Assembly (NCBI GenBank): GCA_021155905.1
Contig: JAJNBG010000004.1
Coordinates: 1-64,000 of the forward strand
DNA from: Bacteroidota bacterium
Lineage (GTDB): Bacteria > Bacteroidota > Bacteroidia > B-17B0 > Aurantibacillaceae
Reading direction: 5' to 3'
DNA: 64,000 nucleotides
Each line of letters starts with the position of its first letter. Positions within the stretch are counted from its first letter, which is position 1. This document shows, piece by piece, positions 1-64,000 of this stretch. Both the position numbers and the translations under genes were made by a program. The notes beneath the pieces were generated by a model. The model searched no databases, was not told the origin of the DNA, and saw only the letters and a list, made by a program, of their open reading frames with translations.

Positions 1-1
1 T

Positions 2-901
2 CTATTAGGAATTAAGTATATCACTAAAAACGATATTGAATTAATTTTAGAGACCGCTAAGAATTTTAAAGAAGTCATTAACCGTCCTATTAAAAAAGTG
101 CCTTCTTTACGAGACCTGACTGTTGCCAACTTGTTTTTTGAAAACTCTACCCGTACCCGCTTATCTTTTGAGTTGGCACAAAAGCGTCTGAGTGCCGATG
201 TAGTTAATTTTTCAGCATCATCTTCCTCTGTTAAAAAAGGAGAAACACTCATCGACACGGTGAATAATATCCTGGCCATGAAAGTGGACATGGTGGTAAT
301 GAGACATTCCAGTGCCGGGGCTGCTGAATTTTTATCCAGGAAAGTGAATGCGAAAATCGTCAATGCAGGCGACGGGGCACATGAACACCCAACGCAGGCT
401 TTACTGGATGCATTTTCTATGCAGGAAAAAATCGGGGATTTGAAAGGCAAGAAGATCGCCATTGTAGGTGATATTTTACACTCGCGCGTGGCATTATCCA
501 ATATTTTTTGCCTTCAAAAACTGGGGGCAGAAGTTAAAGTGTGTGGGCCCACAACGCTGATTCCTAAATACATAGAAAGTTTAGGGGTGAAAGTGGAAAC
601 TGACCTTCGAAAAACATTGGAATGGTGTGATGTCGCTAATATGCTGCGCATTCAATTGGAAAGACAGGATATAAAATTTTTTCCTTCTATCCGGGAATAT
701 ACTATGCTTTATGGTTTGGATAAAAACATGCTGGATTCATTATCGAAAAAGATTGTGATTATGCATCCGGGTCCAATCAACCGAGGGGTTGAAATTACCA
801 GCGAAGTGGCCGACAGTAGCCAATCGATCATTCTTGATCAGGTTGAAAATGGCGTGGCGGTTCGTATGGCGGTGATGTTTTTATTAGCCGGCAGGCAATA
901 G
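2..901 (+). CDS. pyrB: Aspartate carbamoyltransferase, catalytic chain (5' end cut by window edge)
   Basis: This enzyme joins carbamoyl phosphate and L-aspartate in the second step of pyrimidine synthesis, in the cytoplasm. The carbamoyl-phosphate loop is visible as FENSTRTRLSFE, followed by HPTQALLDAF in the domain hinge and HPGPINRG near the C-terminus, all family signatures. The reading frame stays open to the left edge and begins LLGIKYITKNDIEL, which matches the usual N-terminal helix, so about ten residues are missing. A GTG at 98 is an internal valine, not the start. 299 codons are present against about 305-310 in the family. No regulatory-chain gene (pyrI) follows. The intergenic stretch after it is AT-rich, with no clear terminator. 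Confidence 0.95.
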   Translation, partial: LLGIKYITKNDIELILETAKNFKEVINRPIKKVPSLRDLTVANLFFENSTRTRLSFELAQKRLSADVVNFSASSSSVKKGETLIDTVNNILAMKVDMVVMRHSSAGAAEFLSRKVNAKIVNAGDGAHEHPTQALLDAFSMQEKIGDLKGKKIAIVGDILHSRVALSNIFCLQKLGAEVKVCGPTTLIPKYIESLGVKVETDLRKTLEWCDVANMLRIQLERQDIKFFPSIREYTMLYGLDKNMLDSLSKKIVIMHPGPINRGVEITSEVADSSQSIILDQVENGVAVRMAVMFLLAGRQ

Positions 902-1020
902 TTGCTTTTCTGTTTAAAACTTTGGATTATCTTATTGTTAAAACCTTATTTCCTGCCCGGAATTAAGACTAAATTTACCTTAATTAATTAAGCACCAAAT
1001 TATTAACTTAATAATCTTCT

Positions 1021-1875
1021 ATGAAAAAAATCTACTGTACTATTATTGCGATTTCTGCAACTATTGCATCAGCATTTGCGCAAACCGTACCAACCTGTTC
1101 ATTAAACTCCACGTTTATTGCCAGTAATAAGGTAGGTGTTTGGCCTGACAGTGCTACTAATTTTATTTCAGGAATGGTAGGTCAGCCCTATGTTCAGAAT
1201 ATAACTGTAAAAGTTCCTAAGGATACGACATCTTCAGGGTTTACACTTTGTTTTAACCGTTTTGAGTTAACCACTCCAACAACCAATAATTATGGATTAC
1301 CTCCTGGATTGAATTTTGGTTCTTCCACAACGGCCGTAAATACCGGATCAGTGATCAATGGGTCACCGGCATTTAAATTTCCGGGAAATGCCAATAACTG
1401 TGCGAGTGTTTACGGAACTCCTACTGTAGCAGGTACCTATACATTAAATCTAAAAGTTACTCCTTTTATGACGCCTTTAGCATTCGGAACATGTCCTGCA
1501 TCTCCAAATGTGAGTGGTGGTAGTGGTACAATCACTTCACCTCAATTATTAAATTATTATATCATTAATATTTTGCCGGCTATTGCTACCGGGCTCCGCG
1601 ATATTGGTAAAGATAAGGTGGCTTTATACCAGAACGTACCAAATCCTTTCTCTGATTTCACTGATGTCATTTTTTATGTGGAAGGAGACGACCTGGCAAC
1701 CGTGACTGTTTATAACACACTTGGTTCAGTTGTTAATGAACAAACAGTAAGAACAACTCCGGGAGAAAATAAAGTAACTGTAAATGCTGCAAACCTGGCA
1801 AACGGGACTTACATCTATACTTTAAAGTATAAAAATGCCCTTACAACGAAACGAATGATGGTTATTAATAATTAA
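1021..1875 (+). CDS. Secreted protein with T9SS type A sorting domain
   Basis: A 284-residue exported protein. Residues 1-21 form a signal peptide (MKKIYCTIIAISATIASAFA, then Q). The middle is rich in Thr, Asn, Pro and Gly and resembles an Ig-like or putative-Ig fold; phrases such as YGTPTVAGTYTLNLKV fit repeats of that type. The last ~80 residues are a Por-secretion C-terminal sorting domain: YQNVPNPFSDFT, then VTVYNTLGSVV, then NGTYIYTLKY and a basic end. Known members are moved across the outer membrane by the type IX system and anchored or released there. The substrate or role of the middle part is not recognisable. It ends 20 bases before rnz. Confidence 0.85.
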   Translation: MKKIYCTIIAISATIASAFAQTVPTCSLNSTFIASNKVGVWPDSATNFISGMVGQPYVQNITVKVPKDTTSSGFTLCFNRFELTTPTTNNYGLPPGLNFGSSTTAVNTGSVINGSPAFKFPGNANNCASVYGTPTVAGTYTLNLKVTPFMTPLAFGTCPASPNVSGGSGTITSPQLLNYYIINILPAIATGLRDIGKDKVALYQNVPNPFSDFTDVIFYVEGDDLATVTVYNTLGSVVNEQTVRTTPGENKVTVNAANLANGTYIYTLKYKNALTTKRMMVINN

Positions 1876-1895
1876 TCATTATTTTTCGGAGGTAT

Positions 1896-2816
1896 ATGGC
1901 AATTCAAACCTTCGAATTATTAATATTAGGTAGTAGTGCGGCAACGCCTACTTCCAACAGGAATCCTACCGCTCAGCTGTTAAACATAGCTGAGCGGTTT
2001 TTTTTGATTGATTGTGCGGAAGGAACCCAAATGCAGTTGAGAAAGTATAAGGCCCGATTTCAAAGTGTGAATCACATTTTTATTAGTCATTTGCATGGCG
2101 ACCATTTTTTAGGCTTACCAGGTTTAATTGCGAGCATGCATTTACTGGGCCGTAAAAATGAGTTGACGATTTATGGTCCTAAAGAGTTGGAAGAAATTAT
2201 TAACCTGATTCATAAATTTTCTGAAACACAGTTAGCTTATCCATTGAAGTTTGTGCATACTGACCATGCTTCCAAGCAAATGATCTGGGAAGACGAGAAA
2301 GTAGAAGTTTATACGGTTCCCTTAAAACACAGGATTAAAACAACGGGTTTTTTATTTCGGGAAAAGCCTTTTCCCAGGAATATTGATAAATATAAACTGG
2401 AAAAGCACGATGTTTCCTTTGCAGAGATTCATAAATTAAAACAGGGATTCGATGCGGTGGACAATTCCGGCAACACCATCAAAAATGAGTTACTGACGAT
2501 TGACCCCGTAAAAGGCAGGAGTTATGCTTTTTGCAGCGACACCAAATTTTTTGAAGCATTGGCAGATGATATTAAAGATGTTGATCTTTTATATCATGAA
2601 TCGACATTCCTTGAAGATAAGAAAGACCGGGCTAAACAAACCTTTCATAGTACGGCCAAACAGGCCGCCCAATTAGCAGTTCTTGCTAATACCAAACAAT
2701 TATTATTAGGCCATTTCTCTGCCAGGTATGGTAATTTGGAAGAATTTTTAGAAGAAGCCAGGCCAATTTTCGAAAACACGGAGCTCGCCATTGAAGGAAA
2801 AATAATTTCCCTGTAA
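1896..2816 (+). CDS. rnz: Ribonuclease Z (tRNA 3' processing endonuclease)
   Basis: A metallo-beta-lactamase-fold nuclease of the long single-domain bacterial type (306 residues, the usual length). It cuts pre-tRNAs after the discriminator base so that CCA can be added. This fits a genome whose tRNA-Glu (11438) lacks an encoded CCA. The zinc motif SHLHGDH is at about residues 62-68. A second-half histidine (HSTAKQAAQLA) and the GHFSARY motif near residue 273 are present. The start is the ATG preceded by GGAGG six bases upstream, an unusually good Shine-Dalgarno for this phylum. Confidence 0.94.
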   Translation: MAIQTFELLILGSSAATPTSNRNPTAQLLNIAERFFLIDCAEGTQMQLRKYKARFQSVNHIFISHLHGDHFLGLPGLIASMHLLGRKNELTIYGPKELEEIINLIHKFSETQLAYPLKFVHTDHASKQMIWEDEKVEVYTVPLKHRIKTTGFLFREKPFPRNIDKYKLEKHDVSFAEIHKLKQGFDAVDNSGNTIKNELLTIDPVKGRSYAFCSDTKFFEALADDIKDVDLLYHESTFLEDKKDRAKQTFHSTAKQAAQLAVLANTKQLLLGHFSARYGNLEEFLEEARPIFENTELAIEGKIISL

Positions 2817-3046
2817 CTTTTATTTTTTTCGGAGTTATAAGTTCAGAAAAGGATTCAATCCGGTGTTTTCGGAACCACTTCAATCCCTTTTTGTTTTTTC
2901 AAGCTCTGCCACTACAGGGTTCTACATAAAACTTGCTAAAGAAATAAATCCACTTTCAATCTTTTTGACTTGAGATGGAAAAAGTTTAACCCTGAAAACA
3001 TTCTTTATGCAAGCAATCTTTACGTTAATCTCTAAATCTAACAATT

Positions 3047-3625
3047 ATGAAAAACGTAAATCAATTGCTGGTTGTTACAAGCCTGGTTTTTATCCTGATG
3101 CCTCGTAAATTTTTTTCTCAATTAAATAATCATCATAAAAACTACGTCGACATTGGTTTAGTTGGCGGAATGCAGCATCACGATTCACCATTGGCAGGTG
3201 TTTATGGAAGTATAGGTACTTTTTTCAATGCTTTTGGCAGGCCGAGTTCAATTGATGTGAGAGTTAAAGAATTGTATATTGCAAACCCCGAACAGCAGGG
3301 AACCCTCATTACTTTAACCTACCGGGTAAGTTTAATTAAAGGCTTATTTGTTGGTATTGGCGGTGCACACGGTCACCAGGTGATGATGGGAGAATTCATG
3401 ACGCATACCGGTTCTTCTATCGGAGGCACCAATCCACACATCATGCACAGTTCCGGTTATAATGCAGAACTGGGATATAACTTCGGTTCCTTTATAAAAA
3501 ATAAATACCTGGGAATTTATCCGGTTGTTCAGTTGGCCTATACGCAACTTTTTATGACTAATCATTCGACGCCTAATCTGACATTAAGCGGAGGATTTAG
3601 AGTTGGTTTTAAACAGTGGAATTAA
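3047..3625 (+). CDS. Predicted outer-membrane beta-barrel-like protein
   Basis: 192 residues with an N-terminal signal peptide (about residues 1-25, hydrophobic VVTSLVFILM, cleavage near FFSQ). The remainder alternates hydrophobic and polar residues with many glycines and aromatics (VDIGLVGG, GVYGSIGTFF, LTLSGGFRVGF) and ends in a strand-like segment FRVGFKQWN, as small porin-like barrels do. Histidine content is high near residues 30-45 and 105-130. I cannot assign a specific family. It is separated by about 230 bases from rnz and stands alone. Confidence 0.55.
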   Translation: MKNVNQLLVVTSLVFILMPRKFFSQLNNHHKNYVDIGLVGGMQHHDSPLAGVYGSIGTFFNAFGRPSSIDVRVKELYIANPEQQGTLITLTYRVSLIKGLFVGIGGAHGHQVMMGEFMTHTGSSIGGTNPHIMHSSGYNAELGYNFGSFIKNKYLGIYPVVQLAYTQLFMTNHSTPNLTLSGGFRVGFKQWN

Positions 3626-3682
3626 CACCAGATTTTTTGATATTTTTTTGAAATAAAAATTTTGATATTCCGTATAGTCATG

Positions 3683-3690
3683 TATCTTTG
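3683..3690 (+). promoter_or_regulatory. Bacteroidota-type -7 box (TATCTTTG) for the response regulator
   Basis: TATCTTTG matches the TAnnTTTG -7 consensus of the Bacteroidota primary sigma factor. It lies 30 bases before the ATG at 3721. A TTG codon in frame with the downstream gene falls inside this box and is therefore unlikely to be a start. No clear -33 TTTG is visible. Confidence 0.6.
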
Positions 3691-3720
3691 TTTAAAATTA
3701 ATCTAAATAAGAATTTCTTT

Positions 3721-4377
3721 ATGATTTCTGTACTTATAGCTGATAAAAATTACCTGAGTAGATTAGGGCTTTTTACGTTGCTAAATACGTCATCAAATTT
3801 TGAAGTGGATTATACAGATGATGATAATTTTGAAAATTTAGTTTCCTGTATCAAAAAGAATAAACCGAAAATTTTAGTTCTGGACTTTCAATCTCTGGGT
3901 TTTAATGCCAAACAAATCTCTTTATTGATAAAGACTTTCAAACGTCTTCAGGTACTTGCCATCACAGATTACATGAGCAAAAGCGAAATGCAATCGGCGT
4001 TGGATTCCGGTGTGAGAAGTTACCTTTTGAAGGAATGCGATAAAGATGAAATCATCGAAGCTTTACATGCAACCTATAACGGCGAACGCTTTTTATGTGG
4101 TAAGGTGGCTTATTTCCTTTCTAATCCAGAAGAGATTCAGGTTTCGAAACCTGTACTTGATAAAGTTTCATGTCAGGGCTTAGGTATTACTGACAGAGAA
4201 CTGGATGTGATTCGTTTGATTTCTGAAGGTTTATCCAATAAACTAATTGCTGATAAATTAGAATTAAGTACGCATACGGTTAATACACACCGTAAAAACA
4301 TCATGACAAAACTGGATATTCCTAATACTGCAGGGATTGTGATGTTTGCAGTGAAAAACAATTTATTAGTGGCTTAA
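3721..4377 (+). CDS. LuxR/NarL-type two-component response regulator
   Basis: 218 residues counted from the ATG that follows the -7 box at 3683. The receiver domain covers about residues 1-120 with the phosphoacceptor in ILVLDFQSLG and the conserved lysine in YLLKECD. The C-terminal helix-turn-helix covers about residues 155-215 (GITDRELDVIRLISEGLSN, then NKLIADKLELSTHTVNTHR), the classic GerE/LuxR pattern. One of the usual acidic pair near the N-terminus is present (LIADKNYL), so the acidic pocket looks reduced. No histidine kinase gene is adjacent, so it is an orphan regulator. It may act with the small membrane peptide that follows four bases later. Confidence 0.85.
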   Translation: MISVLIADKNYLSRLGLFTLLNTSSNFEVDYTDDDNFENLVSCIKKNKPKILVLDFQSLGFNAKQISLLIKTFKRLQVLAITDYMSKSEMQSALDSGVRSYLLKECDKDEIIEALHATYNGERFLCGKVAYFLSNPEEIQVSKPVLDKVSCQGLGITDRELDVIRLISEGLSNKLIADKLELSTHTVNTHRKNIMTKLDIPNTAGIVMFAVKNNLLVA

Positions 4378-4381
4378 TACC

Positions 4382-4489
4382 ATGAAATCTGCCCTGGAAA
4401 TCAGTGATTATTTTATCCTTTTATTTATTGCCGTATTTTTTGCTTTAGGAATTTATACCCTGGTGAAATTCATGCGGAGTAAGGATTAA
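4382..4489 (+). CDS. Small single-span membrane protein (35 aa)
   Basis: An ORF reading MKSALEISDYFILLFIAVFF and then ALGIYTLVKFMRSKD. It has one clear transmembrane segment (about residues 9-29) and a basic C-terminus, and starts four bases after the stop of the response regulator, so the two are probably cotranscribed. No family is recognised. Confidence 0.5.
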   Translation: MKSALEISDYFILLFIAVFFALGIYTLVKFMRSKD

Positions 4490-4548
4490 TAGTTCAATTC
4501 TTTTACTATAAATTTTCTTTCAATCCCATCAAAAACAAAATAGTTCGC

Positions 4549-4556
4549 TATCTTTG
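4549..4556 (+). promoter_or_regulatory. -7 box (TATCTTTG) of guaA
   Basis: An exact TAnnTTTG match. Transcription should begin about four bases after it, near 4560, which leaves only about six bases before the guaA ATG at 4566. A TTG codon within this box opens the same frame but would lie upstream of the expected transcript start. Confidence 0.6.
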
Positions 4557-4565
4557 TTAGCTACT

Positions 4566-6095
4566 ATGCAAGAACAAATTTTAATCCTCGATTTCGGTTC
4601 ACAATTCACTCAATTAATTGCCCGTCGTGTTAGGGAATTGAATGTCTACTGTGAAATCCATCCTTATAATAAAATTCCGGAAATAACTCCAAATATCAAG
4701 GGTGTCATATTATCCGGCAGTCCACACAGTGTACGACAGGATGAGCCATTAAACCCGGATATTGCCCACATTAAAGGTAAGTTGCCTTTGTTGGGCGTTT
4801 GTTATGGGGCGCAATTATTATCTCATTTTTATGGTGGAGAAGTGGGGAAATCCAGTTCCCGCGAATATGGCCGTGCCAACCTCAGTTTTGTGGATGCTTC
4901 TAACGATTTATTTAAAGGTATCAGCAGTAACTCACAGGTTTGGATGAGCCATGCCGATACAATTATTTCAGTTCCTGAACATTATAAAGTGGTTGCCAGT
5001 ACGCACGATGTAAAAGTTGCTGGTTATGCCATCCATGGCGAACAGACATGGGGAATTCAGTTTCATCCGGAAGTTTACCATTCTTTGGAAGGTGCTCATT
5101 TACTTAAAAATTTTGTGAAAGATATTTGCGGATGCAATGGTACATGGACATCAGATTCATTCATTGATACAACCGTTGCCGAGCTAAAACAAAAATTGGG
5201 ATCTGATAAAGTTGTATTAGGCTTATCCGGTGGAGTAGACAGTAGTGTAGCTGCAGTATTATTACATAAAGCAATCGGCGCTAATCTGCATTGCATTTTT
5301 GTAGATAACGGATTACTGCGTAAAAACGAATTTGAAAATGTACTGGACTCATACAAACATATGGGGCTTAATGTAAAAGGGGTGAATGCAAAACAGCTTT
5401 TTTATGATGCATTAAAAGGCATTTCAGATCCGGAAGCAAAACGTAAAGCAATTGGTAAAGCATTTATTGATGTTTTTGATGATGAATCAAAAGGCATCAC
5501 CGATGCAAAATGGCTTGGTCAGGGAACTATTTATCCGGATGTGATTGAGAGTTTATCAGTGAACGGTCCTTCAGCAACAATTAAGTCTCACCACAATGTG
5601 GGAGGATTACCTGATTATATGAAGCTAAGCGTTGTTGAACCATTACGCAGCTTATTCAAAGATGAAGTAAGGAGAGTAGGGAAGGCTTTAGGAATTGATG
5701 ATGCATTGATTGGTCGTCATCCGTTCCCGGGTCCTGGTTTAGCGATAAGGATTCTTGGAGATATTACTCCGGAGAAAGTTCAGTTACTGCAGGATGTGGA
5801 CGCGATCTTCATTGGTAGTTTGAAATCTGCGGGGCTTTATGATTCGGTTTGGCAGGCAGGCGCAATTCTGTTACCTATACAGAGCGTTGGCGTAATGGGT
5901 GATGAACGTACTTATGAGAAAGTTGTGGCTTTACGTGCGGTTTCTTCCACTGATGGCATGACAGCAGATTGGTGTCATTTACCGTATGAGTTTTTAGCAA
6001 AAGTATCTAATGATATCATCAATAAAGTAAAAGGGGTAAATAGGGTTGTGTATGATATCAGCTCAAAACCTCCAGCTACAATTGAATGGGAATAA
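4566..6095 (+). CDS. guaA: GMP synthase (glutamine-hydrolysing)
   Basis: Converts XMP to GMP with ATP and glutamine in purine synthesis. The N-terminal class I amidotransferase has its nucleophile in GVCYGAQLL and the His/Glu dyad in HPEVYHS. The ATP-pyrophosphatase P-loop LSGGVDSS follows at about residue 220. The C-terminal dimerisation domain carries [14 protein letters not shown] and ends in KPPATIEWE, the standard C-terminus. 509 residues from the ATG is the usual length; the TTG twelve bases upstream lies inside the promoter box. It stands alone between spacers. Confidence 0.96.
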
Positions 6096-6098
6096 TGA

Positions 6099-6171
6099 TT
6101 AGTTTTTAGTGCTTGGTTTTAAGTTATTAGTTGACTCTAATAAACACTAAGCACTTAACACTAAAAACTAA
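6099..6171. repeat. Imperfect inverted repeat between guaA and the LysM gene
   Basis: A perfect 13 bp arm TTAGTTTTTAGTG at 6099-6111 pairs with its complement at 6159-6171. The inner parts also contain echoes of the same words (GTGCTTGG, AAGCACTTAACAC). It lies between the guaA stop and the ATG at 6176, too AT-rich to call a terminator with confidence. Such low-complexity hairpins are common as spacers in Bacteroidota. Confidence 0.6.
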
Positions 6172-6175
6172 ATAA

Positions 6176-8017
6176 ATGAACAAAATTAAAACCACATATC
6201 TAACATTCACGGTTTCTTTCCTCCTGTGTTTTGCTTCCTGTGTCACTCGCGGACAAACCAGGTCTTCCCAGGTTGAAACCATTAACGGGAAAAAATATTA
6301 CATCCATAAAGTAGAAAAAGGACAAAGCCTGTATGCTATTGCCAAGACATATGGTATGGATGTGAATTCAATTTTAGCGGAAAACGATGAAGCAATTGAC
6401 GGATTAAAGCAGGGACAGGAATTAAAAATACCTTTTGAAAGCTTATTACCAAAACAAGCCATAGCCATTGATACCAATAAATATGTGTATCATAAAATTG
6501 CCAAAGGAGAAACCGTTTACGGGATAACAAAAAAATATTCCATTGACGAAAAAAAACTGGCATCCTATAATCCAGCCCTACACAGCGGATTAAAAGAAGG
6601 CGAGTATTTAATTGTTGGCGAGAAGAAAAAAAGCACTACAAAACCTGTAAATTCAAATTCTGTTACGCCAGATATGTCTTATGATACTTATACGGTATTA
6701 CAGGGAGAAACTTTATATGGTATTTCAAAAAAAGTAAATGTATCCCAGGAAGATCTTTTAAAACTGAATCCGGAATTAAAAGATGGAGTAAAACAAGGCC
6801 AGGTGATAAAAATTGCAGCTAAAAAAACTCCGGTAATTATTTCCGGCCCGACTGTTATTTCAAATTCTTCCATGTCTGCTCCATTGGATACAGCCTTATT
6901 ACATAAGCCCAAGAAGGGTCAATATCACATTGGTTTATTTTTACCATTCAAATTAGCGGAAAGTGAGAGTATTAATATCGATGAGTTAGCTAAGGCCAAA
7001 GCATCTTTCCCTCCAACCCAGTCACTGGCCCTGGATTTTTATGCAGGTTTTAAAAAAGCGGTTGATTCATTAACGGCAAAAGATTTCGATGTAAGCATCC
7101 ATGTTTTTGATGTGGAAGACAGAGATTCTGTAAAGATCGAGGCGATGTGTAAAACCCCTGAATTTAAGAAACTGGATGCTATTTTCGGACCATTATATGC
7201 TTATGTTTTTAAACTGGTTTCCAGTCGCGCAAAAGCGTTTGGTATCCCTGTAGTGTCGCCTTTAACCCAGCAAAATAAGATTCTTTTCAATAATGTCCTG
7301 GTGAGCAAAGTCAACCCTTCCCAGTTTACCTTAATCGAGGGTCTTGCTGATTATTGCGCTGATTCTTTAATGGCTACTTCCAATGTCATTATCGTTAATG
7401 CCATTGCGAAGGATCTTCAATATGTAAAAGCCTTTAAGGACCGCTACAATGAAGCACTATTGAAACATGGAAAAACCATAAAGGATAGTATTACAGAAGT
7501 CAAGGGAATTGCAGGCCTAAAATCGGCTTATGTTCCCGGTAAAAAGAATATCGTGGTATTGCTCACAAATAATCCTGTATTTCTCCAGGATTTTATCACG
7601 CAGCTTTATGTCTTTTCAGATAAGAAAGATATCGTGTTAATGGGTTTTAACAGTGTGGCGCATATTGAAAATTTGGACCAGGATTATTTAAATTCATTAC
7701 AGTATCATTTTGCAGCTCCTAATCATATTGATTTTAAAGATTCTGTCATTCGCCAATTAACAAAGCAATACCAGGAGTTTTATGTGGCAGATCCATCAGA
7801 ATATTATTTCCAGGGATTCGATATTGGCATGTATTACTTATTGAACTTAAAGGCTCAGGGTCCCGGAATATTTTTAAATCTTGATAAATACATCTGGGAA
7901 GGTGTTTCTACAGGATTTAAATTTTACAGGCCGGATAATGAAACTGGATTTGAGAACAGGGCGGTTTATATTTACAGATATTCTAATTATCAGTTGCAGA
8001 AATTAGGATGGAAATAA
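6176..8017 (+). CDS. LysM-repeat protein with type 1 periplasmic-binding (LivJ-like) domain
   Basis: 613 residues. The N-terminus has a hydrophobic export signal ending LLCFASC, which may be a lipobox. Three LysM domains follow (about residues 40-85, 100-145 and 165-210), each with the pattern YxVxKGxSLYxIxKxYxxxxxxLxxxN; these bind peptidoglycan. From about residue 245 to the end there is a periplasmic-binding-protein fold resembling amino-acid ABC receptors (IGLFLPFKL, then AIFGPLYAYVF, VVSPLTQQNKIL, VLMGFNSVAHI). Proteins of this architecture are common in Bacteroidota and may link envelope sensing to the cell wall; the ligand is unknown. Its last ten bases overlap hemF, implying translational coupling. 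Confidence 0.8.
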   Translation: MNKIKTTYLTFTVSFLLCFASCVTRGQTRSSQVETINGKKYYIHKVEKGQSLYAIAKTYGMDVNSILAENDEAIDGLKQGQELKIPFESLLPKQAIAIDTNKYVYHKIAKGETVYGITKKYSIDEKKLASYNPALHSGLKEGEYLIVGEKKKSTTKPVNSNSVTPDMSYDTYTVLQGETLYGISKKVNVSQEDLLKLNPELKDGVKQGQVIKIAAKKTPVIISGPTVISNSSMSAPLDTALLHKPKKGQYHIGLFLPFKLAESESINIDELAKAKASFPPTQSLALDFYAGFKKAVDSLTAKDFDVSIHVFDVEDRDSVKIEAMCKTPEFKKLDAIFGPLYAYVFKLVSSRAKAFGIPVVSPLTQQNKILFNNVLVSKVNPSQFTLIEGLADYCADSLMATSNVIIVNAIAKDLQYVKAFKDRYNEALLKHGKTIKDSITEVKGIAGLKSAYVPGKKNIVVLLTNNPVFLQDFITQLYVFSDKKDIVLMGFNSVAHIENLDQDYLNSLQYHFAAPNHIDFKDSVIRQLTKQYQEFYVADPSEYYFQGFDIGMYYLLNLKAQGPGIFLNLDKYIWEGVSTGFKFYRPDNETGFENRAVYIYRYSNYQLQKLGWK

Positions 8018-8931
8018 CTAAAGAAAATATTTCGGATTGGTTAAAAGGCCTTCAGGACTCGATTTGCCAGGCTCTGGAAACAGAGGATGGTTCAGGGAAA
8101 TTTAAAGAAGAAAACTGGATCCGTGAAGAAGGAGGTGGTGGCCGTTCCCGGGTGATTGAAAACGGCGAGGTGATTGAAAAAGGTGGCGTGATGTTTTCAG
8201 CAGTGAGTGGTAAGACTCCTGATTTTTTATTAAAGGAAAAAGAACATAGCGTTTCTTCTAGTTCTGCTCAAACTGAAAGCACTTTTTTTGCTACGGGTGT
8301 ATCGATTGTAATTCATCCTAAAAGTCCTTTAGTTCCAATTATACACATGAACATCCGTTATTTTGAAACGAGCAACGGTACCAAATGGTTGGGTGGGGGC
8401 ATTGATCTTACGCCGCATTATATTGTGGATGAAGATGCTTCGTTTTTTCATGGAAAATTAAAGGAAGTGTGTGATAAACATCATTACTCTTATTATTCTG
8501 AGTTCAAAACCTGGGCAGATAATTATTTCTACATTAACCACCGAAAAGAAACCCGTGGAATAGGTGGAATTTTCTTCGATCGTGTAAATCAAAATGAGCA
8601 TTTGAATTTTGAACAAAATTTTGCTTTCTGGCAGGATGTGGGAAAAGCGTTTGCTCCGATTTATGTTGAATTAATGCATAAAAATAAGGGAAAGGCTTAT
8701 ACCGACGATCAAAAACAATGGCAATTATTGCGTCGTGGACGTTATGTGGAATTTAATTTAGTGTATGACAAGGGAACTAAATTCGGTTTGGAAACCAACG
8801 GACGGGTTGAATCAATTTTAATGAGTCTTCCTGCTATTGCAGGTTGGGTATATGATTATAAAGTAAAAGAAGGTTCTGAAGAACAAAACACATTAAATAA
8901 ATTAAAAAAGGGCATCAACTGGGTATCATGA
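8008..8931 (+). CDS. hemF: Oxygen-dependent coproporphyrinogen III oxidase
   Basis: Decarboxylates two propionates of coproporphyrinogen III to vinyl groups in haem synthesis, using O2. 307 residues, the normal size. Family motifs are GGGIDLTPHYIVDEDASFFH, RGIGGIFFDR and RRGRYVEFNLVYDKGTKFGL. The presence of the O2-requiring enzyme suggests an aerobic host. It overlaps the preceding LysM gene and the following DUF502 gene (ATGA overlap), so the three form one operon. Confidence 0.95.
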   Translation: MEITKENISDWLKGLQDSICQALETEDGSGKFKEENWIREEGGGGRSRVIENGEVIEKGGVMFSAVSGKTPDFLLKEKEHSVSSSSAQTESTFFATGVSIVIHPKSPLVPIIHMNIRYFETSNGTKWLGGGIDLTPHYIVDEDASFFHGKLKEVCDKHHYSYYSEFKTWADNYFYINHRKETRGIGGIFFDRVNQNEHLNFEQNFAFWQDVGKAFAPIYVELMHKNKGKAYTDDQKQWQLLRRGRYVEFNLVYDKGTKFGLETNGRVESILMSLPAIAGWVYDYKVKEGSEEQNTLNKLKKGINWVS

Positions 8932-9497
8932 GTAAATTTTTAAAATATTTTCTGCAGGGCCTGGCTTTATTCATTCCCATTGGCATTACCCTCATTGTGT
9001 TTTTTAAAATCTTTCAGTTTTTTGAAGGTGTGTTTTCCTTTGTGGCGGTTACCACCAGTCCTGCTTTAAACACAGTGATATCTGTGATTTGTCTAGTGTT
9101 AGTTATTACGCTTTTCGGATTGTTGGCTTCCTCCTTTATATTTAAAAAGTTATTTGAGTATTTTGAAAGTAAGATGGAACACATCCCTGTAGTGCGTCAC
9201 ATTTATTCGCCGATCAAGGATTTTATGAATGCGTTTATGGGTAATAAAAAACGCTTTACGAAGCCGGTATTGGTTTTAACAAATCCACAGGCTAATATTC
9301 AGGAGATCGGATTTATTACTCAGGACGACTTGGTAGAATGGGGAATAAAAGAAAAATATGCTGTATATTTACCTTATTCCTATTCGTTTTCGGGAAGATT
9401 GATTATTGTACCAAAAGAACAGATAACGTATTTAAATACTGATGGAGCAGATGCCATGAAGTTTTTGATTTCAGGTGGTGTAACAGATGTAGATTAA
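8928..9497 (+). CDS. DUF502 family membrane protein
   Basis: 189 residues. Two transmembrane segments are visible (about residues 9-29, LFIPIGITLIVFFKIF, and about 45-68, VISVICLVLVITLFGLLAS). The conserved DUF502 core follows: HIPVVRHIYSPIKDF, then VLVLTNPQ, GFITQDD and a VYLPYSYSFSGRLIIVP segment. Biochemical function of the family is unknown. Overlaps hemF by four bases. Confidence 0.85.
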   Translation: MSKFLKYFLQGLALFIPIGITLIVFFKIFQFFEGVFSFVAVTTSPALNTVISVICLVLVITLFGLLASSFIFKKLFEYFESKMEHIPVVRHIYSPIKDFMNAFMGNKKRFTKPVLVLTNPQANIQEIGFITQDDLVEWGIKEKYAVYLPYSYSFSGRLIIVPKEQITYLNTDGADAMKFLISGGVTDVD

Positions 9498-9528
9498 GAT
9501 TTGAATTTAACCTTTAAATTAAATTGTC

Positions 9529-10197
9529 ATGAAAAAAGTTATTCTAACAGTAGCCGTTTGTTTTGCTTTAACAAATGTAAATGCCCAGAAAATTTCGGTA
9601 AAGGACGGCTCTGAAAAATTCTCTTCCGGAAGTCATAATGCATACTCTGTTGTTATTTACGAAACATCTAAAGACGATGTAGAAAGTAAATGGAAAAGTT
9701 ATTTGAAAGGCTTTAAAAATGAAAAGGTAAAAAGTGATAACAGTGAAATTTTCGGTGATAATGTCTTAATTAAAGATTGGGGAAATAACCCCGTAGACGT
9801 ATACACAACTTTTGAGGAAGATAAGACAGCAAAAACAGTCACTATGCATACTGCGTTCGATTTGGGTGGTGCTTATTTATCGTCTTCCGATGGGGACAAG
9901 CATAGTGGAGCTAAGAAAATGGTAAAAGAATTTGCTGTTAAAACTACGAAAGAGTCGATGGAAAACAAAGTGAAAGACCAGGAGAAAATATTGAGCAAGT
10001 TGGAAGATAATCAGAAGGATTTGGAGAAGGACAATAAGAATTCCAAATCAGATATAGAGAATTACAAAGCAAAGATTAAGAAAGCCGAAGAAGATATCGC
10101 TAAAAATGAAGCTGATCAGACAAAGAAAAAAAGTGAAATAGAGGCACAAAAAAAAGTAGTTGAAGCTGCTAAAGTAGTAATGAGTAAAGTTGATTAA
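9529..10197 (+). CDS. Secreted protein with C-terminal coiled coil
   Basis: 222 residues. The signal peptide is MKKVILTVAVCFALTNVNAQ. A globular part (about residues 21-140) is followed by a long charged coiled coil from about residue 145 (KVKDQEKILSKLEDNQKDL and on to the end), with heptad spacing and many Lys/Glu. I do not recognise the family. It is followed by an intrinsic terminator. Confidence 0.6.
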   Translation: MKKVILTVAVCFALTNVNAQKISVKDGSEKFSSGSHNAYSVVIYETSKDDVESKWKSYLKGFKNEKVKSDNSEIFGDNVLIKDWGNNPVDVYTTFEEDKTAKTVTMHTAFDLGGAYLSSSDGDKHSGAKKMVKEFAVKTTKESMENKVKDQEKILSKLEDNQKDLEKDNKNSKSDIENYKAKIKKAEEDIAKNEADQTKKKSEIEAQKKVVEAAKVVMSKVD

Positions 10198-10221
10198 TTA
10201 ATAAACATATTGATTTGATAA

Positions 10222-10256
10222 AAAACTGGTGACAATCGTTATCAGTTTTTTTATTT
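10222..10256 (+). terminator. Intrinsic terminator after the coiled-coil protein gene
   Basis: A 9 bp stem (AAAACTGGT with ATCAGTTTT, including one G-U pair) around a 10-base loop, followed by a T-rich tract (TTTTTTTATTTT). Confidence 0.7.
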
Positions 10257-10271
10257 TAATAGAACATATTC

Positions 10272-11354
10272 TTGGGCATTTTAAGAACCATATTGGCATT
10301 AGCCGTTGTTGTTTACCACTCCAATAAAATCTTTGGATTAAGGATGTGTGGCGGACAGGTTGCAGTTGAAGCTTTTTATATCATTTCCGGTTTTTATATG
10401 GCTTTGATCTTAAATGAAAAGTATATTGGGCCTGGTCATTACAGAAAGTTTATTCTCAGTCGTTTCTTCAGGATCTTTCCTGTGTATTGGATTGTATTAA
10501 TACTTGCCCTTATGTTATCGTTAACTGGTTATGCAGCTTTTGATCATCCTTATTATATTGCCAGGTATATCAGCAATTATGATTGTCTTTCGGGTTTTAC
10601 TATTTTTTATTTTATCCTGGAAAACATCATTGTTTTTGGACAGGATGTTCTTTATTTTTTACGCCTTGACGAACTATGTCAGCCGATATTAACCTATAAT
10701 GTTCTTTCGTTTAAGCATGCAGGTTATCAATACCTATTAGTGCCGCAAGCCTGGACCATTAGTATAGAATGCATGTTCTATTTAATTGCACCTTTTTTGG
10801 TTACGAGAAAACTGAAATGGCAATTGGTACTCGTTCTGCTTGGTTTGATTACAAAATTCTATTTTGCCAATATACATTACCTGTGCTTCGATCCTTGGAC
10901 CTACCGTTTTTTTCCTTTTGAGTTTGCGTTTTTTATCGCGGGGAGCATCGCTTATCGTTTTTATAAATACCTGCAGCAAAAACCTGTCGCTAATATATAC
11001 GGCTATGCTTTGCTTATAGTGTCTGTTTGTGGAATCTTTGTCTACGATGAAATTAAATTACCTGATGAACCAAAAAACAGTATTTATTATTTATTTATCC
11101 TGGGTTCAATACCCTTTATCTTTTTAGCATTTAAAGACAATAAAATGGATCGCTACATTGGTGAGTTGTCTTTTTCCGTATATATAAGCCATCATTTAAT
11201 GGTAAGTATATTCAGGGGCTATTTTTTTTCAAATCCCCAATACCTCTACCTATATGGATATACAGTGGTATTTAGCTCCTTAATATTGGCTTTTTTACTA
11301 CAAATACTTGTAATCAGGAAAATAGAGATTTACAGGCAAAAAAGATTTTCATGA
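10272..11354 (+). CDS. Acyltransferase-3 family membrane protein (TTG start)
   Basis: 360 residues with about ten hydrophobic segments, an integral membrane O-acyltransferase that usually acetylates cell-surface polysaccharide. The family's R-x10-H motif is present (Arg5 and His16 in RTILALAVVVYHS), and GGQVAVEAFYIISGFYM matches the conserved second segment. C-terminal segments (GELSFSVYISHHLMV) also fit. An in-frame stop lies four codons upstream (TAG at 10257-10259 region), and no ATG lies before Arg5, so a TTG start is required if the gene is intact. The next ATG (residue 25) would remove the R-x10-H motif. It begins just 16 bases after a terminator, so its promoter is not evident. Confidence 0.8.
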   Translation: MGILRTILALAVVVYHSNKIFGLRMCGGQVAVEAFYIISGFYMALILNEKYIGPGHYRKFILSRFFRIFPVYWIVLILALMLSLTGYAAFDHPYYIARYISNYDCLSGFTIFYFILENIIVFGQDVLYFLRLDELCQPILTYNVLSFKHAGYQYLLVPQAWTISIECMFYLIAPFLVTRKLKWQLVLVLLGLITKFYFANIHYLCFDPWTYRFFPFEFAFFIAGSIAYRFYKYLQQKPVANIYGYALLIVSVCGIFVYDEIKLPDEPKNSIYYLFILGSIPFIFLAFKDNKMDRYIGELSFSVYISHHLMVSIFRGYFFSNPQYLYLYGYTVVFSSLILAFLLQILVIRKIEIYRQKRFS

Positions 11355-11369
11355 TTTTGTAAATATTTT

Positions 11370-11400
11370 TTTGGAAATAAGAAAATTATAGTAAATTTGC
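11370..11400 (+). promoter_or_regulatory. Promoter of tRNA-Glu (TTTG ... TAAATTTGC)
   Basis: A -33 TTTG at 11370-11373 and a -7 TAAATTTGC at 11392-11400, 18 bases apart. This is the most complete match to the Bacteroidota primary promoter in the window. The tRNA begins 37 bases after the -7 box. Confidence 0.8.
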
Positions 11401-11437
11401 ACTCCATTAATTAAACAACCTTCGGGTTTTTAAAAAT

Positions 11438-11509
11438 GGCCCGTTCGTCTAGGGGTTAGGACGCGTCCCTTTCACGGACGAAACACGGGTTCGATTCCCG
11501 TACGGGCTA
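11438..11509 (+). tRNA. tRNA-Glu (anticodon TTC)
   Basis: 72 bases fold as a cloverleaf. The acceptor stem is GGCCCGT with ACGGGCT (first pair G-U), the anticodon stem is CGTCC with GGACG around CTTTCAC (anticodon TTC), and the T arm is ACGGG-TTCGATT-CCCGT. CCA is not encoded; the discriminator is A. The 3' half of the T arm and acceptor stem forms the left copy of the prophage attachment core, so the gene is kept intact after integration. Confidence 0.95.
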
Positions 11510-11511
11510 CA
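11496..11511. repeat. Prophage attachment core, left copy (attL)
   Basis: The 16-base word TCCCGTACGGGCTACA, spanning the T-loop end to the tRNA 3' end and two bases beyond, is repeated exactly at 49117-49132. Flanking bases differ on both sides. Confidence 0.92.
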
Positions 11512-11528
11512 CTGGTAGTAACTTAACA

Positions 11529-11566
11529 CCCTGTAAGACAATAGCTTACAGGGTTTTTTGTTTTTA
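11529..11566 (+). terminator. Phage-supplied terminator behind tRNA-Glu
   Basis: A perfect 9 bp stem CCCTGTAAG with CTTACAGGG around a 7-base loop, followed by TTTTTTGTTTTT. It lies 19 bases after the tRNA within phage DNA and replaces the native terminator (49143-49178) that integration moved away. Confidence 0.88.
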
Positions 11567-11586
11567 TTACAGTCTATTTACAGTCT
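11567..11586. repeat. Left arm-type integrase sites (TTACAGTCT x2)
   Basis: Two direct copies of TTACAGTCT at 11567-11575 and 11578-11586, spaced 11 bases (one helical turn) start to start. The same word occurs four times near the right junction. In lambda-type systems such paired words bind the N-terminal domain of the integrase. Confidence 0.7.
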
Positions 11587-11631
11587 AGTTATTAACACCC
11601 CAATAAAACAAGGGCTTTACAGGTACTAGAT

Positions 11632-11850
11632 TTATACCTTTTCTATAGTAAGAATATCTTCACCACCCATATTATAGATGTACTCTTCAACACCGTGTTC
11701 ATTAAGGTATCGCAACGTTCTTGACATACGACAAAAGTCCACCAACTTAAACTTCATACGTTCACCATACTTATCAATCTCATATAGTTCACCCACCTTG
11801 AGATTCTCAATAATCACCCTTACTTGCTTTGCTTCATCATCTGTTAACAT
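11632..11850 (-). CDS. Hypothetical phage protein (72 aa)
   Basis: A small mixed-charge protein (MLTDDEAKQVRVIIENLKVG, then LYEIDKYGERMKFKL). The sequence suggests a helix followed by a small beta domain. It recalls the 60-residue protein at 12537..12719, which also has a G-x-Y/L pattern and KxKLVDF/IQFTLLAF-like strand, but the match is weak. It is divergent from the rightward early genes. No known family recognised. Confidence 0.5.
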   Translation of the reverse strand: MLTDDEAKQVRVIIENLKVGELYEIDKYGERMKFKLVDFCRMSRTLRYLNEHGVEEYIYNMGGEDILTIEKV

Positions 11851-11922
11851 ACTACAAAATTAAATCCTCTTATTAATGTGTAATGCTACAAAACGTAGCA
11901 TCTGAAAACTATTTATTTACAT

Positions 11923-11930
11923 TAGATTTG
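11923..11930 (+). promoter_or_regulatory. -7 box (TAGATTTG) of early rightward genes
   Basis: An exact TAnnTTTG match ending 7 bases before an ATG at 11938, so the transcript would be nearly leaderless. No clear -33 element. Confidence 0.5.
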
Positions 11931-11937
11931 TAGGCAA

Positions 11938-12045
11938 ATGAAAACTTTAAAATATTTTATCGGGTTGATGGGTATCTTTGTATTTACACACCCAAGCAAA
12001 TGGGAATGGGAAATAAAGCAATTGAAAAAAAGAAATAATGAGTAA
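11938..12045 (+). CDS. Small phage peptide (35 aa)
   Basis: Reads MKTLKYFIGLMGIFVFTHPS followed by KWEWEIKQLKKRNNE: a short hydrophobic N-terminal segment then a charged tail. It starts just after a -7 promoter box and its end overlaps the next start by eight bases, both of which support it being translated. A similar-sized basic/hydrophobic peptide lies at 17456..17563. Confidence 0.4.
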   Translation: MKTLKYFIGLMGIFVFTHPSKWEWEIKQLKKRNNE

Positions 12046-12457
12046 AAGAGAAAGGAATATTGAAGTAATAGATTATATTTTAAAGACGGCTGTATCCACC
12101 AAATCAAATTATGGTATTACAGGTGTTCTATTTAATAATGATGAATACAAAGGTCAAGAGATTCGGGCTGCATTAAAATTTTTAGAAGACGAATCATTGT
12201 TAACTTTCTCCAACCCAATACATAAAGATACCTACCAGTTAACCGATAAAGGTTATTATGCTGAAGAACTTGGTTATAATATTTATTGTAAAGAGATTGG
12301 TGATAAAGAAAAAGAAAATAAAAAGCTTGAAGTAATTAGAGCGAAAAAAGAATACATTGATTATAAGAATGCAAAGCTTCAAAAGTATGGTTTTTGGATT
12401 AATCTTGTTTTAGCTGTTGGTGCTATAATAATTTCAATTATAGCTTTAAAAAACTAA
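12038..12457 (+). CDS. Winged-helix-like protein with C-terminal membrane anchor
   Basis: 139 residues. Residues 1-80 look like a winged helix (IDYILKTA, then GQEIRAALKFLEDESLLTF, DTYQLTDKGYYAEEL), the pattern seen in DNA-binding or scaffold domains. A charged coiled stretch (about 85-115) leads to a terminal transmembrane segment (FWINLVLAVGAIIISIIAL). A membrane-tethered winged helix is unusual for a phage repressor; it could instead take part in exclusion or sensing. No family assigned. Confidence 0.55.
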   Translation: MSKRERNIEVIDYILKTAVSTKSNYGITGVLFNNDEYKGQEIRAALKFLEDESLLTFSNPIHKDTYQLTDKGYYAEELGYNIYCKEIGDKEKENKKLEVIRAKKEYIDYKNAKLQKYGFWINLVLAVGAIIISIIALKN

Positions 12458-12468
12458 ATATATACGCT

Positions 12469-12546
12469 ATGAAGAAAATCATACTATCATACAAAGAATT
12501 AAGAATCATATTTTATCTAATTCCTAATCAATCAAGATGGATTTAA
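12469..12546 (+). CDS. Possible small peptide (25 aa)
   Basis: Reads MKKIILSYKELRIIFYLIPN then QSRWI. It fills the gap between two rightward genes and overlaps the next ATG by ten bases. Length gives little support. Confidence 0.25.
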   Translation: MKKIILSYKELRIIFYLIPNQSRWI

Positions 12547-12719
12547 CAATAGGTAAAAATTACCAACTCACAAGAATCACTGGTAAGGTAATTCAATTTA
12601 CCTTACTTGCTTTTGATAAAGAAAAAATGAGAATTGAATTTAGATGTTTTGATGCTTCAACTGGTGGTATAGACCCATTAAGTGAAGCTGAATTCAAAAG
12701 CATTGTTGAATTGAAATAA
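12537..12719 (+). CDS. Hypothetical phage protein (60 aa)
   Basis: A small protein, MDLTIGKNYQLTRITGKVI then strands QFTLLAFDKEKMRIEFRCF, probably an all-beta SH3-like domain. It is the last gene before a strong terminator. No family recognised. Confidence 0.5.
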   Translation: MDLTIGKNYQLTRITGKVIQFTLLAFDKEKMRIEFRCFDASTGGIDPLSEAEFKSIVELK

Positions 12720-12761
12720 TTTATATATTAGGGTTCTCAAAAACTTTAACCCTTAATACAA

Positions 12762-12798
12762 AAGGCGGTTCTTTAACTAGACCGCCTTTGTTGTTTTA
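12762..12798. terminator. Bidirectional terminator between convergent genes
   Basis: A perfect 9 bp stem AAAGGCGGT with ACCGCCTTT around an 11-base loop, with T-rich DNA on the right and A-rich on the left. It can serve the rightward gene ending at 12719 and the leftward gene ending at 12796. Confidence 0.85.
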
Positions 12799-13110
12799 CT
12801 GCACATTAATTTCAAATACTGTTATTAAGCCATTCCAAGCCATAAAAACAACTGGTATTTTATCTTCACATTCATATATGTCACGCCTAATATCATCTGT
12901 AAGGTCATCGTAAACACTTCTTTGATGTGTTGGTGATGCTACAACAATACGTGTATTAACCCCCTCTGGTGATGTTGGTTTTTCAATCAATACAACAACA
13001 CAAGCACTAAGACCAGCATCAGCGTTATTAAAGCGTTCAACATATTCTACCTTATGGTCTTCAATTAATTCATCAGTTAGTAAATTAAATTGCTCTTCTG
13101 TCATTTTCAT
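12796..13110 (-). CDS. Hypothetical phage protein (104 aa)
   Basis: An acidic protein with alternating strand-like segments (ACVVVLIEKP, NTRIVVASP, PVVFMAWNGLITVFEINVQ) after a helical N-terminus (MKMTEEQFNLLTDELIEDH). No recognised family. It forms a leftward set with the next two genes. Confidence 0.5.
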   Translation of the reverse strand: MKMTEEQFNLLTDELIEDHKVEYVERFNNADAGLSACVVVLIEKPTSPEGVNTRIVVASPTHQRSVYDDLTDDIRRDIYECEDKIPVVFMAWNGLITVFEINVQ

Positions 13111-13124
13111 ATTTGTTGATTTTA

Positions 13125-13154
13125 TTGATTACTTAGTTGATTACTTAGTTGATT
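13125..13154. repeat. 12 bp tandem repeat (TTGATTACTTAG x2.5)
   Basis: Two complete head-to-tail copies (13125-13136 and 13137-13148) and a third half copy. It covers the 34-base gap between two leftward genes and the stop codon of the upstream one. Confidence 0.8.
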
Positions 13155-13405
13155 GATTTGTCCATCAAATACTTTTCCATACTCGGTACGTGTACCCAAA
13201 TCTTGATACCATCATCTCTATATTTGATTTTATTCTTGTATTCCCGTCCCCAGCTTTGACGGCTAATATTGTAGTGTTCTAAAAACATCGGTAATGGTAA
13301 CCAGTTTTTATCTAGCATTTTCGACATAGCAATGCTTTTCAATTCAGCTATGATCCTGTACAGCTTTTCAAATTCGTTTCTATCTAATGGTAATTCTTGT
13401 GACAT
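13145..13405 (-). CDS. Excisionase-like / helix-turn-helix DNA-binding protein
   Basis: 86 residues. An N-terminal helix (LDRNEFEKLYRIIAELKSIA) precedes a winged-helix-like segment: WLPLPMFLEHYNISRQSWGR then NKIKYRDDGIKIWVHVPSMEKYL. Phrases of the type 'x-x-FLExYxISRxSWxR' with a following basic strand and a C-terminal helix resemble AlpA/MerR-like excisionases and helix_turn_helix_17 proteins. It is the best candidate for the recombination directionality factor of this phage. Function is an inference. Confidence 0.5.
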   Translation of the reverse strand: MSQELPLDRNEFEKLYRIIAELKSIAMSKMLDKNWLPLPMFLEHYNISRQSWGREYKNKIKYRDDGIKIWVHVPSMEKYLMDKSIN

Positions 13406-13496
13406 AGTTTTAAGTGTTTTTAGAAGTAGCTCGTAGCTGTTACACTATAAGCCCTTGAGAATGGTCACTTACCTATTGTATCTGTTATTTTCATAT

Positions 13497-13802
13497 TTAA
13501 TTATATACTTTAAAAAAATCTGGGTAAAGCTTTTTAGCTACTACGGTTGCTGCTTCTTTAACTGTATAAAATTCATCATCTTCTGTATGTGCAGCTAATA
13601 AACTACCAGAACCAAAACCACCTATAACCCCGTGCTTAGATATTGTTTCAACCAAATGATTCTTGATAGTTGTTTTATTTACTGGTCTTTGCATTACGGT
13701 TAAAAAACCGATACATTCAATAATCATATCTTTATCAATATTAAATTTGATAGGTAGTATCGCTATACCAGCACCCGTCTTTGTTTTCTTTGTTACTTTC
13801 AT
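13497..13802 (-). CDS. Hypothetical phage protein (101 aa)
   Basis: Begins with a basic stretch (MKVTKKTKTGAGIAILPIKF), with a middle helix-rich part (IECIGFLTVMQRPVNKTTIK) and a C-terminal segment DEFYTVKEAATVVAKKLYPD. The middle could be a winged helix. It is the first gene leftward from the structured control region. No family recognised. Confidence 0.45.
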   Translation of the reverse strand: MKVTKKTKTGAGIAILPIKFNIDKDMIIECIGFLTVMQRPVNKTTIKNHLVETISKHGVIGGFGSGSLLAAHTEDDEFYTVKEAATVVAKKLYPDFFKVYN

Positions 13803-13827
13803 TTCTTTTTTTTTTCTGTTACGTTAT

Positions 13828-13841
13828 TGTACCGTGGTACA
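13828..13841. promoter_or_regulatory. Candidate operator palindrome TGTACC-GT-GGTACA
   Basis: A perfect 6 bp inverted repeat with a 2-base centre, 26 bases upstream of the leftward 13497..13802 gene start. Its position and size suit a dimeric repressor site. No second exact copy is seen, though TACC/GGTA fragments recur nearby (13950-13955, 14009-14013). Confidence 0.5.
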
Positions 13842-13891
13842 TATATAAATATCACCACTTACTTAAAAGTTAGTCTTAATTTCTATTTTTT

Positions 13892-13948
13892 GGACATAGT
13901 TATACCCCGACCCGAATAATTATTGGGCACAGGGGTTACGCTATGTCT
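13892..13948. repeat. Nested inverted repeat (57 bp) in the control region
   Basis: GACATAG (13893-13899) pairs with CTATGTC (13941-13947). Inside it ACCCC (13904-13908) pairs with GGGGT (13932-13936), and CCC plus the self-complementary AATAATTATT (13915-13924) plus GGG forms the tip. All three layers are in register, giving a long bulged hairpin in DNA or RNA. Confidence 0.75.
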
Positions 13949-14178
13949 TTTGGTACTTTAATTTAGATGAAAACCTACCATTCAAGGTAAAGGTGCTGGT
14001 ATCCTTGGTTTCATAGTACAAAAGTACGCATAATATTCGAGATGTGCAAGTTTATTTTGTTAAAATTGTCGGGCGTATTGAAAAAGTAGTTTATTTCTTT
14101 TATAGGATAGATAACGTAATACTACAATTCATAGCACACATATATATGATTCTGGGTTATCTTTATCGTAAAAAAAGT

Positions 14179-14496
14179 ATGAGATTAGAAAGTATTACAA
14201 ATGACAAATTCCAGAACTGGATAAACCTACTTAATAAGTATGGTGAAGAGTTCAAGAACCCAAAGACCCAAGATTTAGCTGAACAATTTTTTGATTTATC
14301 TGGATTGATTGGGACTTTTATTAATATGGTGAAGGGTAATGAAGCACAAGATGAAATTGAAGAGTTAAAAAAGTTAATCCTAATTGATTTAAATTCATTG
14401 TATAGCGACTTAAATCTATACTATGAAGAAACACCAGATGAAATATCAAAGTCAGCCCTAAGTGATTTATATGACCATCAGAACTTCTTTAAATAA
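14179..14496 (+). CDS. Hypothetical phage protein (105 aa)
   Basis: An acidic helical protein: MRLESITNDKFQNWINLLNK then NPKTQDLAEQFFDLSGLIGTF, EEIEELKKLILIDLNSLYSDL. I chose the ATG rather than the GTG 135 bases upstream, because the extra residues are hydrophobic and basic and cross the control region. It ends two bases before the SRAP gene and is probably cotranscribed with it. No family recognised. Confidence 0.5.
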   Translation: MRLESITNDKFQNWINLLNKYGEEFKNPKTQDLAEQFFDLSGLIGTFINMVKGNEAQDEIEELKKLILIDLNSLYSDLNLYYEETPDEISKSALSDLYDHQNFFK

Positions 14497-14498
14497 AA

Positions 14499-15239
14499 AT
14501 GTGTTATAATGTTGATAATGCTGATTCAGCTAGAAAGGTAAAGTGGAAAACAAAGAAGCTGGTTTCACCAAAGCCAGTTAATGAAGCTGTATTTCTAGTT
14601 GGTAAGGGTGTTTATCCAGCTATGCATATTATCAAGCAAGAAGAACCAGACCTAGTTGATGTGGCTAATTGGGGACTTATACCATCTAAGATTACAAACC
14701 CAAGTGAAGCACGGGTATGGCGTGAAAATACCCTTAATGCAAGGTGTGAAACTATCTTTGAAAAAACCAGCTTTAAGGGTAACATCTTACCACATCGGTG
14801 TCTAGTTCCTGTATCTGGCTTTTTTGAATGGCGTGACCTTAACGGTGTTAAATACCCACATTATATTACAGCAACCTTTACCGATGTTTTTTATTTAGCT
14901 GGTCTGTATGACTATTGGGTAAATCAAGAAACTGGATTGAAACAAACGACCTTTAGCATCGTTACCACTGATAGTAATAAGTTAATGACCAAGATTCATA
15001 ACCAAAAGAAAAGACAGCCGTTAATGTTGACTGATGAAGATGCTGATAGATGGTTAAAGAATGATTTATCTGAAGGTGATGTACAAGGGTTGATGGTAAA
15101 GACACCAGATGAATTGATGAAAGCACATTCTATACCTCGAATACAACCAAAGGTAACAGATGTGCATTCAGAAAGCCTATTAAAAGAAATTGAATACCCA
15201 GAACTTACTTTTTATGATGCACTTAATGGTGATGATTAA
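14499..15239 (+). CDS. SRAP (HMCES/YedK-type) abasic-site DNA-protein crosslink protein
   Basis: 246 residues. The family forms a covalent thiazolidine link between Cys2 and abasic sites in single-stranded DNA, shielding them. All catalytic positions are present: Cys2 directly after the initiator Met, Asn80 in NARCE, Glu110 in SGFFEW, and His167 in KIHNQKKRQPLML (the IHxRMP motif, here with a changed spacing word). The need for Cys2 fixes this ATG as the start. In the host the gene is normally part of the SOS response; here it is phage cargo, next to early genes, probably protecting phage DNA during replication. Confidence 0.9.
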   Translation: MCYNVDNADSARKVKWKTKKLVSPKPVNEAVFLVGKGVYPAMHIIKQEEPDLVDVANWGLIPSKITNPSEARVWRENTLNARCETIFEKTSFKGNILPHRCLVPVSGFFEWRDLNGVKYPHYITATFTDVFYLAGLYDYWVNQETGLKQTTFSIVTTDSNKLMTKIHNQKKRQPLMLTDEDADRWLKNDLSEGDVQGLMVKTPDELMKAHSIPRIQPKVTDVHSESLLKEIEYPELTFYDALNGDD

Positions 15240-15240
15240 A

Positions 15241-15414
15241 TCACTTATTTAGCTTTTTTGTTTGGTAGGATTTGTAAGATGAAGATACTGCACCAATCAA
15301 AAAAAATAATATACCACTTACAGCGATAACACAAAGCTTAATAAGGTTGAAGATTAGGGCTGCACCCTCTTTTTCTTTTTTTGAACCTTGTACCCCAAAT
15401 TTTCTTCTGGTCAT
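15241..15414 (-). CDS. Small single-span membrane protein (57 aa)
   Basis: Reads MTRRKFGVQGSKKEKEGAA then a transmembrane stretch (LIFNLIKLCVIAVSGILFFL) and a short tail ending YQTKKLNK. A basic N-terminus predicts inside orientation. Its ATG overlaps the stop of the upstream gene by one base (TAATG), so the two are translationally coupled. No family recognised. Confidence 0.6.
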   Translation of the reverse strand: MTRRKFGVQGSKKEKEGAALIFNLIKLCVIAVSGILFFLIGAVSSSYKSYQTKKLNK

Positions 15415-15707
15415 TAGTTCCTTTCTTTATCGTGTATTTCTTGGAATGCATCCATTAGGTCATTCAACTGAACACCTGTAAGCTTAACTATACTTTTTCC
15501 ATTCTTTGTTTCAATCTTAAATAGGTCATTCAGCTTATTTGGAATGACCACAGGATTTTGATTTAAAAGATATGGTTCTTCGTGGTTAACCATAATCTTA
15601 TTTTCACCAAGGTTGATAGCTACTATATCAACTTCGTGTTCATTGTGGGTGTGAATTTCAAGATTTGGTCTAAATTTTTCTAGGATATTAAACATCATAT
15701 TGTTCAT
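15414..15707 (-). CDS. Hypothetical phage protein (97 aa)
   Basis: Starts MNNMMFNILEKFRPNLEIHT. The frame is open further upstream, but the ATG at 15707 is preferred because a -7 box for this strand lies at 15729-15736. The protein contains HNEHEVDIVAINLGENKIM and ends DLMDAFQEIHDKERN. It is coupled to the 57-residue membrane protein downstream. No family recognised. Confidence 0.5.
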   Translation of the reverse strand: MNNMMFNILEKFRPNLEIHTHNEHEVDIVAINLGENKIMVNHEEPYLLNQNPVVIPNKLNDLFKIETKNGKSIVKLTGVQLNDLMDAFQEIHDKERN

Positions 15708-15728
15708 AAGCGTAAAATTTATGTTACT

Positions 15729-15736
15729 CAAATATA
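15729..15736 (-). promoter_or_regulatory. Leftward -7 box (TATATTTG on the minus strand)
   Basis: Read on the minus strand this is TATATTTG, an exact TAnnTTTG match, with a TTG about 22 bases upstream. It drives the two leftward genes ending at 15241. Confidence 0.5.
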
Positions 15737-15744
15737 TAAAATAG

Positions 15745-15752
15745 TACCTTTG
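15745..15752 (+). promoter_or_regulatory. Rightward -7 box (TACCTTTG) of the cargo pair
   Basis: Exact TAnnTTTG, 25 bases before the ATG at 15777. Its own promoter sets the 15777/16312 pair apart from the neighbouring units. Confidence 0.55.
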
Positions 15753-15776
15753 ATTAAACAATTTTGAAAATTTATT

Positions 15777-16298
15777 ATGAGTAAAGAAAAATGGTATAAC
15801 CACCCTTGGTTACTAGCAATATTTGCTGTAGTAGGACCTGGGATTTATGATTTAATTAAGGGTTACCCCTTTTTAGATACATATAAAAAGATTATAAATT
15901 TTTTATATATCGGTATCTCCACCTTTTTTAACTTCAACATAAAGTTATGGTGGTTATTACTTGCTATTGTAATATATAAAACCATTTCATTTTTAATTAA
16001 AAAATATCGGACTAAAGAAAAAGATTTTAAAGATTATACCTCTGGTACGCTTAAGAATTGGAAATGGAGTTGGGAATGGACACGTCCTAGTGTAAATAGT
16101 AATTGGATAGTCTCAAATTTAACGCCACACTGTTCTGCCAATGGTATGTGTGACACACAAATGTTAAGAGGTTACAATAGACAAGCTCAGATTGAATATA
16201 AATGTCCCAGATGTGGACATAACACAGGCAACAATATAGAATATGAACGGGATATCGAAGCACTGATAATTGACAATATCCAAAAAAAGAATTTTTAA
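15777..16298 (+). CDS. Two-span membrane protein with C-terminal zinc-ribbon-like motif
   Basis: 173 residues. Hydrophobic segments lie at about residues 8-25 (WLLAIFAVVGPGIYDLI) and 56-80 (LWWLLLAIVIYKTISFLIKK). The C-terminal part has cysteines in a CSANGMC pattern and a later CPRCGH knuckle, a likely zinc site of the rubredoxin or double-CxxC type. It starts after its own promoter and lies 13 bases before the AlbA_2 gene. Membrane anchor plus zinc ribbon beside an AlbA_2 protein resembles phage cargo pairs. No family assigned. Confidence 0.55.
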   Translation: MSKEKWYNHPWLLAIFAVVGPGIYDLIKGYPFLDTYKKIINFLYIGISTFFNFNIKLWWLLLAIVIYKTISFLIKKYRTKEKDFKDYTSGTLKNWKWSWEWTRPSVNSNWIVSNLTPHCSANGMCDTQMLRGYNRQAQIEYKCPRCGHNTGNNIEYERDIEALIIDNIQKKNF

Positions 16299-16311
16299 TC
16301 AACAATAATTT

Positions 16312-17331
16312 ATGGATAGTACTACATTTGAAAAACTACTTCAAAAATCAGAAGGTAGAATTATAGATTTCAAGCGTGAAATGTATGATTTCTCTAATGA
16401 CCCAGAAAAAAAAGAAATACATTCATACGTTAAAGACGTTATAAGTTTCTGTAACACAATAAGAAATGAACCATCATATATAATAGTTGGTGTTAAAGAT
16501 TTAGGTGGTGGTCAACGAGATATGGTAGGATTAGAACACCATATTGATGAAGCAGAGCTACAAGCTAAAGTGTTTAATAAGGTTCATCCAAAACCGCTTT
16601 TCAATTATCATTTAGTTAACCATCATTCTAAGACTTTTGGTGTTTTTGAATTTCCACTATATAAATATGAAATGTTGCTGACTTCAACTGTCAACTACAA
16701 ACAAACTTTAAAAATTGGTACAGCATACTATAGAAATGGAAGTGGTAATGTTGAAATACCATTACTTGAAGCCATTAAGATTAATGATTGGTTGCGTACA
16801 TTGCCAGCACCAGCAGATGAAAATATACAGTTAATTAACAAGCAAAATTTATTAGCTAAGGCAAATGATAATAATACAAAATTATCAAAGGTATTATCAG
16901 AAGTTTTAGCTTTTGCTGAAAACTATAATAAATCTGAACTAAAAGAATTTTGTTTAGAACAAATTGCAGGTATAAAAAAGGATTTTAACAGAGAAAATCT
17001 TTTTTATAGAGGAAGCCAAATTTTCTTTTGTACTGGACACGTTAATCAAATTAATTCCTTTGCAACGATAGGTACAGTTGCTAACTATCTTCAAAATAAT
17101 AACAATTGTTATACCTATAAATTTTTAATGCAGGATTCAATTTCAAACTTAGAATCAAATATATCCCGCACAGAAAATGATAAAGGTTTTGTAAAGATAA
17201 ATTCAACCACATTATCTATAGACCCGAATTTCAAACCTAAAGCCAATATTACTATTTTCATATCCCATAATAATTATATCCAAGTTTATAATGGAATTAG
17301 GCAAGCTTTGATTGAACTCTTGCTTAAATAG
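16312..17331 (+). CDS. AlbA_2 / Schlafen-type putative DNA- or RNA-binding protein
   Basis: 339 residues. Residues 1-150 fit the AlbA_2 (Schlafen, divergent AAA_4) domain: EGRIIDFKREMYDF, KKEIHSYVKDVISFCNTIRN, SYIIVGVKDLGGG, then GVFEFPLYKYEMLL and GTAYYRNGSGNVE, the last being the usual (Y)xRxGsxNxxA-like ending. The rest is helical then mixed and not recognised (SEVLAFAENYNKSELKEFCL, then ITIFISHNNYIQVYNGIRQ). AlbA_2 proteins occur in regulators and in several defence contexts. It is cotranscribed with the membrane/zinc-ribbon protein, away from all structural genes, so I infer phage-borne cargo, possibly superinfection exclusion. The role is not shown by sequence. Confidence 0.65.
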   Translation: MDSTTFEKLLQKSEGRIIDFKREMYDFSNDPEKKEIHSYVKDVISFCNTIRNEPSYIIVGVKDLGGGQRDMVGLEHHIDEAELQAKVFNKVHPKPLFNYHLVNHHSKTFGVFEFPLYKYEMLLTSTVNYKQTLKIGTAYYRNGSGNVEIPLLEAIKINDWLRTLPAPADENIQLINKQNLLAKANDNNTKLSKVLSEVLAFAENYNKSELKEFCLEQIAGIKKDFNRENLFYRGSQIFFCTGHVNQINSFATIGTVANYLQNNNNCYTYKFLMQDSISNLESNISRTENDKGFVKINSTTLSIDPNFKPKANITIFISHNNYIQVYNGIRQALIELLLK

Positions 17332-17433
17332 CTTATTTATCAACCGTTCTATAACCAATAGAATCCGTGTTTTCCTTATTGAATTAACAACCAAACCACT
17401 TTTCAAATATTAGGACGGTGTTTTCAGTTGAAA

Positions 17434-17441
17434 TAATTTTG
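17434..17441 (+). promoter_or_regulatory. -7 box (TAATTTTG) before a small membrane peptide
   Basis: Exact TAnnTTTG, 14 bases before the ATG at 17456. Confidence 0.4.
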
Positions 17442-17455
17442 ATGTAAAAAACACT

Positions 17456-17563
17456 ATGAAAAAATTAATCAGAACATTCAGAATCATTGGTAACATTATA
17501 TTTTTACTTTTATCCGCTGTCGTAGCTTTAATTAAGTATTACAGACCCACCAATAACCAGTAA
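17456..17563 (+). CDS. Small single-span membrane peptide (35 aa)
   Basis: Reads MKKLIRTFRIIGNIIFLLLS then AVVALIKYYRPTNNQ: a basic start, one transmembrane helix and a polar end. It is preceded by a -7 box and its 3' end overlaps the convergent 17528..18103 gene. Small membrane peptides of this size occur in lysis or exclusion roles; no direct evidence here. Confidence 0.4.
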   Translation: MKKLIRTFRIIGNIIFLLLSAVVALIKYYRPTNNQ

Positions 17564-18103
17564 ACTAATACCCAGACCAACACCCAAGATTTTATTTAGT
17601 GTTTCCCTTCGTCTGGCTTTCTTTTCACTCTTATTCAATTCCTTTACAAGCTTATTACTAATTGTGGTCATAGCAGTATATGCTGAATCACACATAAGTA
17701 TTTGGTTATCCTTAATCTGAATCAACCCATTTTGAATACTGTCTTTAACAGCGTAATGATTCAGCGTTGAATCAACTTGTGCTATATAGACACCAGCGGT
17801 TGCTTTTACGCTATCACAAGGTGATATGATGCTGGTGACCTTAATCATCTGTAGAAGTTTATTCTGGGTCTTGGTAAGCGTTTGTTTTGATGCTACCATC
17901 TTACTATTTGATGCAGCAAGTTCATTAACCAAAGAATCATTCACACGGTTGTAATTGGTGGTGTTGGTCTTATAACCAGAATCAATCTTATGAATCTGGG
18001 TCTTGATTCCTGGCACTGGTGATGTTCTATTACACTTATAGGTAAGTGTGAATGTAAGTAATGCTGTTGCTAATACTATAATTGCTGTTTTAAGATTTGA
18101 CAT
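17528..18103 (-). CDS. Coiled-coil protein with N- and C-terminal membrane segments
   Basis: 191 residues. The N-terminus is a signal anchor (TAIIVLATALLTFTLTY, followed by a cysteine at residue 24). The middle is a long helical, coiled-coil-prone stretch with many Asn, Ser and Lys (ELAASNSKMVASKQTLTKTQ). The C-terminus ends in a second hydrophobic helix (ILGVGLGISLLVIGGSVIL) preceded by a basic patch KKARRRE. This layout recalls inner-membrane spanin-like or tail-associated phage proteins, but the position beside the replication gene is odd for a spanin. It overlaps the upstream wHTH gene by 14 bases. Confidence 0.5.
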   Translation of the reverse strand: MSNLKTAIIVLATALLTFTLTYKCNRTSPVPGIKTQIHKIDSGYKTNTTNYNRVNDSLVNELAASNSKMVASKQTLTKTQNKLLQMIKVTSIISPCDSVKATAGVYIAQVDSTLNHYAVKDSIQNGLIQIKDNQILMCDSAYTAMTTISNKLVKELNKSEKKARRRETLNKILGVGLGISLLVIGGSVILN

Positions 18104-18314
18104 TTAAAAATACGGTTGTACGATACTTACCATCAGTATGGGTAAGCTTATTTTCTTTTGTTATATGACCAGCATCAACCAATTCTTTTAGTTGCTTATT
18201 TACTTGGTATTTGCTTAGTGAATATTTAGCAGCAAGTGCAGCTGGTATATATCGGTAATAACCAGCGGTTGATACCTCCGCTAAAAGGGCTATTTGAAAT
18301 GGCGTTTGTGTCAT
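18090..18314 (-). CDS. Small winged helix-turn-helix protein (74 aa)
   Basis: MTQTPFQIALLAEVSTAGYY leads into IPAALAAKYSLSKYQVNKQL, a recognition-helix-like stretch, then KELVDAGHITKENKLTHTDG and a beta wing (KYRTTVFLNV). This is the standard wHTH pattern of small transcription regulators. It lies between the polymerase-like gene and the coiled-coil gene on the same strand and may regulate the replication module. Confidence 0.6.
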   Translation of the reverse strand: MTQTPFQIALLAEVSTAGYYRYIPAALAAKYSLSKYQVNKQLKELVDAGHITKENKLTHTDGKYRTTVFLNVKS

Positions 18315-18402
18315 TAGATAAAGATTATGAATAGGATTATAAATAAGATGATACCGATTGCTTCGTACCCTGTTACTTCAATTTTGAATAGTGTTTTTTT
18401 CA

Positions 18403-19989
18403 TTATGCGATTTGTTTAGTGTTTATTATGTGTTTTAGGATTGGGTGAATGTTCACTTCATCAATCATTTCTGCAACCGTATCAAAACCATCATTATTGA
18501 TGTACTTGATATAGAATTCTGTTATATCTTCTGGGAAACTATGAGTATCAGCTAATAGCCTAAATACAGTCATTATAGATGCCTCTGCTTGAACTATTTC
18601 TTCTTGAATAGGTTCTTGTGTCGTTTCAATTTCACTGGTGCTTAAAATGGCTTTATAGTGTTTTTCAATGGATTTTTTAGATACACCAGATTTAGCTTGA
18701 ATACTTCTAATGGTTATTTTAACACCATCTTCTTTTAATTCTTTTATAGCTAGAGTTATTTTATTGATGGTGTCATCAGTTTTAATCTGATTTTTGTTTT
18801 GTCCTACACCTTGACCTTTTGCACTACATATACACTTGTTGGTTGTATTGTTATCTATTATTGCTTCTTTAATAAGTAGTGCAAAATCATAAGGTGTAGG
18901 ACAAGATGTATGATGAGTTATTGAAGTTGAAAGTGTTCTTTTAAAGAATACATCTGAATTAACATCAATAATTGATTTAACTTCATCAATATCTTTTTCT
19001 AGGATTATTACAGCATCGTGTACTGGTATAACGAATAGACCCTTATTAACTATATCAGTTAAGATATTTGTAATAAAAAATTCAGCTTCTAATTTTTGTA
19101 GGGTTGATGCTTTGGTATCACCATTATCAATAGTCAATAAGAAGTTGTACATCGCTGGGTAAAGCACCTTGAATGCTTCACTATACTTGCTATTAGCTAC
19201 AATCGCTTTGTTATCGTTACAAAGAATGGTATTAAAAAAGGATTCTTTAAACCTGTCTTTATTGGCGTTAAGGTCAACACCCATCTTTTCAGCAAGCCTT
19301 TCATAAAATACACCAGCGAATACATCAGCATTGAATGCTAAATCATTTGGGCAAAGCTGGCTAAGAAAAATTAATTGAGCATTTTTAGCGTCAATCTCTA
19401 CCAAGTTACCCAACTTTGAACATAACTTTCTTCTGTATTTCTTATTTAGATTAGTTAGCGTATGGTGTACACGGCCAGTAGCTGATTGACTTATTCTTGC
19501 TTTGAATATGCTGTTATTGGTGAAGATAACTTCATCTTCAAGTTGAACACCATCATTTCTTAATTCAATAAGTAGTTCTGGTGTTATCACCAATTTTTCA
19601 AGATTGGTTAATATCTGTTTAATCTTTGGGGTAAGCTTAGAAAAATTGTTTTCAATAATGTAATTGATACGATTAATCAATTTCACACTGGTGATAGTAT
19701 AATCAATCAATTGTTTTTTTGAATGTGGTACAAGAACTTTATATGTTAAGAATTGGTAACCACCTTCACGATAATTTGAAAACACTTCAAGTATTCCTAA
19801 TTCAACTAGGGTTGTTCTTAATTGGGTGTAGCTTCTATCACCAAATGTTTTTTTAAGTGCTTGACTGCTTAAGTAAGTACTTTTATTGGTATTCCTTTTT
19901 ATGATAAGGTGGGTGAAGTAAAGAAGTGAATCTTTATCAGGGTGTTCTGATACTAGGTCAAGTATCTCTGTTGTTGTTTTAATTTGCAT
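18403..19989 (-). CDS. Predicted replication protein with family-A DNA polymerase-like palm
   Basis: 528 residues. Residues 1-90 look like a winged-helix region. From about residue 170 it follows the order of family-A polymerase motifs: TGR at 171-173 (like the TGRLSS word of Pol I), motif A Asp200 in LVEIDAKNAQLIFLSQL, a motif-B-like helix with Lys244/Lys248 in NKDRFKESFFNTIL, and motif C His324-Asp325 in VIPVHDAVIILEKDIDEV. The exonuclease domains of Pol I are absent and it is about half that length. Residues 362-397 are encoded by a 108 bp inverted-repeat element. A C-terminal helix-turn-helix follows (VKITIRSIQAKSGVSKKSIE, about residues 417-440). Polymerase-like core between DNA-binding ends suggests an initiator or primase-polymerase for phage replication. 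An exact family is not named here; catalytic activity is inference, since motif C ends HDA rather than HDE. Confidence 0.6.
   Translation of the reverse strand: MQIKTTTEILDLVSEHPDKDSLLYFTHLIIKRNTNKSTYLSSQALKKTFGDRSYTQLRTTLVELGILEVFSNYREGGYQFLTYKVLVPHSKKQLIDYTITSVKLINRINYIIENNFSKLTPKIKQILTNLEKLVITPELLIELRNDGVQLEDEVIFTNNSIFKARISQSATGRVHHTLTNLNKKYRRKLCSKLGNLVEIDAKNAQLIFLSQLCPNDLAFNADVFAGVFYERLAEKMGVDLNANKDRFKESFFNTILCNDNKAIVANSKYSEAFKVLYPAMYNFLLTIDNGDTKASTLQKLEAEFFITNILTDIVNKGLFVIPVHDAVIILEKDIDEVKSIIDVNSDVFFKRTLSTSITHHTSCPTPYDFALLIKEAIIDNNTTNKCICSAKGQGVGQNKNQIKTDDTINKITLAIKELKEDGVKITIRSIQAKSGVSKKSIEKHYKAILSTSEIETTQEPIQEEIVQAEASIMTVFRLLADTHSFPEDITEFYIKYINNDGFDTVAEMIDEVNIHPILKHIINTKQIA
18797..18904. 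repeat. 108 bp inverted-repeat element, copy A (inside the polymerase-like gene)
   Basis: Arms TTGTCCTACACCTT (18799-18812) and its complement (18891-18904), then TTTTGCACTAC (18817-18827) with its complement (18876-18886), separated by 4-base internal loops, close over a 48-base loop. The element is exactly 36 codons and stays in frame in the host gene. A copy with the same arms, loop size and total length lies at 20329-20436. Confidence 0.9.
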
Positions 19990-20036
19990 CTCATTTTATT
20001 CCTGTTTTATGTTATGATTCCTTTTTTTGGTTTTAC

Positions 20037-20102
20037 TTCGGACAGGAACCCACCAGACCGCTAAATCTGATGGGAACCGAAGGAACACTATTGCTAGTGT
20101 TC
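20037..20102 (-). promoter_or_regulatory. Two consecutive hairpins in the leader of the polymerase-like gene
   Basis: TTCGG (20037-20041) pairs with CCGAA (20077-20081) and encloses CCCACCAGA/TCTGATGGG (one mismatch). Directly beside it is a perfect 8 bp hairpin GAACACTA-TTGC-TAGTGTTC (20083-20102). On the minus strand they lie 48-113 bases before the start codon, so they may be part of its 5' leader. Confidence 0.55.
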
Positions 20103-20328
20103 TAATATAAATATGTTGATAGTTGAAGAAAACCAAAAAAGTTTTCAATTCCATCAAAATATAATTAAGGATAATGCAAAAACACCCATAAGTAAATGGT
20201 TGAATTGATATTTCTTAATATTTTTTGCGGAATAGTACCCATTCAAGGGTAGGGTTGACGAGATGAACCCCTTTCTACTGCAAAGATACCGATTTTTTAA
20301 ATAGGGTTCAAGTAGACCACCCAAATAA

Positions 20329-20436
20329 TTTTGTCCTACACCCTGTCATTTTGCACTACATATACACTTGTTGGTGTTCTATCATACTATAGTTACTATT
20401 ATAATAAGTAGTGCAAATCGTAAAGGTGTAGGACAA
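20329..20436. repeat. 108 bp inverted-repeat element, copy B (intergenic)
   Basis: The first 47 bases match copy A at 44 positions and the last 34 at 29; the central 27 bases are unrelated but of equal length. Arms TTTGTCCTACACC (20330-20342) and TTTGCACTAC (20350-20359) pair with 20425-20437 and 20408-20417 over a 48-base loop. Read in the frame used by copy A it contains several stop codons, so protein coding does not explain its conservation. Confidence 0.9.
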
Positions 20437-20676
20437 AGAATATTGTTTAGCATAAACATCGACCCATTTTCTGGTACAGGGGGTACTTTTGGAAAGTGTA
20501 ATAAAGAATTAATGAAACCCGTATACTATGATACAGAAGATTTATAAAGATTATGACGTGATGTCATTAAAGAAACGAGTTAGGCAGAATAATTTTGTAT
20601 GCAAAAATTGAATAGTACCGTTAATCAGATATATTTTTAAATAGCCTAAAACAGAAATACTTCTTTAAGACCGCTG

Positions 20677-20684
20677 TAGCTTTG
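20677..20684 (+). promoter_or_regulatory. -7 box (TAGCTTTG) of the rightward nuclease/sigma genes
   Basis: Exact TAnnTTTG. A TTG codon that opens the downstream frame falls inside this box, so the true start is the ATG at 20760. The transcript would cover the 69-residue protein, the PD-(D/E)XK nuclease and the sigma-like genes. Confidence 0.55.
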
Positions 20685-20759
20685 ATTTTTAGAACACCGC
20701 CCAACAGTCCTTTCAAAATAGAAACAAAAGTGTTATCATATAAAACAAAACCTAATACG

Positions 20760-20969
20760 ATGCTAGAGATACGCAAACGAAGCCCACGCCAACTTACCAC
20801 TTTTGATGTGTTTGACACCAGATACCCAGACCAACCACCAGTATGTGTTCTGGTGACATTCAGAGATTTGATTTACGTTTATGATGGTCATACCACAACC
20901 AACAGAATAGAGGTCATTAGCAACCCTATGAACCTAATTGCTTACTTGGAGTCCATATATTGTAGGTAG
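20760..20969 (+). CDS. Hypothetical phage protein (69 aa)
   Basis: Begins MLEIRKRSPRQLTTFDVFDT and continues with strands PPVCVLVTFRDLIYVYDGHT and a C-terminal helix NLIAYLESIYCR. Start chosen downstream of the promoter box. It is the first gene of the rightward unit leading to the nuclease and sigma genes. No family recognised. Confidence 0.45.
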   Translation: MLEIRKRSPRQLTTFDVFDTRYPDQPPVCVLVTFRDLIYVYDGHTTTNRIEVISNPMNLIAYLESIYCR

Positions 20970-21049
20970 TTTAACCTATTGGAAATTTATTTTCTTCAAA
21001 AGGAGGTTTTTTGCTTTTGTCTGGATATTTATTAGAAATGATAAATATT

Positions 21050-21592
21050 ATGACACATTCAGAAAAACACAAACACTTCACGACTGCATCAATCCGTGAA
21101 AGGTTAATCTTTAAATCAGTTGCTGATGCAAACCCCAATCTTTTTAGTGACGTTATCTATAGTGACCCTGAAGGGTACGATGGTTGGGACGTAATATTTA
21201 TCCTATCTGGTGAAACAAAACCCCGTGTGGTTGAAACTAAGGTACGTAGCAGTACCAGCACCCATTGTGGGTACACCATTCAAGAAGATAAATATCAGTC
21301 TCTAATGGTTTCAGCCTGTACTTATGTACCAACATACATTAACTTCTTTAATGATGATAACCAAATGCTGTTGTGGTCTTTAACAGGTGATACACCAACA
21401 TTTATTGATACGATGTACCAGAATAACAACCATAACCAACAAAGACAAATAAAACTAGCAGCGGATTTACCAGCAACAGCTGCTACCAGATTCAAAGCCA
21501 ACTATGACCTTACAGCCATATACAACAAAGCTGATAAAATATATAACGATAGACTACACCCAGAACACCCAAAGAAATGGAAACGAATTTAA
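21050..21592 (+). CDS. Predicted PD-(D/E)XK-fold endonuclease
   Basis: 180 residues from the chosen ATG. The nuclease signature is visible: GYDGWDVIFI supplies the metal-binding Asp, and RVVETKVRS supplies the ExK strand about 20 residues later, followed by a helix with Gln/Lys (IQEDKYQSLMVS), as in VRR-NUC and resolvase-like members. An upstream TTG (21011 or 21017) follows AGGAGG at 21001-21006, so a longer form is possible. It sits between early and sigma genes and overlaps the sigma gene by 16 bases. Likely roles are recombination, DNA processing or host-DNA degradation; the exact target is unknown. Confidence 0.65.
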   Translation: MTHSEKHKHFTTASIRERLIFKSVADANPNLFSDVIYSDPEGYDGWDVIFILSGETKPRVVETKVRSSTSTHCGYTIQEDKYQSLMVSACTYVPTYINFFNDDNQMLLWSLTGDTPTFIDTMYQNNNHNQQRQIKLAADLPATAATRFKANYDLTAIYNKADKIYNDRLHPEHPKKWKRI

Positions 21593-22221
21593 AAGACCTT
21601 GATGTAAACGATTATAAATACTATGTGAAAAAAATAGCTAATTCCTACCAAGTATCGAACGATGTTAGAACTGAATTAATTCAAGAAGGTTTGATTGGTG
21701 TATATGAAGCAAGTCTAAAATATGACCCAATACACGGTAATAGCTTCATAAGCTTTGCTACAACGTACATCAAGAAAAATATGTCAATATACCTTATGAA
21801 TAACTTAAGGACTGTTAGAGTCCCTTCAAATAAGCTAAGAGCGTTAAGAAAGTACCAAGCGATTGAAGACCCAGATACAGCTGATTTAAGCGAGTTTTCA
21901 AAATCAGACTTACTATTCATCAACTCTAATGGTCATAAACCAGAACTAAGCACTGATGAACCAATTAATGATGAATCTGATTCAACATTACTTGATGTAT
22001 ATCAACCAAGTGATGAAGAAAGACCTGAAATTATTGATAAGATGCTTAAAGCTGTCAATGAACTACCAGAAAATGACAGGTACTTAATCACAGCATATTA
22101 CGGTCTTATTGAAGATAGTAAGACACTTGAAGCAATTGGTCAAGAACAAAACCTTACCAGAGAAAGGATTAGACAAAAGATAGCTGCCATTCAAAAAAAA
22201 CTAAAAGAAATATTAAAATAA
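21577..22221 (+). CDS. Phage-encoded sigma-70 family protein (region 2 and region 4)
   Basis: 214 residues. Region 2 reads DVRTELIQEGLIGVYEASLK, then GNSFISFATTYIKKNMSIYL, the core-binding and -10 recognition part, followed by LRTVRVPSNKLRALRKYQ (region 3-like start). Region 4 ends the protein: LPENDRYLITAYYGLIEDSK then TLEAIGQEQNLTRERIRQKI, the helix-turn-helix that contacts -35 DNA. Pattern resembles primary-like sigma factors without region 1. It lies just before the late genes and is a likely late-gene switch, see the three GTTACAAAA motifs. The 16-base overlap with the nuclease gene implies coupling. Confidence 0.88.
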   Translation: METNLKDLDVNDYKYYVKKIANSYQVSNDVRTELIQEGLIGVYEASLKYDPIHGNSFISFATTYIKKNMSIYLMNNLRTVRVPSNKLRALRKYQAIEDPDTADLSEFSKSDLLFINSNGHKPELSTDEPINDESDSTLLDVYQPSDEERPEIIDKMLKAVNELPENDRYLITAYYGLIEDSKTLEAIGQEQNLTRERIRQKIAAIQKKLKEILK

Positions 22222-22285
22222 TCTGGCTTTTGCTAAAAGTCCAGGTATTTATATTAAACACCATAACAGAAATAAAAAAAACATT

Positions 22286-22492
22286 ATGACCCCAAAAGAA
22301 AAAGAATTCCTTAGACAGCTTAAAGACCTGTTTAATCCAGAACCAGAAGAAAATGAAATCATTAAACTGGCTATCATACTGCAACTGCAAAAAGCCTATG
22401 AAAACCAGCTTTTAATGCAAAGTGACTATAAAAAACACTTCAACCAAATAACAAAAAGTATTAACCCTTTAACCGATAATGAAAATATCTAA
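22286..22492 (+). CDS. Hypothetical phage protein (68 aa)
   Basis: A helical, charged protein (MTPKEKEFLRQLKDLFNPEP, then NEIIKLAIILQLQKAYENQL). It lies between the two sigma-like genes and overlaps the second by 14 bases. Position suggests a regulator or anti-sigma-like partner, but no motif shows it. Confidence 0.5.
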   Translation: MTPKEKEFLRQLKDLFNPEPEENEIIKLAIILQLQKAYENQLLMQSDYKKHFNQITKSINPLTDNENI

Positions 22493-23003
22493 TGACTGGA
22501 ATAAAATTGATATAGAAAAAATCATCAACCAAGACCAACAAGAAATAAATAAACTCTATCAAATCACAAAGACCTATATTATGTACAAATTGGGTAATGA
22601 TGAAGAACTATTTCACGATTGGTTAATGTGTGTAATAGCAAAGATTGAAAACTTCAACCCAAAGAAAGGTAAGTTTAGTAGTTGGGCTACCAAGATAGCA
22701 GAACATAAGCTTAAGCTTACAAAGAAGAAAAAAGCAAGAACAATACATCTAATAAGCTACGATAACACCACCATCAATACCGATGATTCACAATTAAGCT
22801 TTCTTGAAGTCAATAATAACACAGTTGATTATGGTGAATTTAGTATTGAACAAGCCGAACACTTAGAAGAAAAACTTAGCACACTACCTACAGAAGACCA
22901 GACCTTCATCAGCGATTACATCAACAGGAATACCACACGTGACCCAAAGACCAGAATGAAGTTTAGTAGGTTGATTACAAAGCTAAAGAACAGCGAACAT
23001 TAA
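22479..23003 (+). CDS. Second sigma-70-like protein (ECF-like)
   Basis: 174 residues. The region-2-like part reads NDEELFHDWLMCVIAKIENF, then PKKGKFSSWATKIAEHKLKL (compare FKGEsxFxTWlxxIAxnxxxd in ECF sigma factors). The region-4-like part is LEEKLSTLPTEDQTFISDYI then TRDPKTRMKFSRLITKLKN, a shortened helix-turn-helix. It ends seven bases before the first late-promoter motif. Together with the 21577 protein it makes a tandem pair of sigma-like proteins. Region 4 is degenerate, so it may need a partner. Confidence 0.7.
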   Translation: MKISNDWNKIDIEKIINQDQQEINKLYQITKTYIMYKLGNDEELFHDWLMCVIAKIENFNPKKGKFSSWATKIAEHKLKLTKKKKARTIHLISYDNTTINTDDSQLSFLEVNNNTVDYGEFSIEQAEHLEEKLSTLPTEDQTFISDYINRNTTRDPKTRMKFSRLITKLKNSEH

Positions 23004-23010
23004 GTATATC

Positions 23011-23039
23011 GTTACAAAAACAGGTTTTCATACTAGTTA
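23011..23039 (+). promoter_or_regulatory. Late-gene promoter motif, copy 1 (GTTACAAAA-N10-ATACTAGTTA)
   Basis: GTTACAAAA at 23011-23019 and ATACTAGTTA at 23030-23039, directly before the terminase genes. The same two blocks with the same 10-base spacer occur at 25050 and 32259. It differs from the host TAnnTTTG promoters, so I infer use by a phage sigma-like protein. Confidence 0.75.
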
Positions 23040-23043
23040 AGGT

Positions 23044-23469
23044 ATGAAAATGAACAAACACAATCTTGATATTGAAGTAATCATACCTATGCTAATAGAT
23101 GGTGATTCTTATAGGGTAATAGCTGCAAAGCTTGGATGTCCATTAAGCACATTGTATGACTTTATGAAGCACCCCGAACATTCCGCACACGTGAACAGTG
23201 CTTTGACCATCAGTGCAAACGCTATAGCTGAAAAAGCAGAATCTGTACTTATCAATGCTGAAGGTACGATGCCAGAGATAAGCCGTGCTAGGGAATTAGC
23301 CCAATACTATAAGTGGCTTGCTGCAAAGCGTAACCCCAAAGGCTTTAGTGATAAGTATTCAGCTGAAATTGATGTCACTGCTACAGTACAAACCTTCAAG
23401 GTGATAGTACCAGATGAAGACCCTGTTGATGATGATACAGATGATGAAAATGACCCTTCAAAAGCATAA
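23044..23469 (+). CDS. Terminase small subunit
   Basis: 141 residues. The N-terminal helix-turn-helix (VIIPMLIDGDSYRVIAAKLG then CPLSTLYDFMKHPE) recognises DNA ends or pac/cos. The central helices RARELAQYYKWLAAKRNPKG then FSDKYSAEI are the typical terminase small-subunit oligomerisation word. The C-terminus is an acidic tail (DEDPVDDDTDDENDPSKA), which usually contacts the large subunit. A second ATG six bases downstream (23050) may be the true start if transcription begins close to the motif at 23011. Confidence 0.8.
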   Translation: MKMNKHNLDIEVIIPMLIDGDSYRVIAAKLGCPLSTLYDFMKHPEHSAHVNSALTISANAIAEKAESVLINAEGTMPEISRARELAQYYKWLAAKRNPKGFSDKYSAEIDVTATVQTFKVIVPDEDPVDDDTDDENDPSKA

Positions 23470-23470
23470 A

Positions 23471-23564
23471 CAGACTGTTACCAGACTGTAAGAATAAAGC
23501 ACACCAGCTACAAGCATTGATATTGCTATAAGGTAGCTGGTTTGTTGTAGCCCGATTAGGGCTA
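23471..23564. other. Structured gap between terminase genes (repeats and two hairpins)
   Basis: A direct repeat CAGACTGT at 23471-23478 and 23482-23489, then a 9 bp hairpin ACCAGCTAC/GTAGCTGGT (23503-23511 with 23533-23541) and a 6 bp hairpin TAGCCC-N5-GGGCTA (23548-23564). No T tract follows either hairpin. The gap is a candidate packaging site. The inverted word of the second repeat, TTACAGTCTG, equals the arm-type integrase word. Confidence 0.55.
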
Positions 23565-23582
23565 AACCCACCAAAAAACTAA

Positions 23583-25037
23583 ATGAGTAAACCAATAAAC
23601 ATTGAATGGGTATCTTGGAATAAGATAGTAAATACCCATTATTTACCGATACTAAAAGACCAATCAAGAAACGTTATTCTTTATGGTGGTCGTTCTAGTG
23701 GTAAATCAAACTTTGTAGCTAAATGGCTTGTATTCAAGTGTCTTAATGACCCATACTTCAAGTGTATTCTAGTACGTGAAGTTGCTGATACAATCAAAGA
23801 ATCAAACTTTAAAGAAGTACGTTCAGCTATTGAAGACCTTGGGTTATCCCAATACTTCAAGATAACAGAAAACCCCTTACAAATCAAATGTATCAACGGT
23901 AACGGCTTTATAGCACGTGGTATGAGTGACATTACCAAGATAAAGGGTGTGCATAATGTTAGCTGTATCTGGTTTGATGAAGAGTTCCCAAAAACAATTG
24001 AAGATTATATCACCATCAGTACATCTGTAAGAACAAACAAAGCCCAAAACAAGTTAATCTTCACCATCAACCCAGAAGTATCAGAAGCAGACTACAAAGA
24101 TAATTACTTCTATAAGATGTTCTTTGCTAGTAACCCAACAGAAAAGACATTCACCAATGTAACCAGTGTTGATATAGGTGATAAGACTGTTGATATAAGC
24201 TACACCTGTCAACATTCAACGTATCTTAATAACAGGTGGACTACAGATGCATTTAAAGCTGAAATGCTTAGTATGCAGCGATTAAACCCAGCTAAGTATG
24301 TAACGTACTGTCTTGGTGAATGGGGTAACAAAGAAACGGGTGGATTATATCACAAACATTTTAGCCGTTCTACAAACACCTCTTCAAGTGTAACCTATAA
24401 TCCAGATTTAGCCCTCTTCTTAAGTGTGGATTTTAACGTCAACCCATTTTGTTCTGCTACCATTTGGCAAATAGATGAAGATAAGAACGTCTTGTGTATT
24501 GATGAGATAGCCAGCGTCACACCAAACAACAACACCAAGGGTATCTGTAAAGAATTCATTAGAAAGTATGCAAATCATTCTAGTGGCTTGTTTATTATGG
24601 GTGATGCATCTGGTAGAAACAAAGACACCAGAAGTGAACAAGGCTGGAATGACTACAAAATTATTGAAACCGAATTAAAGCACTACAAACCAGTCATAAA
24701 AGTACCTAGTAAAAATCCATCTATAGTTATGCGTGGTAATTTCATTAATACGCTGTTTTTAGGCGAAATTAAAGGGATTAACGTAATTATTTCAGATAAA
24801 TGTGTGCATTTAATTACTGATTTAATCAACCTAAAAGAAGATTCTGATGGTGGTACTAAAAAAGAAAAGGTATCAGAAAACGGTGTCACGTTTGAAAAGT
24901 GGGGACATCATAGCGATACACTAGCTTATTTTTTATGTGAAGCACTAAGAACTGAATATGGTATCTATCAACACGGTTGTGAAAAACCTAAACCAACACT
25001 TGTATTCAAGTCTTACAATCCCAAGACAAATTATTAA
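23583..25037 (+). CDS. Terminase large subunit
   Basis: 484 residues; motor ATPase and nuclease that packages DNA into procapsids. Walker A is GGRSSGKS at 35-42, Walker B and catalytic Glu are CIWFDEE ending at about 133-134, and the coupling motif is FTINPE near 160-165. The RNase H-like nuclease begins with FLSVDFNVNP (Asp283) and continues with GDASGRNKD and a C-terminal HHSDTLAYF. The layout is that of PBSX/Terminase_3-type proteins. Confidence 0.93.
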   Translation: MSKPINIEWVSWNKIVNTHYLPILKDQSRNVILYGGRSSGKSNFVAKWLVFKCLNDPYFKCILVREVADTIKESNFKEVRSAIEDLGLSQYFKITENPLQIKCINGNGFIARGMSDITKIKGVHNVSCIWFDEEFPKTIEDYITISTSVRTNKAQNKLIFTINPEVSEADYKDNYFYKMFFASNPTEKTFTNVTSVDIGDKTVDISYTCQHSTYLNNRWTTDAFKAEMLSMQRLNPAKYVTYCLGEWGNKETGGLYHKHFSRSTNTSSSVTYNPDLALFLSVDFNVNPFCSATIWQIDEDKNVLCIDEIASVTPNNNTKGICKEFIRKYANHSSGLFIMGDASGRNKDTRSEQGWNDYKIIETELKHYKPVIKVPSKNPSIVMRGNFINTLFLGEIKGINVIISDKCVHLITDLINLKEDSDGGTKKEKVSENGVTFEKWGHHSDTLAYFLCEALRTEYGIYQHGCEKPKPTLVFKSYNPKTNY

Positions 25038-25049
25038 ACGCTTGAAGGC

Positions 25050-25078
25050 GTTACAAAATCAATAAACAATACTATTTA
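25050..25078 (+). promoter_or_regulatory. Late-gene promoter motif, copy 2 (GTTACAAAA-N10-ATACTATTTA)
   Basis: GTTACAAAA at 25050-25058 and ATACTATTTA at 25069-25078; one base differs from the other copies in the second block. It lies 13 bases before the connector/portal unit. Confidence 0.75.
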
Positions 25079-25091
25079 TAATAAAACTACT

Positions 25092-25790
25092 ATGCGATTA
25101 CTTAGGCTAACAGACTATATAAAACAAATACAAAGTGATAATCTTAATCAGATTGTTGAAGGTAATTATAATACCCTTTTAGATGTTGAACAAGCTGCAC
25201 AAGCTGAAATGATTTCTTATTTAGCACAACGCTATGATGTTTCAAAGGTCTTTACCGACACAACAGAATTTGACATCACATCAACGTATTCAATTGATAA
25301 TCTAGTTGAATATACAGCACCAACTTTCAATTCATCATCAACTTATTCAACCAATGATAAGGTAGTTTATTCTGGTAGCGTTTATTCAAGTGTATCTGGT
25401 TCAACAGGTGTATTACCATCAACTGGTACAACATCTTGGTCTTATGTTACTACTGACAAAAGCCTTTATTATGCTATATCAGCTACTACAGGAAATTACC
25501 CAGATGATACAGCGTATTGGGTGAAGGGTGATAATAGAAATCAGCAAATCGTAATGTATATGGTTGATATTACCCTGTATCATTTGCATTCAAGAATTAA
25601 TCCGAGGCAAATACCAGAGGTAAGAATGATAAGATATGACGGTGCAAATGCTTTTCAAAGTGGTGGTGCTATTGGGTGGCTTAAAAAGGTTGCAAGTGGT
25701 GATGTAACCGCTGCACTGCCAACAATAACCCCAGAACAAGGTGTGAGCATCAGATGGGGTAGCATAACAAGAAACACAAACAATTATTAA
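25092..25790 (+). CDS. Mu gp36-like head-tail connector with inserted small domain
   Basis: 232 residues. The ends match DUF1320/Mu gp36-type connectors: MRLLRLTDYIKQIQSDNLNQ and AEMISYLAQRYDVSKVF at the N-terminus, QQIVMYMVDITLYHLHSRIN and a C-terminal helix GGAIGWLKKVASGDVTAALP. Between about residues 75 and 150 there is an insert with the pattern TYSTNDKVVYSGSVYSSVSG then STGVLPSTGTTSWSYV, resembling a carbohydrate-binding ChtBD3-like module. The same module occurs in 30597..31256. It overlaps the portal start by one base. Confidence 0.7.
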   Translation: MRLLRLTDYIKQIQSDNLNQIVEGNYNTLLDVEQAAQAEMISYLAQRYDVSKVFTDTTEFDITSTYSIDNLVEYTAPTFNSSSTYSTNDKVVYSGSVYSSVSGSTGVLPSTGTTSWSYVTTDKSLYYAISATTGNYPDDTAYWVKGDNRNQQIVMYMVDITLYHLHSRINPRQIPEVRMIRYDGANAFQSGGAIGWLKKVASGDVTAALPTITPEQGVSIRWGSITRNTNNY

Positions 25791-27061
25791 TGAAAATACT
25801 AGGATATGATATAAGCTTAAATAAGATTCAAAATGCTACACCAACTCAAAGTCAAGCGTTACCAGAAAAATCAAATATTTTCAGAACACAAGTTAAGTAT
25901 CAACAAACACTTTCAAGAACACGTCAAGACATTGCAACATATCGTTCTGCACTTCAAAGTGCAGAATCAATAACATACCCAAATAGAACTGAATTATACC
26001 GTCTATACAAAGACATCGTAATGGATGCACATCTTGCATCTCTAATTGATACAAGAAAAAAAGCAATCCTAGCTAGTTCATTTATCGTGACGAAAAACGG
26101 TAAAGAAAAATTAGAGAAAACAGAATTCTTACAAAAGAAGTGGTTTTATGATTTTACGAATCTAGCGATGGATTCAATTTTTTGGGGTCATAGTCTTATT
26201 CAATTTGGTGATTTCGTAAATGATGAATTTACTAATCTAAGTCTTGTACCACGTGAATATGTGAAGCCAGAATTTAATGTTGTTGTAAGCAACCCATCAC
26301 TTATGACTGGTGTATCTTATTTAGAAACACCATTTAAAGAATGGGTTATTGGTGTAGGTGATAGGAATTGTTTAGGCTTGTTATCCCAAGCAGCCCCACT
26401 AGTTTTGTGGAAAAAAAATGCATTAGCTGGATGGGCTAACTATATTGAATTGATAAGCATACCAATTAGAATTGGTAAGACCGATACACGAGATGAAAAG
26501 ACCCGTGCTAATATGGAAGAAATGCTTAAGACTATGGGTCAAGCTGCTTATGGTATTTTTGACTTAGAAGATACGATTGAATTAATTGAATCAAGAAATA
26601 CAAGCCCTTATGAAATCTTTGATAAGATGATTGAAAGGTGTAATTCAGAATTAGCAAAATTAATTCTTGGTCAAACTTCTACATCAGACCAGAAATCTTA
26701 TGTGGGTGCTGCAAATGTACACGAACGTGTAATGCACCAAGTAAATGAAGCAGATGAAATCTTTATTGAAAACATCTTTACATACCAACTTGTGCCGTTT
26801 CTTAATATGCACGGTCTTGGATTTAATAACCTAAAGATTGAATCAGAAGCTGATGATGAATTAACCCTTCAAGATAAAGCTAAGATTGATATTGAATTAC
26901 TTAAGTTCTATGAAATACCAGCTGAATATATTCTTGAAACTTATGGTACACCAGTAATTCCAAGAACAATATCACCAAAAACAACAGATACACTAGATGA
27001 TTCCAAAATAACAGATGTAACAAATAAGCTTTCTGATTATTATGGTGATAGCAAGTTGTAA
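25790..27061 (+). CDS. Portal protein (Mu gp29-like, DUF935)
   Basis: 423 residues. Mu-type portal words are visible: TELYRLYKDIVMDAHLASLI, DTRKKAILASSFIVTKNGK, SLVPREYVKPEF, and GAANVHERVMHQVNEADEIF near the C-terminus, the usual DUF935 helix. The portal forms the dodecameric DNA gate at the capsid vertex. The adjacent connector, MuF-like and MuG-like genes support a Mu-type head module. It overlaps the next gene by 20 bases. Confidence 0.88.
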   Translation: MKILGYDISLNKIQNATPTQSQALPEKSNIFRTQVKYQQTLSRTRQDIATYRSALQSAESITYPNRTELYRLYKDIVMDAHLASLIDTRKKAILASSFIVTKNGKEKLEKTEFLQKKWFYDFTNLAMDSIFWGHSLIQFGDFVNDEFTNLSLVPREYVKPEFNVVVSNPSLMTGVSYLETPFKEWVIGVGDRNCLGLLSQAAPLVLWKKNALAGWANYIELISIPIRIGKTDTRDEKTRANMEEMLKTMGQAAYGIFDLEDTIELIESRNTSPYEIFDKMIERCNSELAKLILGQTSTSDQKSYVGAANVHERVMHQVNEADEIFIENIFTYQLVPFLNMHGLGFNNLKIESEADDELTLQDKAKIDIELLKFYEIPAEYILETYGTPVIPRTISPKTTDTLDDSKITDVTNKLSDYYGDSKL

Positions 27062-28571
27062 GTACTGCAACCATATTGAGAATGCCGATAAGATAAATCT
27101 GTTTAGTGACGATGAAACGAATAAGATACTAGAAAGCATTTTTGATGGTAGCATCAAGATTGATAGTCTTAGTATTGAAATGTATGAAAAGATTGCTACC
27201 AGATTAACTGATGCAGTCTTTAAAGGGTTTGGTAAAAATTTATTTAATACTGAATTCGGTACACCAGACCACAAGATGCTTGAATCACTTAGAGAAAACG
27301 TTTATGTGTTTTCAGCTGCTAAGACATATCAACAAACAAAAGAAATATCAAGCCTGTTAACTAATAAAGATGGTAAGGTATCATTTAGCGATTTTAAAAA
27401 ACAAGCTAAAACGGTCTTTGAAAAACATAATGAAAATTATCTGTATGCTGAGTATAACAGTGCTATAGCACAAGCAAGAAGTGCTAGTATGTGGATGGAT
27501 TTTGAAAAGGATAAATCAATATATCCACAACTAGAATACTTAACAGCTGGTGATGCTAGGGTAAGAATTGAACACGCTGCACTTAATGGAATCATAAGAC
27601 GTGTTGATGATAAATTCTGGGATTTGTATATGCCTCCAAACGGTTTTAACTGTCGTTGTACAGTGCTTCAAGTACGTGGTGAAATGGAAACTGATTTATC
27701 AACCAAGACACCACCAACAAAAAAAGAAGTACCAGAAATATTTAGGTTCAACGCTGGAAAAGAAAAAATAATCTTTAGTAAGTCACACCCATATTTTGAA
27801 GTACCAAAAGAAGATAAAAAACTTGCATTAAAGAACTTCAATTTACCGTTACCGAAAAAAACAGTTAAAGGTGAATTTCAACCAGCAACAACAATTAATG
27901 ATGTTGTAAGTCGAATGCTTAAAGCTGGTGTTGAATCTGTAAACCTGAAGGGTATGGATATTGAACACGCTAACAGCGTATTAAAAGCTGTTGAAAGTGA
28001 AAATGCTAAGTCACCATTAAAACTTAGTTCAATTGAAACCTTTAAAAGAAAATCAAGCAGGGCTAAAGCACTTTATTATTATGGGTCACAAAAGATAACA
28101 ATCAATATTGACTTAGTTGGTTATAAAGCACCACCTGTATCAACATATCCAGAGCAGATTGAGAAAATCGTTAAACAAATTGAAACGGTCAAGGGGTATA
28201 TAGGTAATAATAGATATAGTCAAAGTGATGTTTTAAAATCCATTTCAAGACTGAATAGAAGTAAAACTGAAATTGAATATAAGATGTTAAAGAATGAACC
28301 GATTAAAAAATGGTCAATGTCTACAACTGATGATACTAAACAATCACTTGAAAGAACTATAATTCACGAAATAGGACATCATAGAGATGAAATGACTAAG
28401 AAGTCTAATCTGAATTTTTTCTTTAATAAAAACACTGCACCAACAACGTATGGTGCTACAAATAAAGCAGAATATTTTGCTGAGTGGTACACATCATACC
28501 GAGTAAATGGTGATAAAGATGTACCAAAAGACATTTTAAAAATATTTGAACATATAGATGGAAAACATTAG
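27042..28571 (+). CDS. MuF-like minor head protein fused to an HExxH metallopeptidase-like domain
   Basis: 509 residues. Residues about 90-225 are the Mu gpF head-morphogenesis domain (YAEYNSAIAQARSASMWMDF, LEYLTAGDARVRIEHAALNG, MPPNGFNCRCTVLQV). After a linker, residues about 400-509 carry HEIGHH (His442, Glu443, His446) with downstream glutamates at 477 and 481 in NKAEYFAEWYTSY, the layout of a zincin peptidase. MuF proteins are packaged and can carry C-terminal enzyme domains delivered with the DNA. The peptidase could act in head maturation or after injection; no substrate is indicated. Confidence 0.8.
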   Translation: MVIASCKYCNHIENADKINLFSDDETNKILESIFDGSIKIDSLSIEMYEKIATRLTDAVFKGFGKNLFNTEFGTPDHKMLESLRENVYVFSAAKTYQQTKEISSLLTNKDGKVSFSDFKKQAKTVFEKHNENYLYAEYNSAIAQARSASMWMDFEKDKSIYPQLEYLTAGDARVRIEHAALNGIIRRVDDKFWDLYMPPNGFNCRCTVLQVRGEMETDLSTKTPPTKKEVPEIFRFNAGKEKIIFSKSHPYFEVPKEDKKLALKNFNLPLPKKTVKGEFQPATTINDVVSRMLKAGVESVNLKGMDIEHANSVLKAVESENAKSPLKLSSIETFKRKSSRAKALYYYGSQKITINIDLVGYKAPPVSTYPEQIEKIVKQIETVKGYIGNNRYSQSDVLKSISRLNRSKTEIEYKMLKNEPIKKWSMSTTDDTKQSLERTIIHEIGHHRDEMTKKSNLNFFFNKNTAPTTYGATNKAEYFAEWYTSYRVNGDKDVPKDILKIFEHIDGKH

Positions 28572-28731
28572 ATGTATTAACTGTAAAAATTATGTAGGGG
28601 GTTTAATATGCCTTGCATTTGAAACTATACCAGAAGAAATTCTTACTGGTGAAAACGACCACGAAAAACCTTTACCAAACCAAGATAATGATATCATATA
28701 TGAACCACTAGATGAAGAACAACCAAGCTAA
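28558..28731 (+). CDS. Small CxxC protein next to MuF (57 aa)
   Basis: Reads MENIRCINCKNYVGGLICLA then FETIPEEILTGENDHEKPLP, ending DIIYEPLDEEQPS. Three cysteines (CxxC plus C) and the phrase IPEEIxxGENDHxKPxPxQ are those of a small protein often found after MuF genes in phages. It overlaps MuF by 14 bases and the next gene by 20 bases, so it is embedded in the operon. Confidence 0.75.
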   Translation: MENIRCINCKNYVGGLICLAFETIPEEILTGENDHEKPLPNQDNDIIYEPLDEEQPS

Positions 28732-29242
28732 TAAATTAAAAAAATTCCTTAAAGACCATAAGCAAGCTGTTGAAGAATTTGTTGTTGTTATGGGTGTTGA
28801 AGCAAAGAACCACTTTGTAAGAAACTTTAATAGACAGGGTTTTCTTGATGAAGCTGTTGACCCTTGGCAAAAAAGGAAAAACAAAAGGGGTAGTGGTAGG
28901 GGTATTCTTATCAAGACTGGCGATTTAAAACGAAGCATCAGAATCATAAGAAAAAGTAGAAACGGTGTTACCATTGGTAGTGATTTACCTTATGCTAAGA
29001 TTCATAATGAAGGTGGTTCAATAAGTAAGAGTGCTAGAAATGCTACACTTAATTTCAAGATTAAAAGTAACGGGTCAAGCCGTTTTGCTAAAGCTAAGAA
29101 TGCAAACTTTCAACAAGATGTACATATTGGTAAGCACACAATAAGAATGCCTAAGCGTCAATTCATTGGTCATTCTGGTCAATTAACCAGAAAACTAGCC
29201 TTGATGTTAAGAGCTGAAATAAGAAAAGTATTTAACCGATAA
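28712..29242 (+). CDS. Mu gpG-like virion morphogenesis / tail completion protein
   Basis: 176 residues. The pattern is that of the phage virion morphogenesis family: a helical N-terminus (VEEFVVVMGVEAKNHFVRNF), then GILIKTGDLKRSIRI, GVTIGSDLPYAKIHNEGGSI, and MPKRQFIGHSGQLTRKL near the end, where 'P-x-RxFIG' is typical. It helps to join or complete the head-tail interface. Follows the CxxC gene in the same operon. Confidence 0.85.
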   Translation: MKNNQANKLKKFLKDHKQAVEEFVVVMGVEAKNHFVRNFNRQGFLDEAVDPWQKRKNKRGSGRGILIKTGDLKRSIRIIRKSRNGVTIGSDLPYAKIHNEGGSISKSARNATLNFKIKSNGSSRFAKAKNANFQQDVHIGKHTIRMPKRQFIGHSGQLTRKLALMLRAEIRKVFNR

Positions 29243-29740
29243 ATGGAATTAGAATTATTTGTTGCACTTAAGAATGAGATAGCAACAAAACTTGGTGACA
29301 AGATTAAACATATAGCACTTTGGAATAACCAATTTTATCATTCTAATGTTGAACTTGATGAACAAGCCTTTGATTACCCTTGTGTATTCCTAGAATTTTC
29401 ACAAAGCAATTTTAGAAATTTATCACAAGGTGTTCAACAATTTGATATAACGATTTCTACACACTTAGGTTTTGTATCATTTAAAACAGATGATGTTGAA
29501 ATCTTAACTATCAAACAAGAATTGTATAGTGTCATTCAAAGATTCAGAAACGAATACTTTGATAAGTTAACAAGGGTTTCTGATAGACCCGATTATGACC
29601 ACGATAATGTACAGGTCTTTGTTACCGAATATACAACAACTGGTAAAGACTATACAAAAGATATTAGACCAAGCGTCCTAGTAACACCATTGCTTGATTT
29701 ATCAGCATCAACAATATCCCTTAGTGGAATAACAATTTAA
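29243..29740 (+). CDS. Tail terminator / tail completion-like protein
   Basis: 165 residues, directly after gpG. Features are DYPCVFLEFSQSNFRNLSQG, FDITISTHLGFVSFKTDD, and VQVFVTEYTTTGKDYT, an alternating alpha/beta pattern with a beta sheet suited to ring-forming tail terminator proteins (Mu gp37/HK97 gp10-like). Position supports this; sequence motifs are weak. Confidence 0.55.
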   Translation: MELELFVALKNEIATKLGDKIKHIALWNNQFYHSNVELDEQAFDYPCVFLEFSQSNFRNLSQGVQQFDITISTHLGFVSFKTDDVEILTIKQELYSVIQRFRNEYFDKLTRVSDRPDYDHDNVQVFVTEYTTTGKDYTKDIRPSVLVTPLLDLSASTISLSGITI

Positions 29741-29755
29741 TTAAAGAAACTATGA

Positions 29756-30595
29756 ATGTCAAGAACTATCAACCAAATCAAACAAACACTAGATGATGCA
29801 CAAGCACTACAACCAGAATTATCTGCTTTAAACAGCCCAAGCCAGACTTCAATATATAACCTATGGAAATATATCACAGCTGTTGCTATATGGATTCACG
29901 AATCACTTCTTGATTTATTTAAAGCCGAAATTGAAACAACAATTTCAAAAGCACCTGTAGGTACTGAATCTTGGGTCACACAAAAATGTTTTGATTTTCA
30001 ATATGATTCAACCACACCACAAATTGTGCAGATGGTTGACTTTGTACCGAATTACGACCCTATTGATGATACCAAGAAGATTATCACTAGATGCAGTGTA
30101 AAGACCTTACCAAATAAGATTGTTACGGTAAAGCTTGCTAAAGAAGAACCACCAGTACCATTAACAACACCAGAATTAAATTCTATTCAAGGTTACCTTG
30201 ATGATATTTCTTTTGCTGGTGTTCAATATAACACCACATCAACTAGCCCCGATTATCTATATCTAAACGCTGAAATTTTCTATAATGGTCAATATGCAGC
30301 AATCATATCAGCAACAACAATTACTGCTATCAATAACTATCTATCTACTATACCATTTGATGGTCAAGTGAGAATAGCAAGTCTTGAAGACGCAATTCAA
30401 GCTGTTGGTGGTGTGACTGACTTAGTAATAAGCGACCTAGCATTAAGAGCAAATGCAGTACCATTTAGTGGTGCTACATATATGGTTCAAAATAAAACAA
30501 CTGTTTATAATAAATACGGTCTTTCATCTGGTTATGTAGTACCAGAGTTAACCCCAAATGATTTATCAGTTAGCCTAACATTTACAACAGAATAA
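29756..30595 (+). CDS. Baseplate J-like (wedge) protein
   Basis: 279 residues. The N-terminus has KQTLDDAQALQPELSALNSP, then NLWKYITAVAIWIHESLLDL. The middle and end (YLYLNAEIFYNGQYAAIISA, INNYLSTIPFDGQVRIASL, EDAIQAVGGVTDLVISDLAL) match baseplate J/gp47 wedge proteins, in which the strand-helix pattern with IxxAIxxVxGVxDV is typical. It lies within the head-gene cluster, before the protease and capsid. Confidence 0.75.
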   Translation: MSRTINQIKQTLDDAQALQPELSALNSPSQTSIYNLWKYITAVAIWIHESLLDLFKAEIETTISKAPVGTESWVTQKCFDFQYDSTTPQIVQMVDFVPNYDPIDDTKKIITRCSVKTLPNKIVTVKLAKEEPPVPLTTPELNSIQGYLDDISFAGVQYNTTSTSPDYLYLNAEIFYNGQYAAIISATTITAINNYLSTIPFDGQVRIASLEDAIQAVGGVTDLVISDLALRANAVPFSGATYMVQNKTTVYNKYGLSSGYVVPELTPNDLSVSLTFTTE

Positions 30596-30596
30596 T

Positions 30597-31256
30597 ATGT
30601 CAATATTTACCGTCAATTTTTCTGGCTTATGGAAAAACTTAACACCACCAGTATTAAGAAAGCCAGTTCATCAAGCTTGGGGTGATGTATTGCTTGAACC
30701 AGTTCAATATTTACGTGACCTAACATTCAATGATTATGCTGATGGTTCTAGCTATTCACCATATACTGGTACTACAACCTATGTAACTGGTGACCGTGCC
30801 ATTTATACCAACAGGGGTGTATATGAATCTATATCTGGTTCAACAAACGTATTACCAACTGATACCAACTATTGGAATCTGGTTAATTCAAATTATATCG
30901 GTGTAAGGGAACGTGTGAAATATAACGCTCAAAAGATGGGATTTGAACACGGGTTGAATAGATGGTTTCAATGTACTGGTATTTATATCAACAATAACCC
31001 AATACTTAATACTGGTTTATTAATGGGTAATACAGGTGCTTATTCATCTGCATTATCTAATACATCAAACCCAACATCAGCAAGCTACTTGATTAATAAC
31101 TATTCTGGTTCAACTACCAACTGCTATACAATCTATGTACCAACAGCTGTATATAATGGGTTGGGCGTAACCAACATTGAACGTGAAAACGTGGTAAGAA
31201 GCTTTGCTGATAATTATAATCTAGCTGGTATGATTTACAACGTAGTAGCATACTAA
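30597..31256 (+). CDS. Baseplate-associated protein with ChtBD3-like module
   Basis: 219 residues; starts one base after the baseplate J gene. Begins MSIFTVNFSGLWKNLTPPVL and WGDVLLEPVQYLRDL, then carries TTYVTGDRAIYTNRGVYESI and SGSTNVLPTDTNYWNLV, the same short module as in 25092..25790. The rest is rich in Asn, Ser, Tyr and Gly. By position it is the partner of the J protein (tail protein I or wedge-fibre adaptor). Confidence 0.5.
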   Translation: MSIFTVNFSGLWKNLTPPVLRKPVHQAWGDVLLEPVQYLRDLTFNDYADGSSYSPYTGTTTYVTGDRAIYTNRGVYESISGSTNVLPTDTNYWNLVNSNYIGVRERVKYNAQKMGFEHGLNRWFQCTGIYINNNPILNTGLLMGNTGAYSSALSNTSNPTSASYLINNYSGSTTNCYTIYVPTAVYNGLGVTNIERENVVRSFADNYNLAGMIYNVVAY

Positions 31257-31285
31257 AATAACATAAGAATAAAGAATAAAACAAA

Positions 31286-32167
31286 ATGAAAAAAATCTAT
31301 ACTGGGTATGTTGTTGACCCATCAATTCAACAGCCTTTCACAACTAAATCGCTTGACTTTTTACAAAACGCAAATAAAGAAATGATTAATGTTTTATGTA
31401 GAACATTTATTATGCAAAAGGGTCTATCTTACAATACAAGTGTACCATATTATTTTGCACCAACTACTATGTCATTCCCTTGTGATGGTAGTATCTTTTT
31501 CAATAATGAATTATACATTATGGCTGAAAACTATGCTGGTTTAGATTATTGTATGATTGATTCAACAGCTGATGCAGTAGCAGACCCATTAACATTTACT
31601 GATGGTTTCAATAGAAACGTACACCAAAACAGATACTTAACATTCACAAGTGATGTGAATGATGCTTTATTTGCAGTTAGTGCAATTACTACTGTATCAG
31701 CTGCACCCGTGCCAGTTGAACAACCAAAACCAGTATCAGCATATAATATTTATGGTAACTCTGGTGTACAGTTTGGAGCAATAACAGGTTTTTCACAATC
31801 CTTAAAGTGTACTTCAGAAATATTTGATGATGATAACCTATACAATACATCAACTGGTGTATATACGTGTCCTGAAGATGGATACTATAGAGTGACTGGT
31901 AAATGTAGGTTTACTATGCACGAAACACTAACAGATGGTGACATTCTATTCTATGTCTATAAAAATGGTTCTGGTTATACCACTTGGGAATTTGAAAGGC
32001 TTTATGATGGTAACTATGAAATTATCTATGCAGAAGGTGATGCAATTGTGAAAGCAAACGCTGGTGATACAATTGAACTTTATGTTGTAGGGGGTTGGAC
32101 AGCACCAGCTACTGCTTATGTAAGAACCAGTAATGTAATTGTACTCTTTGAGTACCTATATCAATAA
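31286..32167 (+). CDS. Tail-tip or fibre protein with C-terminal C1q/TNF-like jelly roll
   Basis: 293 residues. The N-terminal ~150 residues look like a virion-attachment part (MKKIYTGYVVDPSIQQPFTT). The C-terminal ~130 residues fit a C1q/TNF-like fold: FDDDNLYNTSTGVYTCPEDG, YYRVTGKCRFTM, DILFYVYKNGSG, then IVKANAGDTIELYVVGGW and VIVLFEYLYQ. Such trimeric jelly rolls are receptor-binding heads on phage fibres. It is the last gene before a terminator. Confidence 0.7.
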   Translation: MKKIYTGYVVDPSIQQPFTTKSLDFLQNANKEMINVLCRTFIMQKGLSYNTSVPYYFAPTTMSFPCDGSIFFNNELYIMAENYAGLDYCMIDSTADAVADPLTFTDGFNRNVHQNRYLTFTSDVNDALFAVSAITTVSAAPVPVEQPKPVSAYNIYGNSGVQFGAITGFSQSLKCTSEIFDDDNLYNTSTGVYTCPEDGYYRVTGKCRFTMHETLTDGDILFYVYKNGSGYTTWEFERLYDGNYEIIYAEGDAIVKANAGDTIELYVVGGWTAPATAYVRTSNVIVLFEYLYQ

Positions 32168-32202
32168 CCGAGGTTTTTTAGTTTTTACCTCTGGTAGTAG
32201 TC

Positions 32203-32235
32203 AAGCCCTAGCTGATAAAGTTGGGGCTTTTCTAT
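32203..32235 (+). terminator. Terminator closing the first late structural unit
   Basis: Stem AAGCCCTA with TGGGGCTT (one G-U pair) over an 11-base loop, then TTTTCTATT. It lies 24 bases upstream of the third late-promoter motif, cleanly separating two transcription units. Confidence 0.7.
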
Positions 32236-32258
32236 TCCTATATATTTTAATCAAACCT

Positions 32259-32287
32259 GTTACAAAATCACTCAACCATACTAGTTA
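32259..32287 (+). promoter_or_regulatory. Late-gene promoter motif, copy 3 (GTTACAAAA-N10-ATACTAGTTA)
   Basis: GTTACAAAA at 32259-32267 and ATACTAGTTA at 32278-32287, exact copies of the blocks at 23011, with identical 10-base spacing. It lies between a terminator and the protease ATG (8 bases downstream). Confidence 0.8.
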
Positions 32288-32295
32288 TAGTATAA

Positions 32296-33405
32296 ATGAA
32301 GGATTTTAAATACATACAAAACATTTCAACGGCTGGTGAAGCAACAATTTTATTATATGATGTAATCGGTTGTTATGTTGATGCTGATGGGTGTATGTGT
32401 GATGGTATCAATGGTAGTGCTTTTGCTTATGAGATGGAATATTTACAAAGCAAAGCAACAAAAATTAATATCCGTATCAATTCTATCGGTGGTAGTGTTC
32501 TTGATGGTTATTCAATCATAAGTTCAATTCTTAGGTCTAAGATACCCGTTGATACTTTTATAGATGGTCTTGCAGCAAGCATAGCTGGTGTAATTGCAAT
32601 GACTGGTCAAAACAAGCTAATGATGGATTATGGAACTTTAATGCTTCATAATCCATCTGGCACGAATGACCAGAGTGTTTTAGACTTAGTAAAGTCAACG
32701 CTAGTTACAATTCTAACAAACAATACCAAATTATCATCTGAAGAAATTTCTTCAATAATGGATAATGAAACATTTTTTAGTGCTTCTGAAGCCATTGATT
32801 TAGGGCTGGTTGATGAAATCATCACAAGCAATAAAAAAATAAAAGTTGATACATCAAGCCTTTACAATATGGCTCAAGTGTACAACAAATTAATCAATCC
32901 AAATAAAATGCAATTAGTAAAGAATCAATTAGGCTTAGATGAAGCGGTTGAAGAAACAGTTATTGTTGAATCAATTTCTGCACTTCAAGCTGACAAAGAA
33001 GCCTTAGTAAAAGAATTAGAAGCTGAAAAATTAGCTAAAGAGGAATTACAAAATAAAATCAATTCAATTGAAGCTGAAAAAATAGAAGCTAAGAATATTG
33101 AAATTGAAAATATGGTTAATTCATTTATCACATCTGGTAAAATTTCAGATGATGAAAAAGAATCAATGGTAAAGTTAGCTAGTGTTGATTTTGACGGTGT
33201 AAAAAATATGCTTTCAAAGATTGGTACTAAGACAGCTTCAAGCATTATCAACGCTGTAAACATAGCAGCACCAACATCAGAACGTTCAACCTGGACTATT
33301 AGAGATTGGGAAAAGAAAGATTCAAAAGGTCTTGCTACAATCAAAAATGAAACACCAGAAGTGTACAATAGAATGTTCAACGAGTTCTACAACAAACAAA
33401 AGTAA
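32296..33405 (+). CDS. ClpP-type prohead protease fused to scaffold
   Basis: 369 residues. The N-terminal ~180 residues are an S14/ClpP-like protease: INIRINSIGGSVLDGYSII, GLAASIAGVIAMTGQ (catalytic Ser95) and TLMLHNPSG (catalytic His118), with ALDLGLVDEI-like ASEAIDLGLVDEI completing the fold. From about residue 215 a charged coiled coil (ADKEALVKELEAEKLAKEEL) is the scaffold that shapes the procapsid and is then digested. The C-terminal WTIRDWEKKDSKGLATIKNE is a typical capsid-binding tail of such fusions. First gene after the third late promoter. Confidence 0.88.
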   Translation: MKDFKYIQNISTAGEATILLYDVIGCYVDADGCMCDGINGSAFAYEMEYLQSKATKINIRINSIGGSVLDGYSIISSILRSKIPVDTFIDGLAASIAGVIAMTGQNKLMMDYGTLMLHNPSGTNDQSVLDLVKSTLVTILTNNTKLSSEEISSIMDNETFFSASEAIDLGLVDEIITSNKKIKVDTSSLYNMAQVYNKLINPNKMQLVKNQLGLDEAVEETVIVESISALQADKEALVKELEAEKLAKEELQNKINSIEAEKIEAKNIEIENMVNSFITSGKISDDEKESMVKLASVDFDGVKNMLSKIGTKTASSIINAVNIAAPTSERSTWTIRDWEKKDSKGLATIKNETPEVYNRMFNEFYNKQK

Positions 33406-33472
33406 AAACACTTAAGTGTTTTCTGAATACAAAACCAAAATAACATAAAAATAAAAGACCAATGAAATATAA

Positions 33473-34402
33473 ATGGCTTTACAAAAAGAAATTTGGATTA
33501 ACGACATCCAAGAAAACTTATTCAAAAACAACGCATTCATTTTAAGAAGCGTTAATCACTCAGCTTGGGTAGCTTATAAAACAGTGCATATCCCAAATGC
33601 GGGAAGCAATCCATCAGTATCAAAAAACAGAGCTTCTTTACCAGCAACTATTGCACAAAGAACTGATTCAGATTTAACTTATAACCTATCTGAATACACA
33701 ACTGACCCAATGTTATTAACTGACATTGATGCTTTACAAGTATCATACGACAAACGTGCTAGTATCTTAATGCAGCATATTGACACTCTTGGTGAAGTAA
33801 TCGGTAACAACACAGCTTATGCTTGGGTTAATACACTTGATTCAACAAGAATGGTAAGAACTACTGGTTCTGCATCAAGTGCTGCTTTAGCACCATCTGC
33901 TACAGGTACAAGAAAAGCTATCACACTTGCTGATATCGCTGCTTTACGTGCTAAGTTAGATAATGATAACACACCTTCAACTGGTCGTGTATTACTTATC
34001 CCAGCTGATTTATATAACACACAATTACTTGCTATTTCTGAATTAACAAATGCTCAATCATTTGGTACATCAGCTTTACCAGATGGTGTTGTAAATAGAA
34101 TTTACGGTTTTGATATTGTTATCAGACCAACTGTAGTTGTTTATTCTGGTGGTACTGGTGCAACTCAAACGCTTAAAGCGGTTGATGCTACAGGTACACC
34201 ATCTGCACCAGCTGCAACGGATAACTTAGCAGCTATTGCTTATCATCCAAACTTCGTAGCAACTGCTTTAGGTGAAACTAAAGTGTTCTATGATGAAGAC
34301 AAACCAGAATACTACGGTTCAATGTTTAGTGCATTAGTTATGCACGGTGCAGCTGCTTTAAGAAGCGATTTAAAAGGTCTTGCTGTATTAATCCAAGGTT
34401 AA
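33473..34402 (+). CDS. Major capsid protein
   Basis: 309 residues, directly after the protease/scaffold gene and followed by a terminator, the normal capsid position. The N-terminus reads MALQKEIWINDIQENLFKNN, then VNHSAWVAYKTVHIPNAGSN, a word common in Bacteroidota phage capsids. Later parts (LTDIDALQVSYDKRASILMQ, VLLIPADLYNTQLLA, EYYGSMFSALVMHGAAALRS) fit an HK97-fold shell protein. Codon use is strongly biased to abundant codons (GCT, GGT, TTA), as expected for the most abundant phage protein. Confidence 0.85.
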   Translation: MALQKEIWINDIQENLFKNNAFILRSVNHSAWVAYKTVHIPNAGSNPSVSKNRASLPATIAQRTDSDLTYNLSEYTTDPMLLTDIDALQVSYDKRASILMQHIDTLGEVIGNNTAYAWVNTLDSTRMVRTTGSASSAALAPSATGTRKAITLADIAALRAKLDNDNTPSTGRVLLIPADLYNTQLLAISELTNAQSFGTSALPDGVVNRIYGFDIVIRPTVVVYSGGTGATQTLKAVDATGTPSAPAATDNLAAIAYHPNFVATALGETKVFYDEDKPEYYGSMFSALVMHGAAALRSDLKGLAVLIQG

Positions 34403-34429
34403 TAAAAACCCTATCAAATTATTTAATCA

Positions 34430-34459
34430 AGCCCCTCTAAAAATTAGGGGGGCTTTTTT
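34430..34459 (+). terminator. Terminator after the capsid gene
   Basis: An 11 bp stem AGCCCCTCTAA with TTAGGGGGGCT (one G-U pair) followed by T7. It probably allows high capsid mRNA levels relative to the tail genes. Confidence 0.85.
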
Positions 34460-34515
34460 AAAGCTAAAAAATTAAGAAGCCATACGTGGTTTCTATCAAA
34501 CTAAAAATTTAATTA

Positions 34516-36009
34516 ATGCCAAATAATGTAACAATTAATTTAGGTGCTGGTGGACTTGGTAGACCACTTGCTGGTGAAGATTTTATCTCTGGATATATTC
34601 ACTATACAACTTCTTTACCATCTGGTTTTTCAACTTCAGATAGAATTAAACAAGTGTTTAGTGTTGCTGATGCTGAAGACCTTGGAATAACAGATACATC
34701 TATTGGTGAAACAAAAGCTGTAGGAACATTTACAATCACAAATATTGGTTCAAATGCTGATACACTTGATATTAATGTTACTACACAAGTAGGTACAGTA
34801 AACTTAGGTACATATACCAAAGCATCAACTGAAACAGGTACAACAGCGGTTGCAACAGCGGTTGCTGTTATTATCAACGCTGGTACATCAACACACGGTT
34901 ATTCTGCTAGTACATCAACTGCAAATGTTAGTGTAGCTGCACCAATCGGTTCTGGTGTTGGTGGTAACTCTTTCTTATTCTCAAATATCACAACAGGTAC
35001 TATTGCAACAACTGGTACAACCTTCGCTGGTGGTGTAGCATCTCAAATTGATGTGATGCACTATCACATAGCAGAATACTTTAGGGCACAACCTAAAGGT
35101 GTTTTATATGTGGGTGTATATACAGCATCAACAGACTTTAACGAAGTTGTGCTTATTCAAAACCACGCAAATGGTAAGATTAGACAGTTAGGTGTATATA
35201 CACAAGCTGCTTTCAATACTAGTGCAGTTGCTTTATTACAAACACAAGCAGATTTAAACGCTGCAAACTATAAGCCACTTGAAGTTATTTATCAAGCTGA
35301 TTTTTCAGCTGTATCTGACTTAACAAGCCTTACTGACTTACATACATTATTTGGTAAAAACATTAGTGTGTGTCTTGGTCAAGATGGTAATGCAACTGGT
35401 AAGTCTTTATTCTTAGCAGCTGGTAAATCAATCGGTTGTGTAGGTCTTACACTTGGTGCTGTTGCTTTTGCAAAGGTATCAGAATCTATTGCTTGGGTTG
35501 ATAAGTTCAATATGTCAAGTGTTGAAATGGAAACGCTAGCATTTGCTAATGGTTCATTATACAATGTATTAAGTGATGGTCTTATCAATAACCTAGATGC
35601 TAAAGGGTATATCTTCTTAAAGAAATATATCGGTATCGCTGGTTCATACTTTGATAATCCATATACGTGTGTTGCTGTAACAAGTGACTACTGTAGAATC
35701 AATAACAACAGAACTATCAACAAAGTAAGCCGTGGTTTAAGAACATTCTTATTACCAGCTATTGCAAGCCCTATTAAGGTTAATGCTGATGGTACACTTT
35801 CAGAAGATGTTATAGCATCATTTAAAGCTATGTGTAATCGTGCATTAGATGTGATGATTAGAGATGGTGAGTTATCTGCATTTAAGATAACAATCAATCC
35901 AGCACAAAATGTACTAAGCACTAATCAATTATTTATTGATGTGAAGATTGTACCAGTAGGAACATCTGATGAAATCATAGTGAATGTAGGATATACCCTA
36001 GCTATATAA
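34516..36009 (+). CDS. Contractile tail sheath protein
   Basis: 497 residues. The C-terminal ~200 residues show the sheath core: LNAANYKPLEVIYQADFSA, DNPYTCVAVTSDYCRINNNR and the end FKAMCNRALDVMIRDGELSA with QLFIDVKIVPVGTSDEIIVN, which is the C-terminal linker strand that sheath subunits exchange. The N-terminal domain contains a Thr/Ala-rich part (GTFTITNIGSNADTLDINVT) typical of an exposed insertion. Followed by the tube gene, so the phage has a myovirus tail. Confidence 0.8.
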   Translation: MPNNVTINLGAGGLGRPLAGEDFISGYIHYTTSLPSGFSTSDRIKQVFSVADAEDLGITDTSIGETKAVGTFTITNIGSNADTLDINVTTQVGTVNLGTYTKASTETGTTAVATAVAVIINAGTSTHGYSASTSTANVSVAAPIGSGVGGNSFLFSNITTGTIATTGTTFAGGVASQIDVMHYHIAEYFRAQPKGVLYVGVYTASTDFNEVVLIQNHANGKIRQLGVYTQAAFNTSAVALLQTQADLNAANYKPLEVIYQADFSAVSDLTSLTDLHTLFGKNISVCLGQDGNATGKSLFLAAGKSIGCVGLTLGAVAFAKVSESIAWVDKFNMSSVEMETLAFANGSLYNVLSDGLINNLDAKGYIFLKKYIGIAGSYFDNPYTCVAVTSDYCRINNNRTINKVSRGLRTFLLPAIASPIKVNADGTLSEDVIASFKAMCNRALDVMIRDGELSAFKITINPAQNVLSTNQLFIDVKIVPVGTSDEIIVNVGYTLAI

Positions 36010-36038
36010 AATAACAAGAATTAAAAAAGAAAATAGAT

Positions 36039-36467
36039 ATGGTAAATATTCCTGTACTAATCAACGGTAAATCATACAGCTGGCAAGACATCACATTAAA
36101 CATTATGAATGTACCAATTGTAGGTATTACAAAAATAACTTATAGTCAAACTCAAAAATCAGAAATGATTTATGGTGCTGGTCGTTCACCAGTTTCTTAT
36201 GGACTTGGAAACCTTGAAGCTACTTGTTCAATATCTCTTAAGATGGAGGAAGTAGAAAGTATTATGAGCGTAGCCCCTAATGGGTTGCTTATGGATATTC
36301 CAATGTTTGACATTATCGTGGCTTATACTGATATGGCATTAGTACCACGTATTCATACAATTAGAAACTGTCGTTTCAAAAATAATACACGTGACGTGTC
36401 ACAAGATGATACATCAATTGATTGTGAACTAGAATTATTGTGTTCACACATTGAAATGGGTATTTAA
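36039..36467 (+). CDS. Tail tube protein
   Basis: 142 residues, beta-rich (SWQDITLNIMNVPIVGITKI, SEMIYGAGRSPVSYGLGNLE, then CSISLKMEEVESIM, IHTIRNCRFKNNTRDVSQDD). The 'Y-GaGrxPxxyxxGn' phrase and the downstream order (tube, chaperone, tape measure) fit a DUF-type myovirus inner tube. Follows the sheath by 29 bases. Confidence 0.8.
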   Translation: MVNIPVLINGKSYSWQDITLNIMNVPIVGITKITYSQTQKSEMIYGAGRSPVSYGLGNLEATCSISLKMEEVESIMSVAPNGLLMDIPMFDIIVAYTDMALVPRIHTIRNCRFKNNTRDVSQDDTSIDCELELLCSHIEMGI

Positions 36468-36493
36468 TAACAACTAATAAAACTAAAAACTAA

Positions 36494-36823
36494 ATGAAAA
36501 CTAAAGAAGAATTAACAACAGAATTTGAAGCATTAAAAAATAAGTATGGTACTGTTTTTACTATTACAGCACCACTTGATGATGAAGGTGTGAAAACTGC
36601 TACAATCTTTTTAAAGAAAGCTGATAGAATGACACACGCTATTGTAAATAAGTTATACGGTGGTGCAGACCCATCAAAAGCAATTGAAGCTTGTTTAAAA
36701 GGTAATTATATCGATGGTGATGAACTAGCGTTAATTACTAATGATGATGATGCTTTGCTTGCTTGTGAAGCACCACTAGTTGAATACTTAGCTAGAAGAA
36801 CTGCTAGTATAAAAAAAAACTAG
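36494..36823 (+). CDS. Tail assembly chaperone, short (0-frame) product
   Basis: 109 residues between tube and tape measure. It is acidic and helical (MKTKEELTTEFEALKNKYGT, IFLKKADRMTHAIVNKLYGG, DDDALLACEAPLVEYLARRT). The frame ends in ATA AAA AAA AAC TAG, so the stop directly follows a classic slippery heptamer (36814-36820). The short chaperone and the frameshifted fusion together would wrap the tape measure during tail assembly, as G and GT do in lambda. Confidence 0.75.
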   Translation: MKTKEELTTEFEALKNKYGTVFTITAPLDDEGVKTATIFLKKADRMTHAIVNKLYGGADPSKAIEACLKGNYIDGDELALITNDDDALLACEAPLVEYLARRTASIKKN

Positions 36824-36996
36824 AACGATATAAAAATTTAATAGCTACAGATGAAATACTTCAAAGTAATGCTTTACTAAGACATTATCACCCAAACTTA
36901 AACATAGAAAAATTATCAGATAATAAATGGTGTTTGTATGTAAGTGAATTACTCTATGTCTTAAGAAAGACAGGTGTACTGGTCGATAAAGAATAA
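36494..36996 (+). CDS. Tail assembly chaperone, predicted -1 frameshift fusion
   Basis: Slipping back one base on A AAA AAC (36814-36820) continues translation through CTA GAA CGA to a TAA at 36994-36996 and adds 58 residues (LERYKNLIATDEILQSNALL, then RHYHPNLNIEKLSDNKWCLY and SELLYVLRKTGVLVDKE). The added frame is fully open, has protein-like composition and no ATG of its own near the start, and lies exactly where tail chaperone fusions are found. The fusion would be about 167 residues. A terminator stem starts at its stop codon. Confidence 0.75.
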
Positions 36997-37036
36997 AAAA
37001 AGGGCTATTCAATTAAAAACTGATAGCCCTTTTTTA
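36995..37036 (+). terminator. Intrinsic terminator between chaperone and tape measure
   Basis: AAAAAAGGGCTAT with ATAGCCCTTTTTT around a 14-base loop. It lies 20 bases before the tape-measure ATG, so expression of downstream genes requires read-through, antitermination or an unseen promoter. Confidence 0.85.
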
Positions 37037-37055
37037 TTTAAACCAAATCAACAAA

Positions 37056-38510
37056 ATGAACAACAATCAAAATCTTGGATATAACATAACGCTTAAAGAC
37101 CTATTTGATAAAACAATGGGTAAAGCCATTAATTCAACTAGTAAGCTTGATGCAAAGTTTGACCGTCTTGAAAATAAAACAAAAGGTCTATCAAATGGAT
37201 TAGGCAAACTTGGTGGTGTAATCTCTGGCGCTTTTGCAGTTGGTGGTGTAGTTGCTTTTGGTAATGCTGTTAAAGATTCACTAGTCAACTATGAATACTT
37301 TTCAGCTGCATTAAAAACGCTTTTAAAGGGTGATGAATACCAAGCCAAAGCGTTACAATCACAATTAGTAAGTCTTGCTAAAACAACACCATTTAGTCTT
37401 AATGAAGTTCAAGATGCAACCAAGCAATTAATTGCTTATGGTTTTCAAGCTGGTCAAGTAGTTGACACGATGAAAACCCTAGGTGATGTATCAGCTGGTA
37501 TTGGTCAACCAATTGGTGAAATCGCTTACTTATACGGTACACTTAAAACATCTGGGCGTGTAACGCTAATGGATTTAAGACAGTTTGCTGGTCGTGGTAT
37601 TCCAATCTATGAAGCATTATCAAAACGTCTTAAAGTAACTACCAAAGACATCAATAAGATGGTACACGATGGTAAGCTTGGCTTTAAGGATATTGAAGGT
37701 GCTTTCAAAGATATGACAGCTGAAGGTGGTCAATTCTTTGACCTTATGGACGCTCAAAGTAAAACTGTTGGTGGTCGTATTTCAAATCTTGGTGATGCTT
37801 GGGAACAATTAAAAGTAAACATCGGTAAATCACAATCTGGTATCATCGCTAGTACAGTTAGTTGGGCTAGTTCTATGGTTGAAAATCTAACTGATACAAT
37901 GGTTGCTGCAAATGCTTTAGATGAAGCATTAAAGAAAACCAATACAAGCCGTGCTAGTGCTGGTGGCTTTTCAAGGGTAGCTGGTAGATTCGGTTACAAC
38001 ACAAAGGGTAGGGAACAAGAGGGTGAAGCCTTAGCGTTTCAAAAGATGATTGAAGAAACAAAATCTCTTAAAGATGTCAAATTGAATCTTACAGTTCTTG
38101 ATGTTCTTAAAAAAGAAAATGATGCACGTCTTAAAAGTTCATTAGGTAGTAATGACCCTTATGTAAGACAAACTGGTTTAGATGACTATAATGTTCAAGC
38201 ATCATTATTACTTGAAACTTCAAAACAATTAGGCGGTGTTGCTAGACTATTTAAAGCAAAACCAAATGAAACTGGTGTTGATGGTACAGATAAAACAAAA
38301 GCATCTGATTCAAGCCTTGGTACAGGAATAGAAGCTAGTGTAGCACGTCCACAAGATTTACATATCAATATAGAAAAGCTGGTTGAAGAACTGAATCTGT
38401 ATTCACAAAATGTATCTGAAGGTACAGGCTGGATTAAAGACGAAATAACAAAACGATTGATTGAAGCCGTGAATGATGTCAATTATATCAACAAACAAGG
38501 TAAGCAATAA
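37056..38510 (+). CDS. Tape measure protein (short)
   Basis: 484 residues. The N-terminal tape-measure domain is clear: AFAVGGVVAFGNAVKDSLVN, LVSLAKTTPFSLNEVQDATK, IGEIAYLYGTLKTSGRVTLM, DLRQFAGRGIPIYEALSKRL and VGGRISNLGDAWEQLKVNIG. Two hydrophobic stretches (about 50-70 and 260-285) fit the membrane-active part. With about 0.15 nm per residue, the tail would be near 70 nm, short for a myovirus. Confidence 0.85.
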   Translation: MNNNQNLGYNITLKDLFDKTMGKAINSTSKLDAKFDRLENKTKGLSNGLGKLGGVISGAFAVGGVVAFGNAVKDSLVNYEYFSAALKTLLKGDEYQAKALQSQLVSLAKTTPFSLNEVQDATKQLIAYGFQAGQVVDTMKTLGDVSAGIGQPIGEIAYLYGTLKTSGRVTLMDLRQFAGRGIPIYEALSKRLKVTTKDINKMVHDGKLGFKDIEGAFKDMTAEGGQFFDLMDAQSKTVGGRISNLGDAWEQLKVNIGKSQSGIIASTVSWASSMVENLTDTMVAANALDEALKKTNTSRASAGGFSRVAGRFGYNTKGREQEGEALAFQKMIEETKSLKDVKLNLTVLDVLKKENDARLKSSLGSNDPYVRQTGLDDYNVQASLLLETSKQLGGVARLFKAKPNETGVDGTDKTKASDSSLGTGIEASVARPQDLHINIEKLVEELNLYSQNVSEGTGWIKDEITKRLIEAVNDVNYINKQGKQ

Positions 38511-39184
38511 TGGAAAATAATTTTCAAACTGGTCAAGTGGTTGCTAGTGAATTAGCATCACAAGCCAAATTAATAATCAAAGCTTTTGGTCTTGCTGCAC
38601 TTAAACCAAAGTTCTATACCATATCAAATGCAGAACAACTATCAACTGAAAAACAAACAAGAATTGAAGGTATTAAAAATGCTGATAAAGGCTTCTTTGG
38701 TTTACCTGTATTTGATGTACTAACATTTGCTGATAAGGAATATCAAACACTGGATAAAGAAACTATTAGTATAAAAGAGTTTTCAATGGGTGTAGCACTT
38801 ATTGAAGTTAATCAAGCTAAAAGAATTATTCAAACACCAATACAGGGTAGAAATGGTGATGTAAAAGAATACATAAGTGATGGTGATTATAACATAACAA
38901 TACGTGGTGTTATTTCTACTGTTAATCAAGACACTTACCCAGAAGATGAAGTAGCTGAATTAATCAAGTTTTTACAAGTACCAGAATCAATTGAAGTAGG
39001 TAGTAATGTACTAGCAAGATTTGGTATTACTGACATAGTAATCACCAGCTACAATTTTCCACAAGAAGAAGCAATGCGAAATATTCAACGTTTCGAGATT
39101 CAAGCATTAAGTGAAACACCTTTTGAAATTAAATCAACCAAAGAAAGTAAGGGTGCTAATAATCAACAAAAATCATTTTTCTAA
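38510..39184 (+). CDS. Baseplate/tail protein of the DUF6046-like type
   Basis: 224 residues, starting on the last base of the tape-measure stop. Contains IKEFSMGVALIEVNQAKRII, TPIQGRNGDVKEYISDGDYN, ITIRGVISTVNQDTYPEDEV and SYNFPQEEAMRNIQRFEIQA. This pattern ('G-R-x-G-x-VKEyIxxgDyxIxIxG') is found in tail proteins next to hub genes, notably in Bacteroidota phages, and resembles LysM-linker/gp53-type baseplate proteins. Exact role not established. Confidence 0.6.
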   Translation: MENNFQTGQVVASELASQAKLIIKAFGLAALKPKFYTISNAEQLSTEKQTRIEGIKNADKGFFGLPVFDVLTFADKEYQTLDKETISIKEFSMGVALIEVNQAKRIIQTPIQGRNGDVKEYISDGDYNITIRGVISTVNQDTYPEDEVAELIKFLQVPESIEVGSNVLARFGITDIVITSYNFPQEEAMRNIQRFEIQALSETPFEIKSTKESKGANNQQKSFF

Positions 39185-40245
39185 TGCTTAGACTTTATTC
39201 AAAAATAACATTTACAAAGTATGACCTGAAGACTAAGAAAGAGGGTGATATAATCATATTCAATTTTGTAAACAATATTGAAGTTGAAACCAGTTATGAA
39301 GACTTAACAGATACAGCTTCAATTACAATACCAAGAAAATTAAATTTTGATGGTAAACCGATTGCAACACAAATAGATTCAATATTTAAACGTGGTGATA
39401 AGGTCAAGATTGAAATGGGTTATTTTCCAGAACTAAGAACTGTTTTTGAAGGTTTCATTTCAACGGTTTCAATTAATGCACCAATTCAAATTGAATGTGA
39501 AGACCAAATGTTCTTACTTAAGCAAAAACCAATTCTTTACCCTTTAAGATATGGTAGCATCACCAAGGGTAAAAGAGGTGGTACACTTAAGCACCCTAAA
39601 ATAATACCAACAAAGATTAAGCTTAAAGACTTCTTGAATGATGTTTTACTTGATGGTACTGGTATTGATTTCAAATGCTTACTAGATGTAGAAATCAATG
39701 TTAAGCGTTTCAATAGTAGTGCTGCAAAGGTTCTTGATACACTAAAAAGTGAATATGGTTTTTATTCATACTTCGTTGATGGTGTTTTAAATGTTGGTTT
39801 AGCTAGTGATACTAGTGATACCAATACAGTTGATTTTGAATTTGAACATAACATCATAGATGATTCAAGCCTAAAGTATCAACGTGAAACTGATATACGA
39901 TTAAGAGTAAAAGCAGAATCAATTGATAGTAAAACGAATGCTAGAAAGGTTGTTGAAGTTGGTGATGATGATGGAGCGTTAAAAGATTTCAAGATTCAAA
40001 ATGCTACTGAAGCAGAGTTAAAAACCTTTGCTGATTTAAAGCTTAAAGAATTTAAGTATGAAGGTTACACGGGACGTTTCACCACGTTTGGTGAAGACTA
40101 TATCAGACACGGGGACGCTGCAAATCTGGTAAGCAAAAGATACCCAGAAAAGAACGGTGTCTATCAGTGCAAATCAGTTAAAAGAATCTTTGGTATGAAT
40201 GGCTATAGGCAAATAATAGAATTAGGTATAAAACTTAAGAATTAA
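39184..40245 (+). CDS. Baseplate hub protein (gpD/gp27-like)
   Basis: 353 residues; its ATG overlaps the preceding stop. It has the late-control-D pattern: VETSYEDLTDTASITIPRKL, GDKVKIEMGYFPELRTVFEG then FISTVSINAPIQIECEDQMF, KVLDTLKSEYGFYSYFVDGV, and the last domain with RFTTFGEDYIRHGDAANLVS. The hub forms the trimer at the tail tip that holds the spike. Overlaps the spike gene by one base. Confidence 0.8.
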   Translation: MLRLYSKITFTKYDLKTKKEGDIIIFNFVNNIEVETSYEDLTDTASITIPRKLNFDGKPIATQIDSIFKRGDKVKIEMGYFPELRTVFEGFISTVSINAPIQIECEDQMFLLKQKPILYPLRYGSITKGKRGGTLKHPKIIPTKIKLKDFLNDVLLDGTGIDFKCLLDVEINVKRFNSSAAKVLDTLKSEYGFYSYFVDGVLNVGLASDTSDTNTVDFEFEHNIIDDSSLKYQRETDIRLRVKAESIDSKTNARKVVEVGDDDGALKDFKIQNATEAELKTFADLKLKEFKYEGYTGRFTTFGEDYIRHGDAANLVSKRYPEKNGVYQCKSVKRIFGMNGYRQIIELGIKLKN

Positions 40246-40805
40246 TGAGTAATAAGAATGATATAAAAAGTGCAATTAGAAGCCTTGCTAGAAATGATGA
40301 TGAAATCTATTCAATCTTATGTACTGTATCAAGTGTTGATTTAGATAATAACACTTGTGATTGTGTACCGATTAATGAAGCACCAGATTTACTTGATGTC
40401 AAGTTAATGCCAAAAGATGAAGATGGTGAAGTGAAAAAAGGCTTCTTGATAGTTCCTGTTATCGGTAGTGTCGTAGTTGTTACGATGCTAAATAATGAAG
40501 ATGGTCACGTGACTATGTTTTCAGAGGTTGAAGAAATTCAATTGAACGGTAAGAATTTTAAAGGTATTGTGAAGATTGAAGAACTGGTTGATAAGCTTAA
40601 TAATCTTGAAGATGCTTTCAATAATCACATAAGCAATTATAACAACCATATCACAGCATATAATACACATACACACGCTGGTGTAACTGTTGGTGGTGGT
40701 ATGACTGGTATAACAACACCAGATACACCAGACACCCAAAATCTAACACTAACACAAGTTTCAGACTTGGAAAATGACACCGTATTACACGGTGATGGTA
40801 TTTAA
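40245..40805 (+). CDS. Baseplate spike / gpV-gp45-like protein
   Basis: 186 residues. An N-terminal OB-fold-like part (YSILCTVSSVDLDNNTCDCV, FLIVPVIGSVVVVTMLNNED) leads to a short helix with HISNYNNHITAYNTHTHAGV and a glycine/threonine-rich tip. The HxH words resemble the metal-binding apex of phage spikes. It follows the hub and precedes the gp25-like protein. Confidence 0.7.
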   Translation: MSNKNDIKSAIRSLARNDDEIYSILCTVSSVDLDNNTCDCVPINEAPDLLDVKLMPKDEDGEVKKGFLIVPVIGSVVVVTMLNNEDGHVTMFSEVEEIQLNGKNFKGIVKIEELVDKLNNLEDAFNNHISNYNNHITAYNTHTHAGVTVGGGMTGITTPDTPDTQNLTLTQVSDLENDTVLHGDGI

Positions 40806-40816
40806 TAATTAATCAA

Positions 40817-41131
40817 ATGGCTAATGTACAAGACATCAATATCACAAGTGATTTTGATATAGAAATAAAAGATGGTGATTTCAACATAGTTGATTCAGAC
40901 CCAAATCATATTGAATTAATCATCAAGTGTAATGTGGGTGCTTATAAGGAATACCCACTTGTTGGGTTTGGTATTGATTACTATCTGGCTTCAAATGGTA
41001 CAGAACAATTAATAAAAAGGAATTTATCAGTTCAATTGAAAGCGGATAACTACCAAGTAAATGAAATTAAAATAAATAAGGGTACTGGTAACAATGTAGA
41101 ATACTTCGTTGATGCTTTAAGAATTCAATAA
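40817..41131 (+). CDS. gp25-like baseplate wedge protein
   Basis: 104 residues: FDIEIKDGDFNIVDSDPNHI, ELIIKCNVGAYKEYPLVGFG and LSVQLKADNYQVNEIKINKG. This is the gpW/gp25 pattern in which the conserved EPR-like word is replaced by KEYPLVGFG. It joins the sheath to the baseplate. Overlaps the next start by one base. Confidence 0.75.
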   Translation: MANVQDINITSDFDIEIKDGDFNIVDSDPNHIELIIKCNVGAYKEYPLVGFGIDYYLASNGTEQLIKRNLSVQLKADNYQVNEIKINKGTGNNVEYFVDALRIQ

Positions 41132-41823
41132 TGGCTAATAAAACATACATAAATAAAAATATCAAATCACTAATTGACTTAACGGTTGAATTATATGGTG
41201 ACGTACGATATGCTTTTAAGCTTATAGATGATAATGTTTTTTTAACTGGTATTCAAGATACAATAGAAGTAGGGGTTGAAATTATATTTGATGATGTTCT
41301 TTTATCATATCCAGCTAGGGTATTTAAAACAGTTACTGATTCCTATATCAATAAGAACATCAAATCACTAATTGACTTAACAGTTGAATTATATGGTGAT
41401 ACTAGTTATGTTTTTAAGATGATTGAAGACAATAGTTCATTCACTGGAATACACGATGAAGTACCTGTAGGTATGCAAATTAGTTATGATGAATCAATCA
41501 TTAAACAAGCTAAAACAGCTAAGAAAAAACCAGTATCAAGTGAAGAAATAAGTGGGTTTAGTACTGTTACAATTGGTACAAATCAGTCTATTTATGATAT
41601 GGCTATACAGATGTATGGTCAAATTGAAGCGATTTTTTCAATCATAAGTGATAACAGTGTTATTGATAATATCAATAATAATAATCTAGTAGGGTTGAAG
41701 ATGAAATATACACCGCAAACTTTTGCGATAACTGAATATTTCAAAACCAATTCAATAAAAATAACAACAGGAATAGCACACGGTAGGGCATTTGATAACT
41801 CATTTGACTTATCATTTAATTAA
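41131..41823 (+). CDS. LysM/gpX-like tail protein with recent internal duplication
   Basis: 230 residues with three repeats of a LysM-like word (xxNxSIxDLxxxxYGxxxxxFxxIxDN): INKNIKSLIDLTVELYGDVR, INKNIKSLIDLTVELYGDTS and TNQSIYDMAIQMYGQIEAIF. The first two are nearly identical in DNA (starting at 41161 and 41359, 198 bases or 66 codons apart), showing a recent tandem duplication; the third has diverged. Small gpX-type LysM proteins stabilise the tail tip of myoviruses. Confidence 0.7.
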   Translation: MANKTYINKNIKSLIDLTVELYGDVRYAFKLIDDNVFLTGIQDTIEVGVEIIFDDVLLSYPARVFKTVTDSYINKNIKSLIDLTVELYGDTSYVFKMIEDNSSFTGIHDEVPVGMQISYDESIIKQAKTAKKKPVSSEEISGFSTVTIGTNQSIYDMAIQMYGQIEAIFSIISDNSVIDNINNNNLVGLKMKYTPQTFAITEYFKTNSIKITTGIAHGRAFDNSFDLSFN

Positions 41824-41824
41824 T

Positions 41825-44221
41825 ATGTCAATAAAAAACAAAGCAAATCTTACTTCAACTCTTAACATAGCGATAACTGATGCACTAAACAATCAGAACA
41901 CTAGTGTTAATGTACGTGGTATTCTACAAGATATTATTGACAGTACACTAAATATTAGTGAAGGTGTTACTGGAATAACAGATACTTACTGGACTAGTGG
42001 CTCTACAGGTTACCAATCTGTAAAAGCAAATAATGATACTGGTCTGGATGCAACAGGTGATTATGCTTATGCTCACGGGTGGAATGCTCAAGCTATTGGT
42101 AATGCAAGTCACGCTGAAGGGTATAATACTGTTGCATTAGGTGTCACGTCACACGCTGAAGGTGATGCAACCTATGCTAGTGGTCATACAAGTCACGCTG
42201 AAGGTTACGGGTCACAAGCCCTTGGTCATTCAAGTCACGCTGAAGGTGGTGCATATATTTTAGCCCTTATTGGTGGTACTGCTAGTGGTACTGCAAGTCA
42301 CGCTGAAGGTTTAGTAACAACAGCAAGTGGTGAAGCAAGTCACGCTGAAGGAAAAGATACAATTGCAAGTGGAATTTATACACACGCTGAAGGTTATGCA
42401 AGTACTGCTAGTGGTGACTATAGTCACGTTGAAGGTGCTGGTAATACTGCTAGTGGTGAAAGAAGTCACGCTGAAGGTGGTGGGTCAATTGCCTCTGGTT
42501 ACGCTGCACACGCTGAAGGTGCTGCAACAACAGCTAGTGGTTATTACTCACATAGTGAAGGTAGTACAACAACAGCTAGTGGTGATTATTCACACGCTGG
42601 TGGTAGGTTAACAATTGCATCTGGTCATACTAGTCACGCTGAAGGTCAATATACAATAGCTGGTGGTAATTCAGCACACGCTGAAGGTTATCAAACATCT
42701 GCACTTGGCACTGGTTCACACTCTGAAGGTCAACAAACAATTGCAACTGGTAGCCAATCACACGCTGAAGGTAATGCTTCAATTGCATCGGGTAATATGT
42801 CACACGCTGAAGGTTGGAATACACTAGCTAGTGGTACTGGTTCACATAGTGAAGGATGGAATACAATTGCATCTGGATTTTTAGCACATTCTGAAGGATG
42901 GAATACAACTGCTAGTGGTACTTATTCACACGCTGAAGGTAGACAAAACGCTGCAAGTGGTGCTAATGGTTCACACGTTGAAGGTGCTTTTAATATTGCA
43001 TCTGGTCAATATTCACACGCTGAAGGTGGTGGGACTGTATCATCAGCTGATGCATCACACGCTGAGGGTGAAGAAACAATAGCTAGTGGTAACCAATCAC
43101 ACGCTGAAGGGAAAAATACAGCTGCAAATGGTCAAGCTTCACATTCACAAGGTTATATGACCCAAGCTAGTGGTGATTATTCACACGCTGGTGGTAACAA
43201 TTCTATTGCTTCTGGTCAAACATCATTTGTTCACGGTTACGGTTCACAAGCACTTGGTGATTCAACAATAGTATTTGGTGATGGTATAATTGGTACTGAA
43301 AACAATACACTTTATACACCTAATGTTGTTGTTGATGGTAGTAGAGTAATTAAATCATTAAATGGTGGTGGTGAATTAAGTCTTGATGCTTATGGTACTT
43401 CTAGTGAAATATTATTATCTATTGATAATGCTGCTTGGAATAAGTCACAATTGTACTTAGCAGATAGTTATCTTGAATTAAGTCAGTACGATGTTGGTGG
43501 TCTAATGAAGTTATACGCTGATACTGTAACCATTCAAGGTGAAGAAATTGGATTTGGGTTTAATAATTTTATACCTATGCAGCAAATTCAGATTAGAGAT
43601 AATACTAGTCTTGCAGCAACAACAACAAGTGCATTATCAAATGCAGCCATATTTATTAATGCAGCTGAATCTTATTTTTCTTCTGGTATAACTAATTCAG
43701 TTGTACTTGGTGGTGTAAATGTAAATGCAAGTGCATCAAATACAGTTTATGTACCATACTTAAATATTAGGTATTTAACAGGTACAACCGCTGTTAACAA
43801 TCTCGGTATTGATTCTAATGGTTATGTTGTTATAGGTAACGCTGGTGGTTCAACCTTCACAGGTGGTACAGTAACTGGTGCAACTAATTTTACAGCTGGT
43901 TTATCAGCTTCTACAGTGGTTACGCCAGTATCAAGTCAAGTTAATGCTACAACTGCACATACACTTAATCTAGGTGCTTCAAATATTATTTCATATTCAG
44001 CTACATCAAATTGTGTATTAAGTTATTCTGGTGCTGTACAGGGTCAATACTCTATTATAGTTGATAATACACTTGGATATACAATCACATTAGCAACTAG
44101 TGCTGGTTGGTATTCCAATCTAGCTATTCAACCAAATATAACTGGTCTGGTATATATATCAGCTGTATATGATGGTTCAAGAATGTTTATAACAGAATTA
44201 GAAAGTATGGAATTAATCTAA
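41825..44221 (+). CDS. Long tail fibre with about 27 SHAEG repeats (trimeric adhesin head-like)
   Basis: 798 residues from the ATG just after the preceding stop; an earlier start at 41792 would lie inside that gene. Residues about 90-490 contain about 27 copies of a 14-residue unit xSHAEGxxTxASGx. This is the left-handed parallel beta-roll of trimeric autotransporter adhesin heads (YadA-like), here used for a phage fibre. The C-terminal ~300 residues contain GGELSLDAYGTSSEILLSID and end GLVYISAVYDGSRMFITELE, probably a receptor or capping region. The DNA repeats (TCACACGCTGAAGGT) make copy-number change by recombination likely. Confidence 0.85.
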   Translation: MSIKNKANLTSTLNIAITDALNNQNTSVNVRGILQDIIDSTLNISEGVTGITDTYWTSGSTGYQSVKANNDTGLDATGDYAYAHGWNAQAIGNASHAEGYNTVALGVTSHAEGDATYASGHTSHAEGYGSQALGHSSHAEGGAYILALIGGTASGTASHAEGLVTTASGEASHAEGKDTIASGIYTHAEGYASTASGDYSHVEGAGNTASGERSHAEGGGSIASGYAAHAEGAATTASGYYSHSEGSTTTASGDYSHAGGRLTIASGHTSHAEGQYTIAGGNSAHAEGYQTSALGTGSHSEGQQTIATGSQSHAEGNASIASGNMSHAEGWNTLASGTGSHSEGWNTIASGFLAHSEGWNTTASGTYSHAEGRQNAASGANGSHVEGAFNIASGQYSHAEGGGTVSSADASHAEGEETIASGNQSHAEGKNTAANGQASHSQGYMTQASGDYSHAGGNNSIASGQTSFVHGYGSQALGDSTIVFGDGIIGTENNTLYTPNVVVDGSRVIKSLNGGGELSLDAYGTSSEILLSIDNAAWNKSQLYLADSYLELSQYDVGGLMKLYADTVTIQGEEIGFGFNNFIPMQQIQIRDNTSLAATTTSALSNAAIFINAAESYFSSGITNSVVLGGVNVNASASNTVYVPYLNIRYLTGTTAVNNLGIDSNGYVVIGNAGGSTFTGGTVTGATNFTAGLSASTVVTPVSSQVNATTAHTLNLGASNIISYSATSNCVLSYSGAVQGQYSIIVDNTLGYTITLATSAGWYSNLAIQPNITGLVYISAVYDGSRMFITELESMELI

Positions 44222-45711
44222 TGAAAAGAAAGAAACACATTCCGTTTAAAAATAATTTATTATTTCATTATGACCCAAATGATATTAGGTCATACAATCC
44301 ATCTGTATCAACAACAATTACCGATTTACAAGGGTCAAATAATGCAACCGCTGGTGCTGGTATTTCCAAGACAAGATTAAACGGTAATGGCGATACATTT
44401 AGGTATACTGGGTCAACATCAAATATAGCATCTAATGCATTTGTAATGTCAAGTGCCACTAGCACAATTACGATTTCATTTTGGTGTAGGACTGAATTAC
44501 ACGCAACAAAAACTCAAACACTTTTTTATGATAAGTTAGCTGGTGCAGCTAATGACCCTAATATTCATATTTATAGAGGAATAAATACTAGTGATGCTAG
44601 ATTTCAATATACAACAGCTGGTGCTGCTAATGTAACATTAAATATTCCTGGGGTTTTTACACTGTATGATAATATTTGGATTCATTTATCATTCATAATT
44701 AATTATGCTTCTGATACTATTGTAATATATAGAAACGGTTCTTTCTTCAGTAACTTTACAATAAGCGGTGCTTTATTTCCTAATGCTAATCTTGCTAAGA
44801 ATATTGGTAACGCTGGTGCTGGTGCAAACTATTTAACTGGTTCAACAGGTGGTGGTATTGGTTCGGTTCAAGTTTATAATGCTAGTGCAGCACCAGAAAC
44901 AATATGTAATGCAACTCTTTATAGATTAAGAGCATTAGACCCAGATGCAGCTGCATTTTGTGCATCAACTAATGCCAATATTACAAATGCGACACAAATA
45001 AAAGCTATCAATAATTTATGTATTGATTTAAAAACATACGGTCTTTGGAATTCGTTAAGTGCTATATATCCTTTTGTTGGTGGAAACGCAACAGCACATT
45101 CAAAGAACTTAAAAAGACAGGGAAACTTTAATATAACTTTTGTTGGTGGTGTTACTCATAATGCAAATGGAATAACAACAAATGGTACAACAGGATATGG
45201 AAATATAGGAGGTCCACCAAATGCCCTAGCTAACCTTAATGGTGAATCTATGGGTTTATATTCCAGAACATCAGCTGGTGTTGGTGTTGCAGGTACAGCT
45301 ATTGATATGGGTGCTTCATCAAATGCAACTCAAAGAAGTTTCTTTTCTATTAGAGCAGCAACTGGTGTACCAGATTATTCAACAACACAAATGAATGATT
45401 CAACTATTTCAGATATTGTTTCAACTGTTACTGATGGTAGTGGTTTACATCTAGTATCAAGAACAAGTTCAACACTACTTATGAGAGGTCAAAACGGTGT
45501 TGTAATAGGTACTGATACTAATGCAAATGGTGGTACACTATCAGCTATTAATGTTTTTATTGGTAGTAGAAATGTTACTGGTTCACCTTCTGGATTTTGT
45601 GCAAGAAATTATGCTTTTGCTTTTTATGGTTATGGTTTAACAGAAGCACAACAATATAAACTATATAAAATAGTTCAAAAATTCCAAACAATACTTGGTA
45701 GACAGGTTTAA
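44221..45711 (+). CDS. Receptor-binding protein with LamG/concanavalin-like domain
   Basis: 496 residues; overlaps the fibre stop by one base. The N-terminal half is LamG-like (LLFHYDPNDIRSYNPSVSTT, TITISFWCRTELHATKTQTL, NIWIHLSFIINYASDTIVIY, GSTGGGIGSVQVYNASAAPE). The second half has LKTYGLWNSLSAIYPFVGGN and a repeat of lectin-like strands (GLYSRTSAGVGVAGTAIDMG, INVFIGSRNVTGSPSGFCAR). Such proteins often bind host surface glycans at the fibre tip. Confidence 0.65.
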   Translation: MKRKKHIPFKNNLLFHYDPNDIRSYNPSVSTTITDLQGSNNATAGAGISKTRLNGNGDTFRYTGSTSNIASNAFVMSSATSTITISFWCRTELHATKTQTLFYDKLAGAANDPNIHIYRGINTSDARFQYTTAGAANVTLNIPGVFTLYDNIWIHLSFIINYASDTIVIYRNGSFFSNFTISGALFPNANLAKNIGNAGAGANYLTGSTGGGIGSVQVYNASAAPETICNATLYRLRALDPDAAAFCASTNANITNATQIKAINNLCIDLKTYGLWNSLSAIYPFVGGNATAHSKNLKRQGNFNITFVGGVTHNANGITTNGTTGYGNIGGPPNALANLNGESMGLYSRTSAGVGVAGTAIDMGASSNATQRSFFSIRAATGVPDYSTTQMNDSTISDIVSTVTDGSGLHLVSRTSSTLLMRGQNGVVIGTDTNANGGTLSAINVFIGSRNVTGSPSGFCARNYAFAFYGYGLTEAQQYKLYKIVQKFQTILGRQV

Positions 45712-45715
45712 CATA

Positions 45716-45931
45716 ATGAAAGTACATCAATTAACAATAGAACAAAAGGATTTATTAGAGGGTCAACAATTTGCACCCGATTCATTCTTTGGAGCAACAC
45801 AAGATGCTAATGAAAATTGGTTCATATCAATTGAAGAAGTTGAGATGTGTATAAACGAATCCTTTTTATGGGTCAAGGACTTACCACTTATAGACTATAA
45901 CCCAAAAATAACATCAGAATTAACCGATTAA
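45716..45931 (+). CDS. Small fibre-associated protein (71 aa)
   Basis: Begins MKVHQLTIEQKDLLEGQQFA, then PDSFFGATQDANENWFISIE and EVEMCINESFLWVKDLPLID. The phrase 'Q-x-xLLxGQxxxPdsxFxPxqDaxxNWxIsxEE' is that of a small protein often placed after tail fibre genes in Bacteroidota phages. Function unknown. The ATG at 45716 is preferred over an earlier in-frame start that overlaps the fibre gene. Confidence 0.6.
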   Translation: MKVHQLTIEQKDLLEGQQFAPDSFFGATQDANENWFISIEEVEMCINESFLWVKDLPLIDYNPKITSELTD

Positions 45932-45937
45932 AAACAA

Positions 45938-46114
45938 ATGAATGATTCAACATCAACTTTTACTCACATAGTACAAGTAGTAGGTGCTAATGTAGCAGCC
46001 TTATCAATTACCTTATCTCAAATTAATGATTTACTTACTACCCTTTCACTGGTGCTAGCAAGTTCTTATACCGTGTATAAACTGGTAAAGGATTTAAGAA
46101 AAAAGAAAGATTAA
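45938..46114 (+). CDS. Putative holin (58 aa)
   Basis: Reads MNDSTSTFTHIVQVVGANVA, then ALSITLSQINDLLTTLSLVL and ASSYTVYKLVKDLRKKKD. One hydrophobic helix (about residues 33-50), preceded by an amphipathic segment, and a strongly basic C-terminal tail are typical of small phage holins. It starts six bases after the previous stop and lies shortly before the endolysin. Confidence 0.65.
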   Translation: MNDSTSTFTHIVQVVGANVAALSITLSQINDLLTTLSLVLASSYTVYKLVKDLRKKKD

Positions 46115-46368
46115 AAGCACTTGGCAAAGTCATCAAACTTTACTATAAGTCTAGGTGGGTTCGGTTTAATATCACCACTAATTTCAAATTCTTTTTGAAA
46201 ATCTTCTTTTTCAACATCTTCAAGTCTAATTCTTTCAGCTATAAATGAAGCTGGGAATATACTATTATCAATAGTGAATTCTATTTGAATTGGTGTTAAA
46301 TGTCTACCACCTTTCTTACCTAAAAAAAAACCTTTTTTCTTGAAGTTGTACGTCACAGTATGTTTCAT
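46111..46368 (-). CDS. Hypothetical leftward protein within the lysis region (85 aa)
   Basis: MKHTVTYNFKKKGFFLGKKG, then HLTPIQIEFTIDNSIFPASF and EFEISGDIKPNPPRLIVKF, a mostly beta protein. It overlaps the holin stop by four bases in convergent orientation and separates holin from endolysin. Its expression direction is opposite to the late genes, so it may be a lysogenic or early gene. No family recognised. Confidence 0.45.
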   Translation of the reverse strand: MKHTVTYNFKKKGFFLGKKGGRHLTPIQIEFTIDNSIFPASFIAERIRLEDVEKEDFQKEFEISGDIKPNPPRLIVKFDDFAKCF

Positions 46369-46407
46369 AAACCAAAAATAACAAAAAAATGAAAACAGTT
46401 TTAAAAA

Positions 46408-46857
46408 TTGAAATTAGAAACAAATGGCATCAACCTTATCAAAAAATACGAGGGATGTAAATTAAATGCTTATTTATGTAGTGCTGGTGTACCAACAATC
46501 GGGTACGGTAATACATACTACAAAGATGGTACTAAGGTAAAGCTTGGTGATACCATCACCCAAGAACAAGCTAATACAATGTTTATTGATATAGTACAGA
46601 ACTATGTCGATTCAGTAAATCAACTGGTGAAAGTTAAGATAACCCAGAATCAATTTGATGCATTGGTAAGTCTATGTTATAATATAGGTTCTGGAAACTT
46701 TAGTAAATCTAGTGTTTTAAAGAATGTCAACCTTGACCCCACAAAAGAAGCTGCTATAACAGCTTCATTTATGATGTGGAATAAGGCAAAGGGTAGGGTC
46801 ATTACTGGTCTTACCAATAGAAGAAAAGGTGAAATAGAACTATATTTTAAGGTTTAA
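46408..46857 (+). CDS. Endolysin, GH24 (T4-type) lysozyme, TTG start
   Basis: 149 residues. Cleaves the glycan strands of peptidoglycan for lysis. Catalytic Glu15 lies in LIKKYEGCKLNAY, followed by PTIGYGNTYY, and the helical core includes QFDALVSLCYNIGSGNFSKS and the end ITGLTNRRKGEIELYF, all GH24 signatures. No signal peptide, so the holin must open the membrane. An in-frame stop lies at 46402-46404, so only the TTG at 46408 or a codon next to it can start before Glu15. A nearby ATG (46389) is in another frame. Confidence 0.85.
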   Translation: MKLETNGINLIKKYEGCKLNAYLCSAGVPTIGYGNTYYKDGTKVKLGDTITQEQANTMFIDIVQNYVDSVNQLVKVKITQNQFDALVSLCYNIGSGNFSKSSVLKNVNLDPTKEAAITASFMMWNKAKGRVITGLTNRRKGEIELYFKV

Positions 46858-47127
46858 TGATTTGAAAGTAATAGCATTTAGCTTATTCATAATGTGATTA
46901 AAATCTATTGTGAAGTTATTTACTGTTGATGAATGGTCAACGGCTATTTCTGTTGCTCTTTTAAAATTATTTATTTCCATACCTACGTGTTGTAGTTCAC
47001 CAACAGTATGTGCATTAGCAGTTAAACCACCTTCAAGAAGATAATCTTCATACGCTTTTTCTCTTTCATTAAGCCTATTAGTTAACTTATTAACTAAATC
47101 ATTTAATTGTTCTTTATAATTTCCCAT
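46840..47127 (-). CDS. Hypothetical leftward protein (95 aa)
   Basis: A helical, coiled-coil-prone protein (MGNYKEQLNDLVNKLTNRLN, EREKAYEDYLLEGGLTANAH). It overlaps the endolysin end by 18 bases in convergent orientation. No family recognised; a lysogenic or regulatory role is possible. Confidence 0.45.
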   Translation of the reverse strand: MGNYKEQLNDLVNKLTNRLNEREKAYEDYLLEGGLTANAHTVGELQHVGMEINNFKRATEIAVDHSSTVNNFTIDFNHIMNKLNAITFKSLNLKI

Positions 47128-47190
47128 ATTATTATTTATTAATTATTTTTATATAATCAAAATACAAAAATTTTTAAAACTTCAAAAAAA

Positions 47191-47556
47191 ATGAATGAAT
47201 TATTTAGAATATATGAAACATTACCAGATTGGGAAGGTCGTAAAATTACTTATGGTGATTTAACTGGTGGGTATATTGGTGCTTATCATAATAAGAAACA
47301 AGTAGCATTAGCCTATTTAAGTGAAAATATTGTTGGTGCTGAAGATAGACCTGTATTAATGAATATTAGATATCTTGATGGGTATGACAATATTACTATT
47401 AAAGATACGATGTTTCTGGTTTGCCAGTTTTATTATGGTGATTTTTTCATTGAAGAAAATCTACGTCAAGAACTGTTACCATATATAAATGCACCAGACC
47501 AAATATTTAAACACTTACCCTTTGCAACAACAACAGACCAGCCTATAAAGTGCTAA
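47191..47556 (+). CDS. Hypothetical phage protein (121 aa)
   Basis: Soluble protein: MNELFRIYETLPDWEGRKIT, YGDLTGGYIGAYHNKKQVAL, then NIRYLDGYDNITIKDTMFLV and LPYINAPDQIFKHLPFA. It is the last rightward gene, placed between lysis genes and integrase where phages often carry cargo. No family recognised. Confidence 0.45.
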   Translation: MNELFRIYETLPDWEGRKITYGDLTGGYIGAYHNKKQVALAYLSENIVGAEDRPVLMNIRYLDGYDNITIKDTMFLVCQFYYGDFFIEENLRQELLPYINAPDQIFKHLPFATTTDQPIKC

Positions 47557-47562
47557 AACAAA

Positions 47563-47590
47563 AAACCCAGATTTAAGTCTGGGTTTCTTT
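47563..47590. terminator. Bidirectional terminator next to the integrase gene
   Basis: A perfect 9 bp stem AAACCCAGA with TCTGGGTTT around TTTAAG, with a T tract rightward and A tract leftward. It serves the rightward late transcript and the leftward integrase. Confidence 0.85.
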
Positions 47591-47591
47591 T

Positions 47592-48896
47592 TTATATATC
47601 TAGTTTATCCATCATACCGTCAAGGCTTTCAACGTTGAGTTCTTCAAGATAACGCTGGGTCACCTTAATATCTTTATGACCAAGGGCTTTACTAATGGTT
47701 TCAATATCATTAGTTGATTTTTGTACAGCTGATGCGAAACTATGACGACCTATATGTGTGGTAATTTTTTTAGAAATACAAGCATCATCAGCTATTTCTT
47801 TTAGTAAGCTATTTATATATGATGTTTTACGACCAATTTCTTTTTTGAATTCCCTTTTAGTGAATGTAAATACAGCTGGTGGTAAAAAAGGAAAAATTAA
47901 ATCATCTGGTTTTGAATTTGGCTTAACATATAAATCAAGGGTAGCTTGAATCTTTGGTGTTATCTTATAGCTTTTAAGAGTAAAACCAGTACTACCTTTT
48001 TTCATATTATATGTGATACGACCATTAAGGATATTTTTAACCCTCATTGAAATAGTGTCTTCAACCCTAAGACCAGCTAAACGTACTGAAAACATAAATG
48101 CCTTTTGAACGTTGAACTTTGCGGTGTATGGCTCGTATGGTTCATTTTCAAATAATTCTAGTTCATCTTGGGTTAACCGTTCTTTATATTTCTCTACTAT
48201 AACAGGCATAGTATAGCTTTTAAATGGGTATATATCGCTGGTGATAATCTCTAAGTCTTCAATAGCATAGTTGTTTATACGTCTAAGACGTTTCATATTA
48301 GTGTGTACACTAGAATCACTTGCTGGTTCATCACCATTGATTACCTTAAAAAGATATTTTTCAAAACTCTTCAAGGTGTTTTTATCCATATCTTCAAATT
48401 CAGTTGTTACTGGTAACCCTTCTTTTTCTAAGAAACCAGCAAAATGACCCTTGGTAGTGATAAAGCCTTTTTCGGTAGGGTAGTTATCATCTGCATTTAA
48501 TTCATCAATCATTTTTTGAAATATGCTTAGAACGTCTTTTTTTACCGTACCATCTTTAACAGCCTTTACTAAGAATTCTTTCTTGATATTGGGTTGTGAT
48601 TCCTTTTTTGCTTTATAGGTTGATTTGTAATCTGTAAGCTTATCATCCAATTCTTTGTTCTTATAAGCATTTTCTTTGTCTTTATTATTGACCCATTTTT
48701 GGGGTATGACCACACGTTTGCTATTATTACCCTTGGTGACCACCGTCCCAAAATGTTCATTTTTACAGTAAATCTCTGTTTTGACCCTCTGTTTTTTCCC
48801 ATTTTCGGTTATGACCAGTAGTATCTCGTGAACACCTTCACGGTTTGGTCTTGGGTTTAATTCGTACCTAAATGATATGTCTTTCTTCTTTTTCAT
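47592..48896 (-). CDS. Tyrosine-type site-specific integrase
   Basis: 434 residues. The catalytic set is complete: Arg277 (RLAGLRVEDT), His381 and Arg384 (HIGRHSFAS), His407 (GHKD) and nucleophile Tyr416 (TQRYL). The N-terminal ~100 residues with AIVT-like strands (YELNPRPNREGVHEILLVIT) are an arm-binding domain, and residues about 105-215 the SAM-like core-binding domain. It inserts the phage into tRNA-Glu at the 16 bp core; the gene lies directly inside attR. The size and Phage_int_SAM_5-type layout are usual for Bacteroidota elements. Confidence 0.93.
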   Translation of the reverse strand: MKKKKDISFRYELNPRPNREGVHEILLVITENGKKQRVKTEIYCKNEHFGTVVTKGNNSKRVVIPQKWVNNKDKENAYKNKELDDKLTDYKSTYKAKKESQPNIKKEFLVKAVKDGTVKKDVLSIFQKMIDELNADDNYPTEKGFITTKGHFAGFLEKEGLPVTTEFEDMDKNTLKSFEKYLFKVINGDEPASDSSVHTNMKRLRRINNYAIEDLEIITSDIYPFKSYTMPVIVEKYKERLTQDELELFENEPYEPYTAKFNVQKAFMFSVRLAGLRVEDTISMRVKNILNGRITYNMKKGSTGFTLKSYKITPKIQATLDLYVKPNSKPDDLIFPFLPPAVFTFTKREFKKEIGRKTSYINSLLKEIADDACISKKITTHIGRHSFASAVQKSTNDIETISKALGHKDIKVTQRYLEELNVESLDGMMDKLDI

Positions 48897-48916
48897 TACT
48901 TTTATCTAGTTTAAAT

Positions 48917-48999
48917 TTACAGTCTACTTTACAGTCCAGGAGGACTACTATTTTTCAAATGTACACTAAAAAATGAAAATTACAGTCTGGTTACAGTCT
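48917..48999. repeat. Right arm-type integrase sites (two TTACAGTCT pairs)
   Basis: TTACAGTCT at 48917-48925, TTACAGTCC at 48929-48937, TTACAGTCT at 48980-48988... with TTACAGTCT again at 48991-48999. Pairs are spaced 12 and 11 bases start to start. The first pair is followed by the inverted repeat AGTCC-AGGA-GGACT at 48933-48946. They lie between the integrase start and attR, like the P' arm of lambda. Confidence 0.75.
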
Positions 49000-49014
49000 G
49001 CTTTTGATTTTACC

Positions 49015-49103
49015 TAGGAATGCTTAGGAATACTTCAAGTGATATAGAAGCCCTAATAGCGTGGGTTTTGGTCATTTGGGACTGTTTAGGATTACATAGG
49101 AAT
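49015..49103. repeat. Phased TAGGAAT repeats inside attR
   Basis: TAGGAAT at 49015-49021 and 49025-49031, TAGGATT at 49087-49093 and TAGGAAT at 49097-49103. Each pair is spaced 10 bases. The position between arm sites and core suits excisionase or an accessory bending protein. Confidence 0.6.
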
Positions 49104-49116
49104 ATGTTAAAAATAG

Positions 49117-49132
49117 TCCCGTACGGGCTACA
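49117..49132. repeat. Prophage attachment core, right copy (attR)
   Basis: TCCCGTACGGGCTACA, identical to 11496-11511. It is the displaced 3' end of the original tRNA-Glu gene; bacterial DNA resumes after it. Confidence 0.92.
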
Positions 49133-49142
49133 GAAGAGAGCA

Positions 49143-49178
49143 AAACACCCAAGCAAGAGCTTGGGTGTTTTTTTTTGT
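49143..49178 (+). terminator. Displaced native terminator of tRNA-Glu
   Basis: A perfect 12 bp stem AAACACCCAAGC with GCTTGGGTGTTT around AAGA, then a long T tract. It begins 11 bases after attR, exactly where the tRNA terminator would be before integration. Confidence 0.88.
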
Positions 49179-49503
49179 TTTATGCAAAAGCGAGCAGAAA
49201 GCGTGCGTTCGTGCGAAGCGTTGCGTGAAACAAAAAACCAATTCGAAGTATTGAGTTTTGTTATTTCAGGATGAAACCGGAGGGAAGCAGCGCAGCTGAA
49301 TCCCGTTTTTTTAATTTTTACGGGTGACAAACTATTATAGAAGTTAGAAGTTGTTCTATTTTAGGATGAGACGGGATTGGAAAAATGACCGTTTAATTCA
49401 AGAAATTCATCGTTGAATTGAATTAATTTCTTGGTAGTTCAAAAAATTGTATTAATTTTATTGACAAGGTTCTTGGTTCCGCTAATCTTTTGAATGAAAT
49501 GAA
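49179..49503. other. Non-coding stretch after the prophage
   Basis: About 325 bases of bacterial DNA without a convincing gene. Its last 63 bases (49441-49503) are the promoter-side repeat shared with 50370-50432. Otherwise I see nothing distinctive. Confidence 0.5.
49441..49503 (+). repeat. Upstream repeat of the small paralogous genes, copy 1
   Basis: Nearly identical to 50370-50432, including the stretch ATTAATTTTATTGA, AAGGTTCTTGGTTCCGCTAA and TCTTTT. Both copies end at the start of a paralogous small gene, so promoter and gene were duplicated together. Confidence 0.8.
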
Positions 49504-49836
49504 ATGCGATTAAACAATTACACTACCTCTGAGCTTGTTCAGAAAATTGGACAGCTTGATGAAAGGTATGTTGAACTGAAGAAAATTACCAAATCATTAA
49601 ACTGTCCGAATGCAAAAGCTACTTTGCAAATTCAATTGACGGTTTATAAAAACAGCAAGGCTTTAATTCTTGAAGAATTAATTAGAAGACAGCCTGAACT
49701 TAATTTTGATATAGAGATTCAAAGTAGTTCATCAGATTGTTTAGGGTCAAGTCCTGTTCATTCCTTACCCGCGCCCACAGCTGTTCATCCTAAAATTCAA
49801 ACTCAAAGAAATCCTGCAAACCAGCTGGAACCTTGA
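49504..49836 (+). CDS. Small helical protein, paralogue 1 (110 aa)
   Basis: The first ~65 residues (MRLNNYTTSELVQKIGQLDE, then RYVELKKITKSLNCPNAKAT, QIQLTVYKNSKALILEELI) are shared with the genes at 49936 and 50433. The extra ~45 residues (SSSSDCLGSSPVHSLPAPTA) look like a low-complexity extension, perhaps from loss of a stop codon. A two-helix protein with a conserved 'TTxELVxKIxQLDxRY' start. Family and role unknown. Confidence 0.55.
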   Translation: MRLNNYTTSELVQKIGQLDERYVELKKITKSLNCPNAKATLQIQLTVYKNSKALILEELIRRQPELNFDIEIQSSSSDCLGSSPVHSLPAPTAVHPKIQTQRNPANQLEP

Positions 49837-49935
49837 TTTTTGAAGTAAAAAGTGAATTAAATACAAGTTTATTTTCAGGGGAAAAATTTAATTTTATATT
49901 AAGGTTTGTCTTTGATAATCATTAGAATTGAATGA

Positions 49936-50139
49936 ATGCGTTTGGATAATTTCACCACAGCGGAATTAGTTGAAAAAATATTGCAGCTTGATGACAGGTA
50001 TCAATCGCTTAGGAAAGTAATGAAAAATATAAAAAATCAGGATGCCAGAGCAACTCTGAAAATTCAATTGGATGTTTATAAGCTTACTAAGGTTCTAATT
50101 CTTCAGGAAATAAGTAAGAGAAAAGAAACGGAATCTTAA
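49936..50139 (+). CDS. Small helical protein, paralogue 2 (67 aa)
   Basis: MRLDNFTTAELVEKILQLDD, then RYQSLRKVMKNIKNQDARAT, KIQLDVYKLTKVLILQEISK. It is the most diverged of the three paralogues and its upstream DNA is only weakly like the other two copies. Conservation of the TTxELVxKIxQLDxRY pattern after much drift shows that the family is under selection. Confidence 0.6.
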   Translation: MRLDNFTTAELVEKILQLDDRYQSLRKVMKNIKNQDARATLKIQLDVYKLTKVLILQEISKRKETES

Positions 50140-50432
50140 TTTCATATTTAGTGATAAGAATCAAAGTGATCCATAAGGATGTACAGGTGCAAATCTTCTT
50201 CAAATTTTGAATCTTATACCCATTTTCCATCCTGGAAACAAATTCAAAGAAGTCTGGTATTCAAGAGGGACTTTACTTGAAAAAAGCTGTTCATCGTTTA
50301 GTATTAATGTATTGCCACCTGGTTCAAAAGCTACAAGTGATTAAAGATGAATTAAATATCAGGTGTTTTAAAAAATTATATTAATTTTATTGATAAGGTT
50401 CTTGGTTCCGCTAATCTTTTTAAATGAAATGA
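50140..50432. other. Spacer with the second upstream repeat
   Basis: The gap of 293 bases holds no convincing gene. Bases 50370-50432 are the second copy of the repeat that precedes 49504. The rest contains no hairpin or motif that I recognise. Confidence 0.5.
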
Positions 50433-50639
50433 ATGCGTTTAAACAATTACACCACCTCTGAACTTGTACAGAAAATTGGACAGCTTGATGAAAGGTATGT
50501 TTCACTAAAGAAAATTACCAAGAACATCGTTTGTCCGGATGCAAAAGCAACTTTACAAATACAGTTGACCGTATATAAAACCAGCAAGCTTTTAATCCTT
50601 GAAGAATTAAGCAAACGTCAGTTGAAACTTGATCTTTAA
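50433..50639 (+). CDS. Small helical protein, paralogue 3 (68 aa)
   Basis: MRLNNYTTSELVQKIGQLDE then RYVSLKKITKNIVCPDAKAT, almost identical to paralogue 1 over 60 residues but ending at EELSKRQLKLDL. Both DNA and protein show that it and paralogue 1 arose by a recent duplication of about 130 to 270 bases including the upstream region. Confidence 0.6.
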   Translation: MRLNNYTTSELVQKIGQLDERYVSLKKITKNIVCPDAKATLQIQLTVYKTSKLLILEELSKRQLKLDL

Positions 50640-50852
50640 TCAAATATATCTTAGTGTTTTACCTATACTTCTTGTGTTAATTACTTTCAAATTAGAGTGA
50701 ATTGTGTAACTCTCTACTTCCCCAGTGTAAAATTCATCGTTTCCTTCTATGCATATTTGCCTGATGATAATAATATCATCTGAAAATAAAATGGGTGCTG
50801 TCATCCAATAGCTGGATAAGTAACCTTACACCAAATAAATTACAAGACTAAC

Positions 50853-52823
50853 ATGAAAACAAGAATACTGGCAGTTGCACTCGTGCTTAGCTTATCAACT
50901 TTATTTGCTCAAAATAAATCTGACTTTGATCAGAAATTTGAAACTGCGTATACCGTTTATAAGGAGGGTAATTTTTTTGAAGTTCTACCTATGTATCTCG
51001 AGTTGTACCGTAAGGATAGCACTAATGCCAATATCAATTTTTTAATTGGTAATTGTTATTTAGAAGCACGGAGCGGAAAAGCGAAAGCAATTCCTTATCT
51101 CGTAAGAGCAGAGAAATCAATTTCCACAAAATACAAAGAAGGCATTTCAACGGAGCGGAACGCACCAATTTTAACTTATAAACTTTTAGGAGACGCTTAT
51201 CATATTCATTCTCAGTTTGACAAAGCCATTCAATCTTATGAGAATTACAAACGGGAAATGCAGTTTAATAATCAGAAAGATGAAGATTTAAAAGATGCAA
51301 CTCGTAAAATGATGATGTGTAACACTGCGAAAAAATTAGTGGCTAATCCTGTACGTATTAAAATTGAAAATATGAGCAAAACGGTGAATTCTCCCTACGC
51401 TGATTATTCCCCGGTTTTAACAGCTGATCAGTCTACCATGATTTTCACTTCGAGAAGGAGTACCAGCACCGGTGGAGAAACGTATGATGGTGGGAGATTT
51501 TATGAAGATATTTTCATTTCACATTTTATAGATGCAGCATGGTCTGAAGCCAAGAACATTGGAACGCCCATTAATACAAATGAAAATGAAGCATCAGTAG
51601 GAGTTTCGCCTGACGGCCAGGAAATTTTAATTTACAAAGACGATAAAGGCGATGGCAATATTTATTCAACAACGCTGGATGGTGATATCTGGTCCACACC
51701 GGTAAAACTCAATAACAATATCAATAGTAAACACTGGGAACCCAGTGCGTTTATTTCGGCGGACGGCCATGCTATCTATTTTGCCAGTAACCGTCCCGGT
51801 GGTTTTGGTGGGAGAGATATATATGTAAGCCAGAAAACTGAAAAAGGAGAATGGGGAAAAGCTTTCAATATGGGAGCTTTAATCAATACACCATATGATG
51901 AAGATGCGCCTTTCATACATCCCGATGGCATTACTTTATTTTTTAGTTCAAATGGAAATAAAACAATGGGCGGTTTTGATGTAATGTATAGTACATTATC
52001 CAACGACGGTAAAAAGTGGCTTGAACCTGTAAATGTTGGATATCCTGTGAACTCACCAGACGATGATATATTTTACGTTGTGTCTCCGGACAAAACCAAT
52101 GCATATTATTCATCCTTTAAAGAAGGCGGTATTGGAGAAAAAGATAATTACAAAATAACCTTCCTGGACCAGAAGAAAGCTCCGTTAACAGTTTTAAAAG
52201 GCATTGTAAAAAATGCAGACGGAAATATTCCCCGCAATATTGAAATCACGGTGACCGATAATGAAACAGAAAGAGTAGTTGGTGTTTATAAAGCAAATAG
52301 CAAAACGGGTGGTTATTTATTTGTGTTAACACCCGGTAAAAATTATAATATTTCCTATCAGGCGGAAGGTTTCCTGTTTTATTCCGAAAACCGGCAAATA
52401 GAAAAAAATACCAACTATTATGAGATTTATAAAGCAATTGACTTACCACCGGTTATCGTCGGGTCCAAAATTGTTTTGAATAATATATTCTTTGATTTTG
52501 ATAAAACCACTTTAAGACCTACCTCTAATGTAGAACTTAAGAACATTTTGAGATTACTGACAAAATATCCTAAAATGATTATTGAGATTGCCGGTTACAC
52601 AGATTCGAAAGGTACCGATGCTTACAATGTTAAACTTTCCAAAGACAGGGCCCAGGCAGTAGTCGATTTTCTTATTGTGAAAGGTGTTGTTAAAAACAGA
52701 CTTGTTGCTGCTAGTTACGGCGAAGCATTCCCTGCGGCACCAAATGAAAATGCAGATGGCAGCGATAGCCCGACCGGACGCCAGTTAAACAGAAGAGTAG
52801 AATTAAAAATATTGGCCAATTAG
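50853..52823 (+). CDS. PorE-like TPR/PD40/OmpA protein, paralogue 1
   Basis: 656 residues. Signal peptide MKTRILAVALVLSLSTLFAQ. TPR-like helices (about 25-165: NFFEVLPMYLELYRKDSTNA, YKLLGDAYHIHSQFDKAIQS) are followed by PD40 beta-propeller blades (about 185-440: SADGHAIYFASNRPGGFGGR, HPDGITLFFSSNGNKTMGGF), a carboxypeptidase-regulatory-like domain (about 450-530), and OmpA (about 545-656: FFDFDKTTLRPTSNVELKNI, IAGYTDSKGTDAYNVKLSKD). This order and length match PorE, the T9SS outer-membrane protein that anchors to peptidoglycan. A second copy lies at 58335..60323, so the exact role of each is uncertain. Confidence 0.8.
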   Translation: MKTRILAVALVLSLSTLFAQNKSDFDQKFETAYTVYKEGNFFEVLPMYLELYRKDSTNANINFLIGNCYLEARSGKAKAIPYLVRAEKSISTKYKEGISTERNAPILTYKLLGDAYHIHSQFDKAIQSYENYKREMQFNNQKDEDLKDATRKMMMCNTAKKLVANPVRIKIENMSKTVNSPYADYSPVLTADQSTMIFTSRRSTSTGGETYDGGRFYEDIFISHFIDAAWSEAKNIGTPINTNENEASVGVSPDGQEILIYKDDKGDGNIYSTTLDGDIWSTPVKLNNNINSKHWEPSAFISADGHAIYFASNRPGGFGGRDIYVSQKTEKGEWGKAFNMGALINTPYDEDAPFIHPDGITLFFSSNGNKTMGGFDVMYSTLSNDGKKWLEPVNVGYPVNSPDDDIFYVVSPDKTNAYYSSFKEGGIGEKDNYKITFLDQKKAPLTVLKGIVKNADGNIPRNIEITVTDNETERVVGVYKANSKTGGYLFVLTPGKNYNISYQAEGFLFYSENRQIEKNTNYYEIYKAIDLPPVIVGSKIVLNNIFFDFDKTTLRPTSNVELKNILRLLTKYPKMIIEIAGYTDSKGTDAYNVKLSKDRAQAVVDFLIVKGVVKNRLVAASYGEAFPAAPNENADGSDSPTGRQLNRRVELKILAN

Positions 52824-52840
52824 TTTTCCGGCTCATTTAA

Positions 52841-52869
52841 AATCCCCGCATCGTTGCCGGGATTTTTTT
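52841..52869 (+). terminator. Terminator after the first PorE-like gene
   Basis: AATCCC pairs with GGGATT over a 12-base loop, followed by T7. Confidence 0.75.
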
Positions 52870-53111
52870 GCGTATACTTTCAAGATATCGGTAGTATCGA
52901 ATCTGAAACTAACTATCTAAAATACTGAATAACGATAAAAATCAGGATACCTGATCTGCTTGTTAATTCCAAAAAAACATATGATTGTGTGTAATCATTG
53001 TTTCATTTTAAAATGAATTAATTTCCTAAAAATTTAACATTATTAAGGTTTAATTAGTATGTATTAAGATAAAAGTTGGAATGGCCTATATTTATTCACA
53101 AGAGATATTCG

Positions 53112-53119
53112 TAACTTTG
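53112..53119 (+). promoter_or_regulatory. -7 box (TAACTTTG)
   Basis: Exact TAnnTTTG, 29 bases before the ATG at 53149. Confidence 0.55.
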
Positions 53120-53148
53120 ATTATTGTTTCACTAAATAGCATAAAATC

Positions 53149-53400
53149 ATGAATTTAAAATATTTCAATCTATTGGATTTATCTGCCAGATCTTTTTTAG
53201 TTTATAAGTTTGGAGAACTGGTTTCTTTTATATATCACTATGGATTCAGAATTCATTTAGTTGCGCTCAATGGTGTTTACCTCGAGGTTTATAAAAACCT
53301 GTTTTCTGGTGAAATAGAAAAAATTGAAGTGTTTAACCACGAAAATGAAAGGTTGCAATTATATGCCGAACCTGTATGTATCAAAAGTTTGTTTCAATAA
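53149..53400 (+). CDS. Hypothetical protein (83 aa)
   Basis: MNLKYFNLLDLSARSFLVYK, then FGELVSFIYHYGFRIHLVAL and GVYLEVYKNLFSGEIEKIEV, ending CIKSLFQ. This is a small, mostly beta protein with its own promoter and terminator. Similar small proteins are common in Bacteroidota, but no function is known. Confidence 0.6.
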   Translation: MNLKYFNLLDLSARSFLVYKFGELVSFIYHYGFRIHLVALNGVYLEVYKNLFSGEIEKIEVFNHENERLQLYAEPVCIKSLFQ

Positions 53401-53408
53401 AATAAAAA

Positions 53409-53437
53409 AAAGAGGCCGCCCCGACAGCCTCTTTTTA
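53409..53437. terminator. Terminator after the 83-residue gene
   Basis: AAAGAGGC with GCCTCTTT around a 10-base loop and T5. A-rich left and T-rich right sides allow use in both directions. Confidence 0.8.
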
Positions 53438-53491
53438 TCTTTACAAAAACTTTTAAAAAGCTTGAGTAAAGAATATCTATGTTATGCCTGA

Positions 53492-53908
53492 CTATTTATT
53501 GATTATAATGTCATCAAGCGTAACTTTTTGTTTCTTTTCCTTTATGTCAAATTCCTTTATGACCGGGTTTTCCGTATCGTTTCCTTTCACACGGTAAGCT
53601 GTATCAACTGAAAGTGCATAAACTTTATAGTGCCCTTTATTTAAATATTTAAATTCAAATGTCCCGTCAATAGATGTGGTTATCGTATTGCCGATATTCT
53701 TCTCGTCTCCGTAAACGATATAAACTTTTGTTCCGGAAGAATAGCCTTTTGACACCAGGTAGTTAAATGTATTGTCATAATCGTAGGCATATACTTTGCC
53801 TATAACGGATGCCTGGCCGCCCGGCCCGGCTTTCTTTTTACAGGAAACAAGGAAAAAAATAGTGACAATTAATAAAAAAAGCTGAATGTAAATTAGTTTT
53901 GATTTCAT
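53492..53908 (-). CDS. Lipoprotein with transthyretin/CarboxypepD-like domain
   Basis: 138 residues. The signal is LLIVTIFFLVSC with lipobox LVSC, then KKKAGPGG. The mature part, ASVIGKVYAYDYDNTFNYLV, GTKVYIVYGDEKNIGNTITT, SIDGTFEFKYLNKGHYKVYA, matches a prealbumin-like or CarboxypepD_reg-like beta-sandwich used for surface lipoproteins. It lies downstream of the T9SS-cargo gene on the same strand, nine bases away, and is probably cotranscribed. Confidence 0.65.
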   Translation of the reverse strand: MKSKLIYIQLFLLIVTIFFLVSCKKKAGPGGQASVIGKVYAYDYDNTFNYLVSKGYSSGTKVYIVYGDEKNIGNTITTSIDGTFEFKYLNKGHYKVYALSVDTAYRVKGNDTENPVIKEFDIKEKKQKVTLDDIIINK

Positions 53909-53917
53909 AACAGGGTA

Positions 53918-55336
53918 TTAGTTTATAATGAATTTATTAATTACTGATTGCGTTTCAGATTCGCTTTTCACAAAGTATACGCCCGATTTGTTGTCTTCTA
54001 ACTTAATTGTTAGTATATTTTCATTTTCAATTTCCTTACTATAAATTTCTACACCTATTACATCGGTCACGGTGACTTTTTTTGCTTTAAAATTGTGAAG
54101 GTCTATGGTTACGTTGCCTGAGCTCGGGTTTGGGTACAAATGAATAGGCGATGAAGCTGCTAACTCCCTGAGACCAACAGTTAGTGTACCGTTTGAATTT
54201 ATTTTTAAGAGTATCGGATCCATTGTTGGTCCGTAACTTGTTGTTTTTCCAACCGAAATGAAACTCCCGTCCGCTAATTCTCTTGCTGTATAGGCATGTT
54301 CGTTATTACTGCCTCCATAATGTCTTGTCCAGGTTGTATCCCCTGAACTGGTTAATTTGAGAAACCACATATCAGGGTTTATCCACCCGAAACTCCTGCT
54401 GATTGCCGCAATGATATATCCTCCGTCTGAAGTTGGCTGTATCATTTTTGGAGTATCTTTTTTATTTCCACCGTATGTTTTATCCCATATTATGCTACCG
54501 GTTGAACTGGTTTTTATAACTCTTGTATCAATATCTTTTCCGGCATTACTACTATCTCTTACAACAAATGTAAAACTATTGTCACTATTAACCGTTAATG
54601 AAATTCCTTCATCATTTTGAGAACCACCAAATGTTTTTGTCCATGTGGTATCACCCGTTGAATTCATTTTAACCAACCACGCATCTCCGTTTCCAATACC
54701 GTAACTGTATGTTTGTCCAAGCATGATGTATCCGCCATCGGAACATTGTTTAACAATGCATCCATGGTCGTTAGCCGATCCACCGTAGGTTTTACTCCAG
54801 ATAACGTCTCCGGCAGGGTCAATCTTAATAAGGTTGGCATTTTGCCCTGTTGTACTCGAACTATTTGAAGAGCCAACAATCATATAATTGCCGTCGGTCG
54901 TTGCGGTAATATCTCTTGCATAATCATTTCCATTACCACCATAGGTTTTTAACCAGATCTCATTTCCTGAGGGGTCAATCTTTTGAAGTAAAATATCCAT
55001 ATCTCCGCCGCCGTAGCTTTGGGAATAACCTACTAAAAAATAATTACCATCATTGGTAGCCAACATGTGGTAAGGAAAATCGGGTTTACTGCCACCGTAT
55101 GTTTTTGTCCATACTTCGTTACCGGACGCATCTGTTTTTAAAATCATCAGGTCACAATCATAAAGCAGGCTTGTATTAGTATATCCTGCAATTAGGTATC
55201 CGCCGTCCGGTGTTGGAAGCACATCCTGTCCTTCCTGATCCAGAGGCTTATTGTAACTTTTTTGAAAATAGGTTTGCGAAGAACAAACGAGCGATATAAT
55301 GAAAATAATTAGAGTAAGAGTAAATTTTGTCTTCAT
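53918..55336 (-). CDS. Secreted beta-propeller-like protein with T9SS sorting domain
   Basis: 472 residues. Signal peptide MKTKFTLTLIIFIISLVCSS. Seven or so blades repeat the word 'W-xKTYGGSxxDxxxxxxxTxDGxYxxxGxSxS' (for example VWTKTYGGSKPDFPYHMLAT and TKTFGGSQNDEGISLTV), a beta-propeller seen in delta-60-type surface proteins. The C-terminal ~80 residues (SPIHLYPNPSSGNVTIDLHN, VTDVIGVEIYSKEI, KSGVYFVKSESETQSVINKF) are a T9SS sorting domain. A secreted cargo of unknown ligand. Confidence 0.8.
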   Translation of the reverse strand: MKTKFTLTLIIFIISLVCSSQTYFQKSYNKPLDQEGQDVLPTPDGGYLIAGYTNTSLLYDCDLMILKTDASGNEVWTKTYGGSKPDFPYHMLATNDGNYFLVGYSQSYGGGDMDILLQKIDPSGNEIWLKTYGGNGNDYARDITATTDGNYMIVGSSNSSSTTGQNANLIKIDPAGDVIWSKTYGGSANDHGCIVKQCSDGGYIMLGQTYSYGIGNGDAWLVKMNSTGDTTWTKTFGGSQNDEGISLTVNSDNSFTFVVRDSSNAGKDIDTRVIKTSSTGSIIWDKTYGGNKKDTPKMIQPTSDGGYIIAAISRSFGWINPDMWFLKLTSSGDTTWTRHYGGSNNEHAYTARELADGSFISVGKTTSYGPTMDPILLKINSNGTLTVGLRELAASSPIHLYPNPSSGNVTIDLHNFKAKKVTVTDVIGVEIYSKEIENENILTIKLEDNKSGVYFVKSESETQSVINKFIIN

Positions 55337-55981
55337 GGCATTTTTTTTATAAATGTATATCTGAAAAAAAAAAACAGATAAATTGTTCGTTTAAAGAGTT
55401 TGAATTTTGGTTTAATGTGTGTAATTAATCGCTGACACTTATGATTTACATTTTGATTTTACCTACTAAACTGTTTTCCGAACAAAATAATTTTCTTATA
55501 AATTTTCGAATAAATGTAGGTTGCAATAGAGAGGTTCTTCGTTTAAATCGTTAATACGCTATTTTTCATCGCTATAACTACGAATTACAGGGCTCCGGGC
55601 AATTCTTGTTTATAGGTCTGATCAATTTCGTTATTATTACAAATCAGTTTTTAAAAAGTATCAGATAGGGTTTTTTAGTTTTAACGTGTTATTTTCTGTT
55701 TTCACCGAATAGTATCTGAGTTTCATGAGTTCTTCTTTATCTTTGATAAAAAACGTTTGAATTAATTTTTTAATAAAATTTTTAACGTAGATACTGAAGT
55801 GCCCGAACCATTAAAATATTTAAAAAATTAATGTGCCGGGAATGTTGTTGCTAGAAATGATTCCGGTGAAACTCCGGATTATTAAGAACAAGACTGATAG
55901 AAATGAGAGAAGCTGTAGTATCAGTCAGTTGTTTTTTAAGCGGAGTAATTAAAATCATTTACATATTTAATAATAGAAATT
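55337..55981. other. Long AT-rich intergenic stretch
   Basis: 645 bases between divergent genes with no convincing coding frame on either strand. A 60-codon ORF at 55903 overlaps the start of the next gene in another frame and reads as a shadow. No strong hairpin is visible. Confidence 0.5.
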
Positions 55982-56173
55982 ATGGGCACAACAGAAAACC
56001 AAGGCTACTTCCGGTTGCTAACCAGATTAGTCAACCGTATCTTTTTCCGCAGACAGGACAAAACAGTAGGACAAAGTTCCTATGAAAGAACACTTCGATC
56101 CCTTCATAATGGAGATTTAAAAAGCTCTCATTCTTCATACCATGGCGATGAGGAGGCATTTTGGTTTATTTAA
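55982..56173 (+). CDS. Hypothetical small protein (63 aa)
   Basis: MGTTENQGYFRLLTRLVNRI, then FFRRQDKTVGQSSYERTLRS and LHNGDLKSSHSSYHGDEEAF. A basic N-terminal half and a polar C-terminus. The sequence before its ATG, TAGAAATT, is the same as before the YtxH gene at 60625, which supports translation. No family recognised. Confidence 0.4.
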   Translation: MGTTENQGYFRLLTRLVNRIFFRRQDKTVGQSSYERTLRSLHNGDLKSSHSSYHGDEEAFWFI

Positions 56174-56639
56174 TCAACTACCTCTCATTTTGCTTCCATT
56201 TCCCATTTTGTCCTTAATAGCCGTGCTATAGTTTTTCGTTGCTTCCATCCCTTTTCGTCTGTTTTTGCAGAAAATCGTTTATTATAGCTAAATAGTCAAC
56301 TTTTTGCTGATATTCAAAAGAATAACATGTACGGTGACGTATAGTGAATAATACAATGAATTCTCTGAATAATGTAATGTGCCCAAGACCTTAGTGCACG
56401 AACTTGATCTACAGTCTTTTTGATTTGGACCGACTGTAACTGCTGCTGTTTTAAATTAAAAATACTGGTAAAATGTTTTTTTTTGATTCCGGACATGAGC
56501 CGCTTCGACAAAATTTTGTTAATAATTTTGTCGTTTTAAAAACTAATTTTATAGAAAGAAACCGCTCATTTATCGTTATTTTTTTAATATTGTGTATACC
56601 GTGTTAACAAAAATTATTTTATATTAGCGTTTTAATATT
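56174..56639. other. Intergenic stretch before the single-domain response regulator
   Basis: 466 bases. A 65-codon leftward ORF (56314-56511) has no supporting start signal and a basic, Gln-rich composition, so I treat it as chance. No clear promoter box or hairpin is seen. Confidence 0.45.
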
Positions 56640-57125
56640 ATGCCGGGAACAAAACAAACAGATAAACCTAAAATCGACCCTAAATCAATCCATATACTTT
56701 TGGCGGATGATAACAGGGATGATCGATTCTTTTTTAAAGATGCTTTAGGTGACCTGACAATTCCAACTGTCTTGACAACAGTGGAAGACGGTGAGCGGTT
56801 ATTGACTTATCTCAATATGAATACCGTTAAGCTTCCGGACGTTTTGTTTTTGGATATTAATATGCCCCGCATTAATGGTTCTGAATGTCTCAAAGCTATA
56901 AAGCTTAATAAACTCTTGCAGAATTTACCTGTGATTATATACTCTACTTCGCTTCCTGAACTGGTTGCAGACGAACTATATAAAAATAAGGCACATTATT
57001 ATGTGCCTAAAACAAATTTATCAGACTTGAAAAAGGTATTGAAAGCAGTGCTAACCATGATTGTCGACAAAAAATTTGACCGCCCGCCGAGAAGCAAGTT
57101 TATGTTTGGAATGGCAAAAGCTTAA
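56640..57125 (+). CDS. Single-domain (CheY/Rcp1-like) response regulator
   Basis: 161 residues. Receiver domain with the acidic pair in IHILLADDNRDDRFFF, the phosphoacceptor in DVLFLDINMPRINGSE, Thr/Ser in IIYSTSLPELV and the switch lysine in YYVPKTNLSDLKK. There is no output domain, and the DDxxDxxFF start with a long insertion is like Rcp1-type regulators that work with hybrid kinases. No kinase is adjacent. A terminator follows directly. Confidence 0.85.
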   Translation: MPGTKQTDKPKIDPKSIHILLADDNRDDRFFFKDALGDLTIPTVLTTVEDGERLLTYLNMNTVKLPDVLFLDINMPRINGSECLKAIKLNKLLQNLPVIIYSTSLPELVADELYKNKAHYYVPKTNLSDLKKVLKAVLTMIVDKKFDRPPRSKFMFGMAKA

Positions 57126-57162
57126 AAAAAAAGCATCTACTGGTTAGTAGATGCTTTTTTTG
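57125..57162. terminator. Bidirectional terminator between convergent genes
   Basis: A perfect 10 bp stem AAGCATCTAC with GTAGATGCTT around TGGTTA, with A tract left and T tract right. Confidence 0.88.
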
Positions 57163-57177
57163 GTTATTACTTCTATA

Positions 57178-57993
57178 TTAGAAGCAAAGTGTCAAACCTG
57201 CATAAGCGGCTTGGGTTTGTCTCGAAGTTCTTATGAGAACATTGTAGGTGTCAGGGTTTTTGGAAGTTTGATCGGCATTACCGTCGACTAACCCATAAAA
57301 TCCTCTGTATCCAAAGTCCAGCCTTACAGTATGCATTTTATTTAATGCAATCTCTAAACCTGTACCATAGGCCACCCCGATATCGGTACCGGAAGCTCCA
57401 ACGGTTGCTCGAACTGTTTCGGTATTTTCATTACTTGATGAGCTGATACTTGATCCAATGTTTACACCAAACTGTGGACCGGCAACAAAATTTAAATTGA
57501 CGATTCTTGTTTTATCAGTGTTTAAAGATAATAGAATAGGAATGTTTAAATAGCTTACGTCTACTTTACGCTCTAAATTCTGATCTTTATATCTTTGGGA
57601 AATCTCCAGGTAACTTAATTCAGCCTGTAAACCAATATTCTTGGATAAGTTAGCTCCGAGCATGATACCAAAACCATGGCTCAAAGAAACTTCACCCTGG
57701 ATTTCATTATCGTATTGATTTCTGAATCTTAATGTGGAGAAAGTTGGCATGTAACGTACACCAAATTCACCATGGCGTAATGGAGGTCGTTCGTCTTTCG
57801 CAGCGGTTTGAGGTTCAGCCGGAGGTGCAGGAGGTGCTGGCGGTGGAGGAGGAGCGACTTCTTTTATAACAGTATCGTGTTTGATAATTGTTTCTTTAAT
57901 AACTTTTACCGTGTCGGGCTCCTGGGCTTTTGCGGTCATAGATAATAGCGCAGATACAGCTATCATCGTTCCTAGTTTCATTTTTGAGTTCAT
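57178..57993 (-). CDS. Outer-membrane beta-barrel protein (porin family)
   Basis: 271 residues. Signal peptide (MIAVSALLSMTAKAQ region of the first 23 residues) is followed by a proline-rich spacer EVAPPPPPAPPAPPAEPQTA. The barrel (about residues 75-271) alternates hydrophobic residues: HGEFGVRYMPTFSTLRFRNQ, SHGFGIMLGANLSKNIGLQA, ELSYLEISQRYKDQN, GVAYGTGLEIALNKMHTVRL and terminal AYAGLTLCF with an aromatic end. This is the OMP_b-brl type. The proline spacer may cross the periplasmic face. Role unknown. Confidence 0.75.
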   Translation of the reverse strand: MNSKMKLGTMIAVSALLSMTAKAQEPDTVKVIKETIIKHDTVIKEVAPPPPPAPPAPPAEPQTAAKDERPPLRHGEFGVRYMPTFSTLRFRNQYDNEIQGEVSLSHGFGIMLGANLSKNIGLQAELSYLEISQRYKDQNLERKVDVSYLNIPILLSLNTDKTRIVNLNFVAGPQFGVNIGSSISSSSNENTETVRATVGASGTDIGVAYGTGLEIALNKMHTVRLDFGYRGFYGLVDGNADQTSKNPDTYNVLIRTSRQTQAAYAGLTLCF

Positions 57994-58334
57994 GACTTTT
58001 GTTTTTTTAATTAGTACTTAAAAGTTTATGGTTCAAAATTACTATGTAGGAAAACCGTTGCCTTCTGTTTTTCGCTTATAAATCGGATTGTATAGCCAAT
58101 AATTATGATTAATGGTTTAAAAACCAAAAACCTTACATGCATTTTGAATTCATTGATGTGATGCATGTTTTAGCGGTGTTTCATTTATTTTTTTGTTTAG
58201 AATGCCATTAGTAAAAGTGAATATTTCTGCGGCATTATGATTTTAATTCTTAAGCTATGTTATTCACCTTATTAACGAAATTCAAGGTAATCCGCCTGAT
58301 TCTCAAAGTATTTTTGCTAATAAATTGATTAGCC
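57994..58334. other. Divergent intergenic region with -7 box
   Basis: 341 bases between the leftward barrel gene and the rightward PorE-like gene. A full TAnnTTTGC box lies near its right end (58309). Nothing else was recognised. Confidence 0.5.
58309..58316 (+). promoter_or_regulatory. -7 box (TATTTTTG, followed by C) of the second PorE-like gene
   Basis: Matches TAnnTTTGC completely, 18 bases before the ATG at 58335. Confidence 0.6.
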
Positions 58335-60323
58335 ATGAAAACTTTAAACATTATTATTATTCTTTTTATAGTAAATATTTCAGGTTTGTTTTCAAAAACA
58401 GGAAATGCAAAAAAGAATACGCCGGAATTATATAAGCAGTTTGCCCAGGCAGAAAATTATTTAAGACATGATAATTTTATGGAGGCATTGGATATTTACA
58501 GAAAATTATATGAACAGGATAACAGTAATTATAATTTATGCTATAAACTTGGAGAATGTTATCTAAGGCTTAAAAAGAAAGAAAGAGCGGTCTACTTTCT
58601 GCAAAAAGCTTCCGTTTTTGTTACCAACATTTACGATGACGGATCTCTGGAGGAAAGACATGCACCACTGTTAACCTATATGCTTTTGGGTGAAGCCTAT
58701 CATCAGATTGGAAAATTTGATGAAGCGATTAATACATACAAAAAATTCAAACAGATGTTGAAAAGTGCCAGGATTAAGGAGACTGAAGTGATACGGGAAA
58801 CCAACCGGCAGATTGATATGTGTTATACAGCGAAAAAATTGGTCTTAAGGCCGGTTAATGCAATCATCAAAAATATGGGTTCTACAGTTAATTCACAGTA
58901 TGCAGATTATGCCCCGGTGTTTACCGGCGATCAGTGTACCATGTTATTTACTACGGGAAGACCAACTAATGTTGGTGGCCAGACATATGATGGTGGAAAA
59001 TATTTTGAAGATGTTTATATATCTTATAAAAAAGATTCTGTTTGGAGTCCTGCTGAAAATATGGGAATACCGATTAATACCGTTGATAATGACGGAGCAG
59101 TTTGTATTTCATCTGATGGGCAAGAGATTCTCATCTTCAAAGATGACAAGGGGGATGGTAATATTTACTCAACAACATTACAGGGAACCTTATGGTCGGT
59201 TCCTAAAAAACTGAACTCACATATAAACAGTAAATCATGGGAACCAAGTGCATTTATTGCCGCCAATGGTAGGACACTCTTTTTTACGAGTGATCGTCCG
59301 GGTGGCTATGGTGGAACTGATATTTATAAAAGTGAGAAAAATTCCCTTGGTGAGTGGGGTAAAGCTGTAAACCTGGGCCCCGAGATCAATACAATTTATG
59401 ATGAAGACGCTCCCTTTCTGCATCCGGACGGTGTGAGTTTTTATTTTACTTCGAATGGGCATGAGACCATGGGAGGTTTTGATATTTTTGAAAGCTCACT
59501 ATTGGAGAGCGGAAAATGGTCTGAACCCGTAAATATTGGTTATCCTATTAATTCACCGGATGATGAAGCATTTTATGTCCTATCACCGGATAAGAAAACA
59601 GCATATTACACGTCGGTGAGGGAAGAGGGTTTCGGGGAAAAGGATAATTATGTGATCACATATACAGATGTTAAGAATAATTCACTGGAACTACAGAAAG
59701 GATTGATTCTGGATCAAAATCAGTTAGTAGCCAAAAATGTGAAGATTACAGTTACGGATAATCATTCCCATGAACTGGAAGGAATTTATTATCCGAATGA
59801 ATCAACAGGCAAATACTTATTTATTCTGGAGCCGGGAAAAAGTCATAACATTACCTATGAAGCAGCCGGGTTCTTGTTTTATTCTGAGAATCGGTATGTG
59901 TCAAGAGCGGATGACTATAATGAAATTGTGAAGTCCATTAAATTGCCACCAATTGCAATTGGTTCTAACGTTGTATTGAATAACATCTTTTTTGATTTTG
60001 ATAAGTCCACACTGCGTCCTAACTCAAAAGCTGAGCTAATAAGACTTTATGAATTTTTATTTAACCATCCTGATTTATCCGTGGAAATCACGGGATTTGT
60101 GGATGCCGAGAACGCAGATGAGTATAATATTAATCTTTCTAAAGAGCGAGCTACCGCAGTCGTTGATTACTTAGTGGAGAAAGGAATTAAAAAAGAAAGA
60201 TTGATGGCGGATGGATGTGGGGACCTGTTTTCACTTGTGGAGCATAAAACAAATATGAGTTACTCGCCAAGGGTTCGACAGTTAAACCAAAGACTTGAGT
60301 TAAAGATAATAGATATTAAATAG
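58335..60323 (+). CDS. PorE-like TPR/PD40/OmpA protein, paralogue 2
   Basis: 662 residues with the same order as the 50853 protein: signal peptide (LNIIIILFIVNISGLFS), TPR helices (ALDIYRKLYEQDNSNYNLCY, MLLGEAYHQIGKFDEAINTY), PD40 blades (ANGRTLFFTSDRPGGYGGTD, HPDGVSFYFTSNGHETMGGF), a regulatory beta domain and OmpA (FFDFDKSTLRPNSKAELIRL). In the OmpA domain the peptidoglycan-binding Asp in the canonical TDxxG word is changed (GFVDAENADEYN), so anchoring may be weaker than in paralogue 1. It is followed one base later by a 50-residue gene. Confidence 0.8.
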   Translation: MKTLNIIIILFIVNISGLFSKTGNAKKNTPELYKQFAQAENYLRHDNFMEALDIYRKLYEQDNSNYNLCYKLGECYLRLKKKERAVYFLQKASVFVTNIYDDGSLEERHAPLLTYMLLGEAYHQIGKFDEAINTYKKFKQMLKSARIKETEVIRETNRQIDMCYTAKKLVLRPVNAIIKNMGSTVNSQYADYAPVFTGDQCTMLFTTGRPTNVGGQTYDGGKYFEDVYISYKKDSVWSPAENMGIPINTVDNDGAVCISSDGQEILIFKDDKGDGNIYSTTLQGTLWSVPKKLNSHINSKSWEPSAFIAANGRTLFFTSDRPGGYGGTDIYKSEKNSLGEWGKAVNLGPEINTIYDEDAPFLHPDGVSFYFTSNGHETMGGFDIFESSLLESGKWSEPVNIGYPINSPDDEAFYVLSPDKKTAYYTSVREEGFGEKDNYVITYTDVKNNSLELQKGLILDQNQLVAKNVKITVTDNHSHELEGIYYPNESTGKYLFILEPGKSHNITYEAAGFLFYSENRYVSRADDYNEIVKSIKLPPIAIGSNVVLNNIFFDFDKSTLRPNSKAELIRLYEFLFNHPDLSVEITGFVDAENADEYNINLSKERATAVVDYLVEKGIKKERLMADGCGDLFSLVEHKTNMSYSPRVRQLNQRLELKIIDIK

Positions 60324-60324
60324 T

Positions 60325-60477
60325 ATGGATGACCTGCAGGAAAAACTTCTGGAAAGATTAACACTATTAAAACGGCAAATAAAAAAAATGTATCCGGAAC
60401 TATCAGAGAGATTGAAAGAGGGGCCATTAGTGGATGACCGGAAAAAGAAGAAGGATGATCATTCTAATAAAGAATGA
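60325..60477 (+). CDS. Small charged helical protein (50 aa)
   Basis: Reads MDDLQEKLLERLTLLKRQIK, then KMYPELSERLKEGPLVDDRK and KKKDDHSNKE. An amphipathic helix followed by a Lys/Asp-rich tail. It starts one base after the PorE-like stop, so the two are probably cotranslated. No family recognised. Confidence 0.55.
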   Translation: MDDLQEKLLERLTLLKRQIKKMYPELSERLKEGPLVDDRKKKKDDHSNKE

Positions 60478-60580
60478 TCAGAATCTGGAAACCAGATCGA
60501 AAAAAGCTGGACGGAAGTTTATTTTAGCTTAGAATATCTCGTTTCTAACGAATATCAGCAAAATCGAATAGCCATGAATG

Positions 60581-60588
60581 TAACTTTG
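60581..60588 (+). promoter_or_regulatory. -7 box (TAACTTTG) of the YtxH gene
   Basis: Exact TAnnTTTG, 36 bases before the ATG at 60625. Confidence 0.55.
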
Positions 60589-60624
60589 AAATTAAATTAG
60601 TTTAAACCATAAAAAATAGAAATT

Positions 60625-60894
60625 ATGAGCACAGGAAAAATTTTATTGGGTGTATTAGCCGGCGCAGCCGTTGGTGCACTTGTAGGTGTGTTAATGGCGC
60701 CTGATAAAGGTTCTGCAACCAGAAAGAAAGTAATGAAAAAAGGCGAGGATTATACTGAAGCCTTAAAAAATAAATTTGATGATCTGGTAAGTTCGATGAC
60801 TGATAAATTTGAGGACGTTAAATCAGATACAAAGGCTATGGCACATAATGGCAAAGCCAGGGTAAGTGAATTCAAAAAAGGGAATTCAATGTAA
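60625..60894 (+). CDS. YtxH-domain protein
   Basis: 89 residues. An N-terminal glycine/alanine-rich transmembrane helix (LLGVLAGAAVGALVGVLMAP) is followed by DKGSATRKKVMKKGEDYTEA and a charged amphipathic helix, the YtxH (general stress, GvpP-like) pattern. Such proteins are often induced by stress. A structured RNA element follows 27 bases after the stop. Confidence 0.85.
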   Translation: MSTGKILLGVLAGAAVGALVGVLMAPDKGSATRKKVMKKGEDYTEALKNKFDDLVSSMTDKFEDVKSDTKAMAHNGKARVSEFKKGNSM

Positions 60895-60921
60895 AAGCAT
60901 TCATTTCATTGAAAAATAACT

Positions 60922-61029
60922 GTCAAAAGTAATGCGCGAGGGAATCAGAGACCTCGCTCCCGGCTTATTCCTGTCCACTATCTGATCCGGATAGAAGGCG
61001 AATAAACCGGGTTACTTTTGACTTTTTTT
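60922..61029 (+). ncRNA. Candidate structured RNA: three-way junction ending in a U tract
   Basis: An 11 bp outer stem GTCAAAAGTAA (60922-60932) closes with TTACTTTTGAC (61012-61022). Inside are a hairpin GCGAGG/CCTCGC (60936-60941 with 60952-60957, 10-base loop) and a long arm: CCCGG/CCGGG (60959-60963 with 61007-61011), TTATTC/GAATAA (60965-60970 with 61000-61005) and CTATC/GATAG (60978-60982 with 60990-60994). T7 follows the outer stem. It may be an independent small RNA, or an elaborate 3' end of the YtxH mRNA. It is GC-richer than its surroundings. No known family was matched by eye. Confidence 0.65.
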
Positions 61030-61079
61030 ATTTAATTTTACTCATTTTAATCATATAATAGGAATATGGATTTTATTCT

Positions 61080-61087
61080 TATTTTTG
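61080..61087 (+). promoter_or_regulatory. -7 box (TATTTTTG) of the first LytTR regulator
   Basis: Exact TAnnTTTG, 16 bases before the ATG at 61104. It lies downstream of the structured RNA, so the regulator is likely transcribed separately. Confidence 0.55.
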
Positions 61088-61103
61088 TTTATAAACTTTT
61101 TAA

Positions 61104-61802
61104 ATGGACTGTATTGTAGTAGATGATAGTTTGGTTGCCCGTAAAGCATTAATGTTATTAATTGAGCAGGTATCTTATCTCAAAGTCAAAAAGGAATGTT
61201 CAACGCCTTTGGAGGCTTATAATTATCTTAAAACCAATCAGGTTGATCTTATTTTTCTTGATATTGAGATGCCTGGAATGACCGGTATCGAATTAATCAA
61301 AAATTTAAAGCAGCGTCCTATTATAATTCTGATAAGCTCCAAAAAGGAATATGCAGTGGAAGCATTTGAACTCAATGTAGCAGACTATATCTTAAAACCG
61401 GTTACTCTCGCTCGTTTCATGGTTGCGGTTGAAAAAGCGAAAGAAATTTCAGAGGGAACTGATAAAAAAATTGAATTTAGTGAAAAAGAACAGGATTATA
61501 TTTTTGTGAGATCTAATTCAGTTCTGGCAAAAATTAAGTTAAGTGATATATTGTATGTGCAGGCTTATGGTGATTATGTGAAGATATTTACCCAGGATAA
61601 AACAAATCTTGTTCACTGCACGCTCAAAAGTATAGAAGAGAAATTGGCTTCCGGCAAATTTTACAGATTGCATCGCTCTTATATCATCTCAATTGATCAC
61701 ATCGATAAAATTGAAGAGAACGACGCCTATATCGGAAAACACGCTATACCTATCGGCGAACAATATAAAAAAGAGCTTCTTGCGAAGCTCAATTTATTAT
61801 AA
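61104..61802 (+). CDS. LytTR-family response regulator, paralogue 1
   Basis: 232 residues. Receiver domain: MDCIVVDDSLVARKALMLLI with the acidic pair, LIFLDIEMPGMTGIELIKNL with the phosphoacceptor, ISSKKEYAVEAFELNVADYI and LKPVTLARF with the switch lysine. LytTR DNA-binding domain: YIFVRSNSVLAKIKLSDILY, VQAYGDYVKIFTQDK and KFYRLHRSYIISIDHIDKIE. Nearly the same protein lies at 63117. No partner kinase (LytS/YehU-type) is adjacent in the window. Confidence 0.9.
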   Translation: MDCIVVDDSLVARKALMLLIEQVSYLKVKKECSTPLEAYNYLKTNQVDLIFLDIEMPGMTGIELIKNLKQRPIIILISSKKEYAVEAFELNVADYILKPVTLARFMVAVEKAKEISEGTDKKIEFSEKEQDYIFVRSNSVLAKIKLSDILYVQAYGDYVKIFTQDKTNLVHCTLKSIEEKLASGKFYRLHRSYIISIDHIDKIEENDAYIGKHAIPIGEQYKKELLAKLNLL

Positions 61803-61820
61803 TTCATTAAGATTTTATTT

Positions 61821-62831
61821 TTATTGCTTACTGTGTTGTACACTGTAATCTCCCATGCTTAATTCGGAGTAATGGTTTTTGAAATCCGTATAATTTCCAA
61901 ACATAGAGTTACGGATATTTGCTGATGAGATCTTTGCATTGCTTTGAACCAGGCTGTTTTTAATAATGGAATCCTCTATAATTGAATTGTTGCCAATTGA
62001 TACATAAGGTCCAACTACAGAATTTATCAACGTTACGTTTTCGCCAATATAACACGGTTCGATGATAACTGAGTTATGCGAGGTATGCATTTTAGAAACA
62101 AGATCTTCTTTCTTGTTAAATTCAAGTATACGTTGGTTAGTGTAAACTGTTGAATCTTTGTTCCCGCAATCCAGCCATTCAGTGACCTGACCCGGTGTAA
62201 ACTTTAAACCTTTATTTTTCATATTCTCGAGGGCATTCGTCAATTGAAATTCCCCTTTGTCTTTAATGTTATTATCGAGAAGGTACTGCAACTCTTTTTT
62301 AAGGTTCGCACCATCTTTAAAATAGTAAATACCAATAATCGCCAAATCTGATACAAATTGCTCTGGTTTTTCAACGAAATCAGTGATCACATTTTTTTCA
62401 TTGATTTTAACGACTCCAAATGACTTTGGATCATCAACTTTTTGCACCCAGATAATTCCATCTTTTGAATCATCCAGTTTAAAATCAGCTTTGAATAATG
62501 TATCCGCAAAAGCGACAATAACTTTTCCCTTTAATGCTTCCTTGGCGCACATAATAGCGTGAGCTGTGCCTAAAGCTTCTTCCTGATAAAAAATACTGGC
62601 CTTGGCTTTTAGGTCAATTGCAATTTTTTTGAGCTTATCTTCAGTTTCTTTTCCAAGGTGACTAATGACAAAAGCAATTTCGTCCACTTTTTCATTCGAG
62701 ACACTAACAATATCTTCTACCAGACGTTGAACAATTGATTTACCTGCAATCGGAAGAAGGGGTTTGGGTGTGGTAAAGGTATGCGGTCTCATTCTTTTAC
62801 CTATACCGGCCATTGGCACAATTATTTTCAT
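61821..62831 (-). CDS. Sugar-nucleotidyltransferase (NTP_transferase with left-handed beta-helix)
   Basis: 336 residues. N-terminal pyrophosphorylase: MKIIVPMAGIGKRMRPHTFT then TPKPLLPIAGKSIVQRLVED, with the signature GxGxRMRPxTxxxPKPLxPxxGKP. AIMCAKEALKGKVIVAFADT carries the sugar-binding Asp. The C-terminus has hexapeptide-like repeats (VIIEPCYIGENVTLINSVVG, YVSIGNNSIIEDSIIKNSLV). Members make dTDP-glucose, GDP-mannose or UDP-sugars for surface glycans; the base and sugar cannot be told by eye. It is convergent with the first and divergent from the second LytTR regulator. Confidence 0.85.
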   Translation of the reverse strand: MKIIVPMAGIGKRMRPHTFTTPKPLLPIAGKSIVQRLVEDIVSVSNEKVDEIAFVISHLGKETEDKLKKIAIDLKAKASIFYQEEALGTAHAIMCAKEALKGKVIVAFADTLFKADFKLDDSKDGIIWVQKVDDPKSFGVVKINEKNVITDFVEKPEQFVSDLAIIGIYYFKDGANLKKELQYLLDNNIKDKGEFQLTNALENMKNKGLKFTPGQVTEWLDCGNKDSTVYTNQRILEFNKKEDLVSKMHTSHNSVIIEPCYIGENVTLINSVVGPYVSIGNNSIIEDSIIKNSLVQSNAKISSANIRNSMFGNYTDFKNHYSELSMGDYSVQHSKQ

Positions 62832-63116
62832 GACAAATTTGTTTTGAAGTTTTAAAATGAATTTGAATAATCTAAATGTAGATAGTACTTGCGTTTAATT
62901 ATTAATATTTCGGTAAAAGCTACTTTTTATACGCCAGGATAAATGAATGAACTGTTATGTACGTTCAATAAAAATATTGTAGTTTTTTGAATAAATTTTT
63001 GGCTCATCAACATACTCCTTTCCTGTTTTGGCTATTTTAATTCATTTTTCATCGAAAGGAACAAAAATTATGGAACAAACGTTATAGTTTAGCCTTGTTA
63101 TTTAAAGTATTTCAAT

Positions 63117-63839
63117 ATGCAAACCTTAAAACCAAAACAAATGAGATGTATTATAGTTGATGACAACAAAATGTCACGGGAAATGGTAAAACAATTGGTA
63201 GACCAGGTTGATTTCCTCGAGCTGAAAGGAGAGTGCGAATCTCCGATGGAAGCGTTTAATTATCTGAAGAAAGAAGATATCGATCTTGTGTTTTTGGATG
63301 TTGAGATGCCAGGAATGACCGGGATCGAACTAATGAAAAATCTTGAAAAAAGACCAATAACAATTCTTATCACCTCTAAACAGGATTATGCGGTTGAGGC
63401 ATTTGAATTGAATGTTGCTGATTATATTATTAAACCGGTTACTTTATCACGTTTTATGGTCGCCATCGATAGAGCGAAAGAGCTATTTGAAGGTAAGAAT
63501 CCTAAAGTGGAAGTGAGCGGAAAAGAAAAGGATTATATTTTTGTCAGATCAAATTCCTTATTGACGAAAGTGAAAATTAAAGACATCATTTACGTTCAGG
63601 CCCTGGGAGATTATGTAAACATATTTACCAATGATACGCGGTTAACGGTACACATTACTTTAAAAGGAATGGAAGAAAAACTTCCTTCGGACAAGTTTTA
63701 CCGACTTCATCGTTCCTATTTAACTGCCCTACATCATATCGACAATATTGAGGAAGGTACAGCATATATTGGTAAACATCCATTACCAATCGGGGAGCAA
63801 TATAAAAAAGAACTTTTAAGAAAAATTAATCTGATTTAA
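63117..63839 (+). CDS. LytTR-family response regulator, paralogue 2
   Basis: 240 residues from the first ATG, or 232 from the ATG at 63141 that aligns with the start of paralogue 1 (MRCIIVDDNKMSREMV). Receiver: LVFLDVEMPGMTGIELMKNL, SKQDYAVEAFELNVADYII and KPVTLSRF. LytTR domain: YIFVRSNSLLTKVKIKDIIY, VQALGDYVNIFTNDT and KFYRLHRSYLTALHHIDNIE. About 70% of positions match paralogue 1 by eye, so duplication is fairly recent. A -7-like TAGCCTTG (63090-63097) lies upstream but deviates by one base. Confidence 0.88.
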   Translation: MQTLKPKQMRCIIVDDNKMSREMVKQLVDQVDFLELKGECESPMEAFNYLKKEDIDLVFLDVEMPGMTGIELMKNLEKRPITILITSKQDYAVEAFELNVADYIIKPVTLSRFMVAIDRAKELFEGKNPKVEVSGKEKDYIFVRSNSLLTKVKIKDIIYVQALGDYVNIFTNDTRLTVHITLKGMEEKLPSDKFYRLHRSYLTALHHIDNIEEGTAYIGKHPLPIGEQYKKELLRKINLI

Positions 63840-63881
63840 CCTGTTTTTTTCTGGACCTATTCAACAAAATTGAACAATATT

Positions 63882-63929
63882 TAGCCGGAAACACCAACTA
63901 TTTTTGTGGTGTTCCCGGCTATTTTTTTT
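63882..63929 (+). terminator. Terminator after the second LytTR gene
   Basis: TAGCCGG-A-AACACCA pairs with TGGTGTT-C-CCGGCTA (one A/C mismatch) around a 10-base loop, followed by T8. Confidence 0.88.
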
Positions 63930-64000
63930 GCCTTTTCACCGAATTTGTTCCGGAGCAAAGGCAGTAATTTTTAAATTTAAAACGGTGCTTTATTGTTTTT

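Follow-up and report, generated by a model that had tools for sequence, protein, structure and literature searches.

An inverted-repeat element of 108 bp, present once inside a polymerase-like replication gene (rep) of a Bacteroidota prophage and once in the gap upstream of it, probably represents the DNA recognition region of the mobile element's own replication protein (Rep), most likely its replication origin, a reading to which a probability of about 0.58 is assigned. The window analysed here comprises the opening 64 kb of a contig of 181,779 bases.

Architecture of the two elements

The inner element (18797-18904) is located inside rep, which is encoded on the minus strand, and extends from the third base of codon 362 to the second base of codon 398. 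The outer element (20329-20436) lies in the non-coding gap upstream of rep. In the original prediction two copies of 108 bp had been placed at these coordinates, and both were recovered there with equal size. The conserved loop start (ATATACACTTGTTGGT) and the length of the inner copy, 36 codons, were also verified, while the residues first given for it (362-397) were about right. In the corresponding frame of the outer copy the predicted stops are present (two TGA and one TAG).

Both copies have the same orientation and thus form direct repeats, with a start-to-start distance of 1532 bases and identity at 85 of 108 positions. The 23 differences are confined to the arm spacers (element positions 15-20 and 90-94) and the centre (48-73), and none of them falls in the boxes. 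They are not adenine-specific, and repeats of a diversity-generating retroelement were rejected on this basis. Each copy is an inverted repeat with arms of 33-34 bases, which are 82-85% complementary, and a centre of 40 bases. Read inwards, all four window arms display the pattern TTGTCCTACACC-N8-TTGCACTAC, the two parts of which are called box A and box B. In the inner copy, the left box A (TTGTCCTACACC) occupies 18799-18810 and the left box B (TTGCACTAC with the loop-side extension ATATACACTTGTTGGT) 18819-18843, both on the plus strand; the right arm (18876-18904, minus strand) contains box A at 18893-18904 and box B at 18876-18884. The outer copy shows left box A at 20331-20342 and left box B with the conserved extension at 20351-20375 (plus strand), and a right arm with box A and box B at 20408-20436 (minus strand). 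When boxes A and B are read in the same direction, TTGNNCTAC is common to both with a period of 20 bases in the four window arms, a weak signal (shuffle p of 0.04 for one arm).

Folding of the plus strand as single-stranded DNA gave z values of -7.0 and -6.1 for the two window copies, and none of 200 shuffles folded as well. The AT content of the centre (72.5%) is slightly higher than that of the prophage (66.7%). A search of the region 17500-22500 against Rfam returned no match near the gathering score; four weak matches to microRNA families, far below that score, were taken as generic hairpin hits.

The rep gene and its product

The gene rep (18403-19989, minus strand) encodes a protein of 528 residues with a TV-Pol-like (superfamily A polymerase-like) core and a C-terminal HTH, for which no Pfam match above the curated cut-off and no PHROG match were obtained. 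The polymerase core (residues 165-361; 18907-19497, minus strand) comprises R173, D200 (motif A), K248 (fingers) and H324-D325 (motif C). Across 12 homologues R173, D200 and D325 are invariant, and R186, K248 and H324 are conserved at 90% or more. The set of residues by which TV-Pols are recognised is present, namely the template arginine, the two catalytic aspartates and the lysine of the fingers motif RxxxK. In hhalign comparisons of the Rep profile with PolA domains from 20 genomes of the phylum the motifs were colinear (P 0.00036-0.001), at a probability of only 21-37%; Rep against one PolA sequence gave P 0.13-0.16, and PDB profile searches produced nothing significant. By its sequence, Rep resembles TV-Pols, akin to the superfamily A polymerases of mobile elements, and its core may act as a primase. 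Primase-polymerase activity was predicted for TV-Pols by Iyer et al. (2008), with adjoining genes for resolvases, integrases and restriction-modification (PMC2579912), and the relative CcPol, together with its partner MP, has been reported to prime DNA synthesis (PMC10061031).

The structure model of Rep reached a mean pLDDT of 47 without any Foldseek match at E ≤ 0.001, and it was used for the local HTH and linker only. The stretch encoded by the element is modelled as disordered (pLDDT 22-23) and followed by the HTH at 78-79; the palm just before it is also modelled poorly. The HTH consists of three helices (residues 406-451; 18637-18774, minus strand) directly after the element-coded linker, and its region gave a weak match to DUF6262, below the curated cut-off. 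At the N-terminus, a winged-helix-like region (residues 6-85; 19735-19974, minus strand) is suggested by a low-confidence part of the model (pLDDT about 40-55) and by weak Foldseek matches to winged-helix regulators.

Before rep, 18 bases from the outer element, a match (TTG...TATCTTTG; 20281-20311, minus strand) was found to the promoter consensus of the Bacteroidota type. The same pattern matches 15 times in the 64-kb window, both strands included, and scans for sigma-70 promoters and terminators gave no excess over shuffles. A hairpin with two predicted stems is present in the rep leader (20036-20082, minus strand), about 45 bases before the gene. It is alike in the window (z of -4.6) and in the related locus L039 (-2.3), and in L022 (the same locus as L037, below; -2.9) the inner stem forms while the predicted outer pairing differs. 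Such a hairpin may serve to control rep at the RNA level.

Relatives carrying the element

When Rep was searched in 395 genomes of the class, matches were obtained in nine, its own included. One of these was close, with 43% identity and the same inverted repeat in the gene. An exact scan for the left arm across genome contigs of 84,980 species gave three stretches (L037, L039 and L038), all of which are element loci. The carriers besides the window are three Bacteroidota MAGs, each with the same C-terminal HTH. In L037, from a Crocinitomicaceae MAG, and in L039 the element lies inside rep at the same place, and the Rep proteins are 42-43% identical to that of the window. The prophage's host belongs to the class of the Crocinitomicaceae MAG and hence to Bacteroidota. 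With 90% identity between them over 3.4 kb, L037 and L039 were considered near-duplicates, which leaves three independent lineages plus a near-duplicate. L022, L037, L042, L053 and L055 belong to one genome (identity was checked for L022 and L037, the rest being assigned by contig and position).

In L038 the coding sequence of a different TV-Pol stops about 44 bases ahead of the element, which lies there inside a separate open frame that runs on into the same HTH and has as its first usual start a GTG inside the element. The HTH part in this genome matches positions 343-448 of the rep profile (E 3.5e-33), beside the different TV-Pol core (E 2.1e-10), and the homology between L038 and L039 spans element and HTH and stops at the upstream TV-Pol. 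Because two relatives have the element inside the gene at the same place and one has it behind a different TV-Pol, element and HTH seem to travel between TV-Pols as a cassette. In L038 the upstream TV-Pol gene and the element/HTH open frame, which are in different frames, also share positions 1253-1275 at the end of the former; coupling or frameshifting could join the two.

In its own assembly of 4.06 Mb, the exact pattern TTGTCCTACACC-N(4-12)-TTGCACTAC occurs only at the four window arms, and it occurs in none of the 86 other genomes of the family (1 of 87 in total). The genomes of L037, L038 and L039, which are MAGs and possibly incomplete, contain one element each by the exact arm pattern. 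Among viral contigs, the element was found only on one IMG/VR contig, whose sequence does not differ from the window along the 12,030 bases compared and which probably derives from the same metagenome; its three entries (L009, L014 and L019) were not counted as independent. Single-arm matches on two viral contigs (L040 and L041) lie in other genes and were judged to be chance. A tblastn search with Rep yielded three huge-phage records (28-29%) among phage records and none among plasmid records. By blastn, the outer element had no match in phage records, and three matches of 22-33 bases between plasmids and the centre of the inner element (E 0.07 or worse) were dismissed. A search of the open-access literature by title and abstract returned no description of such an element in a TV-Pol gene.

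Each of the four prophages or stretches carries recombinase genes, as expected of TV-Pol mobile elements. The window has a tyrosine integrase and L037 a large serine recombinase beside rep; both types are present on L076, the contig to which L038 belongs, and the surroundings of L039 (L077) encode a tyrosine integrase and a small resolvase. Only in L037 does the recombinase adjoin rep, the distance elsewhere being about 4 to 28 kb. Type I restriction-modification genes are found next to rep in L037 and L039. No terminase, portal or capsid family was detected among the 20 scanned ORFs of L037, L076 and L077.

TV-Pol loci outside the element group

No comparable repeat inside the gene was found in 10 other TV-Pol loci. 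In eight of them the protein continues for 29-64 residues beyond the HD motif, and in the other two for longer (152 residues in L012, 103 in L029). Towards the 3' end of the gene, the top-scoring repeat lay within the shuffle range in nine loci, and in the tenth (L026) the repeat lies outside the gene. L011 and L028 were missed by the motif filter, hence 10 non-family loci in this 3'-end comparison and 12 in the other survey. The more distant TV-Pols are devoid of the element-coded linker and the HTH. The original prediction would have been abandoned if homologues always contained residues 362-397 with no hairpin in their DNA; this was not seen, the two closest homologues having both the residues and the hairpin.

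Two further repeats were observed in this group. L026 contains a perfect inverted repeat of 26 bp with a loop of 28 bases (1025-1104), about 330 bases behind the TV-Pol gene, which scored 30 compared with a maximum of 12.5 in 15 shuffles and is possibly a separate pRN1-type stem-loop origin. On a 7.6-kb contig, L012 shows an inverted repeat of 18 bp with one mismatch (163-200) just before the TV-Pol start.

Conservation of the element at the DNA level

The string TTTTGCACTACATATACAC is invariant in all five elements (the two of the window and those of L037, L038 and L039). Along the rep genes of the window and L037, nucleotide identity per 30-codon block is 0.43-0.66, blocks with fewer than 10 aligned codons being left out. 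The frame of box A is kept across the window and its relatives. For box B in the sense direction (GTAGTGCAA), the window gene uses frame 1, and L037, L039 and L038 use frame 0. From A to B, the period amounts to 20 in the window (both copies, both arms), and to 21 in L037 and L039 (both arms) and in the left arm of L038. In the latter element the right box B is degenerate and the left one invariant. Because the frame of box B differs between the window and its relatives, and because the non-coding outer copy keeps every box, it is concluded with high confidence that the element is conserved as DNA and not as protein. The spacers pair between the arms at 13 of 34 positions (0.38, counted without L039 as a near-copy of L037), compared with 0.347 expected from composition. 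Since pairing of the spacers does not exceed the level set by composition, and L038 has a degenerate right box B, the sequence of the boxes seems to matter more than the hairpin.

The prophage

The prophage (about 37.6 kb; 11495-49131) is bounded by two copies of a 16-base core, at 11495-11510 and 49116-49131, the first of which forms the last 16 bases of a tRNA-Glu gene (11438-11510). Between the cores are located genes for a tyrosine integrase (47592-48896), terminase, portal, head protease, tail sheath, tape measure and baseplate, and the terminase genes start 2.6 kb from the outer element. Pfam or PHROGs scans of 38 prophage ORFs revealed no helicase, and thus none of the D5-like type that is a frequent partner of TV-Pols; the result is not decisive, since TV-Pols without helicase also appear in the 2008 paper (PMC2579912). 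Along the prophage, cumulative GC skew is lowest at 13913, away from both elements.

A terminase search for sister phages among viral contigs led back to the IMG/VR contig already described and to no other; 812 phage records were matched, all below 60% identity, and within the family distant matches were found in four other genomes (5 of 87, its own included). Other features of the region are direct repeats of 105 and 174 bases at 49419-50636, just outside the right end of the prophage, Schlafen AlbA_2-type and SRAP proteins in the left arm (16312-17331 and 14499-15239), and two sigma-70-like proteins close together before the terminase genes (21577-22221 and 22479-23003).

A candidate origin and its proposed recognition by Rep

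The site lies between polymerase core and HTH, seems to move with the HTH and consists of facing box pairs around a short centre. These features point most readily to a region bound by the HTH or by Rep as a whole, and hence to a probable origin. One of the two models in the original prediction was an origin of the lambda type, located in part within the gene of its initiator. This proposal gains in likelihood from the identical place of the element in the genes of two relatives and the position directly behind a TV-Pol in the third, from the conservation of the DNA across a change of frame, from the place of the linker next to the HTH, and from the recombinase genes on each of the mobile elements. 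It is weakened by the GC skew minimum lying elsewhere and by a centre only slightly richer in AT, as well as by the lack of a helicase in the 38 scanned ORFs, the few independent lineages, the low confidence of the structure model and the hhalign probability of 21-37%.

Rep binding, strand opening, priming, origin activity and autoregulation are inferred along the following lines. The HTH (or winged helix) of Rep would bind the two facing box pairs on either side of a short centre, and this binding would help to open the centre. The polymerase core, placed on the exposed strand, could then prime synthesis. The linker presumably tolerates changed sequence, so that the gene can carry the site in frame. 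At the outer copy, just upstream of the predicted rep promoter, Rep may sense or repress its own gene; alternatively this copy could be a second origin or a handcuffing site. From its location, the outer copy is more likely a regulatory or second site.

The boxes could instead be regulatory sites for Rep or its HTH that play no part in an origin, the outer copy acting at the rep promoter and the inner one by looping or as an internal promoter or start for a separate HTH protein. The 18 bases between the outer copy and the promoter match are in line with this, and so is the separate HTH frame of L038 with its possible GTG start inside the element. However, L037, L038 and L039 yielded a single element by the exact arm pattern, near the 3' end of the polymerase gene or behind it, and none before rep, a poor spot for promoter control, and such a purely regulatory role is considered unlikely. 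Even less is to be expected of a folded hairpin, in mRNA or exposed single-stranded DNA, being what is recognised, either for priming as in pRN1 or for control of translation. All five elements fold strongly as plus-strand DNA (z of -4.2 to -8.9 against shuffles), and the spacing from A to B is equal on both sides in four of the five, but the near-chance pairing of the spacers, the degenerate right box B of L038 beside an invariant left one and the Rfam result for 17500-22500 all speak against it.

Paired boxes with a fixed spacer also recall recombinase sites, and both the recombinase genes on all four prophages or stretches and the terminase genes 2.6 kb from the outer copy would suit a site of recombination or packaging (att, resolvase site, cos or pac). 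Yet the sets of recombinases differ among the window, L037, L076 and L077, the att core of the prophage is at tRNA-Glu, and terminase, portal and capsid are absent from the 20 scanned ORFs of the relatives, which makes this function very improbable. Rickettsia palindromic elements (RPEs) are in-frame palindromes in coding genes with many dispersed copies at varied sites. The RPE-like palindrome of the original prediction (or a MITE-like one), inserted in frame and again upstream, shares with them the in-frame palindrome and has a second copy nearby, but it is hardly credible any more, the element being at a fixed site, once per relative genome and twice in its own, always tied to the rep-type gene or its HTH and with no scattered copies by the exact pattern or with up to one mismatch.

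Comparison with known systems

The favoured reading, an origin recognised by Rep, has several partial precedents. The origin of lambda lies in the middle of gene O and consists of four 19-bp iterons recognised by the initiator (PMC3985674). The element resembles it in having repeat sites, kept at the DNA level, inside a putative initiator gene, and differs by its two facing box pairs and a polymerase-like Rep, for which binding is inferred. In pRN1, a stem-loop 3' of the prim-pol gene is required (PMC4234260). Both systems have an inverted repeat of about 100 bases associated with the gene for a polymerase that primes synthesis (putatively so for Rep) and has a DNA-binding domain at its C-terminus, a winged helix in pRN1. 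The stem-loop of pRN1 is located outside the gene and is conserved in shape and not in sequence, whereas here the box sequence is kept and the spacers pair at chance level.

SaPI origins and the putative SCC origin are situated downstream of a helicase gene (PMC7581432). These integrated mobile elements (SCC with CcPol-MP and Cch2) likewise combine a primase or TV-Pol with an origin that bears repeats and closely follows the replication gene; the difference is that a helicase (Rep or Cch2) recognises the origin outside the gene (PMC7581432, PMC10061031), and no helicase was found in the scanned prophage ORFs. With the TV-Pol family of Iyer et al. (2008), Rep shares the residues of the catalytic core, an extra N-terminal part, and recombinase and restriction-modification neighbours, while the C-terminal HTH tail and the embedded element have no mention in the available part of that paper (PMC2579912).

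Origins inside or right behind initiator genes are already known, and by this comparison the element in a TV-Pol gene would be a variant of that arrangement. As a tentative extension, phages and islands of Bacteroidota may possess a class of self-contained, helicase-free replicons, in which a TV-Pol-HTH gene holds its own origin, origin and HTH move between TV-Pols as a cassette, and the boxes are free to change frame. The available text of the TV-Pol papers makes no statement on how such elements choose their start site, except for the SCC case, where it is read by a helicase. With a short and precise cis site linked to a DNA-binding domain, this question would become directly testable. The element also offers a clean case of overlapping codes, in which a DNA signal is kept letter for letter while its reading as protein changes frame.
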